DNA from: Candidatus Melainabacteria bacterium
Lineage (GTDB): Bacteria; Cyanobacteriota; Vampirovibrionia; Obscuribacterales; Obscuribacteraceae
Length of the DNA stretch: 64,000 bases
Direction of reading: 5' to 3'
Assembly (NCBI GenBank): GCA_003963305.1
Contig: RXJR01000004.1
Coordinates: forward strand, 122,562-186,561
Shown here: positions 1-64,000 of the stretch, piece by piece
Position numbering within the stretch: the stretch's first letter is position 1
How the letters are laid out: each line of letters begins with the position of its first letter
The notes under the pieces: model-generated
What the model saw: the letters and a program-made list of their open reading frames with translations, nothing else
What the model was told of the DNA's origin: nothing
The model's database searches: none
Translations under genes and position numbers: made by a program

Positions 1-1536
1 AGATATAGAGGTTTTCGCATCTGCAACATCAAAGTTGGACGTGATTATACGTGGTGCTATGAAAGTGAAATCACGTTTTGTCCTGGCGTTGAGACCAGAT
101 GTGATACCAATGCGCACTTTCATTTCACCGTACTGAGGAACGGGATAGGCTTGCAAATTAATGACCCCACGGGAAGGTTCAGTGATCAACAGGGGGTCGC
201 GATGGCGCTCCGTTATCCACTGATATGCCTGCGTGACGCGCTCAGTTGAATTGAAAGCTGCCTCTTGAGGTTTTCCATTTACCCATAGCGTCACACGCGA
301 CACGGCTGAATTTGGCGGTAAGGAAATCTTTGCTTGCGCTTCCTGCACCTTTGCGGTGCTATTTCCGAAAACCATAGTCCAATACGTTACGGACGTAAGC
401 GAATTTGCATCAACATGTCCCGTAATCGAAGATTCAACCATGGACAGCCCGCTCACCTTGGCGTTAGGATCAGCAACCGCCACATTTTGATAAGTATCGA
501 TCGGAGCGGCGGACTCTTTGTAAGTCTTTCCTGAAACAAAAAAATACAGCTTCCTGGCTTGAGCGCTATCGATCGGGATAAACGACTCAGCCAGGGATCG
601 GGGTCGTTGGTCGTTGTTATTTCGCGCCAGTATCTCTAGTTCTGGAGCAGCATGGAGATTGTTCAAAATCTCGTAGCCGAAATCGACGCTCCGTGAATCG
701 GCGGATACAGCGAGTTTCTCGCCCAGTGCAATAGCAAGACCACGCAATTCAGGCGTCAAGGTGACAGCAGCCGAGACGAATGCACCAAGCATAGCCGCAC
801 AAAATACAGAAAGAGAAATGCCGGCATCGACCTTAAGCAAAAGTTTTCGAGATAACGCCAACGAATAAACAAGTGCAAGTGCGGCAGTCGGCAACACGAT
901 GTTCCAATCAGCCCGCGCGCCTGTGGCCACCATTAGAGTGGAAAACAAAAACAGAGCCGAAAGAGACAATCCGCCAGTCAGCCCGTTAAGAAAAGCAAGA
1001 AACCGCGGTCTGGAAAGCGATAAATTAATCGCGTTGGCAACGTAAATGCTACAGATGGTACAAATGGTGCCTAAAAACACCCACTTATTAATCGTAGCCG
1101 CGTCAATAGCGTTGCGCGCCAGTACTAAACAAAGTGAAGCAGTCATGGAAAGCGGTACCACAAGCCCCCACAAGGTGCTGCTCTTAGGCAGTGGCAACTG
1201 ATATGCGGTCTGCGAATTGTTTTGCACAACAAACCGGCGGCGTTCTTGCTGAAAGATGGAATGAATGCAATAGAGAAGCAAGATCCCCCAGCCAAAAAAC
1301 AAAGCAGTAAAAAAAGCAGGCCAAATAATCGACGCTGCTATGATGACCAGCGCGCCGATCGCAAGAAATCTGCTCAGCTGCAAGCTCGAATCAGACACAT
1401 CAAAGTCATTCCTGGAAAATGAGCCTTCCCAGGCGTTATCACTACTGGACCTGTTGCTCTGTCTGTGAAGCGCATCGGCTCTCAGTTTTGCCAGATCATC
1501 GGGCGTAGTGCCGGACTCGTTCTCGCTTGTAATCAT
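1..1536 (-). CDS. Multi-spanning membrane protein with VIT-type domain, 3' end cut by window edge
   Basis: The frame is open from an ATG at 1536 down to base 1 with no stop (512 codons), so the C-terminus lies outside the window. A GAGGA ribosome-binding sequence sits 7 bases before the ATG. Residues 1-55 are polar. About six or seven hydrophobic helices follow (roughly 57-75, 76-94, 121-140, 152-172, 187-206, 213-228 and 237-260). A soluble region begins near 350. Residues about 400-480 carry VTLWVNG, a VTQAYQW segment, LQAYPVP and GEMKVRIGIT, which resemble the VIT domain of large integral membrane proteins seen in exosortase/PEP-CTERM-bearing bacteria and cyanobacteria (for example the TIGR02921-type family, recalled from memory). 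Function is unknown; a cell-envelope role is inferred from topology. The family match is moderately sure and the reading frame is very sure. Confidence 0.8.
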   Translation of the reverse strand, partial: MITSENESGTTPDDLAKLRADALHRQSNRSSSDNAWEGSFSRNDFDVSDSSLQLSRFLAIGALVIIAASIIWPAFFTALFFGWGILLLYCIHSIFQQERRRFVVQNNSQTAYQLPLPKSSTLWGLVVPLSMTASLCLVLARNAIDAATINKWVFLGTICTICSIYVANAINLSLSRPRFLAFLNGLTGGLSLSALFLFSTLMVATGARADWNIVLPTAALALVYSLALSRKLLLKVDAGISLSVFCAAMLGAFVSAAVTLTPELRGLAIALGEKLAVSADSRSVDFGYEILNNLHAAPELEILARNNNDQRPRSLAESFIPIDSAQARKLYFFVSGKTYKESAAPIDTYQNVAVADPNAKVSGLSMVESSITGHVDANSLTSVTYWTMVFGNSTAKVQEAQAKISLPPNSAVSRVTLWVNGKPQEAAFNSTERVTQAYQWITERHRDPLLITEPSRGVINLQAYPVPQYGEMKVRIGITSGLNARTKRDFTFIAPRIITSNFDVADAKTSIS

Positions 1537-1664
1537 GGTGCTTTCCTCAAAATATTGCGCCAGAGAACAAAGCTGTGCGTGCGAAATGATGCACGAGCAG
1601 CCTGCTCACAAACAGTGATGCCGAATTAGTAAATTGGTGGGAGGCAGTCGAAACCGACTACTAC

Positions 1665-1696
1665 TTGACTTTAGCCCGCCGAGCAACCCAAGTCAA
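1665..1696. repeat. 7-bp inverted repeat TTGACTT/AAGTCAA in the 1537-1826 gap
   Basis: TTGACTT at 1665-1671 and AAGTCAA at 1690-1696 pair perfectly across an 18-base loop, between the divergent genes at 1536 and 1827. It could be an operator or chance. Nothing else is visible in this gap apart from the ribosome-binding site of the next gene. Confidence 0.25.
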
Positions 1697-1826
1697 CGCG
1701 GGTTTTCACTAGTTCGCTAGCAGCAAAAGGACTGTTATACAGACAGGCGCACCGATTGAGGTCGTTGTCGTGTGGATGCGACAGGCTCGCATGAGATAAT
1801 ATTGCGCAAGGAGAACCTGGGGAATC

Positions 1827-2258
1827 ATGAGCGCGATAAAAGACGAAATCGAAATAGACATACGCGAAGCGACCACCTATGAGTTAGCCGAGCAGGTCTC
1901 TGACAAAATTATGGGTCACACCATGCCGCCGGTGCAGCACGACAAGCTCTGGCACAAGTGGGAAAAGAACTTACTTTCCGCGCTGGTTTTACACTGTGCT
2001 TTATCCACTGAGGATGATCGTCCTGCCTTTGAAAAGTTGCATCAGTTTCTGCTTTCACCAGAGTTTGGGCGCGATGAGATTTTGAACGCATTGACCAGAC
2101 CAGAAGAAATCGCGGCTGTGGAAAAGTTTGAATCAAGTCTGGCTCTATCGCCTGCCAAACCGCACGCACCAATTACTAAATTGATGTTGAATCGCTGGTC
2201 CGGCACCATTTCTGGTTTACAGAGCCGCATCAATAAACTTCGCTTTGAAGAAAAGTAG
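1827..2258 (+). CDS. Small helical protein resembling the all-alpha domain of TraG/VirD4-type ATPases
   Basis: This is a 143-residue, apparently all-helical protein with no signal peptide or membrane helix. AAGGAG at 1808-1813 and a nearer GGGGA precede the ATG. The stretch around residues 35-75 (LWHKWEKNLLSALVLHC, then RPAFEKLHQFLL) and the later SGTISGLQSRINKLRF resemble the helical insertion domain of type IV coupling proteins (TraG/VirD4), where a Trp-x-x-x-x-x-Asn-Leu-Leu-x-Ala-Leu pattern is common. No Walker motifs are present, so it cannot be an ATPase on its own. It may be a remnant or a free-standing domain. The similarity is by eye and uncertain; otherwise call it hypothetical. It is divergent from the VIT gene and convergent with the RelA/SpoT-like gene. 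Confidence 0.65.
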   Translation: MSAIKDEIEIDIREATTYELAEQVSDKIMGHTMPPVQHDKLWHKWEKNLLSALVLHCALSTEDDRPAFEKLHQFLLSPEFGRDEILNALTRPEEIAAVEKFESSLALSPAKPHAPITKLMLNRWSGTISGLQSRINKLRFEEK

Positions 2259-2275
2259 TAGACGTCTGCTTAAAG

Positions 2276-3361
2276 TCAGCGAATAACTACAGACGCATTT
2301 TCACACTCGAATGAGACATCGCTTTCCATAAACAACATCTTGAGCAGGTCTCTGTAAAATCCATAGAGTGGAATACGGCGAGCAACTTCATCACGCATAG
2401 AATCTCTGTTCAATTTGAAAGATCGATGGGAAGGACCGGCCATATGGTCGATCTCCAGATAGTAGTTGCTGAGCGGCTGCACCTGAATTTCAAACAACCG
2501 ACCGTGCCAACGCACCACACTCTTAATGGCGCGCCATCCAGTTTTCTTTCGCTCGGAGGGCTCGCACGTTAAGTAGTCCTTGGTTTCGACAAACTCAAGC
2601 AACTTATCTGTGGGCGAACTGCCGTTTGCAGGCAAGGCAACAAAAGCTAGCTCGTCGAGTTTCTCCCAGTCGCGGCCAGCAACTGTTACCGCCAACAATT
2701 TTTCGTGAACTTTCTGACAGGTCGCATCGTCTTCGCAAACAATTTTGATGCCAAAAATGTCTTTGACGAATTTACTGTACTGACGCAAGTGCTTATCGCG
2801 TGAGACAAGCTGATCGATCATGAACAGTTCGTCTGTAACCTTATTCCAAAGCTCTTCTTCAGCCTTGACGCGGCTCGTCAGGCGATTTACTCCCGTATCC
2901 AGTCGCCCTGCCGGTAAATATTCGATGAAGTTGGCTGAAAGCTGTAATGGCACCCAATCCAAATCTTTCTTGTAGCGGAAATTATCGAGCATCTGATTTC
3001 CCAGATCGATGTCCATCACGGAGAACAAAGTCTCTCTCGTAATGCGTTCGCGAATCAGGAAAGGTCGATCATCGTCATCACCAGGCAGAACACCGATGAC
3101 ATTGCTATGCAGCTCAAACTCGCCCTGCAGCACCACCGACGCCAGCAAGTGCGCCAAAAGGTGAAGGTGCCGTTCACCATCTAAGATGTTCTGCCGAAAA
3201 GATTCACGCACACTCAAAATCAAGTCACGATCGAGTTCGATCTTGAGATGCTTGCCGGGATCTGCCTCCTGCTCGGCTTTCTTATCGGCCAGAAAAGCTA
3301 TAAAACGGTGCAAGACAGGATCATGCATCGCCATCATAAGAGGTGAGTGAACTTGATGCAT
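2276..3361 (-). CDS. Divergent RelA/SpoT-domain nucleotidyltransferase-like protein
   Basis: A 361-residue soluble protein; GGAG lies 6 bases before the ATG. The C-terminal half follows the order of the (p)ppGpp synthetase fold: a basic stretch RLTSRVKAEEELWNKV (160-175), D201 in DIFGIKIVCEDD (position of the metal-binding Asp), ETKDYLTCEPSERKKTGWRA (259-278, equivalent to the KDYI...GY.S loop), E291 in LFEIQVQP (equivalent to the EVQIRT glutamate), then a His-containing DHMAGPSHRSFK segment (305-316). No HD hydrolase, TGS or ACT domain is seen, so it is not a full Rel protein. The N-terminal 150 residues match nothing I know. Possible roles are a small alarmone synthetase, a ToxSAS-type toxin, or a related enzyme using another substrate. 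Both carboxylates being kept argues for activity. It ends 18 bases from the convergent gene at 2258. Confidence 0.75.
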   Translation of the reverse strand: MHQVHSPLMMAMHDPVLHRFIAFLADKKAEQEADPGKHLKIELDRDLILSVRESFRQNILDGERHLHLLAHLLASVVLQGEFELHSNVIGVLPGDDDDRPFLIRERITRETLFSVMDIDLGNQMLDNFRYKKDLDWVPLQLSANFIEYLPAGRLDTGVNRLTSRVKAEEELWNKVTDELFMIDQLVSRDKHLRQYSKFVKDIFGIKIVCEDDATCQKVHEKLLAVTVAGRDWEKLDELAFVALPANGSSPTDKLLEFVETKDYLTCEPSERKKTGWRAIKSVVRWHGRLFEIQVQPLSNYYLEIDHMAGPSHRSFKLNRDSMRDEVARRIPLYGFYRDLLKMLFMESDVSFECENASVVIR

Positions 3362-3456
3362 TTTCGCTCCGAATTGCTCAGCCTAGGCTAGTCTATTCCG
3401 AACTAACTGTTTAGTCGAAGCCTTGGCTGTCGATGTTTAAGGAACGTGACTGTAAA

Positions 3457-3873
3457 TTAACGTGATTGGGTGCCGGCAGTAGGACTGATAGCGCCGTCCT
3501 TTGAAGCCTGACGCTGGCGCAACGCCGCCGTGACAGGGTCGCTAATCGGACGAGCGGGTCTCTCGAGTTGCACGGGACTATTGATGAGACGAATCAGAGC
3601 GACGACAAAAATGACGATGCCCATCCACAAAAATGCCTTCGGACCAAAGGCGAGAAGCAAGGGTATGGGTAGAAAGGTAACGACACAGAGGGTCGTCACG
3701 ATAGTGTTCAGATGATCGGGCTTTCGCTCAACAGCCGGCAATTTGCTCTTATCAGGAGCCAGCTGGGCGCTCGAATCAGTTGAGGGCGTCGAAACTGAAG
3801 TCGAACCTGACGCGCTCAAATTTACATTGGGACCACTAATGGGACCATTCTGACTTGTGCCCTGACCTTCCAC
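3457..3873 (-). CDS. Hypothetical protein with two transmembrane helices
   Basis: The GTG start at 3873 is supported by GAGGA 6 bases upstream. The 138-residue protein has a Ser/Thr/Pro-rich N-terminal 45 residues, two adjacent hydrophobic helices (about 58-75 and 79-95), and a basic, polar C-terminal tail. No family is recognised. A small inner-membrane protein with both ends on the same side is the simplest reading. Confidence 0.65.
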   Translation of the reverse strand: MEGQGTSQNGPISGPNVNLSASGSTSVSTPSTDSSAQLAPDKSKLPAVERKPDHLNTIVTTLCVVTFLPIPLLLAFGPKAFLWMGIVIFVVALIRLINSPVQLERPARPISDPVTAALRQRQASKDGAISPTAGTQSR

Positions 3874-4080
3874 AGATGTTCCTCTTTGAAAGCACCAAAA
3901 GCATATATCCGAAAGTCCAAAAAAAGAATGAGATAAATACGAATTAGTCTATAAATGGTCTAAGCCAACACCTGTGGCAAAAATTGTGTCAGAAGCGCAA
4001 AGATGACAACCGCTTAATAGGCTTTCGGGCGAAAACGATTATCCTAATGACATTTGCCGGTCCCTCCGAGAACCAAACAT

Positions 4081-4716
4081 ATGCGCGTTCTGTACATACT
4101 AATTTCGGTCCTTCTGGCCCTCGGCAGCAATGTTGCTGCCTTCGCTGAGCAGTACACCGATGAGGAGCTAGGTATCGTCGGCAGCGAGCGAAAGCCGCTT
4201 ACGTCCATCCAAGCCTGGTCTGAACTGCCCAAGGGCAATGCCAGCTCGATGATGATGAGCGCAGAATATTCAACCCGCATGGGATATGTTGACCAGGCTA
4301 TAAAGCAAAGCAGACGCGCACTTCAGCGCGATCCGGATGACCTCGATTTGCATATGGCTCTAGCCGAAGCGCTGGAAAACAAAATCAAGACTCAGGACGA
4401 CCGCGATCCGTATCTCTATAACGAGTGCGTCAAAGAATGGTTGCTGGTCCTACGCAATGAAGTTGGCGACGAATCGGGGCTGACCTGGCACGGGCTTGGG
4501 CTTCCGAAGATGCAAACTCTTTATCAAGACAGTGCCCGCGGCGGCGTCGCTAAGCAACATATCCTCGAACTGACAGGGTCGATGCCTAAGCCATGGGAGA
4601 CAAACACAAAATATCTCAAGAGAATCGCCAAAGACGCTGACGCTCACGTTGCCGGTAAGGTGCTCATAAAACCGAAGACTTCGGCTCATCCTGCTCCGGA
4701 AAACGATACGCACTAG
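4081..4716 (+). CDS. Secreted TPR-repeat protein
   Basis: I prefer the ATG at 4081 over an upstream in-frame TTG at 4054 because it puts the signal peptide (MRVLYILISVLLALGSNVAAFA) at the N-terminus. Mature residues about 55-115 contain a TPR-like helical pair (STRMGYVDQAIKQSRRALQR, then DPDDLDLHMALAEALENK). The C-terminal part is charged and unassigned. It is probably a periplasmic scaffold. No catalytic motif is visible. It is convergent with the DUF1501 gene. Confidence 0.75.
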   Translation: MRVLYILISVLLALGSNVAAFAEQYTDEELGIVGSERKPLTSIQAWSELPKGNASSMMMSAEYSTRMGYVDQAIKQSRRALQRDPDDLDLHMALAEALENKIKTQDDRDPYLYNECVKEWLLVLRNEVGDESGLTWHGLGLPKMQTLYQDSARGGVAKQHILELTGSMPKPWETNTKYLKRIAKDADAHVAGKVLIKPKTSAHPAPENDTH

Positions 4717-4759
4717 CCGGCGGCTGCGCCCCTCAGTCAGCTCAAGGAGTCGATCAAGA

Positions 4760-4789
4760 CTCGTCTCGATCAATCCTCGTCTCGATCAA
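4760..4789. repeat. Tandem 16-bp direct repeat
   Basis: CTCGTCTCGATCAA occurs at 4760-4773 and again at 4776-4789, with a related GTCGATCAAG at 4750-4759. The block lies in the gap between two convergent genes and runs into the last codons of the DUF1501 gene. It may be a slippage product. Confidence 0.6.
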
Positions 4790-6024
4790 GCCTTCTGGAA
4801 CAGTTCAATCTGGTCGAACTTGTCGCCCAGAACCTGTTTGCTGTCCGCCCCCAGCCAGCGATCAAGCACTGTAGCGTAGACGTTCCGGAAATCCATTTTG
4901 TACTTCAAATCACCGTCTTCCAGGCTGGTTAAACTTGGGGCATCGCCGATGATACCACCTTTGATGCTGCTGCCCAGCACCAGCATTGGTGCGGCAGTGC
5001 CATGGTCAGTACCACGACCGCCATTTTCAGCGACACGCCTGCCAAATTCAGAAAAGGTCATTACGACCACCTCTTTATCTTTGTTGTGAGCCTCGAGATC
5101 TTGCTGGAATGCATTCAACCCGCTGGACAGTTTTCGCAGCAGTTGATCGTGGTTCCGTCCCTCATTCGTATGAGTATCAAAGCCACTCAATGTGATGTTA
5201 TAAATTCTGCAATTCACACCACCAGTAATCATCTGAGCGATAAACTTCAGGCCCTTACCGAAATTGTCATTGGGGTATTGCGAACTTGTCTTGTAATTCT
5301 GCACAACCTTATTCAAGTAGTCTGATGCAGCCGTAGTATCCATTCCAACCGCGCGCAGCTGGTCGACATAGTGACGGTCCAGTTTGAAGTCTTTATAGAT
5401 GCTATTGAAAGCTTCTATCTGAGCCAATCGATCTGCTTCGTTCTTAGGGTCGGCTTTGAATTGAAAATCCGCGACATTATTTACTGAAGGAACAATGACT
5501 TTCTGTGCCGACAATGTCTTCGGCAAAATAGGATCGACATTTATAGCTGGGAAAAAAGTGTCAGAAGCGTTCGCCTTAGCTGGTGAGCTCAAGTCAAGAT
5601 AGCGCCCAAGCCAGCCTGTATCTTTAACCTTGCGCGGTTCAGCAGTCTGCCATATCTCGATAGAACGAAAGTGAGAACGACTTGGCTCCGGATAGCCGAC
5701 GGCCTGAATAACTGCCAGTTTGCCTCTTTTAAATTGATCTGCAAGCTCCGGCATGCCCGTGTGCAAGCCAACACTTTGATCCAGCTGCAATACGTCTTTC
5801 TGTTTGATACCAATCGTTGGTCGTGCCTTGTAGTACGCATCATCAGCGTACGGAACGACCATGTTCAAACCATCATTACCGCCTGCCAACTGAACGACGA
5901 CCAGGATTTTGGACGCAGCAGGACGAGTACCTGCCTGTGCGCCGAGGGTCAACAATTCACCCATCGTAAGCGACGCACACAGCCCGATGCTTCCTTTCAA
6001 AAAGCTACGTCTTGAAATTCCCAT
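4786..6024 (-). CDS. DUF1501 family protein with Tat signal
   Basis: A 412-residue protein with GGAG 6 bases before its ATG. The N-terminus SRRSFLKG followed by a hydrophobic stretch is a twin-arginine export signal. VVVQLAGGNDGLNMVVPY near residue 42, GFDTHTNEGRNHDQLL, VVVMTFSEFGRRVAENGG and GTDHGTAAPMLVLG are the hallmark segments of DUF1501, which has an alkaline-phosphatase/sulfatase-like fold. The substrate is unknown in the family. It follows the DUF1800 gene by 8 bases, the usual partner arrangement in many bacteria. It probably acts in the periplasm as a folded, possibly metal-bound protein. Confidence 0.92.
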   Translation of the reverse strand: MGISRRSFLKGSIGLCASLTMGELLTLGAQAGTRPAASKILVVVQLAGGNDGLNMVVPYADDAYYKARPTIGIKQKDVLQLDQSVGLHTGMPELADQFKRGKLAVIQAVGYPEPSRSHFRSIEIWQTAEPRKVKDTGWLGRYLDLSSPAKANASDTFFPAINVDPILPKTLSAQKVIVPSVNNVADFQFKADPKNEADRLAQIEAFNSIYKDFKLDRHYVDQLRAVGMDTTAASDYLNKVVQNYKTSSQYPNDNFGKGLKFIAQMITGGVNCRIYNITLSGFDTHTNEGRNHDQLLRKLSSGLNAFQQDLEAHNKDKEVVVMTFSEFGRRVAENGGRGTDHGTAAPMLVLGSSIKGGIIGDAPSLTSLEDGDLKYKMDFRNVYATVLDRWLGADSKQVLGDKFDQIELFQKA

Positions 6025-6032
6025 AGATTCTC

Positions 6033-7367
6033 CTATGCCAGTTGGTAAGACGGAAGTGTCATAATCAGATGAATCAATCCTCGCATTTTAACATCTAGAG
6101 CCTTGCCTGTCGGAGGTCCATCGCCAACCTTTCCGCTAGCATCGCCGGCAACATAGGCAAGCAGCTTTTTGCGGGTGTTGTGCGGAACATCACCGTCGAC
6201 CAGTGCCACCAACAAGTTATCAACCATGTCAGATGCGGAACTGACATTGTAGTTTTTGGCCAGCTTGACTGGATTTATATAACCATCTGTAGTATCAAAC
6301 TTTTGCGTGCTGATGCGCGCGGCATAGTTGAAGCGCTCCATCATTGTGTCAGTGGCAATCCATGCCATGCCGCCATCCCAGCCCTTGACGTTCGGAGGCT
6401 CTAACAGATTCTGCCCCATGCGTGCCATCAATGCCGACAGGTCACCATCGAGTTTCTGAACTTGCAACGCCTTAACCGTGCCGACAACCAATTCCACGGG
6501 ACTTTTAATTTTGCAGTGATAGGACTTGTTTGTGCGGAATGACTTATCGAGCAAAATTGCTTTCACTACGGCACGAATATTGCGACTACTGCTCAAATAG
6601 ACCTCAGAAATTCGCTCGACAATATCATCGTCAGGATCGTCGTAGGCGAGAAAGGAAATCAGTTTCTTCGAAATATATCTGGCCGTGGCATCTTTGTTGG
6701 CTAGAATCGTGCAGATGTCATCTCCATTGAAAGTGCCCTTCTGCCCGAGAAACGTTTTCTCCCCGGCGTCATGCTGTTTCTTATTGAAATAGAAACCCGA
6801 CGGAGCAGCCCAGCCCGTGAAAGCACGCGCCGCTTCTTTGATATCCATCTCTGTGTAGTTGCCGATACCCATGGTAAACAATTCCATGATTTCGCGTGCG
6901 TAATTTTCGTTTGGTTTCCCCTTACGATTCTGCTGATTATCGAGCCAGACGATCATGGCCGGATCTCTGGATACATCAAGCAGCATTTGTTGATAATCGC
7001 CGAGTGCATTACGTCGAAACAGCTCGTTTTGCTGGTACATCAGGTACGGATTTGCGACCTTGGCGTTTGAAGTAGCGAAATGACCGTGCCAGAAAAGAGT
7101 CATCTTCTCTTCAAGCGGACGTTTTGTGTACGCCATTCGATAAATCCACCAGCGCTTAACGTCTCCCAGATCCGTAAAGTCGAAATCTTGCTTGCTCAAG
7201 ATATCGGCGAGTTTGTCGTCTTTGACTTTATCCGGACTGGTCAGAGCTTCGACGGAGGCTTCGAAACCCAACCCTTTATAGTAGGCAAGCTCTTCTGATG
7301 TAGAGCCGAAACCGGCGCGCCTGAGCAAATGCTCTACCCAATAGCCATCGGCAGTTTTTGAGTGCAT
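6033..7367 (-). CDS. DUF1800 family protein
   Basis: The start is the ATG at 7367, fixed by GGAGGA 5-6 bases upstream; an in-frame TTG at 7382 would swallow that site. The 444-residue protein begins VEHLLRRAGFG and contains KMTLFWHGHFATS, NENYAREIMELFTMG and EAARAFTGW, with NVKGWDGG further on, all typical of DUF1800. No signal peptide is evident. It is upstream in an operon with DUF1501 (8-base gap). The pair is widespread but its biochemical role is not established; joint function in an exported complex is inferred from co-occurrence. Confidence 0.92.
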   Translation of the reverse strand: MHSKTADGYWVEHLLRRAGFGSTSEELAYYKGLGFEASVEALTSPDKVKDDKLADILSKQDFDFTDLGDVKRWWIYRMAYTKRPLEEKMTLFWHGHFATSNAKVANPYLMYQQNELFRRNALGDYQQMLLDVSRDPAMIVWLDNQQNRKGKPNENYAREIMELFTMGIGNYTEMDIKEAARAFTGWAAPSGFYFNKKQHDAGEKTFLGQKGTFNGDDICTILANKDATARYISKKLISFLAYDDPDDDIVERISEVYLSSSRNIRAVVKAILLDKSFRTNKSYHCKIKSPVELVVGTVKALQVQKLDGDLSALMARMGQNLLEPPNVKGWDGGMAWIATDTMMERFNYAARISTQKFDTTDGYINPVKLAKNYNVSSASDMVDNLLVALVDGDVPHNTRKKLLAYVAGDASGKVGDGPPTGKALDVKMRGLIHLIMTLPSYQLA

Positions 7368-7483
7368 CGATTCCTCCAGCAAACAACCTTTTCAAGCCTA
7401 GCAACGATCCGTGGATCTTTGATGAAGCTGCAGATTAATGCCTCCGGATAGTACAATTCCGGAAATCAAATTCAGAGGAAGCC

Positions 7484-8107
7484 ATGTTCATCGACTGCAA
7501 AGAAAAGTCTACTCAAGAGATTTACAAGATTCTGATAGGTTCAGTGATTCCCAGACCAATTGCCTGGGTTTCGACTGTTGGTCTGAACAACGTTAATAAC
7601 CTGGCGCCATTTTCATTCTTCAATTGCCTGGGCGTCGACCCGCCAATGATCGGCTTCTCGCCAGCATACAAGTCAATCATCAAGCAAGCCGACCAGGTTA
7701 TTCGTGAGCCCAAAGACACACTGCGAAACATACTTGAGACGAAAGAATTCGTGGTCAACATCGTCAGCAAAGATTTAAGCGTGCAGATGAATCAAAGCAG
7801 CGCAGAATACCCGCCGGAAATTAGCGAGTTCGAAAAAGTGGGTGTTACGCCTGCCCCGGCAAAAATGATCAAAGCGCCTCTCGTGGCAGAAGCACCGATT
7901 AATTTTGAATGCAAACTGATTGAGCACATCCAGTACGGCAACAATAATCTGGTCCTTGGCGAAATTGTCTGCATGCATCTTGACGATAAAGTTATAGACG
8001 CTCGCGGACATATCCGAAGCGAAGTCTTGCAGGCAGTTGGTCGCATGGCGGGTAGTTCGTATACGACTACAACAGATGGCAACTTTGAACTAAAACGCCC
8101 TTTCTAG
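7484..8107 (+). CDS. Flavin reductase-like FMN-binding protein
   Basis: A 207-residue protein with GAGGA before the ATG. The pattern LIGSVIPRPIAWVSTVGLNN, NLAPFSFFNCLGVDPPMIGF, KDTLRNILETKEFVVNIVS and a C-terminal VLQAVGRMAG segment is that of the flavin reductase-like split-barrel family (DIM6/NTAB). These bind FMN and act as reductases or oxygenase partners. The natural substrate cannot be told. No oxygenase component is adjacent. Confidence 0.88.
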   Translation: MFIDCKEKSTQEIYKILIGSVIPRPIAWVSTVGLNNVNNLAPFSFFNCLGVDPPMIGFSPAYKSIIKQADQVIREPKDTLRNILETKEFVVNIVSKDLSVQMNQSSAEYPPEISEFEKVGVTPAPAKMIKAPLVAEAPINFECKLIEHIQYGNNNLVLGEIVCMHLDDKVIDARGHIRSEVLQAVGRMAGSSYTTTTDGNFELKRPF

Positions 8108-8118
8108 ATGAGAGTTGC

Positions 8119-8160
8119 TTGTTGCAAGGCTCGAACTGTCGAAATAAATTCTTGCAACAA
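8119..8160. repeat. 10-bp inverted repeat downstream of the flavin reductase gene
   Basis: TTGTTGCAAG at 8119-8128 pairs perfectly with CTTGCAACAA at 8151-8160 across 22 bases. The following bases hold only short T runs, so it is a poor intrinsic terminator. It could be an RNA hairpin ending the upstream transcript or an operator for the beta-helix gene. Confidence 0.4.
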
Positions 8161-8224
8161 CGCTGATAGATTTTGTATTGAAATGGGGCAAATCTAGAAG
8201 ACGACATTTAGTTGGTTGAACAAA

Positions 8225-9496
8225 ATGAAATGCAACAACAAATTCTCGACTTTTGGTTTGGCATGCGGACTTCTATTGTCATTGTCGGTAGTGGCGGCTC
8301 CTTTGTCTGATGCGCAATCATCAGCAGCCAGAGGTCGAACATTTAATGTCCAGTCTTACGGAGCGAAGGGTGACGGTACAACCGATGACACAGAGTCCAT
8401 CCAGAATGCACTCAAGGACGCAAACCGACAATCTGATAGTACTGTCTATTTTCCGCCCGGGAAATACTTATTTACCGGTGAGTTTGTAGCCAGCGGAGCT
8501 GGTATAACCATGCGCGGGCAAAACGCGACTTTGCTGCCGGACGATCCTGACGCATACATACTTCTTTCAGGCGACAGAAGTTCTATTTTGGACCTCGCTT
8601 TTGCTAAGGTAGACAGGAACTTCCCGCCGCCTATAACTCCCATCAATCAGATCGTTGTAGATGGCGCAAGAAACTACAGGATTTCTGGCAATAAGTTTGA
8701 CGTACTTCCTGACGAAGCAGCGTCTGCGTTGGTTTTTCATTGGTGTGTCTGGGTCAAAAACAATGCTTCCGCCGGCTTAATCACGAACAATCAGATGCTC
8801 GCGCCGGGCGGCATTAGACTGACCAACGCGATTTCGACTAACGTTAGACAGAACAGAATTTCGGGAAATCTTCGCCCCTCATTAATTCCATTTGAGCTCC
8901 AAAGTATAGGAGTGCTGAATGAAAGCGGGCAAAGTAATTCAATCACCGATAACAATCTGACTGGTATTTCCAGCCAAAATGTTTTCAGAAGTGATGGCAT
9001 ACGAGCAGAGCGAGGCTCTGGAAGCATAGTGCAGCGCAACACAATCAATGGTTTCACGAGCGGAATTGTTGAAAATGCATCGATCAACCCGCAGATTAAC
9101 AATAACGTGATGACTTGTGCTGTAATCCCACTCGGAATTAACTTTACGAAGGGCGCAATCGATCTAGACAACGTAAGAGCAGCGAGCGTCATCAACAACA
9201 GGGTCAATCGAAGCGCCAGAGACTCAATACGTTGCGCGTCCTGTCTCGATTCGCTCATTATCTCGCAAAACGTTCTTGCCGACGCAGGGCTCGAAAACGA
9301 ACGGGAGATTGGACTTGAGTCATCGGTTATATTCGTGGATTCTCCGGATATCAAAGTAATAAGAATCCAGAGCAATCGGTATTCTGGTAACACCAGAAAA
9401 GTGAAGTATTTTATCGAGTGTAAGCAGCCGTCGCCACCAGCTGTGGTGTCCGGCAATTTCACGAATACCATGCTGCCTAACAGGATTGGTCCGTGA
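8225..9496 (+). CDS. Secreted right-handed beta-helix protein (pectate lyase 3-like)
   Basis: The ATG at 8225 is chosen; an in-frame TTG at 8216 adds only three residues, and no strong ribosome-binding site separates the two. A signal peptide (KFSTFGLACGLLLSLSVVAA) is followed by FNVQSYGAKGDGTTDDTESI, the entry motif of pectate-lyase-3/GH28-like beta-helix proteins. The rest has the Asn-ladder pattern of parallel beta helices (NYRISGNKF, ITNNQM, VRQNRISGN, ITDNNLTG, INNNVMT). Catalytic residues cannot be picked out by eye, so lyase or hydrolase activity on a polysaccharide is only possible. Total about 423 residues. Confidence 0.85.
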   Translation: MKCNNKFSTFGLACGLLLSLSVVAAPLSDAQSSAARGRTFNVQSYGAKGDGTTDDTESIQNALKDANRQSDSTVYFPPGKYLFTGEFVASGAGITMRGQNATLLPDDPDAYILLSGDRSSILDLAFAKVDRNFPPPITPINQIVVDGARNYRISGNKFDVLPDEAASALVFHWCVWVKNNASAGLITNNQMLAPGGIRLTNAISTNVRQNRISGNLRPSLIPFELQSIGVLNESGQSNSITDNNLTGISSQNVFRSDGIRAERGSGSIVQRNTINGFTSGIVENASINPQINNNVMTCAVIPLGINFTKGAIDLDNVRAASVINNRVNRSARDSIRCASCLDSLIISQNVLADAGLENEREIGLESSVIFVDSPDIKVIRIQSNRYSGNTRKVKYFIECKQPSPPAVVSGNFTNTMLPNRIGP

Positions 9497-9611
9497 CTCT
9501 GAACTCAACACAGATTTGATCAACGATTTTGAGACAAGTTCTCTGAATGACACAGTTTTGAAAAGATTGTCACGCAGTATAGCCGTATAGATGACTATGC
9601 GAGGATCTGCC

Positions 9612-10427
9612 ATGACGCTCGAACTGCTCCGCAACGGTGACTTGCCTGGAGAAAGGCTCTTCAACAAGCCAGGCAACGATGAATCGTCTGCCCTGGTCAA
9701 TAACTTGGAATTCGCAAAGGTTGTCGAAGGACTCTCCTTGCAGCAGACTGCACGACTTATGTGCGGCGTCCAGAATCTTTCCGACTCTGAGCGTTCAACT
9801 AAGAGCATGACTGCGTCAGACCATCTGAACTTTTCGCAGAGCGGAATTTATCTCTGTGCGGAGCAGAAGGGCGAGAAACCCAAAGATCCAAATGAAGAAA
9901 AACTTTCCAAGTCTGGCTACAAGGCATTTCTTGAAGGCAAGTACGATGACGCCGAACGAGACTACAAATCGCTTTTAGAACTGAATCAGAAGAACTATGG
10001 CAAAGACAGTAAGGAGGTCGCTTTTGCCTACGAACTACTGGGAAACACATGCGAAAAAGCCAGGCGCTACGCTGATGCAAAAGATTATTACAAGCAGGGT
10101 GCTGATGTTAGCAGCAAAGCTTCGGGAAAAGATCACTATGATACCGGTCTGTTCTTGCACAGCGTTGCCCAAATGGACCAGCAGCTCAAGAATTGGAAAG
10201 ATGCGGCAGCGTCATATAAAAGCGCAGTCGACATATTGGCTGCAGAGAAAAATTCGCCTTCTTCAGATAACGGCAGAATGAACGAAGCCACGAGAGCACT
10301 AAAAGGCTATGCGGAGGTTCTGAACAAATTAGGCGACAAGAAGGGCGCAGACGAACAATTGAAACGCGCGGCAGAAATCGAGAAAAATTATCTGACACAG
10401 CCAAACAAAGGAGTAATCTACTACTAA
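9612..10427 (+). CDS. TPR-repeat protein
   Basis: The ATG at 9612 is preferred because GAGGA at 9601-9605 sits 6 bases before it; earlier in-frame ATGs at 9591 and 9597 lack a site. It is a 271-residue protein without a signal peptide. About three TPR-type helical pairs occupy the C-terminal two thirds (SGYKAFLEGKYDDAERDYKS, AYELLGNTCEKARRYADAK, LFLHSVAQMDQQLKNWKDAA), in the style of kinesin-light-chain-like TPR_12 repeats. The N-terminal 80 residues match nothing known. It is a likely cytoplasmic scaffold or adaptor. Confidence 0.75.
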   Translation: MTLELLRNGDLPGERLFNKPGNDESSALVNNLEFAKVVEGLSLQQTARLMCGVQNLSDSERSTKSMTASDHLNFSQSGIYLCAEQKGEKPKDPNEEKLSKSGYKAFLEGKYDDAERDYKSLLELNQKNYGKDSKEVAFAYELLGNTCEKARRYADAKDYYKQGADVSSKASGKDHYDTGLFLHSVAQMDQQLKNWKDAAASYKSAVDILAAEKNSPSSDNGRMNEATRALKGYAEVLNKLGDKKGADEQLKRAAEIEKNYLTQPNKGVIYY

Positions 10428-10590
10428 TTCTGCAACCCGGCTACAGGTAAGCTTTCTGAGCCAGTCTGCCGAACATCTTAACTTTTCCCCGTCTAGTTGA
10501 GACGACAACTGCTCCTCCAGTGGTTCGTCAATCTTAACGGGTTCAATCGTGCTCCAATCTGGGCATAACGAACGGTAGGAAGAGTATGGA

Positions 10591-13500
10591 ATGGCAGACG
10601 AGCGGGCACTCGATGATAACGAAAAAGAGCCGGGCACCAATGATGGTGCTTCGAGTAAGCACAGCCATCACGATGATATGCTCGGACACATCCTGGAAGA
10701 CATCAGCCTTGATGAGTGGGATGTCGTCGATGAAGCGGAAGACTTAACCACCGGTTCGTCGGAAAATCATCTGCAGCCACAGCCAGCAAACACAGCTCAG
10801 ACCACAGCACAGCCGATTGCAGAACCAATTCCTAAACCAGAAGCGGAGGCTACTTCGCTCTTTTCGTTTGCAATGATGCAACAGTTTGAAGACGATTCTG
10901 AGGAACCGACTGCTGCAATTTTTAAGAAGGCAGAGATTGCTCTCCCTGAACCGACAACAGAATTAAATCTCCCCGAATCAAAAACAGAACAGGCTTTCTC
11001 TGATTCAAAAACAGAACTCGCCCTCCCCGAATCAAAAACGGAACAGGCACTTCCCGAACCAAAGACGGATCTGGCTCTCCCCGAACCAAAAGCTGTCCTA
11101 CCAGAACCGCCTAAGGCTGTTGGACCAAACCCATTTCAATTTCCACCTGTTAACCAAGCTCCGGGCACGAATTCAGACACGAATCCAGTCACTAATGCGC
11201 CGACGACTCCAAATCCATTCACCAATCTAGCTGCAAGTCCAATTACCGAACCAGCAATAAATCCCAATCCAGTCGCCGCTCCGAATCCAGTCGGCGCTCC
11301 GAATCCAGTTGGCATTTCGCCTACCAGTCCCAATGCAGGTACCAGCCCAGAAGCTACTCCGGTCGCCAGCCCAGGTGAAAGTACAATTCCAGTTGCCAGT
11401 CCCGCCCCAACTGCGACTCCAATTGCCAGTCCCGTCACAAGTCCAGCCCCAACTGCGACTCCAATTGCCAGTCCCGTCCCCAGTCCAACCCCAACTGCCG
11501 CTCCAACCAGTGCCAATCCAGTCACCAGCCAAACTGCTAACCCCTCAACCATCCCTGCGAAAGCGGCGCCGATTAATGCCGGAACCGGCGAGAAAGGAAA
11601 GCGCCGTCCAGCCGCAACACTCATATTCGATTCCTTCACTAAAAGCCAAGTCGGTCTCGACCTGCTAGATCTGTCAAGGTTACCTAAACCTCAAACCACA
11701 ACAGAAGTTGCGCATACCAATAGTAACGTTGCATCGAATGCAACACCTCCTTCGCCGCAAAATGGCGCAAGCACGCAAAATGCACAACCATCAAAACCGA
11801 GACCAACCGCAAGAACCCTTATCTTTAGAAGGGGTGATTCGATTGATGGAATGGACCCAACATTCGAACAACTGATGCCGGCTGCCCCACAACGTGCCAC
11901 CACAAGCGGTGACCAACCCGGCATTGGGCAAAATCTGACCACTGCAACTGGTTCCAACCCAGCCATGGGCCAAAACCCGACCACTGCAACTGGTTCCAAC
12001 CCAGCCATGGGCCAAAACCCGACCACCGCGACCGGTTCAAACCCAACCATTGGACCGAATCAAACTGTTGCGAGTGGCACCAATCCAACCTTCACATCGA
12101 ATACTTCCGTTGGTCCGAACCTTGCTGCAGCTATTGCCGCCGCCAATCCCCCAGGCATCCAACAGTCAGACGATAGTGCAGTAGCTCGCCACAATTCAAA
12201 TGTAATTCCAGCTCATCAACCTAACAACCCTGGCGGTCGGCAAATTGCCCGCACAATGATTCTTAAAAGTTTGGCACCGCCAGCGCAACATGATTACGTC
12301 GAACCAGTAGACGAGCCGTTACTGGAAGAACCTCTAACGAGCACCAGTCAGTCTCCGATCAATCTCGCAACAGGACAAGACGGCGAAGCGAGTGCTGTCG
12401 AAGTCAGACCGAAAATCGCAAAACGGTCCACTTCTCCAACGCTTGTATTCAAGGCATTTACGATGCCCAGCGTGGAACACGATGCCAAGCCAAAGCCACT
12501 GAAAATTATCAGGTACGATTCATCCAAGCTAAGAAATATGGAAAGCAATGCCAAACCGCTTTCCATAGCCGAAAGCATCGCAGCCGCAAAACAAGCAAGT
12601 ATTGTCGCCAAGGAAAACAAAGACGACCGACGCCCACTCTGGCTAAAGACTATAGCTGCACATCCTCTGGCGAAATCCCCGATGGTTCGGTCAGGTCTGT
12701 TGCTCGCGGTTCTTTCAATAGCTCTGTTGGTCTGTTCAAGCACTCTGATTAAGTCTCTGTACACAGACAGCAATAATCTTCATACCTCAACTGTTTCAGC
12801 GGTAGGAGATCAGCATCACTACAAATCAGTTGACGGGGCCAAAAGTCTTACTATCTCGGACAAAGATACAGTTCTCAGCATCAATGGAAAAGCAATTCAC
12901 GGAAAAATGAAAGGAGTCAGTGACGCAGATCTGCTTTCTCTGTGCATGACACCGCCGGCGAAGCGCGAGATATGGCTGCAACGAACGGACTCAGGATATG
13001 TAGACCAGGACGGCACAATACTCTATGGTGCCAGTGCACCTGAACTGCAAATCGCCAGGAAGCTCGACACCTATGCAGCACTCCTGACAGCAAAGTTTAA
13101 GGAATCGAAGATATATCCCAGTGATGCTGAAAGAATGGAACACATTTCGCCAAAGGATTTCCGCTATACGAATCCGTTCACAGGCAAAGCAGATCAGCCG
13201 GTAGTACAATATAAACGTTTCGCTGCGGCTGACGCCACTTGGACAGATCACACCAGACAAGCGCATGCCTGGGCAGATGAACCCCCGTGGAAGCCCGGCG
13301 CGATTCATTGCGTTTGCCTTGATTACTGTCGATTCTTTATCCGTGGCTTCGACCGCAATGGTCAGCCGCTACTCAGCGCACCGGGTGTCGCCGACTACGT
13401 CGAACTCAAAGACGGAAAGGATATGAATCCTCGTCGCAACGACAAAATCGTCGACGACAAAGATCGAACACCGGCCACTTTCCTGGTTTCACGAAGCAGT

Positions 13501-13668
13501 GGTCTGCCACTGACAGTAGGTGTGATGCGGCAGACAGCACCACTGCTCCCCATAGTGCTAGTCGTAATCGTCTTAGCATGTATAGGGGTGATTCTCTTCT
13601 TGCGCCGAATGAAACATAGCAGTGCAGACACAGTGACGAACTCCACAAAATTCGAAATGAAAGAATAG
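10591..13668 (+). CDS. Large Asn/Pro-rich membrane protein with repeated ATLIF-type motifs
   Basis: A 1025-residue protein with AGGAAGAG upstream of the ATG. Residues 1-690 are low-complexity and rich in Pro, Asn, Thr and Ser, with 12-residue LPEPKTEQA-type repeats near 120-165 and a 14-residue repeat at 445-500. Four short motifs stand out in it: AATLIFD (341-347), ARTLIFR (407-413), ARTMILK (553-559) and SPTLVFK (615-621), each preceded by basic residues. A transmembrane helix at about 701-723 leads to an extracytoplasmic domain of about 250 residues with a Cys-containing HCVCLDYCRFFIRGFD segment. A second helix (about 981-1005) is followed by a short basic tail. No family is recognised. 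The long tail looks like a flexible docking platform facing the cytoplasm (inferred from topology). Confidence 0.85.
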   Translation: MADERALDDNEKEPGTNDGASSKHSHHDDMLGHILEDISLDEWDVVDEAEDLTTGSSENHLQPQPANTAQTTAQPIAEPIPKPEAEATSLFSFAMMQQFEDDSEEPTAAIFKKAEIALPEPTTELNLPESKTEQAFSDSKTELALPESKTEQALPEPKTDLALPEPKAVLPEPPKAVGPNPFQFPPVNQAPGTNSDTNPVTNAPTTPNPFTNLAASPITEPAINPNPVAAPNPVGAPNPVGISPTSPNAGTSPEATPVASPGESTIPVASPAPTATPIASPVTSPAPTATPIASPVPSPTPTAAPTSANPVTSQTANPSTIPAKAAPINAGTGEKGKRRPAATLIFDSFTKSQVGLDLLDLSRLPKPQTTTEVAHTNSNVASNATPPSPQNGASTQNAQPSKPRPTARTLIFRRGDSIDGMDPTFEQLMPAAPQRATTSGDQPGIGQNLTTATGSNPAMGQNPTTATGSNPAMGQNPTTATGSNPTIGPNQTVASGTNPTFTSNTSVGPNLAAAIAAANPPGIQQSDDSAVARHNSNVIPAHQPNNPGGRQIARTMILKSLAPPAQHDYVEPVDEPLLEEPLTSTSQSPINLATGQDGEASAVEVRPKIAKRSTSPTLVFKAFTMPSVEHDAKPKPLKIIRYDSSKLRNMESNAKPLSIAESIAAAKQASIVAKENKDDRRPLWLKTIAAHPLAKSPMVRSGLLLAVLSIALLVCSSTLIKSLYTDSNNLHTSTVSAVGDQHHYKSVDGAKSLTISDKDTVLSINGKAIHGKMKGVSDADLLSLCMTPPAKREIWLQRTDSGYVDQDGTILYGASAPELQIARKLDTYAALLTAKFKESKIYPSDAERMEHISPKDFRYTNPFTGKADQPVVQYKRFAAADATWTDHTRQAHAWADEPPWKPGAIHCVCLDYCRFFIRGFDRNGQPLLSAPGVADYVELKDGKDMNPRRNDKIVDDKDRTPATFLVSRSSGLPLTVGVMRQTAPLLPIVLVVIVLACIGVILFLRRMKHSSADTVTNSTKFEMKE
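11923..12090. repeat. Four tandem 42-bp repeats (14 residues) in the Asn/Pro-rich gene
   Basis: Units begin at 11923, 11965, 12007 and 12049 and encode versions of MGQNPTTATGSNPA. The first three are nearly identical at the DNA level, while the fourth has drifted, which points to recent in-frame duplication. Copy number probably varies between strains. Confidence 0.9.
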
Positions 13669-13755
13669 AGCATCGGTAAACGAGAAAGGGAAGAGCTTCG
13701 ACGCAGCACCACGACACGACCACGACACGGTCAGAACCTGGTCTGAGTTCAGCGG

Positions 13756-15804
13756 CTAACCTCGGTTCAACACAACCAGCTGCCTGACAATGTTGTTGAA
13801 CTTTCCGTTCAGCGCAGCCTGGCTGGTTGCAGCATCAGTCCATTGAGTCGTATGCAATACGCCACCATGACCAGCAGCACCGACGATACCATTGGTGCTG
13901 ACATCGCTGAACTGATTTTGCATATAAGGAGTCATTGCACCGCCGGTATGGTCGAAACCAACCATAAAAATCGGAATGCCTTTCTTTCCAAGATTCTGCG
14001 CTACTACAAGCGCATCACCAATAGCCGGACCATTTGCAGCGGGATCTGTATATGGAGTTCCAGCCAGATCTCTTGTTGGCACCTTGTCTGTTACAACGAC
14101 AACGGCTTTCATTGCTCCGGTTCGCGCTCCTGGACCGGTCAACATGTCATAAGCCTTTTGCAGACCATCAGCAAGATTCGAACCGCCATTCGGTACAAAC
14201 ATGGGATTGCTGTCATCTTGAGGAGGAGACAACAATGCCGAAACCGCAGCTATGTTATCTCCACCTTGATCCAGCGGTATGGCTGGTATCAGGTATCTTC
14301 CAGTACCCGCGACCGTGTAGGCCCAGGAAACTCGCTGAGCAGCGTTTGTATCGGTAGGCGAAGTACCGGCACGATCGTTATATCCAACAAATCCGAAGTG
14401 ACAATCAGAAGCTTCAGCTACTTTGGTGACAAATCCAAGCAAAGATCTATCAATCGTCCCTTTTGGCTCGAGCTTAGAATAAGCAGCGACTCGATAAGCA
14501 CTTCTGTAGCCGGGGTTAGCAGCATCACCCATTTGAGTGGCCTGGACAGGAGCAATTGCATCTGGTGCAACTGCACCATTCTCTAAATTGCCTCGCGAAG
14601 CTTCGACCAGCCAACGATAATCGGGGAAGGAGAATGCGCCGATAGTCGTACCATTGAATGTGTTATTGCCATCAATGTTAACAACGACATCGGTAAACAT
14701 CGAAGCGTCTGCGCCCCACGGGTTGTACGCAGGAGGAGTTTGAGCTTCGGCTGGCGCACCAGCGATGTTGTTAAAGAAATAAGTGAGGAGGTCGGCGGAA
14801 CGCTTGTCTTGCTGATGACGCATCATAGCGATCTTGTCAACTTTCGCTCCAGGCAAAGACGCCACTGGGGCACCGGCAGTGCCACCACCCGCGTTTCCTT
14901 TACCAAATGTAGCACTAGTATTTCCCGGACCCACGGACATCCCCGCTAATCCTACTCCGCCATAGGCTACCGGTGCATCACCCGGCATTGCACCAGTGTT
15001 TGTGACCCCCCTGAGAGGTACGGTGGTGCCTACATTTCCTACTTCCGAAAATTCCTTGAGACACAAAGAATTTCTGGGATCACCTGCAGCGTCGAGATTT
15101 TGTGGCTCCAAACCATTCAACGGAGTTCCAATCAAAACAGGACAGAACACCCCAGAAATTGGTCCCTGTTCAGGCGCACCTCCAGGCGTTGGAATCGTGT
15201 ATGACGGCTGCGGCGGGTAAACGTTGGGGTCGTAGTAACGACGCACAACCGTAACTGGTGTCAGATCGTCCATCGAACTGGAATTATCATGAACCAGTAT
15301 CAAATCGAGCGCAGGGAGCGCCGACAATGCCTGTTCCGTCAAGTTGTAGCTGAGCACACCAATGGAACCAAAACCACCTGAGAAGAGAACATACTTGTAG
15401 GCGCCGTACAAGCGCATCACATTAGAAGGATTGGCGGTAGGCTGTTTGCTGATTGGATCATCAAATTCGACGAACATATCTACGCTCGCTGTCGTCGGAT
15501 TCATTTGCGAGAGACTGGGCACTTCTCGCACGTTAGAAGCAAGGGGCTGCCCCAGGATCGAATTCATTTTAAACATGTTCAAAGCAACCGCTTTCGCTTC
15601 TGCAGTTGCTGGTGCCCCACTGGCACTGGAAGAGGCGAGAGAGGCGGTACCTGCAAGGGCTGCGAATTCGAGACAGTTTTTCAACTGCTCGCGAGCCAGC
15701 AAAATACGCGTCATTTCATAAGCCGCGATGCCGAGTGAACCGACCACAAAGAGGGCGATTACTAAGTTTAGCGCTATCGCAACTTGTCCTGATGGCTTGC
15801 GCAT
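13756..15804 (-). CDS. TadG-like protein with von Willebrand factor A domain
   Basis: The ATG at 15804 is preferred over a GTG at 15813 because a GGTGAG sequence sits just before it. The 682-residue protein opens with KPSGQVAIALNLVIALFVVG, a TadG-type pseudopilin-like N-terminal helix in which the usual +5 Glu is Ala. A secreted region follows with LILVHDNSSSMDD, a complete MIDAS DxSxS metal site. KAVVVVTDKVPTRD and GIPIFMVGFDHTGG belong to the rest of the VWA fold. A long Gly/Pro-rich insertion separates the MIDAS from the other strands. TadG proteins are surface-associated parts of Tad/Flp pili. This is the last gene of the minus-strand island starting at 20246. Confidence 0.85.
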   Translation of the reverse strand: MRKPSGQVAIALNLVIALFVVGSLGIAAYEMTRILLAREQLKNCLEFAALAGTASLASSSASGAPATAEAKAVALNMFKMNSILGQPLASNVREVPSLSQMNPTTASVDMFVEFDDPISKQPTANPSNVMRLYGAYKYVLFSGGFGSIGVLSYNLTEQALSALPALDLILVHDNSSSMDDLTPVTVVRRYYDPNVYPPQPSYTIPTPGGAPEQGPISGVFCPVLIGTPLNGLEPQNLDAAGDPRNSLCLKEFSEVGNVGTTVPLRGVTNTGAMPGDAPVAYGGVGLAGMSVGPGNTSATFGKGNAGGGTAGAPVASLPGAKVDKIAMMRHQQDKRSADLLTYFFNNIAGAPAEAQTPPAYNPWGADASMFTDVVVNIDGNNTFNGTTIGAFSFPDYRWLVEASRGNLENGAVAPDAIAPVQATQMGDAANPGYRSAYRVAAYSKLEPKGTIDRSLLGFVTKVAEASDCHFGFVGYNDRAGTSPTDTNAAQRVSWAYTVAGTGRYLIPAIPLDQGGDNIAAVSALLSPPQDDSNPMFVPNGGSNLADGLQKAYDMLTGPGARTGAMKAVVVVTDKVPTRDLAGTPYTDPAANGPAIGDALVVAQNLGKKGIPIFMVGFDHTGGAMTPYMQNQFSDVSTNGIVGAAGHGGVLHTTQWTDAATSQAALNGKFNNIVRQLVVLNRG

Positions 15805-15920
15805 TATGCTCACCCCCAGCGCCCGAAAGGCGCCCCCCAGATTAACATCGTATCATCCATCCGGCCAGGCAGGAAGTCCCCTGCTGTGGACTGTAAGCCA
15901 CAAGACATTACGCACGGACA

Positions 15921-17408
15921 TTAAGTCGCCCTGAACCCCAAGCCCCCTTCCACAAGAGCTAAAACTTCATCAAGAGATCGGCAGTCCTCCGGCACATTTG
16001 CTATACCACCGCGAAACTCGATTCTGGATGGATCATAATCTTCCGAAACCCTGATAGTTGAGCAAATTTCGGCGATTGTCTCAGCCTGTCGATCAGCAGA
16101 TTTTCTGTTGCTCATCGGCAATAGCATGGCGTATGAAAATGCGCCGAAGTGACAGAGCAGATCATATTTGTGCTTAGCGCGAAACACCTTTTCGCGCAAT
16201 TCTTCTATAGCCTTGCTTCTGAAAGGAACCTGCAATTGCGGAGTGTCGAATTTCGTAGCAAAACCGAATGCCAAAAGCGAAAAAGGAACTTGCAGAGATT
16301 CATACTTGAACCATTCCTGCGCAAGAAAGTACAAGAGGGCAGGATGTGTGTACAATCCGCTATCAGCTCGACACAGACTTTGTTCGAAAGACTGAACAGT
16401 TCTCCAATCCATTCTATTTTCAACAATATTCTGCCGCATCTTTCCTGGCGCAGTGCTGATGCGCACCAATCCACAACTGAGTAGATTGAACATGACCGGC
16501 ACCCACTCGCTTTTAGCAAGTTCGATGTCGCGCAGAATCTCGCCCCAGGTTTTTGCACCATCAATAAGCTTATAAATCGCGATCACATCAGACAATTTGC
16601 ATTCGACACCATTCGCTAAAAGTGCCTGCTCGATGTCCGTATCGTTAACAGGAATCAAAAAGGACTCATGCGACAACTTGCTTTGAGTCAAATACTTGGA
16701 GTGATCTATATATTTCGCTCCTTCCATGAGAAGCCCGATCAAACCACGGTCGATAGTCTTATTTACATTGACGCGCTCATCGAAGAATGTGAACTCACCT
16801 TCTTCCCAGGCTTGCAATTGAATCATCGCTTCAGTGCCTTCTGCACCACGAAGAGCAGCATGAACAGGATTGCCTTCAACAAAATAGACCTGCGCCTTGT
16901 TTGACGGTGCGACAATTTCGAGAATGCCATTCATCTGGTTCATGTTAATAGATTGAAAGAGGTTGCCAATTTGAATGTTCTTCAGATTGCCCTGCAACGA
17001 ACCCTGACGAGCCTTGAACACGCTGCCGGTGTCGGCAGGCGCGGCAGCATTTTGTTGCTGAGTGGAGGTCGGCAGCGCCTTTTGAGCCGGTTTACTCATC
17101 ATGAAACCGAGATTTGAGTTACTGATGAGTGTGTAAATCTGATCTGCACTATGCGTGACGTGACTCCATTCCAGACCGGAATTAAAACCGTCATCGTGGT
17201 AGAGCATCCACAGCCAGCTGCCCTGCTCACGCTTAACAGTGAGATTAAAAGCCTGGGCATCATCGCCAAAGGGCAATTCCACCAACGCTCCAGCTGTCAT
17301 CATCGACTTCTTCATCATCTCCTCGAGCAATTTGACGGAAGGAAGCCCGGATTGCTTTTCCAGCTTTATGTTGCGTGGTTGCGATGAATGATGGAAGTTC
17401 TGCAGCAT
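15921..17408 (-). CDS. PATAN (DUF4388) protein with winged-helix and decayed GGDEF domain
   Basis: A 495-residue soluble protein. Residues 1-110 are unassigned. About 135-235 is a DUF4388/PATAN domain (LQGNLKNIQIGNLFQSI, GILEIVAPSNKAQVYFVEGN, WEEGEFTFFDE). About 255-317 resembles the winged helix that often follows it (LSDVIAIYKLIDGAKTWGEI). About 340-490 has the layout of a GGDEF domain: DSGLYTHPALLYFLAQEW for the usual DxLTGLxNRR start, HFGAFSYAMLLP (420-431) where RGGDEFAxLLP is expected, and IEFRGGIANVPED for the usual SxGIA strand. The catalytic GGDEF signature is lost, so diguanylate cyclase activity is not expected. It may bind nucleotide or act as a scaffold. It lies between the membrane-protein gene and tadG in the Tad-like island. 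Confidence 0.85.
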   Translation of the reverse strand: MLQNFHHSSQPRNIKLEKQSGLPSVKLLEEMMKKSMMTAGALVELPFGDDAQAFNLTVKREQGSWLWMLYHDDGFNSGLEWSHVTHSADQIYTLISNSNLGFMMSKPAQKALPTSTQQQNAAAPADTGSVFKARQGSLQGNLKNIQIGNLFQSINMNQMNGILEIVAPSNKAQVYFVEGNPVHAALRGAEGTEAMIQLQAWEEGEFTFFDERVNVNKTIDRGLIGLLMEGAKYIDHSKYLTQSKLSHESFLIPVNDTDIEQALLANGVECKLSDVIAIYKLIDGAKTWGEILRDIELAKSEWVPVMFNLLSCGLVRISTAPGKMRQNIVENRMDWRTVQSFEQSLCRADSGLYTHPALLYFLAQEWFKYESLQVPFSLLAFGFATKFDTPQLQVPFRSKAIEELREKVFRAKHKYDLLCHFGAFSYAMLLPMSNRKSADRQAETIAEICSTIRVSEDYDPSRIEFRGGIANVPEDCRSLDEVLALVEGGLGFRAT

Positions 17409-17436
17409 GACGACTCTTCTTAAACCCGTAAAACCT

Positions 17437-18642
17437 TTATTCTCTTTCTGTTATTCCCTGCAAAACCTGTCTAGCTCTCGAATCACGTTTCCAAACGGCG
17501 CCGTCAAGAACATAGTGATGTGTACTGATCAAAATAAATGCAGAAAGAAAGAAGAAATTCGGCAAAAGACCAGGAATGAGGCGCGCCCGGTCAAGCATTA
17601 CTGGAATAGTATGAAAGCTCATATATCCAATCGCCATCGCCAATAACGACAGCACAATCAGCAGGCCGAACGGCTGAAGCTTTCTTTTGATTGATGCTAA
17701 GGAAGAATCAAAATTATTGATCTCGACTTGATAGGCATAAAAAAGATTTTGTGCACCATGCGCGACAGGCACCACCAGAAACTGAAAACCATAGGGTTGC
17801 ACAAACGGTTGCAGCCAGAACCATATAGAAAGAATTGGAATCGCAAATTGAAACGGTGGAACCTTTCGATTTACCAGCAAAATCTTCCATAGAACCAGCA
17901 CGGTGGTCAGCGCGAAAAACGCATAAGATGTAAGGTTTATAGCCGCAGGCAACTGGAGGGCATGAAAAGCAAAAGTTCGACTGTTCAACACAGAAAGGAA
18001 TGCGAAGCCAGAAAGTAGATTCATAGCCCAGAGGGAATACAAATTGATTCGCAGCAGCTTCCTCTGTCCCGTAGTTAACGCATAGCCGTGCTTTTCGCCT
18101 TCCGACAGGGCAACGCCGTAAGCCTGCAGGCAATAATGATGGCCGGACATGACGATCTGTAGAACCAGAAGACACGAGAACAGCAGCTGCCCAACGCCAT
18201 TGTAGAGTGACCAATTCAAATTAATGCCAATACTTCGGCAACTATTTTCAAAGGCCACCAGAACGGGCAAATTCGAAATCGGATAACCCCAACTGATTGC
18301 GCAGAGAAACAAAAGCCCTGACAGAACCAGCGGATAGGTAATCAGGCGCGCACTATGCCGTTTGATGAAATCAAAACCCTGCTGGTAAGCGAATCGGTAG
18401 GACCAGACAAAATGTGGATAACTCAGCAGTACGACAAAAAACAAAGTACTGCCGCTCAGTTCTTGCAGCATAGAACGAACATCGTCGCGCATCAGAACCT
18501 GGGGTTGGCGCACAAGAAAAAACAGAGCCATAACTACTAAACTGCCACCACCCAGCATCAAAAATGCAAAAGCGTTACGCAACGGACCTGCTACTCGAGT
18601 GAACTCGAGAGAAAGAGGTGCATTGTGTATGGAGCTTGTCAT
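17437..18642 (-). CDS. Polytopic membrane protein with intramembrane histidine motifs
   Basis: The ATG at 18642 is chosen because it lies one base after the stop of the upstream TPR gene, which suggests translational coupling; an in-frame extension to 18726 would overlap that gene by 83 bases. The 401-residue protein has about ten hydrophobic helices. Several carry histidines near their ends: SYPHFVWSYRFAYQQ, VMSGHHYCLQAYG, VPVAHGAQNLFYAYQ and STHHYVLDGAVWK. This spacing suggests a metal or haem site in the membrane. I do not recognise a named family. Its place inside the Tad-like island suggests an envelope or redox role tied to it, but this is inference. Confidence 0.8.
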   Translation of the reverse strand: MTSSIHNAPLSLEFTRVAGPLRNAFAFLMLGGGSLVVMALFFLVRQPQVLMRDDVRSMLQELSGSTLFFVVLLSYPHFVWSYRFAYQQGFDFIKRHSARLITYPLVLSGLLFLCAISWGYPISNLPVLVAFENSCRSIGINLNWSLYNGVGQLLFSCLLVLQIVMSGHHYCLQAYGVALSEGEKHGYALTTGQRKLLRINLYSLWAMNLLSGFAFLSVLNSRTFAFHALQLPAAINLTSYAFFALTTVLVLWKILLVNRKVPPFQFAIPILSIWFWLQPFVQPYGFQFLVVPVAHGAQNLFYAYQVEINNFDSSLASIKRKLQPFGLLIVLSLLAMAIGYMSFHTIPVMLDRARLIPGLLPNFFFLSAFILISTHHYVLDGAVWKRDSRARQVLQGITERE

Positions 18643-18643
18643 T

Positions 18644-19219
18644 TCACTTGTTGGTTTCCATAGCCTGCTGCAGCTGCGATGCGTGTTCTCGCTTGTGCCG
18701 CGCAATATTTTCCGCACCTTTGGCAAGATTCTGCTTCATCTTCTCGATGTCTTTGATTTTGCTTTCGTAACGCTGGCGCTGGTATGCGTCACTGGCTAAT
18801 TTGCTGCCGTCGCTGCATAATTGAATTGCTTCATCGCATTTGCAAATTGCCAGCAAGGCATCGACTGCCTTGGTGCGGTAGAGATTATTTTGCGCATCTT
18901 GCAAAACAGCAGTCTTATACCACTCAGCAGCTTTGACCGGCTCACCGACCATCTGGCAAGCTTGTCCACGCATATAGAATTCCCAGGGACCCGGTGTGGC
19001 AACAGTGTTCAGTTGAGAGAGCGCTTCGCGCCCCTTGCCGGCTTGAAGCAAACTATAAATTGCACTGTGTCGCGGGTCGGCATCCGCTGGCGGGCTTTGA
19101 GCGCACACGTTCTGCATCGACGCCGTACAGGCGATTGTGAATGACATTAGGGCTGGAGCGATATGTTCGTATCTCAAGAGAATCACCTTAGTTAAATTGC
19201 GGCTCCGCTGCCCTCTCAA
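18644..19219 (-). CDS. Secreted TPR-like protein
   Basis: The frame opens at a TTG (19219); a GTG inside, at the VILLRYEH position, is an alternative start and would still give a signal peptide ending near NVCAQ. About 190 residues. TPR-like helical pairs are visible (IYSLLQAGKGREALSQLNT, FYMRGQACQMVGEPVKAAEW, RTKAVDALLAICKCDEAI), and a charged coiled coil closes the protein. It resembles the TadD-type TPR accessory proteins of Tad pili by position and size, but it is not a clear homologue. It follows the second TadE gene by 11 bases and is coupled to the membrane-protein gene. Confidence 0.7.
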   Translation of the reverse strand: MRGQRSRNLTKVILLRYEHIAPALMSFTIACTASMQNVCAQSPPADADPRHSAIYSLLQAGKGREALSQLNTVATPGPWEFYMRGQACQMVGEPVKAAEWYKTAVLQDAQNNLYRTKAVDALLAICKCDEAIQLCSDGSKLASDAYQRQRYESKIKDIEKMKQNLAKGAENIARHKREHASQLQQAMETNK

Positions 19220-19230
19220 CGCCCGACACG

Positions 19231-19692
19231 TTATGGCATAACGACCTTCGTCTTGATAATGGGGCTTGTATAAATCTGCGAAAACTTCATTTTGTTCGTC
19301 AAACTCGTACCAAAGAAAATCAAGGGAGCCGGTAGAGTCACATCAACACTCGTCGTCACTTGAACGAGAGGGCACTGCCCCGGAGGCGGTGCGCCGTTAA
19401 AATCGTTGTAGTTAAAATTTGTCAGTTGTATCTGGCTGATGAAGAATCCGTCCGTTTTGTGATTCTTGATAGATGCGAGAGCAAAATTTTGCGCCTTGGC
19501 GGCGTTTGGTTGCTGAGCGGCAGCACGAACTGCGTCACGACAAGCCTTATCATTTACAGCACAGGCAAACACCAGAATGCTGATGTTGATAGCGATTACC
19601 GCCAGAATCATGACCAGAAAAGAGCTGATTGCTACTTCTATGAAACTGAAGCCGGATGAATTCCTGTATTTGGATAGATGTAATTTTTTCAC
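19231..19692 (-). CDS. TadE-like pseudopilin
   Basis: The start is the GTG at 19692, which overlaps the stop of the preceding gene as GTGA and has AAGGA upstream; the longer frame to 19719 is less likely. The 153-residue protein begins with a basic stretch and then SSGFSFIEVAISSFLVMIL. The Glu lies five residues after the Gly, which matches the prepilin peptidase site of TadE/Flp proteins, and one hydrophobic helix follows. The remainder is a predicted periplasmic domain with four Cys overall. Second gene of the Tad-like island. Confidence 0.8.
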   Translation of the reverse strand: MKKLHLSKYRNSSGFSFIEVAISSFLVMILAVIAINISILVFACAVNDKACRDAVRAAAQQPNAAKAQNFALASIKNHKTDGFFISQIQLTNFNYNDFNGAPPPGQCPLVQVTTSVDVTLPAPLIFFGTSLTNKMKFSQIYTSPIIKTKVVMP

Positions 19693-20246
19693 TGATCTAA
19701 TCCTTGAGGTACTTCGCACGAATATTGAGCCCTGACAGTGACAGGGAACGGACTCGTCAAACCCGGAATGTTTCCAAACGAACTGACCGGCACAAGCGGT
19801 GCAATCAGACCGTTTAGCGCCACCTGAATTTCATAGATATTTTTGTCTGTGTCCGCAGCCGCAGCCAGTTTCTGCCTGTCCGGGTTGGTGATGCTTGTAC
19901 CTGCGCTCACATCTGTCTGAAGTATGTACACATGCACAGGGTTGACTATGGAGATTCCGTTGAACGAACTTGCAGCCATCCCTGCCACCTGATCAGCGGT
20001 GTTGACTGCAGAAGGTCCCTGCGAAGAGTTGTTCTCGAATGTCGGACACTTAGACGCCTGTTGTGCCGCTTGCCTGCAAGCATTCCAGAAAAATCCATAT
20101 CGAACTGTGATTATGGCAAGCATCAAGAGGGGAAAACAGATGCCGACGACGATGATCCATAACGCCAACGGCATCTCGGCCAGCGTCGTGCCGCGACGAC
20201 GGCGCGACAGGGAACATGGAGAGCTGAAGTGAAGGTGTGTGTGCAC
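19689..20246 (-). CDS. TadE-like pseudopilin, first gene of the Tad-like island
   Basis: GTG start at 20246 with GGAG about 8 bases upstream. It is 185 residues. RRRRGTTLAEMPLALWIIVV has the prepilin pattern: basic residues, Gly, then Glu at +5, then a long hydrophobic helix. The C-terminal domain contains VHVYILQTDVSAG and a YSCEV end. The gene overlaps the next one by four bases, so the two TadE-type proteins are probably made in fixed ratio. No TadA ATPase, TadB/C platform or RcpA secretin gene is found within the window. Confidence 0.8.
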   Translation of the reverse strand: MHTHLHFSSPCSLSRRRRGTTLAEMPLALWIIVVGICFPLLMLAIITVRYGFFWNACRQAAQQASKCPTFENNSSQGPSAVNTADQVAGMAASSFNGISIVNPVHVYILQTDVSAGTSITNPDRQKLAAAADTDKNIYEIQVALNGLIAPLVPVSSFGNIPGLTSPFPVTVRAQYSCEVPQGLDQ

Positions 20247-20369
20247 GGGGACTCCAAGCGCCGGAACGGTTTGGTCTACTCGCCATGATCTCGGGAGCAG
20301 CCACAGGGACGTATGGCTGGTAATGTACTATGTGCCACCGGGCGGCACTACCTAACCGTGGCGGGGGCA

Positions 20370-20490
20370 AATTAACGAACCTGAAGCGGTCCGAATTAAC
20401 GAACCTCACGCGAACCGATTTGACGAAACATCAAACAGTCCAAATCAACGAAACATCAGGCGGTCTAACCCACGAATCAGACCCCTGACC
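20370..20490. repeat. Five imperfect 24-25 bp direct repeats between the Tad-like island and dapB
   Basis: The core ACGAA recurs at 20375, 20399, 20423, 20448 and 20472, a pitch of 24, 24, 25 and 24 bases. The first two units (AATTAACGAACCT starts at 20370 and 20394) are nearly the same, as are units three and four (ACGAAACATCA). The last units lie in the dapB 3' end. On the minus strand the core reads TTCGT. The array sits about 125 bases upstream of the first Tad-like gene. There are no spacers, so it is not a CRISPR. It may be a regulator-binding array or duplicated dapB tail sequence. Confidence 0.75.
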
Positions 20491-21239
20491 TTCGAAATTT
20501 CCCGGAGCGCAAGCATCGTGCCGTCAACATAAGGCGCGGCGCTCGTGCCCGCGTCATGACGAACAGTGAGGCGTTCATCGGGCAATCCAAAAACAGTTTC
20601 GAAAGCCAACGTGTAGCCGGGCAAACGCAAACTGTGGACCGGAGTACCTTTAATCTGCGCACCGCGTGCGGTACTATCGCCGACTATATCTTTTATCTCA
20701 CGACCAAGTTTATTCTTCCGCACTTGTTCCATAGTTTCGGCCAGTTCGCGCGTGGTGCCACTGGGCGCGTCCATCTTCGAAGCGCCTGCGTAATCGATGA
20801 TTTCCCAACTGGGCAAATACTGAGCAGCAATCAATGAAAAATGTTTTGCCAGCGCGGCCGTGATACTGAAATTGCCGCAAGCGATTACACCAACGCTCTG
20901 TTCTCTGGCGAGTTTCTCCAGCTCTTTGAAATCATCTGCACTGAGACCGGAGCTGCCGACAACAGCAGCGACGCCCTTGCCGACGGCGTAGAATGTATGG
21001 TCCTTAACTGACGCCGCACTGGTGTAATCTACAAACACATCTACTTGAACACGCAGAGCATCTTCGACAGTCTGAGAAATTTCGACATCGCTATCTATCT
21101 GAAATTCCCTGACACTCTTGCCGGCGGCGCTGCGACTTACTGCAGAAACCAGCTCCATGTCATCGGCTGCTGCCACCGCTTGTGCAACCGCTCTGCCAGT
21201 CCAACCGGTCACTCCTGCAATACATACCTTCAGCGTCAT
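20445..21239 (-). CDS. dapB: 4-hydroxy-tetrahydrodipicolinate reductase (DapB family)
   Basis: A 264-residue protein; GGAG lies 5 bases before the ATG. DapB reduces the lysine/diaminopimelate intermediate with NAD(P)H. The N-terminal Rossmann motif is VCIAGVTGWTGRAVA, and VDVFVDYTSAASV, VGSSGLSADDF and ACGNFSITAAL follow. The C-terminal domain has SKMDAPSGTTRELAE. In E. coli DapB the segment before this holds the His-His pair with the catalytic acid; here it reads IIDYAGASK, with only the Lys kept. I recall a DapB subfamily with DYA(S/G)A.K in other phyla, so this is probably a natural variant and not damage. Specificity is therefore less sure than the family. Confidence 0.85.
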   Translation of the reverse strand: MTLKVCIAGVTGWTGRAVAQAVAAADDMELVSAVSRSAAGKSVREFQIDSDVEISQTVEDALRVQVDVFVDYTSAASVKDHTFYAVGKGVAAVVGSSGLSADDFKELEKLAREQSVGVIACGNFSITAALAKHFSLIAAQYLPSWEIIDYAGASKMDAPSGTTRELAETMEQVRKNKLGREIKDIVGDSTARGAQIKGTPVHSLRLPGYTLAFETVFGLPDERLTVRHDAGTSAAPYVDGTMLALREISKVRGLIRGLDRLMFR

Positions 21240-21367
21240 GATTACTCCACTTGTAATTGAACCGGCCCGAGAATATCAAAGTATTATAAGAGTTCACTGA
21301 AAACATGCCGAGAAAGCTCTGCTTTGTTAAGCTGTGAGCACACCTTTTAAACAGCCAAATTGACAAC

Positions 21368-22201
21368 GTGCATCACAAAATAAAGACGTCACTTTTGATT
21401 CTATTCTGCCTCGCTCCGCTTGCCACTGGGGTGCAAGCAACAGACCGTTTGCAGGCGGGCGTACAGAAGTTTGAATCGAGCATCGAGAATATGCCTCTGG
21501 CGGAAATTCAATCTTCCAGGTCGGTCAAACCACTTGACCCAAGTCTTCGCAGCGGCAAAACGTTCGACAAAGAAAGTGCGGAACGACTGCTGAAAGATGC
21601 GCACAACAGCTCGACATTCTGGTACCGCGTGCCGGCCTGGTGCGCAGGTCGCTGGGAATCGACGCAGGCAAAAACTAAATACATGAAAGACCATCGCTCA
21701 GGACAAACAGAAGAAACACCGGCTGTCTATCAATGTCTCGGACGTGAAACTATCGGTCACCAGTACGATCGACAGAAGAGCATTTGGAATTTTTGTCGTG
21801 AAAATGTCTGGACACATGGCAGGATGAAAGACTACGACACCAATAGTTTCCTGTTTTATTCGCATCCACTGCGAGTCACTCAAAACGAAGTAGTCGTAAT
21901 GGGAAGAATGGCAGTCTTCGAAGTCAATGCCAGAGGACGAATTATCAATTCCTACAAAACGGAAGTCATCGACACGATGACACCTGTAGATTTCGACGAT
22001 CTCCTTGACGAGCAAACAAAACTTGTTTTCAACGAAGAGGGCAAACCGGTTACTACCATCAAATCAGAAGTAATATGGAAGCGCACTCAAGACTTCAAGC
22101 CGATCTTCGAGTCTAAGGGTCTGGCTCTTAAACCGCTGTTCAACCAGTTTCTTCGCGAAAAGGGATTGAAAGATTTAACGGTTCTGGACGATCAAGAGTA
22201 A
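21368..22201 (+). CDS. Secreted protein with WxxPxWxAGxW motif
   Basis: GTG start at 21368, chosen because it gives a good signal peptide (KTSLLILFCLAPLATGVQA). About 277 residues. The mature protein has WYRVPAWCAGRWES near residue 80, then a region of alternating polar strands, and ends with VIWKRTQDFKPIFESKG and a PLFNQFLREKG helix. The same order occurs in the protein at 27113-28168 (WFPIPRWMAGQW near the middle, RIANFRPVAFKQG and SLNQYLRTHNM near the end), so the two are paralogues. Function is unknown. Divergent from dapB. Confidence 0.75.
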   Translation: MHHKIKTSLLILFCLAPLATGVQATDRLQAGVQKFESSIENMPLAEIQSSRSVKPLDPSLRSGKTFDKESAERLLKDAHNSSTFWYRVPAWCAGRWESTQAKTKYMKDHRSGQTEETPAVYQCLGRETIGHQYDRQKSIWNFCRENVWTHGRMKDYDTNSFLFYSHPLRVTQNEVVVMGRMAVFEVNARGRIINSYKTEVIDTMTPVDFDDLLDEQTKLVFNEEGKPVTTIKSEVIWKRTQDFKPIFESKGLALKPLFNQFLREKGLKDLTVLDDQE

Positions 22202-22227
22202 AGCCTGACTGCATTTGCTGAATTTAT

Positions 22228-23562
22228 TCAGCGGTGTTTGACGCGCGGCATTATTACAGCGAGAATCGCTCCACACAGCAACGAACCAGCCATAAACAAG
22301 AGCGACCCGGCAAATCCAGACGAATGTTCCTTGACGGCGCCAACTATGTACGGACCGACGAAACCGCCAAGGTTACCAACTGAATTAATCAATCCTATGG
22401 CAGCGGGTGCTGCCGAACCGGCAAAAACTGCAGTCGGCAAAGCCCAGAATGGACCAACTGTACCCCAGATTCCAAAAGCAGTCAGGCACAGACCGGCCAT
22501 GGCGACGAAAGAATTTTGCACCACCGATGCCACCACCAGTCCGACCACAGCTATCAGGGCAGCACCTGCTAAATGAAAGCGTCGTTCACCTGTTCGATCA
22601 GAATTTCCAGCAATAAAAATCATTCCAAGAGCCTGGAACGCAGCCGGAATAGCCGAGATAAGCGCTGTCTGAGCAGCATCTCCATGTGAAATAGATCCTA
22701 CGATCTGAGGCAACCAGAGCTGAAAACCATACATACCGAGCGTCAGTGAAAAATAGAGCAGGGCGAAAATCCAGGCTCTTAAATTGAGCAATGTCGCAAT
22801 CAAACCAGCCCCCTGTGTAGAAGCAGAGCTGGACTCATTTTTTGAACCGTCTGGACCATCTGAATCACCCTTCGTTTGATGATTTCCGTTATCTGCCTGG
22901 AGATTGCTCGCTAACAACTTTCTCTCATCGTCAGAGAGCCACCTTGCGTCTTCCGGTCCGTCGGGCAAGTAAAACAAGACAATAAGCCCGAGAAGAACCG
23001 CCGGGCTACCGGTGATTATGAAAAGCCATTTCCATGGTGGCAACTGCAACAATGGTGGCATGGCCAAAATTTTGGCTGAGATCAATCCGCCAAGAATGCC
23101 GGCCGCAGGAATGGCGCTCATGAACTTGGCTACAGCCATTCCGTGTTCACGCTTGCGATACCATTTTGTCAAATAGAAAATCATGCCGGGGAAAAAACCA
23201 GCTTCGGCAGCTCCCAGGAGCACGCGCATGGCAAAAAACACGGGAGCATTGGGCACGAATGCCATAAACACAGAAATCAATCCCCAGACAACCATGATCG
23301 AAGAGATCCATTTGCGCGCCCCGATCTTCTGCATGGCTATATTGCTTGGCACGCCAAAAAGACAGTAGCCAAAGAAGAAGATTCCTGCTCCGTAGCCGAA
23401 TGTTTCCGCATCGAAGTGCAAATCTGCGCACATCGGCGCACCGGCAAAACTGAGATTGATTCTGTCCAGATAAGAGATGATATAGAGCACGAACATGAAC
23501 GGCAGCAAACGCAAAGTTACTTTGCGCAGCAACTTCTTGTAAGCGTCTTCAGCTTGCTCCAT
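22228..23562 (-). CDS. MFS transporter, anion:cation symporter type
   Basis: A 444-residue membrane protein with about twelve helices. FVLYIISYLDRINLSFAG near the N-terminus, GYGAGIFFFGYCLFGVPSN, RVLLGAAEAGFFPGMIFYLT and KWYRKREHGMAVA are typical of the ACS family (tartrate, phthalate and hexuronate transporters). A long polar loop of about 40 residues lies between the two six-helix halves. It starts 6 bases after the DUF2092-TlpA gene, so the two may be co-transcribed. The substrate is probably a carboxylate; it cannot be named from sequence. Confidence 0.88.
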   Translation of the reverse strand: MEQAEDAYKKLLRKVTLRLLPFMFVLYIISYLDRINLSFAGAPMCADLHFDAETFGYGAGIFFFGYCLFGVPSNIAMQKIGARKWISSIMVVWGLISVFMAFVPNAPVFFAMRVLLGAAEAGFFPGMIFYLTKWYRKREHGMAVAKFMSAIPAAGILGGLISAKILAMPPLLQLPPWKWLFIITGSPAVLLGLIVLFYLPDGPEDARWLSDDERKLLASNLQADNGNHQTKGDSDGPDGSKNESSSASTQGAGLIATLLNLRAWIFALLYFSLTLGMYGFQLWLPQIVGSISHGDAAQTALISAIPAAFQALGMIFIAGNSDRTGERRFHLAGAALIAVVGLVVASVVQNSFVAMAGLCLTAFGIWGTVGPFWALPTAVFAGSAAPAAIGLINSVGNLGGFVGPYIVGAVKEHSSGFAGSLLFMAGSLLCGAILAVIMPRVKHR

Positions 23563-23568
23563 TTTTTA

Positions 23569-25086
23569 CTAGTTCGAGCTCTTGCTCTTCACCAGCGCAT
23601 CAAGGTCGCTCGTAATGCGCCTTTCCATATCAGTGCTGTAGCCAACGTCGAGCACTTGAACGACGCCATTCTTATCGATAATCACCGTTTGTGGAATGCC
23701 GTTTACACCGTAAAGCTGTGAGATCTTCTTATCAGAATCCAGCCCGGCAACCATGTCTAAATTAGCCTTGGTCAAATACTGCTTGACCGTCTCCAGGCTC
23801 TCTCCGACATTGATCGGGTAGAAGACTACATGCTCATTTTTAAAACTCTTTGTCACCTTCAGCAACACCGGCAGGCTCTCCCGACATGGAGGGCACCACG
23901 ACGCCCAGAAATCGATCACAACAACGTCTTTGTTCTTGTGTTTGCTCAAATCGAATTCTTTGCCATCGGTCAACGGCACTTTAAAAGTCGGTGCGTCTTT
24001 TCCAACCATCGGCGACTTTTCAGGTTTTTCCGGCTTCTCCTCAGCGGTGTCTGGGGCGAACGACCTGGTCTCTGTCGATTCCGGCGGTGGCTCAAAATCG
24101 AAAGCTGTCTTCTTCAAGCTGGGGTTGGAAACCCAGTTTTTGTATCTGAAGGTGAGCGACATTTTCGTATTTTTCGGTATGACCCGTCCTAAACTTTTTG
24201 GTGTGGCACTGGCAAGGTCAGCGAAAAGATCGGGTGAAACCTTTACTATCCAGGGGTTCTTCCCGGCATCCACCCACAAGTCCCAGTTGAAATTAGCCTG
24301 TGTGAACCGCAGATGATGGCATGGGGTGCCATCAACATCTTCAGTACCTGCATACTCGACTTTTTTGACTCCAGCCATGATTGACTCATATGGGTCTTTG
24401 CCGACAACGGAGGGCAGCAATGAATACATTGCGTATGGTCCGTTCACATATCGGCTACTGGCGTCACCGAAAAGCTTTTCGAGATCGGATGGCGCAGGTT
24501 TGACATTGTATTTATTGAGAATTTGCGAGTAGAAATAGGCATCTTTGCCATCCGAATACATGCTGCCACCGGGCATGCCGGCGCGTAAGTTAATGGCAAT
24601 CAAGTTAGGTTGCTTGACGCTGACATCAACCACTGACAGCAGCTCAACTGATTTTTGATCTGAGGATGCGACCAACTTCTGGATCAAGCGAGTTTTCCAT
24701 GATTTCAAGCCAGAATACAAGTCAGAAAGATTGTGCAGAACCTCATCACTCTTCTGGTCAGCGATACCGGCAGTGGTGCTGGACGTCGACGAAGAAGTGC
24801 TCGATTCCTCCGATGTCGTCTTCTTAGAATGCTTGGACTTAGAAGACTTTTCCTGGCTCGATTTCTTCTGTGACCCATCTTTAGACGACTTTTTCTTTGT
24901 CGACTTGGCTTTGGTTGTAGATCCGGTCGAGTCACTAGTTGTCGAGTCATTAGTCGTCGCCTCAGTCGTCGCTGACGAATCTGCGCTGTTCTTCTTTGCA
25001 CAGACGTTAAGCGGCAGCAAAGCCGATACAAGGACGAAGGACAAACCAACAAACGTGCTGCGCGCAAAGAGCGTGTGTTTTTTCAT
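23569..25086 (-). CDS. Exported fusion of DUF2092 and TlpA-type thioredoxin
   Basis: The ATG at 25086 (MKKHTLFARS, signal peptide) is chosen; the frame runs on to 25251 but without such a start. About 505 residues. Order: signal peptide; Ser/Thr/Lys-rich linker of about 75 residues; DUF2092-like domain (SDLYSGLKSWKTRLIQKL, YSDGKDAYFYSQILNKYNV, YAGTEDVDGTPCHHLRF); Pro/Glu/Lys-rich spacer; thioredoxin domain with FWASWCPPCRESLP and the cis-Pro segment NGIPQTVIIDKNG. DUF2092 resembles LolA/LppX lipid-binding folds. The fusion suggests a periplasmic redox enzyme combined with a lipoprotein or lipid binder. It probably forms an operon with the MFS gene. Confidence 0.87.
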   Translation of the reverse strand: MKKHTLFARSTFVGLSFVLVSALLPLNVCAKKNSADSSATTEATTNDSTTSDSTGSTTKAKSTKKKSSKDGSQKKSSQEKSSKSKHSKKTTSEESSTSSSTSSTTAGIADQKSDEVLHNLSDLYSGLKSWKTRLIQKLVASSDQKSVELLSVVDVSVKQPNLIAINLRAGMPGGSMYSDGKDAYFYSQILNKYNVKPAPSDLEKLFGDASSRYVNGPYAMYSLLPSVVGKDPYESIMAGVKKVEYAGTEDVDGTPCHHLRFTQANFNWDLWVDAGKNPWIVKVSPDLFADLASATPKSLGRVIPKNTKMSLTFRYKNWVSNPSLKKTAFDFEPPPESTETRSFAPDTAEEKPEKPEKSPMVGKDAPTFKVPLTDGKEFDLSKHKNKDVVVIDFWASWCPPCRESLPVLLKVTKSFKNEHVVFYPINVGESLETVKQYLTKANLDMVAGLDSDKKISQLYGVNGIPQTVIIDKNGVVQVLDVGYSTDMERRITSDLDALVKSKSSN

Positions 25087-25406
25087 TAATAACTCTCTTA
25101 TATTCGACGGATTTCGATCTGAATCTGCAGACGATGCCTTTTCGATATCGATAAATGCTCGCGCCACAGCAAAATGCGAGTACCAGCAAAACTGGCACTC
25201 GCACATTATACGCGAATGTGGCGGCGGCATTTCACGGCGTCGCCCGGACACGTCCGGGGCTTGTCATGATTACGGATTGCTAACCGAAACCGGACCGAGA
25301 AAATTGTAATCAGCCTTTACCTAAGCTTATGAGCCAAGCGAGATGCCCGAAATATCGGTAAAATGATGAGCTGCAGTCTTTTCGCCAGGAATCAACAGGA
25401 AACTCC

Positions 25407-27116
25407 ATGCTCCGCTTAGAACGAATTTGCAAAATCTTCCCTCACGGCGAAGTATTGAGAGACGTCACATGGGAACTAAAACCCGGTGACAGAGCCGGAC
25501 TCGTTGGTCCAAACGGCGGTGGGAAATCGACCCAGCTGAAAATCATCATGGGTGAAATGGAACCGACCTCCGGTCGAGTCATTAAATCGGATAAGCTTCG
25601 AATCGGTTACCTGACGCAAGAATTCGAGATTCCGCAAACCTCGCTCGTACGTGATGCATTTGCCAGCGCATTCGTGGAGTTGAACGACATTCTCGCCAAA
25701 CTAGCCGTTGTTCACAAGAAAATGGAAACAGCGCAAGGCGATGAACTAGACCAGCTGCTCAAGCGTATGGATGATCTGCAACGCAGCTTTGAAGCGAAGA
25801 ATGGATACGCGATGGATTCTCAGGTCGAGAAGATGATCGCCGACATGGGATTCACCCCTGGAGACGGCGACCGGCTGGTAGGCGAGTTCAGCGGCGGCTG
25901 GCAGATGCGTATGAACCTCGGTCGAGTTCTACTGACAAAACCCGACATTCTGCTGCTCGACGAACCAACAAACCACATCGATCTTGAAACAATCGAATGG
26001 TTGGAAAAGTATCTGCGCGAACAAACAACGCCGATGGTAATTGTTTCGCATGACCGCTATTTCCTCGACCGGCTTTGCACGAGCATCATCGAGATGGAAC
26101 GGGGAGAGGCCACTCACTACCTGGGCAACTACACTTCCTACCTGGAGCAGCGCGAGTTCAATAGAGAGGCGCAACTGGCCACATTTGAACGCCAGCAAAA
26201 AGAGTTGGAGCGCCAGCAGCAATTCGTAGACCGTTTTCGCGCTAGCGCCACACGAAGCACACAGGCCAAAAGCCGAGAAAAACAGCTGGAGAAGGTGGAA
26301 CTGGTCGATGAACCAGACAGCGAAGAACGAACTTTGCACTTCCGCTTTCCAGCAGGCACTCGCAGTGGAAGAAATGTCGTCAGCGTGAAAAATCTCATGC
26401 ACGTTTACGACGACAATATAATTTTCATGGACGCAAACCTGCACGTCGAGCGGGGCGACAAAATCGCTATCCTCGGTCCGAACGGTTGCGGCAAGTCGAC
26501 TTTCCTGAGATTAGTTGCACAACGAGAAAAACCAATCGACGGTTTCGTCACGCTTGGCGATCACAACATCAATATGGCCTATTTCGAGCAGAATCAGGCT
26601 GAGGCTCTGGACTTGAGCAAAACCGTTCTGGAGACAATCGCGCAGCAAGTGCCGGACTGGAAAACTACCGAGATTCGTGGCTTGCTTGGTCGATTCTTGT
26701 TCTCTGGAGACTCTGTTTACAAAAGAGTTGAGTCACTCAGCGGTGGAGAAAAGGCACGTCTGGCCATGGCTCAAATGCTTCTTGGAGCAAACAACTTTCT
26801 TTTGCTCGATGAACCAACAAACCATCTGGACATTCCGGCTAAAGAAACGCTGGAACAAGCCTTACGCGATTTCGACGGCACCGCTATAATCGTATCTCAC
26901 GACCGTTATTTCATCTCGCAAGTAGCAACCAAAATCGTAGAGGTAAGAGATAACCACTTCGTCGTTTATCACGGCAACTACGAATACTATCTGGATCGGA
27001 TAGCGGCAGAAAAAGAGAAGGCGGATGCAGCCAGGGCAGCTGCAGAGAAGGCAGCGAAAGACGCTGCTAAGCGAGCTAAACAAGCCGAGAAGAACGCTAA
27101 AAAAGGTAAAAAATGA
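25407..27116 (+). CDS. ABC-F family ATPase
   Basis: A 569-residue protein with two ABC domains and no membrane helices. Walker A GPNGGGKST at 34-42, signature EFSGGWQMR, Walker B ILLLDEPTNHIDLET; second set LGPNGCGKST, LSGGEKARLA, FLLLDEPTNHLDIPA. The linker between them is charged and helical (FERQQKELERQQQFVDRF), as in ABC-F factors that act on the ribosomal E site. The C-terminal 45 residues are Lys/Ala-rich, a basic arm often found in this family. Among ABC-F groups it looks closer to Uup/YdiF-like factors, but this is uncertain. Its stop overlaps the next start as ATGA. Confidence 0.92.
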   Translation: MLRLERICKIFPHGEVLRDVTWELKPGDRAGLVGPNGGGKSTQLKIIMGEMEPTSGRVIKSDKLRIGYLTQEFEIPQTSLVRDAFASAFVELNDILAKLAVVHKKMETAQGDELDQLLKRMDDLQRSFEAKNGYAMDSQVEKMIADMGFTPGDGDRLVGEFSGGWQMRMNLGRVLLTKPDILLLDEPTNHIDLETIEWLEKYLREQTTPMVIVSHDRYFLDRLCTSIIEMERGEATHYLGNYTSYLEQREFNREAQLATFERQQKELERQQQFVDRFRASATRSTQAKSREKQLEKVELVDEPDSEERTLHFRFPAGTRSGRNVVSVKNLMHVYDDNIIFMDANLHVERGDKIAILGPNGCGKSTFLRLVAQREKPIDGFVTLGDHNINMAYFEQNQAEALDLSKTVLETIAQQVPDWKTTEIRGLLGRFLFSGDSVYKRVESLSGGEKARLAMAQMLLGANNFLLLDEPTNHLDIPAKETLEQALRDFDGTAIIVSHDRYFISQVATKIVEVRDNHFVVYHGNYEYYLDRIAAEKEKADAARAAAEKAAKDAAKRAKQAEKNAKKGKK

Positions 27117-28168
27117 GATCCCACAATCAGAGAATCACCACCTGGCTTGCAATAGTCGGTTTTGCATTTTGCAATAGCAGCAGTGGTGCATTTGCTGCCA
27201 CCCTATTTGGTGGCGTCAGTCACTCTGATGTCTTACCGGCCGTTGACCCAGTGGCATCAGCACCGCCACAACAAGCACAGCCTCAACCACAGCAAAGCCA
27301 GCCCGAAGCCATTTCGCCGACAATTGGCGGGTCGGCTCGTGCGACCGTGCAAAATCCCGCCATCGAATGGTTCCCGATTCCGCGCTGGATGGCCGGTCAA
27401 TGGACAAAAAACGGTGATCTGACGAAAACGGTTACAGACCTAAGAACAGGCATAACCTCACCGGTGAACGAATTTATCGAAGATCGCATGACTGTCACCT
27501 GGGGGTTCCAAACTGACAGTCAGGGTAACATCTGGCACGCTCATTTCATTCCATCGGAAAGAGATGGAGAGTCGCAGGGAAAAAATGTTTCCTTCCTGAT
27601 ATACAACCTGAAAGTGATTGAAGCGACACCAGAAAATCTCGCCACTCGCACCCACTATATTGTTAAAGAGTCCCTGGGAAGGCAGGTTACTGATGTTTTT
27701 CAGCAAGAATCACTAACTCACTATGCACTGGCTGGTGGACCCAACCGCATGGATGCGCTCAGCTCAAATCGAGTATTTTCATATCAGGGACAGCCCAAGC
27801 GTGATGGCGCCATGATCAGTCACTATGAGCGCATCGCGAACTTTCGACCAGTGGCCTTTAAGCAGGGCGTGGATTTAGCTGCGTCACTCAACCAATACTT
27901 GCGCACACACAACATGGAAGGTCTGGCTAAACAAGTGCAGGCGATCACCCCTGCACAGCAGCCTACGCAGTCATTCCAGCAAGCGCAGCCTATGCAGTCA
28001 TTCCAGCAAGCACAGCCTACGCAGTCATTCCAACAAGCACAGCCTATGCAGTCATTCCAACAGGCTCAGCCTATGCGCTCATTCCAGCAGACACAACCGT
28101 CGCAGCCGCTCAACCGTTTAGATGTGAGCGATCCACTGCGCAAAATCGATCCAAACAATCCGTTCTAG
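27113..28168 (+). CDS. Secreted WxxPxWxAGxW protein with Gln-rich repeat tail
   Basis: It starts at an ATG overlapping the ABC-F stop by four bases, so the two are translationally coupled. 351 residues: signal peptide (IVGFAFCNSSSGAFA), a Pro/Gln stretch, then WFPIPRWMAGQW, TWGFQTDSQGNIWHAHF, and YERIANFRPVAFKQGVDL. It ends with a repeat of QPxQSFQQA and a DPLRKIDPNNPF tail. It is a paralogue of the protein at 21368-22201. Function is unknown; the surface or periplasm is likely. Coupling a secreted protein to an ABC-F ATPase is unusual. Confidence 0.8.
   Translation: MRSHNQRITTWLAIVGFAFCNSSSGAFAATLFGGVSHSDVLPAVDPVASAPPQQAQPQPQQSQPEAISPTIGGSARATVQNPAIEWFPIPRWMAGQWTKNGDLTKTVTDLRTGITSPVNEFIEDRMTVTWGFQTDSQGNIWHAHFIPSERDGESQGKNVSFLIYNLKVIEATPENLATRTHYIVKESLGRQVTDVFQQESLTHYALAGGPNRMDALSSNRVFSYQGQPKRDGAMISHYERIANFRPVAFKQGVDLAASLNQYLRTHNMEGLAKQVQAITPAQQPTQSFQQAQPMQSFQQAQPTQSFQQAQPMQSFQQAQPMRSFQQTQPSQPLNRLDVSDPLRKIDPNNPF
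27959..28093. repeat. Five tandem 27-bp repeats encoding QPxQSFQQA
   Basis: Units start at 27959, 27986, 28013, 28040 and 28067, alternating Thr and Met at the third position. A degenerate sixth follows (QPSQPL). The strong DNA identity suggests recent expansion and possible length variation. Confidence 0.9.
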
Positions 28169-28177
28169 TCGAACGAA

Positions 28178-29344
28178 CTACATGACTCGACGGCGTCTCG
28201 GCTTGCTCAAACGTGGCGCAGCAGAAACAGTTTTGCGACTATCCGCACTCGGATCGAGGCTCTTGCCGATGCGCTTCTCGATGTCACGCACCATGTGACG
28301 CTGCTCATCACTAATGAAAGAGAAAGCGACACCGGTTCGACCGGCGCGTCCAGTTCTTCCAATGCGATGAACATAATCATCAGGCGAATCAGGTAAATCG
28401 TAGTTGATAACGTGCGTGATAGCAGGAATATCAAGTCCACGAGCAGCTACGTCTGTAGCAACAAGAATTGGGAACTTACCGTTGCGGAAATTTTCCAGTG
28501 TTCGTTCACGTTGACTCTGACTGATATCACTATGAATTTCTTCGGCCTTGATGCCTGCGTCCTTCAGCCTGTCTGTTACCCAACCGGCACGACGACGCGT
28601 TCTGGTGAAGACGATGGCAGAACTCATCTGATGTTCAACGACCAGCTTTGCCAGTAAAGCGTCTTTGGAGAATTCAGTCACATACATAATCTCCTGCTCG
28701 ATTTCTTTCGGTTCTACCTGGGTAGGATTGACTCGAACAGCAACGGGATCTTGCATGAAATCTGCGGCGATGCGCTCGATGCGCGCATCGATTGTGGCAG
28801 AAAACATCAGCGTCTGACGTTCCTTGCTTATTTTGGCAATGATTTTCCTTACCTGGGGCATAAAGCCCATGTCCAGCAAGCGATCGGCTTCATCAAGGAC
28901 AAAGATTTCAATTTGGGATAAATCGCAATTTTTACGCTCGATGTGATCGTAGAGCCGGCCTGGTGTCGCAACGATTACGTCGACACCCCGTTTCAAGGCT
29001 CTCGTCTGAGTTTCATAACCAGTGCCACCGTACAGGGTTACTGCCCTGAGCGCACAGTGGTTGCTGAAGCGGGTGAACTGCTCCATCACTTGCAGTGCCA
29101 GCTCACGAGTAGGCACAAGCACAAGCGCTCTCGGCTTGGTCTCAGGCTGCTCCAGACATTCAATTACAGGCAACGCGTATGCGGCTGTTTTCCCAGAACC
29201 AGTCTGGGCGGAAGCCATTACATCGCGTCCTTCGAAGATGAGGGGAATAGATTTTTCTTGAATTTCGGTCGGTTCAGTAATTCCAGCCTGCGCGAGCGCA
29301 AGCACACATGGCTTGGACAATCCAAGCTCGATAAATTTCGTCAA
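28178..29344 (-). CDS. DEAD-box RNA helicase (RhlE-like)
   Basis: TTG start at 29344 with AAGGA 7 bases upstream; no ATG fits. 388 residues. Q-motif region FIELGLSKPCVLALAQAGI, Walker A ASAQTGSGKTAAYALP, PTRELALQVM, VATPGRLYDH, LDEADRLLDMGF, MFSATI, and the C-terminal HRIGRTGRAGRTG cover all helicase motifs. The C-terminal tail is short and basic (SKPRRRRVM), as in RhlE. It is likely to unwind RNA in ribosome assembly or mRNA decay. A good promoter lies about 155 bases upstream, so it has a long leader. Confidence 0.93.
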   Translation of the reverse strand: MTKFIELGLSKPCVLALAQAGITEPTEIQEKSIPLIFEGRDVMASAQTGSGKTAAYALPVIECLEQPETKPRALVLVPTRELALQVMEQFTRFSNHCALRAVTLYGGTGYETQTRALKRGVDVIVATPGRLYDHIERKNCDLSQIEIFVLDEADRLLDMGFMPQVRKIIAKISKERQTLMFSATIDARIERIAADFMQDPVAVRVNPTQVEPKEIEQEIMYVTEFSKDALLAKLVVEHQMSSAIVFTRTRRRAGWVTDRLKDAGIKAEEIHSDISQSQRERTLENFRNGKFPILVATDVAARGLDIPAITHVINYDLPDSPDDYVHRIGRTGRAGRTGVAFSFISDEQRHMVRDIEKRIGKSLDPSADSRKTVSAAPRLSKPRRRRVM

Positions 29345-29506
29345 TGTTCAATCCTTGGTTTAACAGGCTCAATAGCCGATTCTTCTTGGTGTAGGTAATG
29401 GCTTTGATAAGAAGCCTCTTGCACTCTGGCTACCCGGCTCACAGCACAGGTATCGCAAGTCGTCCAACCGACGCCCATAGCTCAGCGTCAACGAACAATC
29501 TACGAA

Positions 29507-29535
29507 ATTATGTCATAAATTGACACGGATGTCAA
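29507..29535 (-). promoter_or_regulatory. Sigma-70 type promoter of the DEAD-box gene, with overlapping palindromes
   Basis: On the minus strand TTGACA (29535-29530), a 17-base spacer and CATAAT (29512-29507) form a near-consensus promoter. TGACA-CGGA-TGTCA (29521-29534) overlaps the -35 and TTATG-T-CATAA (29509-29519) overlaps the -10, so both boxes lie in short palindromes that could be operators. The predicted leader is about 155 bases. Confidence 0.65.
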
Positions 29536-29657
29536 AAGAAAGCCGGAAAGGCTCATCTATTGGGGCGTTCACAATCGGCTAACTACAGTCACCAGACGTC
29601 GAAATGTTAAGGAAGCCAAGAAATCTTCCAATCCACTATTTCACTTTCAGGTCTCGT
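29536..29657. other. Remainder of the 29345-29657 gap
   Basis: The 313-base gap between the helicase gene and the convergent-downstream membrane gene holds the helicase leader (29345-29500), its promoter (29507-29535) and this AT/GC-mixed stretch, in which I see no gene, repeat or terminator. Confidence 0.5.
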
Positions 29658-30113
29658 TCAGGCCGACTGCACAATCTCACCGGCCATAGTGGCAAGCGAT
29701 TTCTTGTACTCCCTTAAAACGAAAACAAAGAGAATGACCGGTCCAAAAGGAAAGACCATGGCAATGTTTGCAGTAAGCAACCACCATTTCCCCTTTAACT
29801 TGGAAAGAAAAGCAAAGATAGCCGGCGATAGACAGATTGCCACAAAGCCCGCCAGAGCCAGTCCAACGCCGACGACACCAAAGCAAAATATGAAAACGTA
29901 AGGGAAGTGCGCTTCGATAACCACATCGCGGTAGGAAGGTGCAAGGAAGGCCGCCAGCAGTCCAAAAAACCAGAGCAAGAAAAACTGTCCATGCACTTTG
30001 TTCAAGCCAAGCAAGGAGGCCGTGATTCCAACACAAAACATATATGCAGCAAGTATCCAACCATCGAGCGAGAGCATGCCGCCTGCAATATTCAATAGTT
30101 CAGAAAACGTCAT
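29658..30113 (-). CDS. Four-helix membrane protein
   Basis: The ATG at 30113 with GGAAG upstream is preferred; extension to a TTG at 30212 would overlap the divergent DUF488 gene. 151 residues with four or five hydrophobic helices (starting near LDGWILAAYMFCVGI, FFLLWFFGLLAAF, YVFIFCFGVVGVGLALAG, and LLTANIAMVFPFGPVILFV). No charged or catalytic motif and no recognised family. Confidence 0.6.
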   Translation of the reverse strand: MTFSELLNIAGGMLSLDGWILAAYMFCVGITASLLGLNKVHGQFFLLWFFGLLAAFLAPSYRDVVIEAHFPYVFIFCFGVVGVGLALAGFVAICLSPAIFAFLSKLKGKWWLLTANIAMVFPFGPVILFVFVLREYKKSLATMAGEIVQSA

Positions 30114-30196
30114 CGCTACTTCCGCATCATCATCGTTTCTTAAGTCTGAAAGGCAGGCACCAACCTGGTCCAATGGATATGTTAACTTAATTAGCC

Positions 30197-30751
30197 ATGA
30201 GCGAAGCTGCAATATTCAACTGCTTGTACTCAATCGGACATTCCAATGTTCCGATAGACAAGTTTATAGAACTTCTGAAAGAACACAATATTCAGGTTGT
30301 TGTTGACGTTCGTTCTTATCCGTTCAGCAAATATGCCACACACTTCAACTACGACACGATACAGCCCGCTCTCAAAAACGCGTCGATAAAATATCTCTAT
30401 CTGGGCAAAGAGCTGGGTGGAATGCCGAAAGGGCAGGAGTTCTACGACCTGGATGGCAACCTTGTGTACGCCAGAGTGGCGAACACAAAGGAGTTTCAAG
30501 AGGCGATCGCAAGGCTTGTGCGAGGCGCGCGCACGCACACCATCGCTCTTATGTGCGGCGAAGAGAACCCGGCTGGCTGCCACAGACGCCACCTGCTTGG
30601 ACCAGCACTGAAGCAGCAACAGCTCGAACTGCTGCACATCAGAGCCGGTGGTCAAGTGCAATCTGAGAGCGATTTAGAAAACTTGGAAAATCCTGTCGAA
30701 GAGTCGCTCCAGTTGAGCTTGTTCGATTCTGGAAGCCTCGGGGGCGCTTAA
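30197..30751 (+). CDS. DUF488 family protein
   Basis: 184 residues. LYSIGHSNVPIDKFIELL, VVVDVRSYPFSKYATHFN, YLYLGKELGGMPKG and ALMCGEENPAGCHRRHLL are the DUF488 signatures; the Cys and CHR triad in the last block are its most conserved residues. The biochemical role of the family is unsettled. It ends 54 bases before the polyphosphate kinase gene. Confidence 0.9.
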   Translation: MSEAAIFNCLYSIGHSNVPIDKFIELLKEHNIQVVVDVRSYPFSKYATHFNYDTIQPALKNASIKYLYLGKELGGMPKGQEFYDLDGNLVYARVANTKEFQEAIARLVRGARTHTIALMCGEENPAGCHRRHLLGPALKQQQLELLHIRAGGQVQSESDLENLENPVEESLQLSLFDSGSLGGA

Positions 30752-30805
30752 ACTAATATTCCAAGGGGTTGCCAATTGTGCCTAATCAGGTAGACAATCT
30801 AATCT

Positions 30806-32995
30806 ATGGTTTCGCAACACACTTCCAAGTCTGCTGAGAACGAACTCTCGCTACTGACAACAAACCCCTCGAATCAAGCCCCAATTGAGGCCGCGGCTGT
30901 TGCAGTGCCTTCGCTAGACGATGCAAGTCTTTATTTCAATCGAGAGCTGAGCCTGCTCGAGTTTCAAAGTCGCGTGCTGGAAGAAGCACAGGACATAAGC
31001 AACCCACTTTTAGAACGATTCAAATTTTTATCAATCGTTGGTTCAAACCTGGACGAGTTTTTCATGGTGCGCGTCGCCGGATTGAAACGCCAGATCGAAG
31101 CCGGCACAGTCAGCGCCGGGCCGGATGGACTGCTTCCCGCTGACCAGCTCAAAGCCGTAAAAGAGGAAGTAACAAAGCTGATGGGCGAAGCGCATCACTA
31201 CTTGCGCGAAAACTTGATGCCTGAGCTCGAGAAAGCCGACATCCGCATTCTCGAATACCCTGACCTGACTGAAGAGCAGCGCATTTCGATGCAAAACTAC
31301 TTCATGCAGAACATATTTCCAGTTTTAACTCCGCTTGCCTTTGACCCCGGGCATCCGTTTCCCCATATCTCCAACCTGAGTTTGAATCTGGCTGTATTGA
31401 TCCGCGATACCAAAGGCGAAGAACGTTTCGCTCGCGTCAAAATTCCAGATAGTCTGCCCCAATTGATTTCTATTGATCGTCCGTCTTTGCTCGCCCACCG
31501 CATTCCATCGACTGTGCGTCCGCAGTGCTACATGTGGCTCGATGAACTGATCAGCGCACATTTGCAGCACCTGTTTCCTGGTATGCAAGTTCTCGAATTT
31601 CATCCATTCCACGTCACACGAGACGCGGAAGTGGAGATTCAAGAGTGGGAAGCGGAGGATCTTCTCGAAACAACCGAAGAAGGAATTCGTCAGCGCCGCT
31701 TTGGCGACGTAGTTAAACTGACTGTCGATGAGGCTACGCCCGATCGCATTCTCGAAATTTTGATGAGCAATCTGGAAATTGATTCGACAGACGTGTATCA
31801 AATTCAAGGACGCTTTCCACTGAGCAGCTTGAAGTTCATCTCGTCGCTCGACAGACCTGATCTGAAAGATGTTCCTTTTCTCCCTAACATTCCGGCAGTC
31901 TTGAATCCAGATTTGCAAGAAGAAGACACATTCTCCGCTATTCGACGCAGAGATATTCTCCTTCACCATCCGTTCGATTCATTCCAACCAATCACGAATT
32001 TCCTCAATGTAGCGGCTAAAGATCCGTCGGTGCTGGCGATCAAAATGACTCTATACCGGGTCGGAAAAAATTCGCCGGTCGTCGAAGCTTTGCTGGAAGC
32101 TATGGCTAACGGAAAGCAAGTTGCTGTGCTGGTAGAGTTGAAGGCGCGGTTCGACGAAGAGAGCAACATCGAATGGGCGAAAGCCCTTGAACGCGAAGGC
32201 GTCCACATTGTATACGGACTGCAGGGTCTGAAGATTCACTCAAAAGTAGCACTGGTTGTGCGGAAAGAAGGTGAGTCGATCAGACGCTACGTGCATCTGG
32301 GCACGGGTAACTATAATCCAGTCACAGCGCACCTTTACACAGACCTGGGTTTGCTTACCTGCGATGAAGAAATCGGCTCCGATGTCACAGATCTCTTCAA
32401 CTATTTGACCGGTTACTCTGCAAAACGCGATTATCGCAAGCTTCTTGTCGCTCCGATTAATTTGCGCGAACGACTGGTGGCACTGATCAAACGAGAGATA
32501 GAACACCAACGCAACGGAGAACAGGGACACCTCGTCTTCAAGTTTAACGCTCTGGTTGACGACGGCTTGATCAAGCTGCTGTATGAAGCATCGCAAGCGG
32601 GTGTGATTATCGACTTGATCGTTCGTGGCGTCTGCTGCTTGCGCCCGAAAATTCCCGGTATCAGCGAAAACATCAACGTCACAAGCGTGGTGGGAAGATT
32701 TCTCGAGCACAGTCGTATCTTCTATTTCCGCAACGGCGGAGCAGAGCAGATTTACCTCGGCAGTGCCGATTTGATGCCGCGGAATCTCGACCGGCGAGTC
32801 GAGGTGCTCTTTCCAGTCGAAGATCCTCGGCTGGCGCGTCATATCAGAGAAGACATCTTGCACATCTATCTGAACGACTCGGTTAAAGCCCGCTACATGA
32901 TGAGTGATGGAACCTACAGGCGCAGCATACTGAAAACGCCTGAATCGATCAGCGCTCAGATGTCTTTTTTAAATCGCCGCAGCGAATCACCCTGA
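30806..32995 (+). CDS. ppk1: Polyphosphate kinase 1
   Basis: 729 residues, the usual size. PPK1 reversibly makes polyphosphate from ATP. The N-terminal domain opens with YFNRELSLLEFQSRVLEEA and IVGSNLDEFFMVRVAGLKRQ. The catalytic phospholipase-D-like domains carry LKIHSKVALVV with H478 (equivalent to the autophosphorylated His435 of E. coli) and FLEHSRIFYF with H635 (equivalent to His592). HLGTGNYNPVTAHLYTDLGL and DRRVEVLFPVEDP complete the family pattern. The first 35 residues are a non-conserved extension. No ppx gene is adjacent. Confidence 0.96.
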   Translation: MVSQHTSKSAENELSLLTTNPSNQAPIEAAAVAVPSLDDASLYFNRELSLLEFQSRVLEEAQDISNPLLERFKFLSIVGSNLDEFFMVRVAGLKRQIEAGTVSAGPDGLLPADQLKAVKEEVTKLMGEAHHYLRENLMPELEKADIRILEYPDLTEEQRISMQNYFMQNIFPVLTPLAFDPGHPFPHISNLSLNLAVLIRDTKGEERFARVKIPDSLPQLISIDRPSLLAHRIPSTVRPQCYMWLDELISAHLQHLFPGMQVLEFHPFHVTRDAEVEIQEWEAEDLLETTEEGIRQRRFGDVVKLTVDEATPDRILEILMSNLEIDSTDVYQIQGRFPLSSLKFISSLDRPDLKDVPFLPNIPAVLNPDLQEEDTFSAIRRRDILLHHPFDSFQPITNFLNVAAKDPSVLAIKMTLYRVGKNSPVVEALLEAMANGKQVAVLVELKARFDEESNIEWAKALEREGVHIVYGLQGLKIHSKVALVVRKEGESIRRYVHLGTGNYNPVTAHLYTDLGLLTCDEEIGSDVTDLFNYLTGYSAKRDYRKLLVAPINLRERLVALIKREIEHQRNGEQGHLVFKFNALVDDGLIKLLYEASQAGVIIDLIVRGVCCLRPKIPGISENINVTSVVGRFLEHSRIFYFRNGGAEQIYLGSADLMPRNLDRRVEVLFPVEDPRLARHIREDILHIYLNDSVKARYMMSDGTYRRSILKTPESISAQMSFLNRRSESP

Positions 32996-33017
32996 GCAGC
33001 GAATTACCTCGGTCAAA

Positions 33018-34283
33018 CTAAGAGCCTCTCAGAAGGCGACGCGCGAACTTGAGTCGTCCGTCGAGCACAAGAGCGCCTCCGGATTTCCAGATCTTTCCAA
33101 GCCTGGGTGTCTTGCATAGATGGTTGGGGTCTGTGTGCTCTTGCGAAGCGAAATTCGAACCAGCCTGCAAAGCCAACAGACGATAGACAAGGGCCTCAGC
33201 AGCGCGAGGACGAGCGAGGCGTAGTGCAGCCTGATGCATTCGTGTCATGCGCTCAGAGTCGTCGAGAAGTTTGTCAATCTTATAAGCCAACGCAGGCAAG
33301 TTATTGCATCTAATCGCCACACCTTCTTCCAAAAGGTGATCGGAATTGCGCTCTTCCTGCCCCGGAATGGGATTAACAATAACGAATACGAGCCCCTTCG
33401 AGAGCGCTTCTGCCGTAGTCAAACCGCCAGGTTTTCCCAGCACCATATCCGATGCCGCCATGTATTCATCCATTGCAGTTGTGTGGGCGACAGCCTTAAC
33501 GATCAGATTTCCATTGGCAAAACGAGACTGCTCGTCGAGCTTTTCTTTCAACCCCTTATTTCGACCGCACATGGCAATAACCTGAGCCGAATGCCTGAGC
33601 TGTCCTAGAGACTCGAGCAACTCCTCCATCGGTCCAACACCAAATCCACCGGCAGAAACCAAAATTGTTGGTCGCTCCAGATCCAGATCATACTTTTTCC
33701 GCATTTCAATCTTATTTTTCAGATGCGCAAAAACAGGATCGATTGGAATACCTGAAACGCTTACCTTGTCGCGCGGAACACCCATGCTGACAAGATGCTC
33801 TTTCGTTTCATCGAGGGCTGCGAAATACTGATCGTAGTGCCTGCACAACCAGGAAGCGTGGACATCAAAGTCGGTGACGACTATTACATGTCGAGTCTGA
33901 ATTTTCTGTCGACAGAGCAGCCACGAAATAATCTCTGCCGGAAGAAAATGAGTGCAGATTACAATTTCCGGCTTGTAGTCGTTAATCATTCGCACTAGAG
34001 GACGTGTGTTGAGCCTGTCGAAGGCAAGACGGCGACGCTCATTTTTCCACGGTTTATCGGAAGCATCATAGAGCCATCCCAACAGATCGGGGGCCTTGTT
34101 GACCATGTCTATATAAGTTTTGGAATAAAGGTTGCGAACAACATAGCTCGTATACTCAAGCGAGTCCACATGTCGGACCTCACGAGCTGCACCAACCTCG
34201 AGGAAAGCTTTCTCGATCGCCTGCGCGGAGCGAATGTGACCAGCACCTGACGTCGCTGAAAGAATCAAAACCCGATTGAACAT
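33018..34283 (-). CDS. Glycosyltransferase of the MGDG synthase/UgtP type
   Basis: ATG at 34283 with GGAG 6 bases before it (the frame runs on to a TTG at 34295 that overlaps the site). 421 residues. LILSATSGAGHIRSAQAIEK is the entry of the MGDG-synthase N-terminal domain. PEIVICTHFLPAEIISWLL, then VSAGGFGVGPMEELLESL and GKPGGLTTAEALSKGLVFV, belong to the GT28/MurG-type C-terminal domain that binds UDP-sugar. It most likely transfers a hexose to diacylglycerol to make a membrane glycolipid. Convergent with ppk1. Confidence 0.87.
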   Translation of the reverse strand: MFNRVLILSATSGAGHIRSAQAIEKAFLEVGAAREVRHVDSLEYTSYVVRNLYSKTYIDMVNKAPDLLGWLYDASDKPWKNERRRLAFDRLNTRPLVRMINDYKPEIVICTHFLPAEIISWLLCRQKIQTRHVIVVTDFDVHASWLCRHYDQYFAALDETKEHLVSMGVPRDKVSVSGIPIDPVFAHLKNKIEMRKKYDLDLERPTILVSAGGFGVGPMEELLESLGQLRHSAQVIAMCGRNKGLKEKLDEQSRFANGNLIVKAVAHTTAMDEYMAASDMVLGKPGGLTTAEALSKGLVFVIVNPIPGQEERNSDHLLEEGVAIRCNNLPALAYKIDKLLDDSERMTRMHQAALRLARPRAAEALVYRLLALQAGSNFASQEHTDPNHLCKTPRLGKIWKSGGALVLDGRLKFARRLLRGS

Positions 34284-34473
34284 CGTATGCTCCAAATTTG
34301 TAAAACTAGCACCAGTCTGCGGTACGATCGGGTTGCCATGTAACTACAAACAACAGTTAATAGTCTGTTCAGAGACTGCGTTAGTGCCCGTCTTTCACTT
34401 AAAATGTACCCTTTCCCACTAAATTTCATACGGATGCCGTAGACCTTTTGGTTTCAGCACAAGGAATGCAATC

Positions 34474-35694
34474 GTGAAATTAAAATCAATAGCGTTGTCT
34501 ATATCGCTCTGCCTATCGTTTTCCGCAGCTTTTGGTGCAGATCTGACTCCCGCCCAGCAAGAAGAGCTGAAAGTTAAAAGTGGCGAGTGGATGGTAGCGA
34601 CGCAAAAAGCCGACAAACTGAACAAACAGCACAAGTTTGCCGAAGCAGAAGCTATATACAAGAAGATCCTCGACGAAAGGAACGCTCTTGGCTTAAACCT
34701 GTCGGCGCAACAGAATGCGCTAGCCTGGTTTTACGCAAACTGGGGTAAAAACGATCTGGCCGAACAATATTTCAACGAGCAGTTTGCCACCGTCCAAAAG
34801 AACGCTCTTTTAGACGAGATGCAATACTGTTATCCGCTCGAAGAACACGCCCGGTTCCTGGAAAAAATCGGCAAAAAGGAAGAAGCAAAAAAACTGCGCG
34901 CTCGTGTTGCAGCAATACGCGCCGCTGACAAAGCACCATATAAATTGCCACCACTGGCGAAGAATTTGAGTGCAGCACAAAAGTTGGAAGAAGCAACCAA
35001 GTGCACTGAGATGGGCAAAAAGCTCATCGATTCAGAGATGCAAACAAAGGCAGCTCTCTGGTTGAATCGAGCCATTGCTCTCAATCCAAACGATGCCACG
35101 GCCTACTTGTTGCGAGGTCGCACAGACTCCTGGATGGATAATTTCCAGAAAGCCGTCACAGACCTGAATACTGCAATTAAGCTCAAGCCTGACTATGCAG
35201 AGGCTTACGCCGATCGCGGTTACGCTTACATGTCTTTGAAGCAAGACTCAAAAGCTTATGCCGATTTCGAAAAGGCTTTCGCGCTCAATAAAGACGCTGA
35301 CGCACTCGGGACAAAAGCAAAAATGGAAGACGTAGCCGGCAAGCACAAAGAAGCTGTTGCGGACTACACACGTATCATCGCCGTTATACCTGAGAAATCG
35401 TGGCCATACGTACAGCGCGGTGCCGCTTACGAAAATTTGAAGGACTACGCGAAAGCAATTGCAGACTACACAGTGCTCTGCGACCGCTATCCAAACAGTT
35501 ACGATTACTTCGAGTATCGCGGCACTGCGTACATGAAAGCAAACCAGCTGGAGAAATCGCTTGCAGACTACAACAAAGTGATTTCGCTCAATCCGTCATA
35601 CAGCGGCGCTTACAAGGAGCGTGCCGGAGTCTATCAGAAAATCGACGGTAAGCAATCTGCGCGGGTCATGGCAGATTTGAAGAAAGCCAGGTAA
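34474..35694 (+). CDS. Secreted TPR protein
   Basis: GTG start with AAGGA 8 bases upstream. 406 residues: signal peptide (KSIALSISLCLSFSAAFGA), a helical N-terminal half with TPR-like pairs, then about five regular 34-residue TPRs (WLNRAIALNPNDATAYLLRG, DLNTAIKLKPDYAEAYADRG, DYNKVISLNPSYSGAYKERA). A periplasmic protein-protein scaffold is likely; no partner is obvious. Confidence 0.85.
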   Translation: MKLKSIALSISLCLSFSAAFGADLTPAQQEELKVKSGEWMVATQKADKLNKQHKFAEAEAIYKKILDERNALGLNLSAQQNALAWFYANWGKNDLAEQYFNEQFATVQKNALLDEMQYCYPLEEHARFLEKIGKKEEAKKLRARVAAIRAADKAPYKLPPLAKNLSAAQKLEEATKCTEMGKKLIDSEMQTKAALWLNRAIALNPNDATAYLLRGRTDSWMDNFQKAVTDLNTAIKLKPDYAEAYADRGYAYMSLKQDSKAYADFEKAFALNKDADALGTKAKMEDVAGKHKEAVADYTRIIAVIPEKSWPYVQRGAAYENLKDYAKAIADYTVLCDRYPNSYDYFEYRGTAYMKANQLEKSLADYNKVISLNPSYSGAYKERAGVYQKIDGKQSARVMADLKKAR

Positions 35695-35729
35695 CTTGCT
35701 GAATAGCTCTAATAGCTTGAGCGGTCAAA

Positions 35730-36791
35730 TCACTTATGGAACTGAGGTGAAGCCTCTTGCACCTGTTTGTAGAGTGACTGCACCTGTTCGTATTCTGCAG
35801 CCAGCATACGATCATCATCGGCGAACTGATTCGGATTTCCCGAGTAAGCGCTGCCCGCAGCGCTACTCTGACCGTACGGACTGAGCGACTGCAACTGATT
35901 TAGAAACAACATAGCCAACTGCGAGTGCTTGGTGGCGCGTTTCACTTCCTCATGTATCAACATTGAGCTGCGCTGTTCGTCACCATAAACTTGCTGGCTC
36001 AAAACGTAATCACCGTCACGCATCGCTTCCTGCATTTTCACATGCATGTTGTTGCTGATTGCCTGCTGCTTAGCGACTACGCTCTGATCAAACCCACTGG
36101 CGCCGGATTGCAATGCGGCGGCGCGTTGCTGCGATTGACTCCAGAGAGCCGAATACTGAGCGGCGCTGAGAGTTTTGCGATTATTCATCATCAACTGAAT
36201 GGCTTGATTCAACTCTTCTTCCTGTGCATGCAAACCGGCTTCAGCCTGCTGCATAGCCTCACAAGCATCCTGTGTACGCACCGCTAGCGGTGCAAATGTC
36301 GGCACGGCAATCATCATCGGCTGATTGTTCGACTGCGAATTTTGTTGCTGCGCTGCTTCATGAAAAGCCGCTGCATGTGCTTGAACTTCCTTTCGATGCT
36401 GTAAATATGCCTCCAGCGCGGCGTGGTATTTCGCGACCAGATCAGTGTAGTTCTGCAACATGGGCTTGGATTCATCAGAAACAATTCGGCGTGAGCTTGA
36501 ACCATCAGATTTTCTGGTCGACTCTTTCACCTCAAGATCAAACCTTTTGTTGCCGTCAGGAAGCGCCGCCAGAATTTGCCTGGCTTGTTCAGACTGCATA
36601 GCCAGGGTCTTTTTAGTTTCTCGACTCAACTGCTTAACCTGCCTCGCGAGGGCGCGAGCCTCCCGAGTCAGATGAATAGCGTCGTTTCTGCGAATCTCCA
36701 GGCGCTCTTCTGTAACCTGGGCCACGCCTGGCTGAAGGTTCACGCAGAAGCTGAATGCAGCTAAGAAGAACGAGAACATTTTAAATGACAT
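35730..36791 (-). CDS. Exported coiled-coil protein
   Basis: ATG at 36791 preferred over a TTG at 36800. 353 residues: signal peptide ending near LQPGVAQ, then long Ala/Gln/Glu-rich helices (EARALARQVKQLSRETKK, YHAALEAYLQHRKEVQAHAA) with a Gln/Asn-rich break near 165 and a Ser/Tyr/Gly-rich segment near 320. No family recognised. Convergent with the TPR gene at 34474. Confidence 0.7.
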   Translation of the reverse strand: MSFKMFSFFLAAFSFCVNLQPGVAQVTEERLEIRRNDAIHLTREARALARQVKQLSRETKKTLAMQSEQARQILAALPDGNKRFDLEVKESTRKSDGSSSRRIVSDESKPMLQNYTDLVAKYHAALEAYLQHRKEVQAHAAAFHEAAQQQNSQSNNQPMMIAVPTFAPLAVRTQDACEAMQQAEAGLHAQEEELNQAIQLMMNNRKTLSAAQYSALWSQSQQRAAALQSGASGFDQSVVAKQQAISNNMHVKMQEAMRDGDYVLSQQVYGDEQRSSMLIHEEVKRATKHSQLAMLFLNQLQSLSPYGQSSAAGSAYSGNPNQFADDDRMLAAEYEQVQSLYKQVQEASPQFHK

Positions 36792-37107
36792 CTGGCACAA
36801 CTCAAGGGCACTGATAAACGTAGACAGTTATTCATCATAATCGATAGCTCAAGTGATAAACGAATCCAAGCCCTAATGCCGACAACGGCTCTCGTCTATT
36901 GGCAACCAGATCGAGCCGGCAGTCCGCACAGCTACTCTTTACAAGCACTCAGGATAAATTGAAAAGGCGCGCCGAAATCACTGCTGTTAATATGCGTATA
37001 CTGCGGTTAAACAGACCAGTTTTACAATCCGGTATCGGTTAAAAATTCCATGTTGTGCCTGACTTTGGGCGCTTGATAAACTGTCAGCCGGTTCAGTCAG
37101 GGTCATT
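36792..37107. other. Gap between divergent genes, probable promoter region
   Basis: 316 bases with no coding frame of note. It must hold promoters for both flanking genes. A weak plus-strand candidate is TTGTGC with ATAAAC 17 bases later, just before the TPR gene at 37108. I see no repeats or RNA gene. Confidence 0.4.
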
Positions 37108-38697
37108 ATGAAATCCAAATTTGTTATTGCCGCCACTCTTTGTTTGATGTTCAGCGCTCACTATGCTCAGGCGCAGGCGCCGTGGAATGAGCTCAACCGG
37201 ACACTCGAGGAGGCTGACAAGGCTTACAAAAGCAAGGACTTCAAGCATGCAGAAGAATTATATGCAAAAGCAGTCTCTCTGGCTAAGTCAGCCGGCGCAC
37301 ATGATGCTCGTGTAGGCTCGGCGCTAAACGGTCTGGCTGCGACATTCGAAGCAGAAGGAAACAAACCCGAAGCTCTGAATATGTATAAGCAAGCGCTTGT
37401 ATCCAAAGAAGCAGCCGTCGGCAGAGTAGACCCCGCCCTTTTGCCAATTCTGGACAATATGGGTTCGTGCTACAGATCCAGCGGCGATACTGAAAATGCG
37501 CTGGCAACCTACAATCGGGCTTTGAAAATCCGTGAATCAGCAGACAAAGGTGAAACAGGCGACCTGGCTAAGAATCTGAATTCGATTGCCGCCATTTATC
37601 GCGAAACAGCTAAGTACAAGGAAGCTGAGCCAGTTCTGCTGCGGGTTGTGGCAGTAATCGAGAAACTGAGCGGACCGGACAATCCCTCAGTCGCTGTCGC
37701 GTTAAACAATCTTGCAGTCGTCTATCGAGAGCAGAACAAAACTAAAGAGGCAGAAGGCTTATACGATCGCGCCCTGAAAATCCGGGAAAAAGCGTTCGGC
37801 GCTGAGAGCCAGGAGACGGCAGCAAGTCTAAGTAATCTAGCCCGCGTCTACCGTGAAGAAGGACGCTTCGAAGAGGCTGAGCCCCTGTTGAAACGCGTGC
37901 TTGAAATTGTTCAGAAAGTGGAACCCGATTCACCATCAGTGGTGACAGCATTGAACAATCTTGCCGTAGTTTATAAAGAAGAAGCCAAATATGCAGATGC
38001 TGAACTAGCATACAAGAAAGCTGCGGCGCTGGAAGAAAAATTGAAAGGCGCTGATTCTTACACTCTGGCGCCAATACTGACGAATCTGGCACTCGTGCTC
38101 AACATCGAAGCGAAAGATACAGAAGCTGAGCCGGTCATGAAGCGGGTCATCGAAATCACCGAAAAGAGCCTGGGACCGGATGATCCAAATCTGGCCATAG
38201 CCCTTTCAAACCTGGCTGAACTTTATCGACAGCAAGGGAAATTTGCCGACGCTGAAACACTGATGAAACGCACTCTAGCAATTCGCACCAAGGCACTTGG
38301 TGCGGACAATCCCGAAGTGGCTGCAAACCATAGTGACCTGGCTTTGTTGTACCGCGAGCAAGGCAAGCTGACTGACGCAGAGCCATCATTCAAAGACGCC
38401 ATAACAATTCAAGAAAAATATGAGAAGCAACATCCAGGAGAACTGGCCAACTCTCTCAACAACTTAGCCAAACTGTATCGCGATGAAGGCAAACTGCCTG
38501 AATCAGAAGCGCTCTACAAGCGTTCTCTAGCCCTGCGCGAACAGACATATGGTGCCAATGACTCACGCGTCGCCGCCAGCCTGCGGAACTACGCCATACT
38601 GCTGCGCAAAATGGGCAAAGAGGCAGACGCAGATAAAATGGACGCGCGTGCCGAAGCTATCGAAGCAAAACCTGAAAGCAAAGCCGACATTAACTGA
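37108..38697 (+). CDS. Secreted kinesin-light-chain-type TPR protein
   Basis: 529 residues: signal peptide (AATLCLMFSAHYAQAQA) and then about eleven 42-residue TPR_12-type repeats, each with VAxxLNNLAxxYRxxxK and AEPxxKRxLxIxEK elements. The repeats are very regular, which makes an extended superhelix. No catalytic residues. It may bind a long peptide or several partners in the periplasm. Confidence 0.88.
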   Translation: MKSKFVIAATLCLMFSAHYAQAQAPWNELNRTLEEADKAYKSKDFKHAEELYAKAVSLAKSAGAHDARVGSALNGLAATFEAEGNKPEALNMYKQALVSKEAAVGRVDPALLPILDNMGSCYRSSGDTENALATYNRALKIRESADKGETGDLAKNLNSIAAIYRETAKYKEAEPVLLRVVAVIEKLSGPDNPSVAVALNNLAVVYREQNKTKEAEGLYDRALKIREKAFGAESQETAASLSNLARVYREEGRFEEAEPLLKRVLEIVQKVEPDSPSVVTALNNLAVVYKEEAKYADAELAYKKAAALEEKLKGADSYTLAPILTNLALVLNIEAKDTEAEPVMKRVIEITEKSLGPDDPNLAIALSNLAELYRQQGKFADAETLMKRTLAIRTKALGADNPEVAANHSDLALLYREQGKLTDAEPSFKDAITIQEKYEKQHPGELANSLNNLAKLYRDEGKLPESEALYKRSLALREQTYGANDSRVAASLRNYAILLRKMGKEADADKMDARAEAIEAKPESKADIN

Positions 38698-38839
38698 GGG
38701 CTGAAAACCCTTAGCTGAAGAACAATGTCACAGGATTGTCAAAATTAGCGCGCATGATAGTTGAGCGAAAGCACCCCAGTGAATTTCGCTTACCAAAAGG
38801 CCGAGCCACTCGGCTCTGCCTCGGCACGCCAGGTTTCCC

Positions 38840-39793
38840 ATGCGACATCATCACTTCAACCCAGACAGATTCGACGGTGGCTCTCAAGGCTATGAACGTC
38901 AACAGGGTTTCGGCGTCCAGATAGAACTCGGAAACATGGCATTTCGCGAGTCTGTACACTTGCACCGTGCAGCCATGGTTCATGTTTACCAGCATTTCCA
39001 TTCATCACTGCCACCGGTCGAAATAGCCGGAGTCATTCCACCGCAGACCTACGGGCAGTCACGCTACGGCTCCACGGAAACTAATTACTATCAACGCCCG
39101 CGCAACGAACAGGCACAGATTGAATTCAACAATCCATATTCACAGCAAGAACAATATCGCTACAGGCAAGAGCAGTATCGATACCAGCAAGAACAGTATC
39201 GCTACTCGCAAGAGCGCTACCCGCAAGAGCAGTACCGCTACCAGCAAGATCAATATCACTCATCGCAGCAATTCCATCAGCATCCTCATCATTCTCGCTC
39301 CCATCATCACTCACACTACCGACCCGAAAACTACTCTGGACACCCGCGTCAAGATATCGGTCCGGGACACCGCAGTATTTATACCTATGACGGTGCGACC
39401 CGAGCCAATCCCGAGCAAGCCATGTCGAGCGCTCGCGTGGTGGCGCAGGTAGCCAGACGGCTGGGAGTCGACCCTGTGGTGGCAGTGGCAGCGATGTTGG
39501 TCGAGAGCGGTGGCAATCCGAGAGCGGTTGGCGACAACGGGCACAGCTTCGGTCTGTTTCAACTCAACAGTCGCGGCGAGCTTGCCGAAGCGCGTTTAAC
39601 TCCGAATCAAGCATTCAATCCACAAATCAACGCCGAAGTGGCTCTATCGTACTTCCAGCGCGGGCGCACAAACAATCCAGGCGCCATGGCGGCAGCAGCG
39701 CAACGTCCGGCCAATCGAGCCGATTACGCAAGGAAAGTAAACGCGAACATGGCCGAAGCCGAACAGATGGTACGCGCTATGGGTTTAGCTTGA
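38840..39793 (+). CDS. Lytic transglycosylase (SLT) domain protein with Gln/Tyr/His-rich region
   Basis: 317 residues. The C-terminal third is an SLT/goose-lysozyme fold: RRLGVDPVVAVAAMLVESGG with the catalytic Glu at 222, then GLFQLN and FNPQINAEVALSYF. These enzymes cut peptidoglycan. The middle is an imperfect EQYRYQQ repeat followed by a His/Ser-rich stretch. No signal peptide is visible from the ATG at 38840 and no upstream start in frame supplies one. The start may be wrong, export may be unconventional, or the enzyme may be delivered by another system. Confidence 0.8.
   Translation: MRHHHFNPDRFDGGSQGYERQQGFGVQIELGNMAFRESVHLHRAAMVHVYQHFHSSLPPVEIAGVIPPQTYGQSRYGSTETNYYQRPRNEQAQIEFNNPYSQQEQYRYRQEQYRYQQEQYRYSQERYPQEQYRYQQDQYHSSQQFHQHPHHSRSHHHSHYRPENYSGHPRQDIGPGHRSIYTYDGATRANPEQAMSSARVVAQVARRLGVDPVVAVAAMLVESGGNPRAVGDNGHSFGLFQLNSRGELAEARLTPNQAFNPQINAEVALSYFQRGRTNNPGAMAAAAQRPANRADYARKVNANMAEAEQMVRAMGLA
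39149..39268. repeat. About six 21-bp repeats encoding EQYRYQQ
   Basis: Units begin at 39149, 39170, 39191, 39212 (a short 15-base copy), 39227 and 39248. The region is aromatic and Gln-rich, prone to slippage, and of low-complexity prion-like composition. Confidence 0.85.
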
Positions 39794-39803
39794 TTTAGAC
39801 GAA

Positions 39804-41666
39804 CTAGTTTGACCTGGTCAGTTTTCGTTCGCGCCTGCCGGCTTTTTCATCAAGCTTGTCAGCCTTGGAGAGGAACTTCTGCTGCTCCTTTTGCTCCATT
39901 GTTGGAGAGAGAGCCACGTAGGCGCGATATTGGAAAGCCGACTCACGCAACTGCACAGGTGTTGCTTTGGACACGTCTTCCAACGCTTTCGCCAGGCCTA
40001 AACGTGCATCCGCAGATTTCGGATTTTGAAAAACAGTATCATGAAAAGCATCAACAGCGCTGCCTTTCATACCCTTCTTAGCAAAATCAGTGGCCAGCGT
40101 CATATTCTTGCGAGCGTTCTCCTGAGCCTTAGCGACTTGAGCCATGCCGCGACGGGCCCGATCTGCGCCACCAGGCATAGTGGCAGCCTTTTGATAAGCA
40201 GCCTGAGCATTGTCCAGATCATGAATCATCAACTCGAGATCAGCTAGAGCGAAGGTCTGCTTGGCGTTATTAGTGTGTGCAAGCACCATCTGAAATTGTT
40301 GATTGGCTTCTGCAAAGCGATTCTGCGCCATCAAAGCTTGCGCATAAGAGATGCGTTCACCATCATTAGTTGGAGGTGGAATCTTCGACAAATCCACTTC
40401 ATCTCCTGCCAGTGAACGCAATTTAGCTTGCGCCAAACGCAATTTGATGTCATTCGGATTCATCTGAACAGCACGATCGATCATTTGCAATGCATTGTCA
40501 AAATCGTTATCACCGAAATAACCGCCGGTTGTTTCCTTATTTGACTTCATGTAAAAAGCAGTAGTTAAACCGTCAGCTGCTTTCGAGTTGCCCGGGTCGG
40601 CATTAAGAACGGTTTGATAAGCTTTGATCGCATCATCAATTTTTTCGACACGCAAACTTTGATCGCCGATGCGCAATTGCAAATCGTTATTGTTTGGCAT
40701 CAGTTCGAGCCCTGACCGCAGCTCAGAAATAGAAAGCTCTATATCACCACGACTTTCACGAATATTGGCGATACCTAAATAAGCGGCAGTATTCTCAGGT
40801 TTGATGGCGATCGAAGCTTGATAGTTCGATACGGCTGCAACAGTGTTGCCCTGCGCTTCGAAACATTTTCCAAGGGCAAGACGAACCGGCCAGCTGTTGG
40901 GAAACTGATATTGGGCTGTATTCAGTTCTCTAAGTGCTGCGTCATACTTGCCTTGATTGAGCAGCGCCTGACCCAAACCATAGTGAGCCGTCCAATCACC
41001 GGTGTTCACTTTAATTGCTTTCTGGAACGTAGCGGCAGCGGCAGCAGGGTTGTTTTGAGCCAGCTGTACAAGACCGAGACCGGAATAACCATCTGAATAA
41101 TTTGGATCAAGCTGAATTGCTTTTTTGAATTCCAGTGCAGCATCATTCAGCTTTCCTTGCTCTTTATAGACCATACCCAGCGCATAGTGAGCCTCTGGGA
41201 TTTTAGTGTCAGCGTCAACTGCCCTTTGTGCTTGATTTTGCGCATCGTTCAAAATCGAGTCTTTGTTATTGCGAATCGTAGCCGACGAAGACTGCAGACG
41301 ATTGAGAGCGTTTAGCGCTTTTCCTGCGAGTGCCCCTGGATTGTTGGGATCTTGAGCAAGGGCTTTGTTGAATTGAGCGTCTGCACCATCGACTTTAAAT
41401 TGCTTAGCCAGAGCCATTCCATAGCCGACCATGGCATTGATGTCGCGCGGATTGGCTTTCAGGGCAGCCACGTAAAAATCATTGGCTTTGGCATAATTGC
41501 CTTTCATCATCATTTTATCGGCATTAGCTACACCGGCACTGACACCACCTCTGTAAAGGCGCTTGCTTCCAGCTTGCGCATCAAGCTGAACTGTCAAAGT
41601 GAATGCCAGCGCTGTTATTGCAGATGTAAAAACCAATTGATGAGCAGTGCTATGTTTGCCTTTCAT
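39804..41666 (-). CDS. Large secreted TPR protein
   Basis: 620 residues; GAAGG precedes the ATG. Signal peptide (LVFTSAITALAFTLTVQLDAQA) and some twelve or more 34-residue TPRs (YYVAALKANPRD-like pairs, ALEFKKAIQLDPNYSDGYSG, AIKAYQTVLNADPGNSKAAD). The C-terminus is basic (KAGRRERKLTRSN). It is probably a periplasmic or outer-membrane-associated scaffold. Confidence 0.87.
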   Translation of the reverse strand: MKGKHSTAHQLVFTSAITALAFTLTVQLDAQAGSKRLYRGGVSAGVANADKMMMKGNYAKANDFYVAALKANPRDINAMVGYGMALAKQFKVDGADAQFNKALAQDPNNPGALAGKALNALNRLQSSSATIRNNKDSILNDAQNQAQRAVDADTKIPEAHYALGMVYKEQGKLNDAALEFKKAIQLDPNYSDGYSGLGLVQLAQNNPAAAAATFQKAIKVNTGDWTAHYGLGQALLNQGKYDAALRELNTAQYQFPNSWPVRLALGKCFEAQGNTVAAVSNYQASIAIKPENTAAYLGIANIRESRGDIELSISELRSGLELMPNNNDLQLRIGDQSLRVEKIDDAIKAYQTVLNADPGNSKAADGLTTAFYMKSNKETTGGYFGDNDFDNALQMIDRAVQMNPNDIKLRLAQAKLRSLAGDEVDLSKIPPPTNDGERISYAQALMAQNRFAEANQQFQMVLAHTNNAKQTFALADLELMIHDLDNAQAAYQKAATMPGGADRARRGMAQVAKAQENARKNMTLATDFAKKGMKGSAVDAFHDTVFQNPKSADARLGLAKALEDVSKATPVQLRESAFQYRAYVALSPTMEQKEQQKFLSKADKLDEKAGRRERKLTRSN

Positions 41667-41768
41667 AATGACCTTCGAATAAGTGCCTGAGGGCTCAATT
41701 GTAATACGGTAGAAGTAATGATCAGCCTCATGAAAACATAGGCTGCAATACTCAAAATCTAACAGTTG

Positions 41769-42230
41769 TTATTTTTTATCTGGCGCAGTCTTACTGTTCA
41801 GCACTGTGGCTTCAACATATCCAACACCCGGAAAGATGCCGACCCGTTTAGCCGCTTCGCGTGACAAGTCCAGAACCCTGCCACGCACGAACGGACCACG
41901 GTCAGTGACTCTGATCACGCAAGCCTGACCATTTTTGGGATTCTCGACCATCACTTTGGTTGGAAAAGGCAAGGTCTTATGAGCAGCACTCAACTTATTC
42001 ATATCGAAAATTTCGCCCGAGGCAGTTTTCTTCCCATGAAAAGGAATGCCGTACCAGGATGCATTTCCCGAAAATGTGGGACCCTTTTCTTTCTCATCTG
42101 CTGAGGCGTCTGCCAGAAGTATCGCTTGAGGCGCGTTCACTAGTGTTGGCGGTGCCGCCCAGGCACAGGCTTGAACGAAAGTGCCAGTCAACACTGAACT
42201 GAGTACAGCATTAATTTGACGCGTCTTCAT
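41769..42230 (-). CDS. rlpA: RlpA-like double-psi beta-barrel protein
   Basis: 153 residues with GGAG upstream and a signal peptide. NASWYGIPFHGKKTASGEIF, AAHKTLPFPTKVMVENPKNG and IRVTDRGPFVRGRVLDLSREA are the RlpA signature, including the conserved Asp-Arg-Gly-Pro. RlpA proteins are septal lytic transglycosylases or peptidoglycan binders. No SPOR domain follows, so this is the minimal form. Confidence 0.92.
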   Translation of the reverse strand: MKTRQINAVLSSVLTGTFVQACAWAAPPTLVNAPQAILLADASADEKEKGPTFSGNASWYGIPFHGKKTASGEIFDMNKLSAAHKTLPFPTKVMVENPKNGQACVIRVTDRGPFVRGRVLDLSREAAKRVGIFPGVGYVEATVLNSKTAPDKK

Positions 42231-42298
42231 CGGTTAATGTCTCCGGAAAAACGTAACTTCTAATCAGCATAGCATTACCACCGCTTGCTGCCGATCGG

Positions 42299-43165
42299 CT
42301 ACCTGGTAGTGGGCTCGGTATGGAGAAACTTCTTCAAGCCTTCAGGATCGTCCGTAATAATTCCATCAACAGGCATCGCGACGGCGCTCTTCCACTCTTC
42401 CGGAGCATTTACGGTCCACACGTTTACCTTGAGCCCGGCCTCGTGAGCGCGTTTGGCTGCATCAGTGCGGAAATCGCCAAATCCCGGGTTCCAATTGTCT
42501 GCGCCGACTGACTTAGCATAGGAACCGACATCAGACAAAATGCAGTCAGTCAAAATGGCACACTTATATTGAGGTGCCTTTTCATGAAACCGGCGAATGA
42601 CATCATGGTCGAACGAACTGACCATTATCTTGTCAGGGTAAGGATATTTCTTGAGCAGGGCGATTAAATCGTCCTCAATACCAGGGTAGTCGACAGGCGC
42701 ATTTTTTATCTCAATATTTATCGTCAGCTTGCCTTTCACAAGGTCGAACACTTCAGTCAATAGAGGCAGCTTCTCATTCTTGAATTCGGAAGAGTAGGGA
42801 ATGCCCGCACTCAGCTTCCTCAATTGGGACGCGGGAGCCCATTTAGCTCCAGCACTCAATGCACGCAGTTGAGAAAGACTCATGTCTTTAACAAACCCAG
42901 AACCATCGGTGGTGCGGTCGACTGACTCGTCGTGAATAACAACTAGTTCGCCTGTTTTGCAACGATGGATATCCAACTCAATGCCGTCTGCACCAAGTTC
43001 AACACTCTTTTTAAAGGCTGCAAGTGTATTCTCAGGAGCCCAAACCCTGCCACCACGGTGAGCAACCACCTGGGGTAGAGCCTGCGCAGAAAGATTTGCT
43101 GAAGTGATAGAGCAGACTGCAACGACGAAGATTCCAAATACTCGATTCAATTTAGTGCTCACCAT
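42299..43165 (-). CDS. Glycerophosphodiester phosphodiesterase
   Basis: The ATG at 43165 overlaps the stop of the preceding IPT/TIG gene by seven bases; the frame extends to 43258 but would then lie inside that gene. 288 residues with a signal peptide (VFGIFVVAVCSITSANLSA). VVAHRGGRVWAPENTLAAF, GIELDIHRCKTGELVVIHDE and VDRTTDGSG hold the His, Glu, Asp and second His of GDPD enzymes. It hydrolyses glycerophosphodiesters to glycerol-3-phosphate, here in the periplasm. Confidence 0.93.
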   Translation of the reverse strand: MVSTKLNRVFGIFVVAVCSITSANLSAQALPQVVAHRGGRVWAPENTLAAFKKSVELGADGIELDIHRCKTGELVVIHDESVDRTTDGSGFVKDMSLSQLRALSAGAKWAPASQLRKLSAGIPYSSEFKNEKLPLLTEVFDLVKGKLTINIEIKNAPVDYPGIEDDLIALLKKYPYPDKIMVSSFDHDVIRRFHEKAPQYKCAILTDCILSDVGSYAKSVGADNWNPGFGDFRTDAAKRAHEAGLKVNVWTVNAPEEWKSAVAMPVDGIITDDPEGLKKFLHTEPTTR

Positions 43166-44121
43166 TGATAAGGTCCGATATAGATTGAAAGATTGCCTTT
43201 CGCCTGAACGTTCCCGACTTTGACCGTCATCGGCTTTTGCAGAGGCGGATTGAACCACAGCCCACCGCCTGCATCTGGAAACATCGGCACTTCAACAGTT
43301 AAACTTTCAGGCGTTGCAGACACTACTCTAGCTGTTTCACTGCCGATTTTCACTTCGTTGTCACTGGCATTTTCCGAGAAGTTTTTACCGTAAATGCTGA
43401 ATTGCATCGTTGACTTGACGCAGTTCAAGCTGGTGCCCGTCACTTCCGGTTGTCCTTTGATTTTGACAGAGACAGGATTGGTTTTTGTTCCGTTCGTCGT
43501 CACCGTAATCGTATAAGTTCCAGCCGTCAAAGTTTCGGGCACCATCGCTCTGATACTATCTGCAGTGGCGTCAATAATCTTGGCACGACTGTTATTGAAC
43601 ATCACGACATTTTGACTGAGATCGGTATTGAAGGGTCCGCCAGACAAGGTGATAATTCCGCCTGCCTGAACATTACTGGGTTCGACACGCGTAATCTTCG
43701 TACCTGTAACAGTGGTCAATGTCCAACCAAAGGTCGAACCAGGCATACCGGCGCCACGAATGAGCAACACAGTCGTCCCCTGTCGCAGTCTGCCAGTAAA
43801 GTCCAGCGCGACCGTCGAAGTGCGTTTAAAACTGTTCTCGTTAACAATCATCATGCCCCTTGGTTGAGCACGAGGGTCAGGATTGCTGTTAGATGAGTCT
43901 GTGAGAAAAACGCGCACCCAGGCAAACTTGCCATTCGTAAAATTGAGTGTTAAGGGCATCGAGTTATCAACATCGTCCATCGAAATCTTGCCGACGAACT
44001 GCTGTATCTGCATGTTCTTGGCAGTATAACTGCCACTGGCGAGAGTCTTGACCTCAGCTCGACAAGAAGGCTGCGCAAAGAGAAAAGCCGCCAGCCAGAT
44101 GAGAAAATATAATGGGCGCAT
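43159..44121 (-). CDS. Secreted protein with IPT/TIG domains
   Basis: 320 residues: signal peptide (FLIWLAAFLFAQPSCRA), an N-terminal beta region, then two IPT/TIG-type immunoglobulin folds (ITRVEPSNVQAGGIITLSGG with AGTYTITVTTNGTKTN; and VTGTSLNCVKSTMQFSIYGK). Such domains bind carbohydrate or serve as surface stalks. Its translation is coupled to the GDPD gene. Confidence 0.8.
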   Translation of the reverse strand: MRPLYFLIWLAAFLFAQPSCRAEVKTLASGSYTAKNMQIQQFVGKISMDDVDNSMPLTLNFTNGKFAWVRVFLTDSSNSNPDPRAQPRGMMIVNENSFKRTSTVALDFTGRLRQGTTVLLIRGAGMPGSTFGWTLTTVTGTKITRVEPSNVQAGGIITLSGGPFNTDLSQNVVMFNNSRAKIIDATADSIRAMVPETLTAGTYTITVTTNGTKTNPVSVKIKGQPEVTGTSLNCVKSTMQFSIYGKNFSENASDNEVKIGSETARVVSATPESLTVEVPMFPDAGGGLWFNPPLQKPMTVKVGNVQAKGNLSIYIGPYQW

Positions 44122-44250
44122 GACAATACCGTGCTTAGAGTGCTCAGCATATTATACGAGAAGGGAAACTTAATTACTTCCGGTCAGCCGTGTACCCTCT
44201 GGTAGCATATTGAGGAACCCAAATTTTCCAGCCACAGCAGCGAGTCCATA

Positions 44251-44589
44251 ATGTCCGAAACAACGAACACAGTCGCATCAACGACCCGCAACTTTCTTGT
44301 CGACCCAGACGATCTAGTCGACGAATTATTGTCAGTCATCAAAACCCACGACTGGAAAGATCTCAAAATGCAATACCAACTTGGAAAGCTGCAGGCTACC
44401 AAGACCACTGCGACAAACGAACACTATGATCTAATTGTCGACTGGAACGAGTTTGAAGAAGAAGTGCAAATGCGTATCGCAGTCGCCGGAAGTGAAGAAT
44501 CGCTACCGGCGCGGCAGCAGGAGTGCCTGGACTTGATTAACGCTATGTTCCCGAATGATATCTTCCGCAAAGTCAACGAAGACAACTAA
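44251..44589 (+). CDS. Small acidic hypothetical protein
   Basis: 112 residues, no signal peptide, strongly acidic. Predicted mixed helix and strand (LVDELLSVIKTHDWKDLKMQ, YDLIVDWNEFEEEVQMRIAV). No family recognised. Convergent with the C39 gene, whose stop is 22 bases away. Confidence 0.6.
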   Translation: MSETTNTVASTTRNFLVDPDDLVDELLSVIKTHDWKDLKMQYQLGKLQATKTTATNEHYDLIVDWNEFEEEVQMRIAVAGSEESLPARQQECLDLINAMFPNDIFRKVNEDN

Positions 44590-44606
44590 CTACTTTTGCT
44601 GCTCAG

Positions 44607-44623
44607 ACCGCTATTCAAGCGGT
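44607..44623. terminator. Hairpin between convergent genes
   Basis: ACCGCT (44607-44612), a five-base loop and AGCGGT (44618-44623) pair perfectly between the 44251 and 44611 genes. No T run follows on either strand, so it is a weak or Rho-assisted terminator at best. Confidence 0.3.
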
Positions 44624-45408
44624 GTCATCTTTGCTGAATTTGTTTTGGAACCATCCTTCAAAAACGACATACCGAAGTGATTGAGCTTCTCATGTCCGTC
44701 AACATCGTGCCAACGTTTTTCGAACTCTTGAAGAGGAATATAGGCGTAGTGTCCCGACGTAGAGGGATCCATAAAAACAAGCCGATCATGATCGAAGCCG
44801 ACGGCGACCACGTAGTGACCATCGTTCCAGTCGCTAGCATAATCAGTCTGACTGCCTTTTTCTGCCCATGCTTGTATGAGACACAACACGGGATGCCCAG
44901 CGCTGATATCACTTTCCAATTGTTGCAAGGTCATGTCTTTTTGAATGCGCACCGGCAGCCCATGAGCTTCAGCATAGCCGGCGATGTTCCTGTAGCGCGT
45001 GCCGTACTTCCTATCAGCCTTCAATATCTTTGACAGAGTATCCTCCCGAACATCCTGCCCATAATAGGCGAGTAATGACTGCAATGCAGCAACACCGCAG
45101 GTATAGTCAGTGGATTGGCGCATCAGTGGCACTGGAATTGTATTAGCAGGCAAAGCAAGCGCAGCCCTGTCGGCGCCCGAGTTTATGCCTGCACTGGTGC
45201 CTGAACTGGTACCTGAACTGATCTCTGAATTGAGGGCTGATGTATTGCCGGAAGTCTGCGCGACAGCTTGAGAAGCTCCAAACAAAGTCGAAATCAAACA
45301 CGCTATCAACACGGCAAAGCCCGGCCCAACTGCAGGCAAAACAAAGGCTTGAAAGCCAGCTACTTTGAGCTTGCAGTGGCGCTTAACTGTTTCAATTCGA
45401 CTATTCAC
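44611..45408 (-). CDS. Exported C39-family cysteine peptidase
   Basis: The GTG at 45408 is the likely start, overlapping the receiver gene's stop by eight bases; the frame extends a little to a TTG at 45435. About 265 residues: long n-region, signal helix (FAVLIACLISTLFGASQAVA), a Ser/Gly/Thr linker, then the peptidase with Cys in QSTDYTCGVAALQSLL, His in DGHYVVAVGFD and Asp in MDPSTSGHY. C39 enzymes trim leader peptides or cut peptidoglycan-linked substrates. It is the third gene of a receiver operon. Confidence 0.85.
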   Translation of the reverse strand: MNSRIETVKRHCKLKVAGFQAFVLPAVGPGFAVLIACLISTLFGASQAVAQTSGNTSALNSEISSGTSSGTSAGINSGADRAALALPANTIPVPLMRQSTDYTCGVAALQSLLAYYGQDVREDTLSKILKADRKYGTRYRNIAGYAEAHGLPVRIQKDMTLQQLESDISAGHPVLCLIQAWAEKGSQTDYASDWNDGHYVVAVGFDHDRLVFMDPSTSGHYAYIPLQEFEKRWHDVDGHEKLNHFGMSFLKDGSKTNSAKMTPLE

Positions 45409-45796
45409 AACACACGGTTTGGAGATACTTATCAATCAAGCTCTTAAATGCTTCCAAAGTGTAAGGCTTACTGAGATAATCGTCCATCCCTGCCTCAAAA
45501 CAAAGAGCTCTATCTTCGCTTCCTGCGTAAGCTGTAACCGCGATAATCCCAGTTTTAATCAGACTTTCCGCCGCTTCGCGCCGACGAATTTCACGAGTAC
45601 AATCAAGACCATTCATTCCCGGCAGTTTGATATCCATCAATACAAGAGCAAACCGGTGTTTATGTTCGAAAATCAGCTTAAGAGCTTCTTCTGCAGAAGC
45701 GGCGATTTCGAAATCTAAAGCAAAACTTTCAAGAACAATTTTGAGAACGTAGCGCTGGGTTACATCATCTTCTACGGCCAGGATTTTCTTCATCAT
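45401..45796 (-). CDS. Single-domain response regulator (CheY-like)
   Basis: 131 residues. Acidic pair E9-D10-D11, phosphoacceptor D55 in LVLMDIKLPGMNG, T88 in AVTAYAG and K110 in YLSKPYT are all present, so phosphorylation is expected. There is no output domain. It starts with an ATGA overlap on the upstream pseudo-receiver gene and overlaps the C39 gene. Confidence 0.93.
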   Translation of the reverse strand: MMKKILAVEDDVTQRYVLKIVLESFALDFEIAASAEEALKLIFEHKHRFALVLMDIKLPGMNGLDCTREIRRREAAESLIKTGIIAVTAYAGSEDRALCFEAGMDDYLSKPYTLEAFKSLIDKYLQTVCCE

Positions 45797-46212
45797 GTCC
45801 CACTCAGGGAGCCAGGCTTTGTGACAGTCTCCAGGATCCGCGTTTCAAGTTTTTCGGAATAGAACTCATCAGCCGAAATTACTTTCGTCGCACCATACAG
45901 CAAGCAAGACTTCTCAACGAACTCAGGCTGAATTTGCAGCTTACCGGACATGCTGGCAGGCTCTGACGTGTCACAACAAATGAAACTCATTTTGCAATAG
46001 TAGTCATTGCGCCTGATTGACCGAAGCAAGTCGAACAGTGACTCATTCTGGAGGTGAAGCTGAACAAGCGTTACGTCTACTTTCTCTCTCTGCAACACCT
46101 GCATTGCCGCCATGATTGTTCCAACCTGTGTCAAATCATGTTCGGACAGTGCACTCAACACCCATTCGGATGCAGTCTTAGAGTCGAATACAGTTAGAAT
46201 TTTCAAGCCCAT
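45793..46212 (-). CDS. Degenerate receiver-domain protein
   Basis: 139 residues with receiver-like order: LKILTVFDSKTASEWVL at the start, VDVTLVQLHLQNESLFDLLR in the middle, GATKVISADEFYSEKL near the end. The phosphoacceptor Asp is replaced by Gln (position 51) and the acidic pair is reduced to D10, so it should not be phosphorylated in the normal way. Four-base ATGA overlap with the true receiver implies the two proteins are used together. Confidence 0.72.
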   Translation of the reverse strand: MGLKILTVFDSKTASEWVLSALSEHDLTQVGTIMAAMQVLQREKVDVTLVQLHLQNESLFDLLRSIRRNDYYCKMSFICCDTSEPASMSGKLQIQPEFVEKSCLLYGATKVISADEFYSEKLETRILETVTKPGSLSGT

Positions 46213-46358
46213 CGTTTATTCCGATTGTTGCCAGAAGTCGAAAATAACCGCAAGTTGCCTAATGATCCGTATCCAACTATGGCATACGGAGGACGAGCAT
46301 AAATCCAGCAGGTGAGGTATCCCCCTCCGGCAACTTCACACAACGTATTTAGGCTAAA

Positions 46359-47324
46359 TCAAACGCCCGAGCGATTCGGAATAGGATTGCTGTTGCTGAA
46401 TTTAGCGACTAAGACTGCCACGCGGCTGGTTATATTTTGTTGCTTGTCGCTCTGGGTTGAACCACAAATACTGACCTCGAGCGCATCTACACGTTGACCA
46501 AGCGGTTTGCTCGCGGAAATCTTACCAAACAAGATTTTTTCCAGCGTTTCTATCTCGTCGACGACAGTGAAAGATTCACTTCTGGCGGTCCATAACGGCG
46601 CCTGCGTTGGTTGAAAGTCAATTGGCAGCGCGGACTGGGAGCTCAATTGGTCCGTGGTCTGAAAGCGTACCTGTTGCGTTCGAGTTAACGTCGATCGCAG
46701 TTGTTCCGGTCTATAGCAAGCATTTTGTAAGTAACTCAATCTGAGCAACTCAGCCTTTTCTAGCTCTTCAACCTTCGGACTCATGAAGGCGTATTCGCCA
46801 AGTCTGTCCAGACGCACAGCGAGGTCCGTTTGCGTGGCCCAGACTCTGCCGAAAATATGTTCCTCCAACCTTGCCACTCTGGTTGGAGCTGCGTCAGACT
46901 CGAAAGTACGCTCTAAAAGCTCCCGCTCTAACTCGGTTATACGAGGATATTTGGTTTTCGACCAGGCGCAATCAGCGACAGGAAGGGCATTGGATCGTTT
47001 CGCCGAATCTGAACCAGACGCGGCAGCTGTACCAGCACCTGCAACTGAGCTACTAGCAACGACTTTCATAGCAGGCACCACGTTGTCAAGCTTATCTAGT
47101 CTGGACTGAAGCGGGTCTGTACTTGCGGTTCCGTAAACGAAGTTCTCGAGGCGATCCAGACGTTTTGGTAAGGCCTCGTTGCTGTATGGATGAGCAAAAA
47201 ATCTAGTTTCGAGACTGGAGACCTGTCTGACACCATTATCAGTGGCAGCTTGACTGAAGACCGGCTGATTGATGCCAATCACCGAGCATAAAAATAGACA
47301 AGCTAAGACCGACTTTGGAAGCAC
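46359..47324 (-). CDS. Exported protein with repeated RLxRLExxxFG motifs
   Basis: The GTG at 47324 is favoured because the signal peptide (LPKSVLACLFLCSVIGINQP) starts right there and GGAG lies 9 bases upstream. About 321 residues. A motif of the form LE..F...Y....P.RLDRLE..V(F/Y)G recurs about four times (SSLETRFFAHPYSNEALPKR then LDRLENFVYG; TRVARLEEHIFG; IETLEKILFG). I recall similar repeats in uncharacterised cyanobacterial and Melainabacterial proteins. Function unknown. Confidence 0.72.
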   Translation of the reverse strand: MLPKSVLACLFLCSVIGINQPVFSQAATDNGVRQVSSLETRFFAHPYSNEALPKRLDRLENFVYGTASTDPLQSRLDKLDNVVPAMKVVASSSVAGAGTAAASGSDSAKRSNALPVADCAWSKTKYPRITELERELLERTFESDAAPTRVARLEEHIFGRVWATQTDLAVRLDRLGEYAFMSPKVEELEKAELLRLSYLQNACYRPEQLRSTLTRTQQVRFQTTDQLSSQSALPIDFQPTQAPLWTARSESFTVVDEIETLEKILFGKISASKPLGQRVDALEVSICGSTQSDKQQNITSRVAVLVAKFSNSNPIPNRSGV

Positions 47325-47374
47325 AATGAACCACTCCAAATGCTGCGTGAATATGTTTGCTGACTTATTCTTCT

Positions 47375-47401
47375 ATTCTGGTTTTACCCAGAATTTTTTT
47401 T
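47375..47401 (+). terminator. Intrinsic terminator on the plus strand, antisense to local genes
   Basis: ATTCTGG (47375-47381), loop of six, CCAGAAT (47388-47394), then a run of seven T. It would end plus-strand transcription, yet both neighbours (46359-47324 and 47553-48110) are on the minus strand, where the sequence has no following T run. Confidence 0.55.
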
Positions 47402-47552
47402 AATCCGACATTAGTGAGATGTGTCGATAAGAAATTTGTTCCTGGGCGCACATCGTGACCAGTTCTACCAAACCTCGCTTGACATCACCGATAAGTGGTG
47501 ATCATTCCGAGTCTTTTAATGAACCAGGCAGAGCACAACAACTGCGCTGACG

Positions 47553-48110
47553 TCAGATTTTGTTTTGTGACCGGAGAATGCCGTAATTAGTAATTGCCAA
47601 AATGCTCAGTGCGTCTGTAATTTCGCCTGTCATCACCATATCCAGTGCCTGATCAAACGTCACATGTTTGTAAGCAAGTTGTTCCGTTCCTTCTGGTCTT
47701 GGTGTGCCCCTGGTTAGACCGGTAGCCAGGTAATAAACCGCCAGCTCATCAGAAACTGAGTTCGACAAATGTGCACTTCCCAATTGCGTCCAGTTGGACG
47801 CCACCATTCCCGTCTCCTCAATCAACTCACGTTTAGCAGCATCAAGATGAGTTTCTCCCTGACTGCAGCCGCCTTCAGGTATTTCCCATGAATAAATTTC
47901 CAGCGCGTAACGATACTGACCAACCAGACAAATCTTGCCTTCTTCGTCAATCGGCAAGACACCAATAGCGGTGTTCTTAAAATGAACTACTCCATAAATT
48001 CCAGGTCTGCCATCCGGCTGAACTACTTCATCTTCGCGTACTTTGATCCAGGGATTCTCGTAAACGACTCGTGTGCTTTTTGTTTTCCAGGGACTTGCTG
48101 TTTGTGTCAT
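47553..48110 (-). CDS. Nudix hydrolase, ADP-ribose pyrophosphatase type
   Basis: 185 residues. The Nudix box is complete from GGCSQGE through REL.EE.GM, with GX5EX7REUXEEXGU spacing. VVHFKNTAIGVLPIDEEGKI and LVGQYRYALEIYSWEIPEGG upstream match the ADP-ribose/NDP-sugar pyrophosphatase group. It starts 14 bases after the endonuclease IV stop, so the two are probably an operon. Confidence 0.92.
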   Translation of the reverse strand: MTQTASPWKTKSTRVVYENPWIKVREDEVVQPDGRPGIYGVVHFKNTAIGVLPIDEEGKICLVGQYRYALEIYSWEIPEGGCSQGETHLDAAKRELIEETGMVASNWTQLGSAHLSNSVSDELAVYYLATGLTRGTPRPEGTEQLAYKHVTFDQALDMVMTGEITDALSILAITNYGILRSQNKI

Positions 48111-48124
48111 GAGAATTTCCCGAG

Positions 48125-48988
48125 TTAGTTCGCCAAACTGTGCATCAAATCGATATTGATTTTATCCGGTCCCTTCTTCTCCATGCCAGGCACTTCCAGA
48201 ATCCACGGAAGTGGCCGCAGGAGCGGTTCGTGCAACATGCGCCGAAATGCCTCCTCTCCGATATAACCTTTGCCGATATTTTCATGCCGGTCTCGGCGAG
48301 CCCCGAGTGGAGTCTTAGAATCGTTGGCATGAATTGCAAAAAGCCAGTCAAAACCGATTAATTCGCCGAATTGATCAATCGTCTGCTGTAAACCTGCTTT
48401 CGAAGAGATATCGTAACCGGCGTTAAACATGTGACAAGTGTCCCAACATACTCCAATGCGTTTGTCATACTGCATCGACTTCAATATGTCGGCAAATTCT
48501 TCAAATCTGTCGCCTATTGTTTGCCCCTGTCCGGCACAGACTTCCAGCAAGAGTTTGCAATCACCTTGATATCCATCCAGCACCATATCCAGTGCTTTCA
48601 ATACTCGATTCAGCGCTTCGTCGTAAGTAGCCTTTCCAGCAGACCCCGGGTGAAAAATCAATCCCTTAGCGCCAATGCTGTCAGAAAGTCGTAATGCCAG
48701 CGCTAGATTGTTTACTGACTTTGAGAAATTTTCAGGCGACTCTGATGCCAGATTGACTAGATAGTTTCCATGTACAAAAACCGGGGCAATCGAACTGCCT
48801 TTGACTCCATCAACGAAAGTGCTCTGCTCAGCAGGTGTAGGCTTCGGTTCGCGCCACATTTGCGGCGAACCCAGGAATATTTGAATAGCCTGTGCGCCAA
48901 TGTTAGTCGCTTTACCGACGGCGGTTTTCATACCGCCGCTGATATGCGCACCGATACGAGGTTTTGCAGCAGTTTTCGCCATTGACAT
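48125..48988 (-). CDS. nfo: Endonuclease IV
   Basis: 287 residues, close to the family norm. Zn-ligand segments are all visible: IGAHISGG, PVFVHGNYLVNLAS, LIFHPGSAG, LLLEVCAGQG, GVCWDTCHMFNAGYD, AIHANDSKTPLG, DRHENIGKGYIG and WILEVPG. It cuts DNA at abasic sites in base excision repair. Grouped with a Nudix hydrolase, which also has a housekeeping or repair role. Confidence 0.96.
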   Translation of the reverse strand: MSMAKTAAKPRIGAHISGGMKTAVGKATNIGAQAIQIFLGSPQMWREPKPTPAEQSTFVDGVKGSSIAPVFVHGNYLVNLASESPENFSKSVNNLALALRLSDSIGAKGLIFHPGSAGKATYDEALNRVLKALDMVLDGYQGDCKLLLEVCAGQGQTIGDRFEEFADILKSMQYDKRIGVCWDTCHMFNAGYDISSKAGLQQTIDQFGELIGFDWLFAIHANDSKTPLGARRDRHENIGKGYIGEEAFRRMLHEPLLRPLPWILEVPGMEKKGPDKINIDLMHSLAN

Positions 48989-49172
48989 ATTCTACCCAAA
49001 GTACTTTCAGAGCAAAGCTAGACACAAGCGCAGTCGATGATTACGGGTATTTAAGCGAAGAACCTATGCCTTTTTATATGCATACCTAACTGTGTACTTA
49101 AATGCTTGTAACGACAATTAGTATGGGTTCTTCCTACTTTACTACGCTGAAAACACCGGCTCGACAGTTTTG

Positions 49173-49188
49173 ACACCGTATACGGTGT
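49173..49188. promoter_or_regulatory. 16-bp perfect palindrome upstream of a small membrane gene
   Basis: ACACCGTATACGGTGT is a perfect palindrome in the 48989-49271 gap. About 25 bases further on, TTGGTT (49213-49218) and TATGCT (49235-49240), 16 bases apart, form a weak promoter for the gene at 49272. The palindrome could be an operator; roughly one such palindrome is expected by chance in a window this size. Confidence 0.35.
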
Positions 49189-49271
49189 GGCTGAGCGGAT
49201 TTTTCGGAATATTTGGTTGCCTCGGTCACATTGCTATGCTATTTTGTTAGTTGAACTTAAGGAGATTGACC

Positions 49272-49430
49272 ATGCCAGAACCTTTCAATGATCCAACAGT
49301 CGTAGCTTACATGTTGATTATGCCTGTAATCATAATCGGCCTCGCAAAAATGTGGAAACGAGTCAAAGACAAGAAAGCAGAAGCCCGTTCCGCTTCAACA
49401 TCTACTCAAGCACCAACTGAGACCACATAA
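49272..49430 (+). CDS. 52-residue single-helix membrane protein
   Basis: AAGGAG 7 bases before the ATG is one of the best ribosome-binding sites in the window. The 52-residue product has one hydrophobic helix (VVAYMLIMPVIIIGLAKMW), a basic stretch (KRVKDKKAEAR) and a Ser/Thr tail. The pattern is that of CcoQ-like or other small subunit proteins, but no family can be named. Not overlapped by any other gene. Confidence 0.65.
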   Translation: MPEPFNDPTVVAYMLIMPVIIIGLAKMWKRVKDKKAEARSASTSTQAPTETT

Positions 49431-49579
49431 AAGAGTCTGACCTGGTGTAATTTGTATTCGTCCGCGCAGACTCTTCCGCCTGGTCACAGGCGGTGATTGG
49501 TGTCTGCCTGTTCAGTAAGTTCGCTGCCTGTTTTATTTTGTGTCAAAATGATCTTCTCTACTAAACAAGAGGCGTCATT

Positions 49580-50281
49580 TTGAACCCGAGATCACCATCT
49601 GTTGCCCTGGCCAGCCTTTCTCTTGTAATCCTGTTAACCACCACTCAAGCCCTTGCGTCAGACAAAGAGGAGCTTGAAAAAGCCCGCACGAGCATGAAGT
49701 GCGGACATTGCGAAGAATCTTTCAAAACTCTGCACTCTCTGGCACGACGTGGACATCCAGCGGCGCAGTGCCTGGTAGGGATCTGTTACCAGACCGGCAG
49801 AGGGGTGAAAAAGGACAGTCGTCAGGCGGCTCAGTGGTACGAAAAGTCCGCCAGACAAGGCTTTGGAGACGCCCAGACCAGACTGGGAAAGATGTATCAA
49901 TACGGCAACGAGATAGAAAAGGATACTAGCAAGGCTGAACATTGGCTCTCCAAAGCCGCCCACAAAGGAGTTGCAGAAGCGCAATACAGCCTCGGCAAGA
50001 TGTACGTCGAAGAAAACAACCTCTACAACAAGTCAGTCAACAAGCGGATGATGGAAGCGCGACGATTGATTCTTCTCGCTCGCGATCAAGGTGTTGAAGA
50101 TTCAGAAAAGCTACTGGACCGCATTCCCGGCTGGGAGAAGACCGAAGCCGCCATCAAACAGAAGTACCACCAATCAACAACAAACTATTCGCAGGGTCTC
50201 GGCAATATAGAAACGAGCTGGGAGGGCTATGCCGACCTGGTCAAATCAATGCGCGACCTGGATGCCGGCGCCAGTCAATAA
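49580..50281 (+). CDS. Secreted Sel1-repeat protein
   Basis: TTG start with AGAGG 7 bases upstream. 233 residues: signal peptide (LASLSLVILLTTTQALA) and about three Sel1 repeats (AAQCLVGICYQTGRGVKKD, AQTRLGKMYQYGNEIEKD, AQYSLGKMYVEENN). The last 60 residues are helical and unassigned. It lies just upstream of the lipid cassette but is probably independent (61-base gap). Confidence 0.85.
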   Translation: MNPRSPSVALASLSLVILLTTTQALASDKEELEKARTSMKCGHCEESFKTLHSLARRGHPAAQCLVGICYQTGRGVKKDSRQAAQWYEKSARQGFGDAQTRLGKMYQYGNEIEKDTSKAEHWLSKAAHKGVAEAQYSLGKMYVEENNLYNKSVNKRMMEARRLILLARDQGVEDSEKLLDRIPGWEKTEAAIKQKYHQSTTNYSQGLGNIETSWEGYADLVKSMRDLDAGASQ

Positions 50282-50342
50282 CGTTCACGTGAAATTCACT
50301 ATTGATTCATATGCTTCGATGGGGAGACACATATGATGAGTG

Positions 50343-51278
50343 ATGCAAGTGTTCGAGTGGGTCAAATTTTTAGACTCTGATTACTTTCCTGCAGGTGCAG
50401 AGAATGTGCGCAGGCTGCCCAGGTCGTCCAGTCCGGGACGGTGGATGCCCTTTATACTCATGCACCTGGCTTGCTTGAGTGTCTTTTTCACGGGAAGTAG
50501 CCCAGCTGCCTTAATCATGGCTCTGACACTCTGCATAGCGCGCATGTTTGCGATTACAGCCTTCTACCATCGATATTTTTCGCATCGCAGTTATAAAACT
50601 TCTCGTATCGCTCAATTCTTGTTCGCGATAGCCGGTCTCACCGCAGTTCAGAGAGGTCCGCTGTGGTGGGCTGCGCACCACAGGCACCACCACCAACATG
50701 CTGACGCCGAACTCGATACGCATTCACCGGTGAGAAGAGGATTTCTCTGGGCGCAGATCGGCTGGATTACGGTCGAAGCGAACATGCCGACAGACTACTC
50801 GCGAATTCCAGACCTTGTGAAATATCCCGAACTTGTATTGTTGAACAGGTTCGACTGGGTCGTGCCGGTGCTGTTGGGAGCCACTGTCTTCTGGTCAGGT
50901 GCGGCACTGGAGCGGATCTACCCATCACTGCACACATCAGGTCCGCAGTTTCTTGCCTGGGGCTTCGTCAGCACTGTCATGGTCTTCCACATTACAGGGG
51001 CAATAAATTCACTCGCCCATCAGTTCGGAACGCAAGAATTCGAGACTGGTGACAACAGCAAGAACAACTTCTTGCTTGGTCTGATCACGTTGGGTGAAGG
51101 CTGGCACAACAATCATCACCGGTACCCTGGCTGCGTGCGCCAGGGGTTGGAATGGTGGCAAATCGACCTGACATACTACGTGCTTCTCTTAATGGAGAAG
51201 TTAGGAATCATTTGGGAACTCAACAAGGTACCAAATACGGTGCAGGCAAAAGAGCTGAGCATGAGGTCGCTTTCGTGA
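50343..51278 (+). CDS. Acyl-lipid or acyl-CoA delta-9 type fatty acid desaturase
   Basis: The start is the ATG at 50343 or the adjoining GTG at 50340; the best ribosome-binding site (GGAG 50322-50325) is instead placed for an ATG at 50333 that opens a 15-codon frame. About 311 residues with several membrane helices and the three di-iron His boxes: HRYFSH, HHRHHHQH and HNNHH. It puts a double bond into a fatty acyl chain. First gene of the lipid cassette; its stop overlaps the next start as GTGA. Confidence 0.9.
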   Translation: MQVFEWVKFLDSDYFPAGAENVRRLPRSSSPGRWMPFILMHLACLSVFFTGSSPAALIMALTLCIARMFAITAFYHRYFSHRSYKTSRIAQFLFAIAGLTAVQRGPLWWAAHHRHHHQHADAELDTHSPVRRGFLWAQIGWITVEANMPTDYSRIPDLVKYPELVLLNRFDWVVPVLLGATVFWSGAALERIYPSLHTSGPQFLAWGFVSTVMVFHITGAINSLAHQFGTQEFETGDNSKNNFLLGLITLGEGWHNNHHRYPGCVRQGLEWWQIDLTYYVLLLMEKLGIIWELNKVPNTVQAKELSMRSLS

Positions 51279-52564
51279 AATCAATTGCAGTTGTCGGAAC
51301 CGGAATCGCAGGACTGGCCTGTGCTTATATGCTCCGCAAAAACGCCAAGCTTACGGTTTTCGAGCAGAACGATTATATAGGCGGTCATACTAACACTATC
51401 TATGTGGAAGAAGATGGAAAGACTGTTTCCATTGATACAGGCTTCATGGTTTACAACGAAGTCACGTATCCATATCTGACTAAGCTCTTCAAGGAGCTGA
51501 ACATCAAATCGCAACCGACCGACATGTCATTTTCCGTGCAAAATCGTGCGCTTAATCTAGAGTGGTCGGGTACGGGTTTCAACCGAATTTTCGGAGAGAG
51601 AAAGAACATTCTCAATCTTCGTTTTTGGAAGATGCTTCTCGAACTCGATCGTTTTAACAAAACTGCACTGGCAATGCTCAGTAACGAGTCAATCAGCGAG
51701 TATACACTGAAAGAGTTCATCGCCAGAGAGAAATTCAGTGACGACATGGTCAATCTATATCTGTTGCCCATGATGTCGGCACTCTGGTCAGCTCCTCCAG
51801 CCACTATGCTCTCATTTCCAGCTTCCGTCTTAATCAGATTCATGTTCACCCATGGACTACTAAGCATGTATGGAAAACTCGATTGGCTGACTGTCTCAGG
51901 CGGCGCCAGCACCTATGTCAAAGCCATGACTGAATCATTTCGCGACAGCATTCAGATTGGCGCGAAAGTGGTGGCAGTGTCACCCACTAGAGATGGCAGA
52001 GTAGCGCTTCGCAGACAGGACGGAACGGTCCAAGAATTTGACCAGTGCATCCTCGCGTGCCACGGCGACCAGGCATTTGAAATACTCGACAGCTCTTTTA
52101 CAGCAGAGAAAGTTCTGCTCGAGAATTTCAAATATCAAGCCAATACAATTCTGGTGCACAAAGATCAGTCTGTGATGCCAAAGAATAAGATCAACTGGGC
52201 CTCCTGGAATTATCTGGTGGACACAAAAAAGGAAGAAGCTCCGACAACCACACACTATTGGATGAACAGCCTGCAAAAGGTTTCCGATCGATACAACTAC
52301 TTCGTATCACTCAACTCAGAGGCACTGATAGAGCCATCCAAGATCGTGCGGCGCATCCAGTATCATCATCCAATTTTCACGGTGGCAGCGAAAAATGCGC
52401 AGAAGCAACTGAAAGAATTGAACAAAACACCTCTGAGAAATCTCTTCCTATGCGGAAGTTATTTCAGCCACGGATTCCACGAAGATGCCCTCGCTTCATC
52501 AATCGACGTTGTAAACCTCATTCAAGGAGTCGCTAATGAAAGACACGATCTCCTGTTTGTATGA
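51275..52564 (+). CDS. FAD-dependent amine-oxidase-like oxidoreductase of the lipid cassette
   Basis: GTG start at 51275 (GTGA overlap with the desaturase stop, GAGG upstream) is chosen; an extension to 51152 would run inside the desaturase gene. 429 residues: SIAVVGTGIAGLACAYML is the Rossmann FAD site, then VFEQNDYIGGHTNTIYV, and LFLCGSYFSHGFHEDALASS near the end. This flavoprotein family accompanies DUF1365 and CFA-like methyltransferases in many genomes. It is tied to reduction or dehydrogenation of methylated acyl chains (tuberculostearate-type BfaA, furan fatty acid enzymes). Substrate here is inferred. Confidence 0.88.
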   Translation: MKSIAVVGTGIAGLACAYMLRKNAKLTVFEQNDYIGGHTNTIYVEEDGKTVSIDTGFMVYNEVTYPYLTKLFKELNIKSQPTDMSFSVQNRALNLEWSGTGFNRIFGERKNILNLRFWKMLLELDRFNKTALAMLSNESISEYTLKEFIAREKFSDDMVNLYLLPMMSALWSAPPATMLSFPASVLIRFMFTHGLLSMYGKLDWLTVSGGASTYVKAMTESFRDSIQIGAKVVAVSPTRDGRVALRRQDGTVQEFDQCILACHGDQAFEILDSSFTAEKVLLENFKYQANTILVHKDQSVMPKNKINWASWNYLVDTKKEEAPTTTHYWMNSLQKVSDRYNYFVSLNSEALIEPSKIVRRIQYHHPIFTVAAKNAQKQLKELNKTPLRNLFLCGSYFSHGFHEDALASSIDVVNLIQGVANERHDLLFV

Positions 52565-53330
52565 GTGCAATATTACTCATCAAAGAATGAAGCCCAGACC
52601 GCACCGTGTTGAGCACTCGATGTTCTCGTTCTACATCGATCTGGATGAGTTACCGCTCCTGGAGCAGAAAAACCGCCTTATTGCCGTCAACAAAATGGCG
52701 CTGTATACGCTTAGAGACAGAGACCACTTTGATGAGAGCGACAAACCGCTCAAACAAAAGGTGATTGAATACGTAAAAGGAATCAAGCCAAATCTCGAAA
52801 TAGCGAGCGTCCGGGTTCTGACGAACCTGCGCTTTCTGAATTACGTCTTCAATCCGATTACCGTTTTCTTCTGCTTCGACCCAACGATGCAACTGCAATG
52901 TGCAGTAGCGGAAGTAGGCAACACATTCGGCGAGAAGAAGCCTTATCTGTTGTTGAGTAACGGAACGTCGAATCTAAAAGACAGGCAACCGAAGAATTTT
53001 TACGTCTCTCCATTCATCAATCTCGATACCGATGTAGTCTTTGATCTCGACAGTCCCGACGCTCGACTCAAACTCAACATCAACTCTGTTGAATCGGGAG
53101 AAATCGTACTGGCTGCGAATATGCGCGGCAGCAGGATAGCTTTGACAGACAGAAACTTGCTCTTAATGACTTTGAAATATCCGTTCGTCACTTTTTTCGT
53201 GATTGGCGCCATTCATCTGCATGCCCTTTTTCTCTGGCTGAAAAAAGTTCCTTTCATTACCAAGGAAGCTAACGCACATTTGCAAACAGGCGTTCTTCGC
53301 CCGTATCCGTCCTCAGGAGAGCGACAATGA
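52536..53330 (+). CDS. DUF1365 family protein
   Basis: ATG with AAGGAG 6 bases upstream; overlaps the oxidoreductase by 29 bases. 264 residues: LYECNITHQRMKPRPHRVEH, MFSFYIDLDELP, LRFLNYVFNPITVFFCF and FYVSPFINL are the DUF1365 signature. A hydrophobic C-terminal helix suggests membrane association. The enzymatic role is not established, but the family tracks with CFA-type methyltransferases and the flavoprotein. Confidence 0.92.
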   Translation: MKDTISCLYECNITHQRMKPRPHRVEHSMFSFYIDLDELPLLEQKNRLIAVNKMALYTLRDRDHFDESDKPLKQKVIEYVKGIKPNLEIASVRVLTNLRFLNYVFNPITVFFCFDPTMQLQCAVAEVGNTFGEKKPYLLLSNGTSNLKDRQPKNFYVSPFINLDTDVVFDLDSPDARLKLNINSVESGEIVLAANMRGSRIALTDRNLLLMTLKYPFVTFFVIGAIHLHALFLWLKKVPFITKEANAHLQTGVLRPYPSSGERQ

Positions 53331-54622
53331 CTACAGTACAATCTCAGTTAGACACGCCGCATCTATCCGCAAATGAGAGGCGACCGACAAGATTTCAAAA
53401 GATCTGTCAAACCCTTGTACTCGGGCAATTCGCCAAAATGACGAGAGGTTGTCTCAAAATCATCCTGCCAGACAACCGACCTTTTTCTATTGGTACCCCC
53501 GGAGATTCACCGGAAGCTGCGATACAAATCAACGACTACGCGTTCTTTGAAAGATGCGTCCTATTCGGCGCCATCGGATTTGCTGAAGCATTTATCGATG
53601 CTCTCTGGAATACTGACGACCTGACTGCAGTCATCGCCTGGTTTATAGAAAACGGTGAAGACTCGACTGTGTTCGAGACGAGCAGCCAGAAGAGCAAGCT
53701 TCTGAATATTTTGAATTTCTACAATCGACAGTTGCACAAGCGCAAGGGAAATACACTGACGGGCAGCAAAGAGAATATCCGCGATCATTATGACCTCGGC
53801 AACGACTTCTTCAAATTGTTTCTGGACGAGACAATGACCTATTCGAGCGCCATGTTCGAGCATGCCGGTCAACCGCTGGAAGCAGCCCAGATCCAAAAAT
53901 ATGACCAGCTGTGTCAGAAATTGCGACTCCGTCCAACCGATCAGGTTCTGGAAATTGGCTCAGGATGGGGATACTTCGCAATCCATGCTGCCACCACATA
54001 CGGGTGCAAGGTGACCACGATTACGCTCTCGGAAGAGCAATTCAAGCACGTGACCAAGCTGATCGAGGAACGCAATCTGACTGATCAAATCACCGTTTTG
54101 TTGAAAGATTTTCGCTTGATGGATGGTAAGTTTGACAAGATCGCCTCAATAGAAATGGTCGAAGCGCTGGGGGATCCGTTCATCGATTTATTCTTCCAAA
54201 AGTGCTCGGAGCTTCTTACAGCCAATGGACTTCTGGGCATCCAGATGATCTGCGCAGCCGATTGCCGATACAACCAGATGAAAGACGGCGTCGATTTCAT
54301 CCAGAAACATATATTTCCAGGCGGTCAGCTGCTCTCCATCGCCAGAACCGTAACGGCAACCAGAAATACCTCAAATCTGCAGCTCTACCATCTGCAAGAC
54401 TTTGCCGAATCATATGCACGCACACTGGCTATCTGGCGAGATAAATTCAACGCCAGGGCTGCTGACGTTCGGGCTCTGGGTTTCGATGAGAAATTCATTC
54501 GCAAATGGAACTACTATTTCTGTTACTGCGAAGCGGCTTTCAAGACGAGAGAATGTAGCGTCGTCCAGGCTATATACACTCGGCCCAATAATCATATGCT
54601 CGCCGAGCAACTGGCGCTATGA
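53327..54622 (+). CDS. Cyclopropane-fatty-acyl-phospholipid synthase-like methyltransferase (first copy)
   Basis: 431 residues, starting with an ATGA overlap. An N-terminal lipid-binding-like domain leads to HYDLGNDFFKLFLDETMTYS and then the SAM site VLEIGSGWGYFAIHAA. IASIEMVEALGD and a C-terminal LAIWRDKF segment also match Cfa enzymes. It should transfer a methylene or methyl group from SAM onto the acyl double bond made by the desaturase. Its next gene also begins with an ATGA overlap. Confidence 0.92.
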   Translation: MTTVQSQLDTPHLSANERRPTRFQKICQTLVLGQFAKMTRGCLKIILPDNRPFSIGTPGDSPEAAIQINDYAFFERCVLFGAIGFAEAFIDALWNTDDLTAVIAWFIENGEDSTVFETSSQKSKLLNILNFYNRQLHKRKGNTLTGSKENIRDHYDLGNDFFKLFLDETMTYSSAMFEHAGQPLEAAQIQKYDQLCQKLRLRPTDQVLEIGSGWGYFAIHAATTYGCKVTTITLSEEQFKHVTKLIEERNLTDQITVLLKDFRLMDGKFDKIASIEMVEALGDPFIDLFFQKCSELLTANGLLGIQMICAADCRYNQMKDGVDFIQKHIFPGGQLLSIARTVTATRNTSNLQLYHLQDFAESYARTLAIWRDKFNARAADVRALGFDEKFIRKWNYYFCYCEAAFKTRECSVVQAIYTRPNNHMLAEQLAL

Positions 54623-54948
54623 TCTGGGCGTTGCGAATACTTTTCATCCTCATTTTCGTCGTTATGGTCTATGCCACCACAAGCGCCAGCTTGCAGTGCA
54701 GCATTTTGCAAATTCCAGGAACGGTTTTAGGGCACCCATGGTTCACCGCCACCCTCTCTGATGCATACTGCGGGTTCACAACCTTCTATGCATGGGTTTT
54801 TTACAAAGAAAAGAGTGTCACTGGTAAGATAGTATGGTTTATCTTAATCATGCTGCTCGGGAATCTGGCTATGTCCGCCTATATGTTGATCCTCTTGTTT
54901 AGACTCCCGACTAACGCCACAGCAGATAAATTAATGCTGCGAGGTTAG
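54619..54948 (+). CDS. DUF1475-like small membrane protein
   Basis: 109 residues with three hydrophobic helices. HPWFTATLSDAYCGFTTFYA, WVFYKEKS and WFILIMLLGNLAMSAYMLIL resemble the DUF1475 family often found in this cassette. Function unknown; a membrane anchor or chaperone for the soluble enzymes is possible. ATGA overlap with the gene before. Confidence 0.8.
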   Translation: MIWALRILFILIFVVMVYATTSASLQCSILQIPGTVLGHPWFTATLSDAYCGFTTFYAWVFYKEKSVTGKIVWFILIMLLGNLAMSAYMLILLFRLPTNATADKLMLRG

Positions 54949-54950
54949 GC

Positions 54951-55763
54951 ATGGGCAACTTTCTAATCAGCCTGTTCGCCATGCTGCCGCTGTTAGCATG
55001 CAGCCTGATCTTTGTCTTTTTGCTCATGAGCGATGTCTGGTACTTCGCCATGAAACAGAAGAATGCAGCACTGGTAGACGTTGCCTGGTCGGGAAGCTTC
55101 GGCGCTATCGCCATCTTCTACGCTCTGGCGGCGAGTGGTGCGCCGATCAGACGATTTGCCATAGCCTTAATGGTGGCTTGTTGGAGTTTCCGCCTTGCTA
55201 TCCACCTCTGGCAACGAATGAAGCGCACTCACGGCGAAGAAGATCCTCGTTACGCAGAGATGCGCACTAAATGGGGAGATAAAGCGGAACAGAATTTTTT
55301 CGGCATGTTTCAATTTCAAGCACTGACTGTGCTGATTCTTTCAACGCCTTTCTTAATCGCAACAAGCGATCACGCAGAGAAGCTGCGCATCAACGAGTAT
55401 ATAGGCATCTTGCTCTTCATTATCAGTTTTATCGGCGAAGCAATCGCAGATCAACAGCTAAATGACTTCAAGTCAAACGAAGCCAACCATGGCGATGTCT
55501 GTGATGTTGGACTGTGGAAGTATTCGCGGCATCCCAACTACTTCTTCGAGTGGCTGATCTGGTGCTCCTTTTTCGTCTTCGCCATGGAGTCACCATTTGG
55601 AACGTGGACAATTGCATGCCCGATTCTCATGCTCTTATTCTTGACAAAGATGTCCGGCATACCACTGGCTGAGAAACAATCGCTGGCAAGCAAGGGCGAG
55701 AAATATATTGCTTATCAGAAACGCACCAGCCCCTTCATTCCCTGGTTTCCTCGCAAAAACTGA
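54951..55763 (+). CDS. DUF1295 (steroid 5-alpha-reductase-like) membrane protein
   Basis: 270 residues, GAGG before the ATG, two bases after the previous stop. About six membrane helices. LIHLWQRM-like basic loop, FQFQALTVLILSTPFLIA, DFKSNEANHGDVCDVGLWKY and SRHPNYFFEWLIWCSFF are the DUF1295 motif, related to isoprenylcysteine methyltransferase and 5-alpha-reductase folds. It may reduce or hydrate the lipid product using NAD(P)H. Its stop overlaps the next start as ATGA/TGATG. Confidence 0.92.
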   Translation: MGNFLISLFAMLPLLACSLIFVFLLMSDVWYFAMKQKNAALVDVAWSGSFGAIAIFYALAASGAPIRRFAIALMVACWSFRLAIHLWQRMKRTHGEEDPRYAEMRTKWGDKAEQNFFGMFQFQALTVLILSTPFLIATSDHAEKLRINEYIGILLFIISFIGEAIADQQLNDFKSNEANHGDVCDVGLWKYSRHPNYFFEWLIWCSFFVFAMESPFGTWTIACPILMLLFLTKMSGIPLAEKQSLASKGEKYIAYQKRTSPFIPWFPRKN

Positions 55764-56815
55764 TGCACTTTATTTACAAGCTGCTGGAATCCAATTTGGT
55801 GCCAGATCCGATTATTCGGCGCGGCATTCGCAAAATGCTTGCGCAAAAACTGCAGGAAGAGCAGGCGCTATGCCGGCCGTCGGAAGAACAGAAGCTGATT
55901 CAGTTTGCTGAAGCGCTCAAATCTGAACCGATCGCCATCGCCACCGAGAGAGCAAATGAACAACACTACGAAGTGCCGACCGACTTTTATAAACTCGTGC
56001 TGGGTCCTCGTTTGAAATATAGCTGTGCCTACTGGGACGACAACACCCGAAATCTGGAGCAAGCCGAAGAACAGATGCTTTCTCTGACCTGCCGGCGTGC
56101 CGAGATCGCAGACACAGGCATGAAAATACTGGAACTCGGCTGTGGATGGGGCTCTCTTTCACTCTGGATGGCTGAGAAATTTCCCAGCGCGAGGATTTTG
56201 TCAATATCGAACTCGAGCACGCAAAAGACCTACATAGACAGCCAGATTGAAAAGAAGGGATTGAAAAATCTAAGTGTGCAGACATGCGACATCAATGATT
56301 TTTCGACCAGCGAAAGATTCGATCGCGTGGTGTCTGTTGAGATGTTCGAACATCTGAAGAACTACCAACTCTTGTTCAGAAAAATCAGTGATTGGCTCGT
56401 CGAAGATGGAAAGCTCTTTGTGCATATCTTCTCGCACAAGAAATTCGCTTATCATTACGTCAACGCAGACGGCAACGATTGGCTGACGGAGCATTTTTTC
56501 ACTGGCGGCATGATGCCTGCGGACAACCTCTTCTCGCTCTTTAATGAAGACCTGGTTATCGAACAGCAGTGGCGCTTGAACGGCTCTCACTATCAGAAAA
56601 CCTGCGCCGCCTGGTTGGCGAATATGGATAACAACAGGGACAAAGTCGAGCCGATTTTTGCAGCCACTTACGGCGCCACGCAAGTGCGCAAATGGTGGGT
56701 TTACTGGCGGCTGTTCTTCATGGCCTGCGAGGAGCTATTCAACTATCGAAATGGGGAGGAGTGGATCGTGTCACATTACCTCTTCCAACAACGCAATCAA
56801 GCATCAGCTAAATAA
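55763..56815 (+). CDS. CFA-synthase-like methyltransferase (second copy, coclaurine N-methyltransferase-like subgroup)
   Basis: 350 residues, coupled to the DUF1295 gene. [28 protein letters not shown], then the SAM site [19 protein letters not shown], and [13 protein letters not shown]. It lacks the longer N-terminal domain of the first copy and resembles the shorter Cfa relatives that include plant coclaurine N-methyltransferase. Two different Cfa-type enzymes in one operon suggest two successive methylations or two acyl substrates. Its last 19 bases overlap the convergent sigma-factor gene. Confidence 0.92.
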
Positions 56816-57876
56816 TCAGAGAGCGACCGATTGTGGTTGATGCGTCGCAATTTACGCAGAGCCTTATTCTCTATGCGTCGCACGTCCTGCACCTCCAGTG
56901 AAAGTGCCTCGGCTACTTGTTTAGCAGTCTGTTGCTTGCAGCCATGCAAACCAAACAGCGCATTCAAAATCTTCTGCTCCTGTTCAGTTAACGAGCTGAG
57001 CATTTTATCGATTTTCAGTTGCATGATCGACAGCTCGGCGTGCGCCTCAGGTCTTGCGCTGTTTTTATCTTCTACAAATTTGCCCAGCGTTTCATCTTCA
57101 TCGGCGCCGAGAAAGTCATCCATCGAAAGCATGCTCATACTGCTCTTCAGCACATGCTCGATTTCGGTCTCATTTATTCCGGTCTCTTTAGCCAGCTCTG
57201 CAACGGTCGGATAACGACCCAGACGCTGGTAGAAAGGTTTTGCAGCTCGACGCAGCTTGTACAGAACCTCATGCACATGGACCGGAAGGCGAATGGCGCG
57301 ACCTTTGTTTGAGAGTGCACGAGTGATACCCTGACGAATCCACCAGGTGGCATAAGTGGAGAACTTGTTGCCCATAGACGGGTCAAATTTGCGCACCGCC
57401 TGCATCAGACCGAGGTTTCCTTCCTGAATCAAATCTTCGAGGTCCAGACCCTGTCTTGTATACCGCTTGGCTATGCTGACGACGAGTCGCAGGTTGCCTG
57501 CCACCAGTTGATCTCTTGAAGAGACGTCGCCAAACTGGTTGGCGCGACCCAGTTCGATCTCCTCCGGTCCGGTCAACAATCGGTGTTTAGCCACCTCATG
57601 CAGATACCACCAGATCACGCCTCGCCAGACGTCGGATGACTTGTCTGTCTCAGCATCGTATCTTGGTTCTTCCTTTGCCTTCAAAAACGAATCTTCCGGC
57701 TCCGCTCCGTCGTCAGTCAGAGACTGAGTCGGTGGGCTGGCAATCTTTTTGCGGCCGCGCCGGGAGGGCGTTGGGCTTGTGCTGAAATCAGATTCTGCTT
57801 CATAACCATTGATAGCAGAAGTGACGTTCAGCAGTGATACCAAATCTAGTTCCGCTTCGTATGTCTGATTATTCAT
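56797..57876 (-). CDS. Group-2 sigma-70 family RNA polymerase sigma factor
   Basis: 359 residues. After a low-complexity N-terminus of about 75 residues come region 1.2 ([20 protein letters not shown]), 2.2-2.4 ([35 protein letters not shown]), 3 ([12 protein letters not shown]) and 4 ([31 protein letters not shown]). It lacks the large 1.1 region and non-conserved insert of a primary sigma, so it is likely an alternative group-2 factor, as cyanobacteria have in numbers. It faces the lipid cassette, overlapping its last gene. Confidence 0.92.
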
Positions 57877-58315
57877 AACACTACCTGATGGATCTGAATT
57901 GCCGCAGTCGAGTACGGCATGCAGGTGACTGCAAGACGCTGTGAAACATGGACTCGCGAATGAAAATCACGAGCACTTACTGTTACTGTCAACTACAATT
58001 TTGTCTCAAGGAGACAATCACGACTATTTTTTCTTGCTTTTTCAGCCGTTCGATAGCAGCTCAAGCGGCTTCAGGCCTGGTTCAGGAATGCACCCTGTCT
58101 AAGACCCGGCGAGAAATTTTTTGCTGACTGATTTAGACATTAGTTGGGACTCCTTCAAGAACAAATCTCAGTTGTTTCGTTCTCATTACAATTATATGGT
58201 TATTTCCCTGCAAACACTAGTAAAATCCATAGTGATTCTTTGCTTTACGCAACACTTTCTTTACACGACCCGGTCATCGTCACACCACAATCAAAACCCG
58301 CTCAGGGAGCCAGCA
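57877..58315. promoter_or_regulatory. Gap between divergent sigma-factor and ferrochelatase genes
   Basis: 439 bases. TTGTCTC (58001-58007), AAG, GAGACAA (58011-58017) is a perfect hairpin or operator. On the minus strand TTGACA (57992-57987) with TGATTT 17 bases on is a weak promoter for the sigma gene. On the plus strand TTGTTT with TATGGT 17 bases later near 58172 is a weak candidate for ferrochelatase. T-rich stretches follow the hairpin at about 58028-58046, but not immediately. Confidence 0.4.
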
Positions 58316-59356
58316 ATGACAGAAAAATATGACGCGATCTTATTGGTTTCATTCGGAGGACCGGAAGGAATGAATGATGTTATTCCTTTCCTGGAGAATG
58401 TGCTGAGAGGTCGAAACGTGCCACCAGAGCGGATGCAAGCCGTTGCACACCATTACGAACTTTTTGGCGGAGTTTCTCCAATTAATCAACAAAATCGAGA
58501 TTTGATTGAAGCATTAAAATCTGAATTATCAGAACACAAAATCGACTTGCCCATCTACTGGGGCAATCGAAACTGGCACCCCATGCTGGTTGACACGGTC
58601 AAGCAGATGCAGGCTGACGGTATCAAAAAGGCACTAGCGTTCGTTACGTCAGCCTACAGTTCTTATTCAGGCTGCAGGCAATATCGTGAGAACATCTCGT
58701 CTGCACTGGAGCAGCTCGGCGAGAATCGATCACTTAAAATCGAGAAACTGAGAGGCTTTTCCAATCATCCAGGATTTATAGAAGCAAATACCGATCGACT
58801 GAAAAATGCGTTGCAACATTTTGGTGACGAACATTCAAATGTTCACGTAGCGTTCGCCGCACATAGTGTTCCAACTTCCATGGCAACCACAAGTGACTAT
58901 GTGGAACAACTAACTGAAACAGCCGAGTTGATAGCTTCAAGTCTCAATTTAAAAGACTGGAAATTATGCTTCCAGAGCCGCAGCGGTCCTGCCACGCAAC
59001 CGTGGCTCGAACCTGACATTTGCGATCATATTCGCGATTTAAAAAATCAAGGCGTGACGGAAATGGTCATAGCACCGATCGGATTCATCTCAGATCACAT
59101 GGAAGTCAAATACGACCTCGATGTTGAAGCAAAACAACTCTGTGATGAACTCGGCATCAAAATGGAGCGCGCCGGAACAGCCGGAATTCATCCTGCGTTC
59201 GTGAAAATGATCAGGCAATTGATTGAAGAGAGAACGACAGGAGCCGAAAGACTTGCACTTGGAACTCTGGGCTCCCGACCAGACCTTTGCGCGGAAGATT
59301 GTTGCCCGGCCCCACAGCGTCCGCCTGTGCAGACAGCCCAACGACCACAGCAATAG
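58316..59356 (+). CDS. hemH: Ferrochelatase
   Basis: The ATG at 58316 (GGGAG 6 bases upstream) is chosen; the open frame starts at 58121. 346 residues. ILLVSFGGPEGMNDVIPFLE, the catalytic His183 in AAHSVPTSMA and Glu263 in SDHMEVKYDLD match ferrochelatase, which inserts iron into protoporphyrin to make haem. FQSRSGPATQPWLEPD also matches. The C-terminal DLCAEDCCP (CX3CC) could help hold an iron-sulfur cluster, as in some bacterial ferrochelatases, but this is not proven. Confidence 0.94.
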   Translation: MTEKYDAILLVSFGGPEGMNDVIPFLENVLRGRNVPPERMQAVAHHYELFGGVSPINQQNRDLIEALKSELSEHKIDLPIYWGNRNWHPMLVDTVKQMQADGIKKALAFVTSAYSSYSGCRQYRENISSALEQLGENRSLKIEKLRGFSNHPGFIEANTDRLKNALQHFGDEHSNVHVAFAAHSVPTSMATTSDYVEQLTETAELIASSLNLKDWKLCFQSRSGPATQPWLEPDICDHIRDLKNQGVTEMVIAPIGFISDHMEVKYDLDVEAKQLCDELGIKMERAGTAGIHPAFVKMIRQLIEERTTGAERLALGTLGSRPDLCAEDCCPAPQRPPVQTAQRPQQ

Positions 59357-59367
59357 CAAAATCTAAA

Positions 59368-59396
59368 TTGCCTGTACTTGACGTCCGTGTTATCTT
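59368..59396 (+). promoter_or_regulatory. Candidate promoter of the Flp-type prepilin gene
   Basis: TTGCCT (59368-59373), a 17-base spacer and TATCTT (59391-59396) lie 28 bases before the prepilin ATG, with GAGGAG between. It is a plausible sigma-70 promoter of medium strength. Confidence 0.42.
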
Positions 59397-59423
59397 ATTA
59401 GCCTCTCTCTGAGGAGTAAGGCT

Positions 59424-59627
59424 ATGAATGATCTGTTCCGCAACTTCGTTCGCGACGAATCCGGCAGAGGCAACACGGAACTCGGAAGCATAGCCGTTTT
59501 TTCCCTGATCATTCTTTCAGTTGCAGGCGGGCTCTGCTATGGACTGCAGCACGGCTTGATTTACAATCTCAACCAGCAGCAACACAGCTCCTTCGTCGCT
59601 TCGCACGCTACTCAGCACATGTACTGA
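59424..59627 (+). CDS. Flp-type prepilin
   Basis: 67 residues with GAGGAG upstream. The sequence FVRDESGRGNTELGSIAVF has the type IVb prepilin order: charged leader of about 14 residues, Gly14 as the last leader residue, Glu19 at +5, Leu20 at +6 (Tyr is usual) and then a hydrophobic helix (SIAVFSLIILSVAGGLCYGL). The mature pilin would be about 53 residues. The TadE/TadG genes are 39-46 kb away at 13.7-20.2 kb. Convergent with the decarboxylase gene, overlapping it by 20 bases. Confidence 0.8.
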   Translation: MNDLFRNFVRDESGRGNTELGSIAVFSLIILSVAGGLCYGLQHGLIYNLNQQQHSSFVASHATQHMY

Positions 59628-61047
59628 GTCCTTTTACGCCAGGGCTTGCTGCCGCAGCCACGGCGGCTTTGACCGCTTCGACCGTCTTCAAGACGTCCTT
59701 ATCTGTAGTTCGCCAACTCACAACACTTATTCGCATCGCATACATTCCTTTCCAGGTCGTTCCTGAAAAGAACGCATCTCCACCCTCGTTTATGTTTTCG
59801 ATCACACGCTTCGTCCTGATATCGTGATCCCTTTCACAAGCATTCTCTCGTTCGTCCAGGAATCTCACCAATCCCTGATTTAAATGCGGCTCCCAGAGCA
59901 GCTGAGTACCGGGAATTTCAGCTATTTCCGTCACCAGAGTATGACAATGCTGCGACGTTCGATCGATCAGGTCTTCCACACCCTCCTTTCCTAATTCCAG
60001 AAGAGCAGCATAAACTGGAATACCACGCGCACGCCTCGACCACTCCGGATTCCAGTCAATCTGGTCCCTTGCATTCGACCCGGGCTCGATATACGAAGCA
60101 CTGATAGTCATCGCTTGCCGGTGCGCTTCTCGATCTTTGATTATGGCGATACCACAGTCAAAAGGCACATTCAGCCATTTGTGCGCATCAGTAGCCCAAC
60201 TATCGGCAAGCTCAAGCCCTTCAGTCATGTGCTTTTTAGATTTACTGGCTCGGGCAAAGAGTCCAAAAGCTCCGTCTACATGAACCCACGCTCCAGCGCC
60301 ATGGGCTATAGCAATCAATTCATCGAATCGATCGAAAGATGCGATATTCAGATCTGCCGCATTCAGCACTAAAATTTTGGGACCACTAGCTTCTAGCAAT
60401 GCTTCTCGTAGTGACGAAACTAAAATGCGCCCCGAATCGTCAGTGCTCAGGGACTTGAGTGACCGATTGCCGAGCCCCAGGTAACGTACAGCGCGGTCGA
60501 CTGAACCATGTCGTTGCTCGCTTGTAAGAACCGTCAGCGCCGGAGCGCCGAAGAGTCCGTCCTCATTGACATTCCAGCCGGACTTCTCCAGAACCGAGGC
60601 TCGGGCAGCAGCCAGACACGTGAAATGTGCAAGCTGACAGCCTGTCGTAAAGGCAAAAGATGCATCCCGTGGTAGATCAAGCAGCTCCTTGATCCACTCG
60701 CCTGCTATCTCCTCAATCACACTGGCAGCAGGAGAGCAAGCATACAGAGCCGCATTCTGTTCCCAGCTGGAGGTCAACCAATCAGCAGCTAGAGCTGACG
60801 GCAGGGAGCCGCCAATGACCCAGGCAAAAAAGCGGCCGCCTGCGCTGCCAAGCAAGCCGTTTTTCGTTGCCTCAATCAGGTCTCGAACTACCGTATCTGC
60901 AGCCAGACCTTGCTGCGGCAGTTGTCGATGCAGCTTGCCTAGAAGCGCCTGGCGATCATCTCTGGCGCAAACAGCGCCTGTTTCTACATCTGCCAGCCAT
61001 GTCCTGGCTGCTCGGCAAGCTATTTCAAGCACGTCGTAGTGCGACAT
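59608..61047 (-). CDS. PLP-dependent group II decarboxylase
   Basis: 479 residues; GGAGG 7 bases before the ATG. FAFTTGCQLAHFTCLAAARA, AWVHVDGAFGLFARAS and DSWATDAHKWLNVPFDCG, with the PLP-binding Lys in the last, are the aromatic-L-amino-acid/glutamate decarboxylase fold. RRARGIPVYAALLELGKEG and YAMRISVVSWRTTDKD match the C-terminal part. The substrate cannot be decided by eye; aromatic amino acids are the commonest for this group. Confidence 0.9.
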   Translation of the reverse strand: MSHYDVLEIACRAARTWLADVETGAVCARDDRQALLGKLHRQLPQQGLAADTVVRDLIEATKNGLLGSAGGRFFAWVIGGSLPSALAADWLTSSWEQNAALYACSPAASVIEEIAGEWIKELLDLPRDASFAFTTGCQLAHFTCLAAARASVLEKSGWNVNEDGLFGAPALTVLTSEQRHGSVDRAVRYLGLGNRSLKSLSTDDSGRILVSSLREALLEASGPKILVLNAADLNIASFDRFDELIAIAHGAGAWVHVDGAFGLFARASKSKKHMTEGLELADSWATDAHKWLNVPFDCGIAIIKDREAHRQAMTISASYIEPGSNARDQIDWNPEWSRRARGIPVYAALLELGKEGVEDLIDRTSQHCHTLVTEIAEIPGTQLLWEPHLNQGLVRFLDERENACERDHDIRTKRVIENINEGGDAFFSGTTWKGMYAMRISVVSWRTTDKDVLKTVEAVKAAVAAAASPGVKGLSTCAE

Positions 61048-61161
61048 TGAAGTTCCTCCCTTGAATTTTGAGGCAGTAAACCACGGGAAGAATCGACACG
61101 CTCGTCATTTTCGGACATTGAATTAGGGCGTATTTTGGCTCTCACTCCTCCTATTTAGAGA

Positions 61162-61740
61162 ATGACTCAGGTATACAATCTGATGAGAACTCAACGGGTT
61201 GCCATGTCCATACTGTCAAAGCACGACCATTCAGACTCGCGCCTGCGCTGTCAGGACTGCAGTGAAACGATTTGCCCTAAGTGCATGGTGCAATGCGCGG
61301 TGGGTGCACGCTGCAAGTCTTGTGCGGGACGATTCACCAGCCATGTCGTGCAAGCAAGCCCGGCTATCATGATCCGGACTGGGCTATCGGCTTTAGCTGT
61401 CGGCTTTCTGTTCGGCAGTGCACAGGTGTATATGCTTGGTATGAGTTTTTACTCGTGGCTCATTCTGGCTGCCGTCGGTCTGGGAGTGAGCAGAATTCTG
61501 CACCGCATTGCTGCATACAAGATCGGCACGAAAATTGCCTTAGCGGTGGTCGCAGGGCTCGTGATTGGACTAATTCTCAGTCCCGCACGCGATTCTACCC
61601 TCGGCTATTTGGCTGCGCTTAATCAGCCCGGCAGCGACGCCCAGGCAGAGGCACAATCCAGCATGAGTGTGTTCACTACTCAACTGGCCGCAATGATTGT
61701 TTTTATCGGATGCAGCGTAAGCGCTTTCTTCAATAAATAG
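61162..61740 (+). CDS. Membrane protein with N-terminal zinc-binding Cys cluster
   Basis: 192 residues; ATGs at 61186 and 61204 are alternative starts. RCQDCSETICPKCMVQC and the following RCKSCAG give Cys at 30, 33, 38, 41, 45, 51 and 54, a B-box-like zinc finger of the kind that precedes membrane domains in bacterial rhomboid-like proteins. Four hydrophobic helices follow. No rhomboid Ser-His dyad is visible. Function unknown. Confidence 0.75.
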   Translation: MTQVYNLMRTQRVAMSILSKHDHSDSRLRCQDCSETICPKCMVQCAVGARCKSCAGRFTSHVVQASPAIMIRTGLSALAVGFLFGSAQVYMLGMSFYSWLILAAVGLGVSRILHRIAAYKIGTKIALAVVAGLVIGLILSPARDSTLGYLAALNQPGSDAQAEAQSSMSVFTTQLAAMIVFIGCSVSAFFNK

Positions 61741-62002
61741 AGTTGGGATTACAAGAGACCGATTCAGCCACTCAAACCGGCAGAACGAGTGGAAGCGCGC
61801 ACTGGTGCTTGCTTCGCACTCATTGCTGAAAAAAACTCCAGAGATTTTATTGAAACAGTTCAGACGTAACATCTCGGTAACAAGTTTATTGCTTAATAGG
61901 TGCATAAGGTTTGCGCCCCCTGAACAAGCGATTGTGATTCGAGTCACTCACCAACAACTCACAAATCGACCTTAGTATCTGAACCAAGAGAGGTTACACC
62001 CG

Positions 62003-62269
62003 ATGTCCGGAACGCTAGTATTCAACCCTGCCATTTACCAGCCCGCCGCAATCAATCAACGTCAGCTGACAACAACAATGGCTGGAGTAAATACAAGCGT
62101 TTTGTGTGATGGCACCACTATTGATACCGACAGCGAAGGACGCGTATTGCAAGCTGTCTACGCGAGTGGCACCAAAGTAAAACGCACTGCTAATTACTGC
62201 ATGGTGCAATCACAGGATCTGGGCTACTGGATAGGCGACAAGCAAGGACGTTGGTTCCCACTCGACTAA
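62003..62269 (+). CDS. Small hypothetical protein
   Basis: 88 residues with GAGG 9 bases before the ATG. Predicted beta-rich (TSVLCDGTTIDTDSEGRVLQ, GYWIGDKQGRWFPLD), no signal peptide and two Cys. No family recognised. A weak hairpin lies downstream at 62312-62329. Confidence 0.65.
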   Translation: MSGTLVFNPAIYQPAAINQRQLTTTMAGVNTSVLCDGTTIDTDSEGRVLQAVYASGTKVKRTANYCMVQSQDLGYWIGDKQGRWFPLD

Positions 62270-62404
62270 GAGCCACCAATTCTCCGTTTTAAAAAGTTTA
62301 GGGCAGTTCGGGCGTCAGGCAACTGGCGCTTCGGGCGTTCTAGGGGTATTTTTCAGAAATAATCGCCCACTGCTGAGCCTTTCAGAAAATTTCTTCCGCG
62401 CCTC

Positions 62405-62433
62405 TTGACGAAACTAGACGACCGGTCTAATAT
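62405..62433 (+). promoter_or_regulatory. Promoter with embedded TetR operator
   Basis: TTGACG (62405-62410), 17-base spacer and TAATAT (62428-62433) form a strong promoter about 48 bases before the TetR gene. Inside the spacer is GACCGGTC (62420-62427), part of the inverted repeat TAGAC-N5-GTCTA (62415-62429). A repressor bound there would block the promoter, as in autoregulated TetR genes. Confidence 0.75.
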
Positions 62434-62480
62434 GTAAAAGTGACAGCGCAACTAGAACATCTGAAAGGCAGTTTGAAGCC

Positions 62481-63086
62481 ATGGTTAGAACAAGCACAAC
62501 CAAAGAAAGCACCAAGCTACAGTTACTTGAAGCCGGCATCGATATCATGATCGAGAAAGGTTACAACAACACTGGCATCATGGAAGTGTTGCAGAAGACA
62601 GGCGTGCCTAAAGGTTCGTTCTACTACTACTTCGACAGCAAAGAAGAGTTCGGGCTGCAAATAATCAACTATTTCAATGACAACATCGTCGTGAAAAAGC
62701 GCAGAGCACTTGAAGATAAGAGTGTCACGCCTCTCACCCGGCTGCGAAATTACTGCGATGATTTGATTGCCAACATCGAGTTGAATGAGTGCCGGAAGGG
62801 CTGCCTGATCGACAACTTAAGCCAGGAAATGGCGGATCAAAACGAAGTTTTCCGCTGTCGCCTCAAAGAAATAGGCGATCAATCGACGGCTGCTTTTGCC
62901 AGTTGCATCAAGGAAGGACAAGATCTCAAGGAAATTCCTCAGTGCTACAACAGCACGGAACTGGCAGAATTTTTCAATTATTCGATGAAGGGCGCCATTG
63001 CTCGCGCCAAGATTCTCAAAAATACTGAGCCTATAAAGGGCTTCATCAATTTGATGTTCAACCACTTTTTGAAAGTCCCATCCTAG
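62481..63086 (+). CDS. TetR family regulator, NemR-like
   Basis: 201 residues. LLEAGIDIMIEKGYNNTGIM, VLQKTGVPKGSFYYYFDSKE is the TetR helix-turn-helix. The effector domain holds ECRKGCLIDNLSQEMAD; NemR of E. coli has its redox-sensing Cys in a matching CL-x-x-x-L-x-x-E-x-A-D segment (from memory), and the Cys here is kept. NemR represses an Old Yellow Enzyme gene and responds to electrophiles; an OYE gene begins at 63913. Self-regulation is implied by the operator at 62420. Confidence 0.87.
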   Translation: MVRTSTTKESTKLQLLEAGIDIMIEKGYNNTGIMEVLQKTGVPKGSFYYYFDSKEEFGLQIINYFNDNIVVKKRRALEDKSVTPLTRLRNYCDDLIANIELNECRKGCLIDNLSQEMADQNEVFRCRLKEIGDQSTAAFASCIKEGQDLKEIPQCYNSTELAEFFNYSMKGAIARAKILKNTEPIKGFINLMFNHFLKVPS

Positions 63087-63142
63087 GAAAACTTTGCGAC
63101 TAAAGTGATGAAGCGGCGCAGCGTTCGTTTCGCCAATTGTAA

Positions 63143-63154
63143 TAGACCGGTCGA
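63143..63154. promoter_or_regulatory. Second TetR-type operator
   Basis: TAGACCGGTCGA repeats the GACCGGTC core of the site in the tetR promoter; the reverse complement of that site and this one share the 11 bases TAGACCGGTCG. It is about 140 bases upstream of the LRV gene. No convincing -10 lies next to it. Confidence 0.65.
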
Positions 63155-63292
63155 TTCAGCCAACAAATTCGCCCCTAAATTGCAGATTCAATCTATTCGC
63201 CTATTCGCCCCAATCTAATCGGATAACTCCGATCAACCAATCATTCCAACCCAAATTCCACCGTCACAATTTAAAAGCAGGAGTCATAAACC

Positions 63293-63748
63293 ATGTGCAC
63301 ATCATCTTCCGATCTTCTTTCTGGAACGCTCCATCGTCCTTCCAATTATTGGCTGAGTTATCTCAGTGCCGGTCATCCGGAAACGCCCCTGTGCATTCTC
63401 GCTGAACTTGCGCACAGCACTGACCACACGATCCGCGTCAGGGTAGCCGAAAATAAGCTCACACCACTATTCATTCAGCGAATGCTCGTCACCGACTCGC
63501 ATCCAGAGGTGCGCTCTGCGCTTGCCGAAAATCCGGCGGTCTCCGAGGAAATTCTCTGGAAACTGGCGAAAGACGAAGATCCAATCGTACGCTACGAGCT
63601 TGCCGACAATCCGAACATCGCTGTCACTTTGCTGATCACCCTCGTAAACGATGAGAATCCTTACGTATCAGTCCGAGCCGAACAAACCCTGGAAAAAATT
63701 CTGGCAGCCAGCAAGCAACCAGAAAGAGAGGAAAAGCTGGCAGCCTGA
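63293..63748 (+). CDS. Leucine-rich-variant (LRV) repeat protein
   Basis: 151 residues; AGGAG 9 bases before the ATG. Repeating units of about 24 residues (TIRVRVAENKLTPLFIQRML, HPEVRSALAENPAVSEEILW, DPIVRYELADNPNIAVTLLI) are LRV/HEAT-like. No Fe-S Cys cluster precedes them, unlike the Azotobacter LRV protein. It probably serves as a binding scaffold. It lies between the NemR-like gene and an OYE gene and downstream of an operator. Confidence 0.82.
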   Translation: MCTSSSDLLSGTLHRPSNYWLSYLSAGHPETPLCILAELAHSTDHTIRVRVAENKLTPLFIQRMLVTDSHPEVRSALAENPAVSEEILWKLAKDEDPIVRYELADNPNIAVTLLITLVNDENPYVSVRAEQTLEKILAASKQPEREEKLAA

Positions 63749-63912
63749 CAGTTTTATAGATCGTGCGCCACGAGCGCCACGACACCACTGCAAACGAAGA
63801 CTGCGCCGCGCGTCACGAAAAGCCCGCCAGCAAATCGTGGCGCGCGCCGCCCCACAAAATCCAAACCAATCGGATAAACTAATAAACCACGTAACTTTGG
63901 GAGCCTCATTCA

Positions 63913-64000
63913 ATGACATCTGAGCAAGCATCTCCAGCATCTGCATCAAATATGGTGGCAGAGAAACCGAATCTATTTTCTCCGCTGAAGATTCGCGACA
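63913..64000 (+). CDS. NADH:flavin oxidoreductase/Old Yellow Enzyme, N-terminus only
   Basis: ATG at 63913 with GGGAG upstream, open to the window end (29 codons). After a polar leader, NLFSPLKIRD is the usual entry sequence of OYE-family enzymes such as NemA. They reduce activated alkenes and electrophiles with FMN. The call rests on about ten residues plus the NemR-like neighbour. Confidence 0.6.
   Translation, partial: MTSEQASPASASNMVAEKPNLFSPLKIRD

Follow-up and report, generated by a model that had tools for sequence, protein, structure and literature searches.

A putative alternative Tad pilus tip set encoded with candidate helper genes in an Obscuribacterales genome

Results

A six-gene strip under purifying selection

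Six open reading frames occupy positions 13756-20246 of the window (the whole 64,000-nucleotide stretch of DNA that was analysed), all on the minus strand and where an initial sequence-only reading had placed them. In order of transcription, they encode a TadE-like protein, a TadF-like protein, a TPR protein, a membrane protein, a DUF4388/PATAN protein and a TadG-type VWA protein. The source organism belongs to the Obscuribacterales, which are non-photosynthetic relatives of cyanobacteria. Its genome is designated G000, with contigs given as C-numbers (C1, C2, C4 and so on) and coordinates in k, and it was analysed within a set of 60 genomes, of which 39 represent the order (f1 and f2) and 21 represent other orders of its class.

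When the strip was compared with its counterparts in two sister species, all six genes were found to be under strong purifying selection, with pS values of 0.74-0.92 (saturated) and pN values of 0.08-0.37. Because synonymous sites are saturated while nonsynonymous change is low in every one of the six, chance open reading frames are excluded. The TPR gene is the fastest evolving. Family matches within the strip are confined to DUF4388 (E = 5.8e-18), N_methyl (2e-4), VWA (1.4e-4, narrowly short of the curated cut-off) and a weak TPR_2 match (0.0065, also below the cut-off).

The genes had been described as joined by GTGA overlaps and near-zero gaps, and this is accurate for the TadE-like and TadF-like genes, which share a GTGA, and for the TPR and membrane protein genes, which lie 1 nt apart, but not elsewhere. 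Gaps of about 53 nt precede the TPR gene (if its start is the TTG at 19177), 28 nt the PATAN gene and 107-116 nt the TadG-type gene, so that co-transcription of the latter with the rest is not certain. Scans for promoters and terminators returned no more matches than did shuffled sequences.

Two short prepilins and a large VWA protein

The TadE-like minor prepilin (19689..20246, minus strand) carries the predicted cleavage site RRRRG↓TTLAE, with the Glu at +5 encoded by the codon at 20177-20175; its GTG start at 20246 is uncertain. The protein has no Pfam match. A profile of its family matches the TadE of the tad operon on contig C4 of the same genome (probability 93%, E = 3e-7), and profile comparison also links it to the TadF-like family. 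The TadF-like minor prepilin (19231..19692, minus strand), whose GTG start overlaps the stop codon of the TadE-like gene, has the predicted cleavage site NSSG↓FSFIE with its +5 Glu codon at 19638-19636, and is the source of the N_methyl match. The two proteins had been recognized as TadE-type by a Gly followed by Glu at +5, and this holds throughout both families, where the Glu is invariant (12/12 aligned TadE-like and 13/13 aligned TadF-like members). The strip therefore contains the two short prepilins, each with a peptidase site and Glu at +5, that are expected of a Tad minor-pilin tip set of the TadE/F/G, Kil or Cpa kind, and it also contains the expected large TadG-type protein nearby, with a pilin-like N terminus and an additional C-terminal domain.

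This third protein is a TadG/CpaL-like minor pilin of 682-685 amino acids (13756..15804, minus strand; an alternative GTG start lies at 15813), in which an N-terminal pilin module is followed by a VWA domain that a long insert divides in two. The first MIDAS element reads D-N-S-S-S in sequence (D173, S175 and S177; 15274..15288, minus strand), the fourth ligand position is occupied by Ser542 in place of the canonical Thr (14179..14181, minus strand) and the fifth ligand, Asp573, is invariant (14086..14088, minus strand). Three of the six orthologs have Ala or Cys at the fourth position, and one carries SNDGA where DxSxS is expected, while the paralogs on C1, C9 and C27 retain canonical motifs. 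The earlier description of an intact MIDAS is thus only partly borne out: DxSxS and Asp573 are present, but the Thr is replaced and the motif is not conserved among orthologs in the way (DxSxS, Thr and Asp together) that would mark a VWA adhesin with a functional MIDAS. Because the MIDAS residues vary among orthologs, the case for metal-dependent adhesion is weakened; judging from these residues, metal-dependent binding by this TadG group is possible but would not be strictly constrained.

Eight of the nine members of the TadG family match VWA. The Tad N-domain of Pfam is recognized in two, both of them paralogs of the window protein. The best relative of the family by sequence among solved structures is the pneumococcal pilus adhesin RrgA (2ww8, E = 0.0017). 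A structure model of the window protein is weak (pLDDT 38) and was used for the VWA match alone, where it agrees with the sequence results by matching Mg-loaded VWA domains in the PDB with a probability of 1.00. At E ≤ 1e-5, the VWA-TadG family has matches in each of the 39 Obscuribacterales genomes sampled, but in only 3 of the 21 genomes that represent other orders. The TadG-like protein of the genome's own C4 operon gave no profile match to this family, and by this comparison the two are not demonstrably homologous along their length.

Three genes between the prepilins and the TadG-type gene

The TPR protein (18644..19177, minus strand) probably starts at the TTG at 19177, which follows AAGGTG. 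Inspection by eye reveals a secretion signal but no lipobox. TPR proteins are also encoded beside the minor-pilin loci C2:106k, C23:138k and C9:170k. The sequence-only reading had treated this gene as foreign to standard tad loci, a view that does not hold because the TadD/CpaO components of such loci are themselves TPR proteins (PMC10934763).

The membrane protein (17437..18642, minus strand) comprises 401 amino acids with 8-9 predicted helices, is predicted to reside in the inner membrane, and represents an undescribed family with no match by sequence in Pfam, NCBIfam or the PDB, nor by fold in the PDB. It had been called His-rich. The protein is indeed a membrane protein, but only 11 of its 401 residues are His; four of these are among the residues that are invariant in the 11-member family (H169, Q173, H295, Q298, H375, H376, D380, W384 and D387). 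GPCR-like fold matches were discarded, as all had E > 0.4 and the model has a pLDDT of 56, and a possible likeness to His membrane enzymes of the Brp/Blh type was dropped when no match was found. Three paralogs are present in the genome, none beside pilin genes. In genome G028, a distant homolog (L040:9199-10410, minus strand) is separated by only a few genes from others that are PilB- and PilT-like, and a gene for a small secreted protein lies directly upstream of it.

The fifth gene (15921..17408, minus strand) encodes a protein of 495 amino acids with a DUF4388 domain at residues 139-237, which we take to be the PATAN domain. No receiver domain was detected in it. The genome has 20 DUF4388 matches, most of which are not near minor-pilin loci. 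A genome-wide association between PATAN proteins and tips was set aside as resting on too few cases: apart from the strip, a DUF4388 match lies near a tip locus only at C22:223k and possibly at C9:164k.

Conservation of the strip

The gene order of the strip was compared among related genomes, as had been suggested, and the exact six-gene order is present in three species of the genus (the window genome, G001 and G002). Three other genera (represented by G006/G027, G009 and G015) carry a shorter block, TadG-TadE-TadF-(TPR)-membrane protein, in which the TadG gene comes first. The TPR gene is absent from the block in G015, so that the trio and the membrane protein gene stand there without TPR and PATAN genes. 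In G006/G027, the PATAN gene adjoins the block in the opposite orientation, and it was not found at the block in G009 or G015. TadG matches above 700 bits and orthologs of the membrane protein occur in exactly the same 7 of the 60 genomes and are adjacent in all seven; the PATAN gene adjoins them in five and the TPR gene in six.

The term island, in the sense of a mobile element, is not appropriate for this strip. Its GC content matches that of the surroundings and further flanking genes are syntenic in the sister species G001, which together rule out a mobile island; the strip is, on this sequence evidence, vertically inherited. One pattern scan located the same loci in the MAG records Cyanobacteria bacterium SZAS-4, SZAS LIN-3 and REEB67, and in one record each labelled Melainabacteria, Obscuribacterales and Proteobacteria.

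Two Tad motors elsewhere in the genome

None of the components expected of a complete tad (type IVc pilus) operon, namely TadA, TadB/TadC, RcpC/CpaB, a secretin and a Flp pilin, is encoded at 13.7-20.3 kb. The absence of TadA/B/C and RcpA from the locus had been correctly noted, as had the likelihood of a pilus motor elsewhere: the genome carries two Tad motors. The cluster at C4:575-583k encodes TadC, TadB, TadA, TadZ, a TadG-like protein in which VWA was not detected, CpaB/RcpC, TadE and a Flp-like pilin. The cluster at C2:66-75k encodes an A24 peptidase, TadC, TadB, TadA, a TadZ-like ATPase, CpaB/RcpC and a Flp-type pilin, with no TadE/F/G genes beside the motor genes. Its 65-aa pilin (MVNRFITDESGQGITEYGAILAFVAILV; L042:12419-12616, minus strand) was missed by the genome-level family search, and its presence completes C2 as a second Tad cluster, one that lacks TadE/F/G. 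Note that the Flp-type pilins of both C2 and C4 do not reach the curated cut-off for Flp, and their naming is based on motif and position.

The sequence-only reading was held open to challenge by two findings in combination, a separate tad operon and a six-gene order that is not conserved. The C4 operon, which includes a TadE gene and a TadG-like gene, supplies the former; however, the order is kept, and because the two were needed together the proposal survives.

The only secretin detected in the genome is encoded at L096:5578-8028 (plus strand; C4:405.6-408.0k), and no dedicated secretin was found at either Tad cluster, a point that counts against reading the strip as a Tad pilus tip set. 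A PilB/PilC-type machine (type IVa pilus or type II secretion-like) is encoded at C6:262-268k, and candidate type IVa-style minor pilins lie near C3:102-105k. An orphan TadC-like platform protein (L045:8494-9417, minus strand; C1:538k) is encoded beside a histidine kinase/response regulator pair, and a cytochrome c gene (cbb3 subunit III-like; L041:5476-6033, minus strand; C4) lies directly behind the tadC gene of the C4 operon.

A large repertoire of minor-pilin loci

Searches with TadE- and TadF-like profiles revealed about 20 minor-pilin loci in the genome, eight of which are trios: the window locus, C1:288k, C9:190k, C27:0-3k, C22:217k, C15:42k, C2:106k and C23:138k (for the last three, the large member is identified from its position, its size and an N-terminal helix). 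Pairs of TadE and TadG are located at C44:24k, C32:273k, C9:170k and C22:197k, and the remainder are partial sets. A histidine kinase gene lies within 3 kb of 10 of the 20 loci, where 2.5 were expected and a count of 10 was not attained in any of 5000 random placements. This enrichment suggests that tips are wired to signalling, although most of the kinases used to build the kinase profile had originally come to attention as neighbours of minor-pilin loci. The window strip has no such kinase neighbour.

Discussion

The strip is most likely an additional TadE-TadF-TadG set, one of about 20 minor-pilin loci in this genome, and not a defective tad locus. The suggestion of a specialised envelope fibre or adhesin module that borrows its motor is retained, given the two Tad motors located elsewhere and the likeness of the three pilin-type genes to the TadE/F/G trio, but its frame of a hybrid or incomplete tad locus is not. 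We consider it probable, on sequence and by analogy with characterized systems, that the strip encodes one alternative Tad (type IVc) pilus tip together with tip-specific helpers. Assignment of the trio as a tip set draws on the profile matches, the invariant +5 Glu residues, the VWA domain, the match to RrgA, the CpaL-like layout and a precedent in Myxococcus.

That precedent is the Kil Tad pilus, for which four TadE/F/G-like trios (KilL-KilM-KilN) serve as interchangeable tips; the genes for three of these trios lie outside the kil clusters (PMC12075869). The present genome likewise holds several paralogous trios away from a pilus cluster, but in place of four tips it has about 20 minor-pilin loci, including eight trios, and the variable domain of the window TadG is a VWA domain. 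In Caulobacter, CpaL (TadG) with its vWA domain is modelled as a trimer with CpaJ and CpaK on the end of the pilus and is proposed to act as a mechanosensor (PMC12607857). The window set resembles CpaJ-CpaK-CpaL in pairing two short minor prepilins with a large one that has a pilin module, and resembles CpaL in a VWA domain interrupted by a long insert with the MIDAS elements in the same order (DxSxS...T/S...D). Unlike the Cpa tip, it lies outside the tad operons as one of many such sets, adds TPR, membrane protein and PATAN genes, and has Ser, Ala or Cys as the fourth MIDAS ligand. The tip idea is therefore already known from Myxococcus and Caulobacter, and what is new is the size of the repertoire and the packaging with helpers.

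From these likenesses we infer a tip position for the trio, its pairing with a motor, and roles for the three helper genes, as follows. The TadE-like, TadF-like and TadG/VWA prepilins would be inserted in the inner membrane and trimmed by a prepilin peptidase encoded elsewhere, for which the A24 peptidase of the C2 cluster is a candidate. The trio would then prime the pilus and come to sit at its distal end, with the VWA domain exposed to a surface or partner cell, as a Tad motor from elsewhere pushes the tipped pilus out. The likeliest source of this motor would be C2, which has a Flp-type pilin and no tip genes beside it, followed by the C4 tad operon. The TPR protein may help to assemble the tip or the pore in a role that we propose to be TadD/CpaO-like. 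It resembles the TadD/CpaO TPR pilotin (PMC10934763) in being a putatively secreted, probable TPR protein encoded with tad-type genes, but differs in having no visible lipobox and no secretin gene nearby.

PATAN regulators of Synechocystis bind PilB1/PilC (PMC12288463, PMC7690835), and by analogy we propose that the PATAN protein is a motor-directed regulator that would bind the motor ATPase or platform protein. Like PixG, PixE and LsiR, it places a PATAN-type domain in a pilus-linked setting. However, no receiver domain was detected in it, and it is encoded with Tad-type minor pilins whereas the Synechocystis proteins belong to a phototaxis system. The membrane protein might link the state of the tip to the PATAN protein.

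Several features of the genome could be read otherwise. The TPR, membrane protein and PATAN genes might constitute an unrelated operon that landed between the TadF-like and TadG-type genes of a genuine tip set, as would befit the G015 block with neither TPR nor PATAN gene, the TadG-first order in three other genera and the location of the membrane protein paralogs away from pilin genes. We regard this as rather unlikely, since the membrane protein and this TadG ortholog group occur together and adjacent in 7/7 genomes, TPR proteins recur at other tip loci, and the PATAN gene lies beside the membrane protein gene in two genera in opposite orientations, which argues that it was retained through rearrangement.

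It is decidedly improbable that the trio instead forms a tip for the PilB/PilC-type machine encoded on C6. The TadE-like profile matches TadE of the C4 tad operon, the TadG family has Tad-type N termini and a layout that equals that of CpaL of a Tad system, and the candidate type IVa-style minor pilins are encoded separately on C3. In favour of this reading are the presence of the PilB/PilC-type machine itself, the sole secretin detected (C4:407k), the N_methyl score of the TadF-like protein and the fact that the known PATAN targets, PilB1/PilC, are components of type IVa pili. The number of loci, about 20 for only two Tad motors, and the placement of half of them within 3 kb of a histidine kinase would also suit VWA-TadG proteins that act as inner-membrane sensors of surfaces or stress and never polymerise. 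This, however, is highly improbable given that the TadE-like and TadF-like proteins keep a strict prepilin cleavage context and that pilus formation in Myxococcus and Caulobacter requires, or is shaped by, the corresponding proteins (PMC12075869, PMC12607857).

If the strip indeed encodes an alternative Tad pilus tip with helpers, each tip set might have its own control unit, with the PATAN and membrane proteins picking this tip for a shared motor and other sets answering to their neighbouring kinases. We consider so extensive a scheme quite unlikely, but if true it would mean that tips are selected by dedicated signalling and not by expression level alone. Tad pili with exchangeable tips have been described only recently (predatory Myxococcus, with four tips), and a lineage with about 20 minor-pilin loci would be a natural setting in which to test how a single motor selects from many tips. 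The packaging of a tip set with a PATAN protein would further suggest that PATAN control of motors extends beyond type IVa pili and phototaxis. In addition, the strip brings to light a conserved family of membrane proteins in which certain His, Gln and Asp residues are invariant.

A convergent gene adjoining the strip (10591..13668, plus strand) encodes a Pro-rich membrane protein of 1025 amino acids in which the motif R-x-x-A-x-T-[LM]-[IV]-[FL] recurs (seven overlapping matches at about four sites, versus 0.17 expected in shuffles). It is kept with the strip in the genus, the same large membrane-protein gene standing beside the six genes in G001 and G002, and its membership in the module is uncertain. 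Membrane proteins of this kind, rich in Pro and bearing several copies of short Thr motifs (ARTLIF, AKTMLD), adjoin several minor-pilin loci, with further examples at L046:5176-6960, L046:10486-12198 and L082:4778-5797. At L046, a protein with an FHA domain (E = 1.5e-17) is encoded next door, and because of this neighbour the Thr motifs could be FHA ligands.
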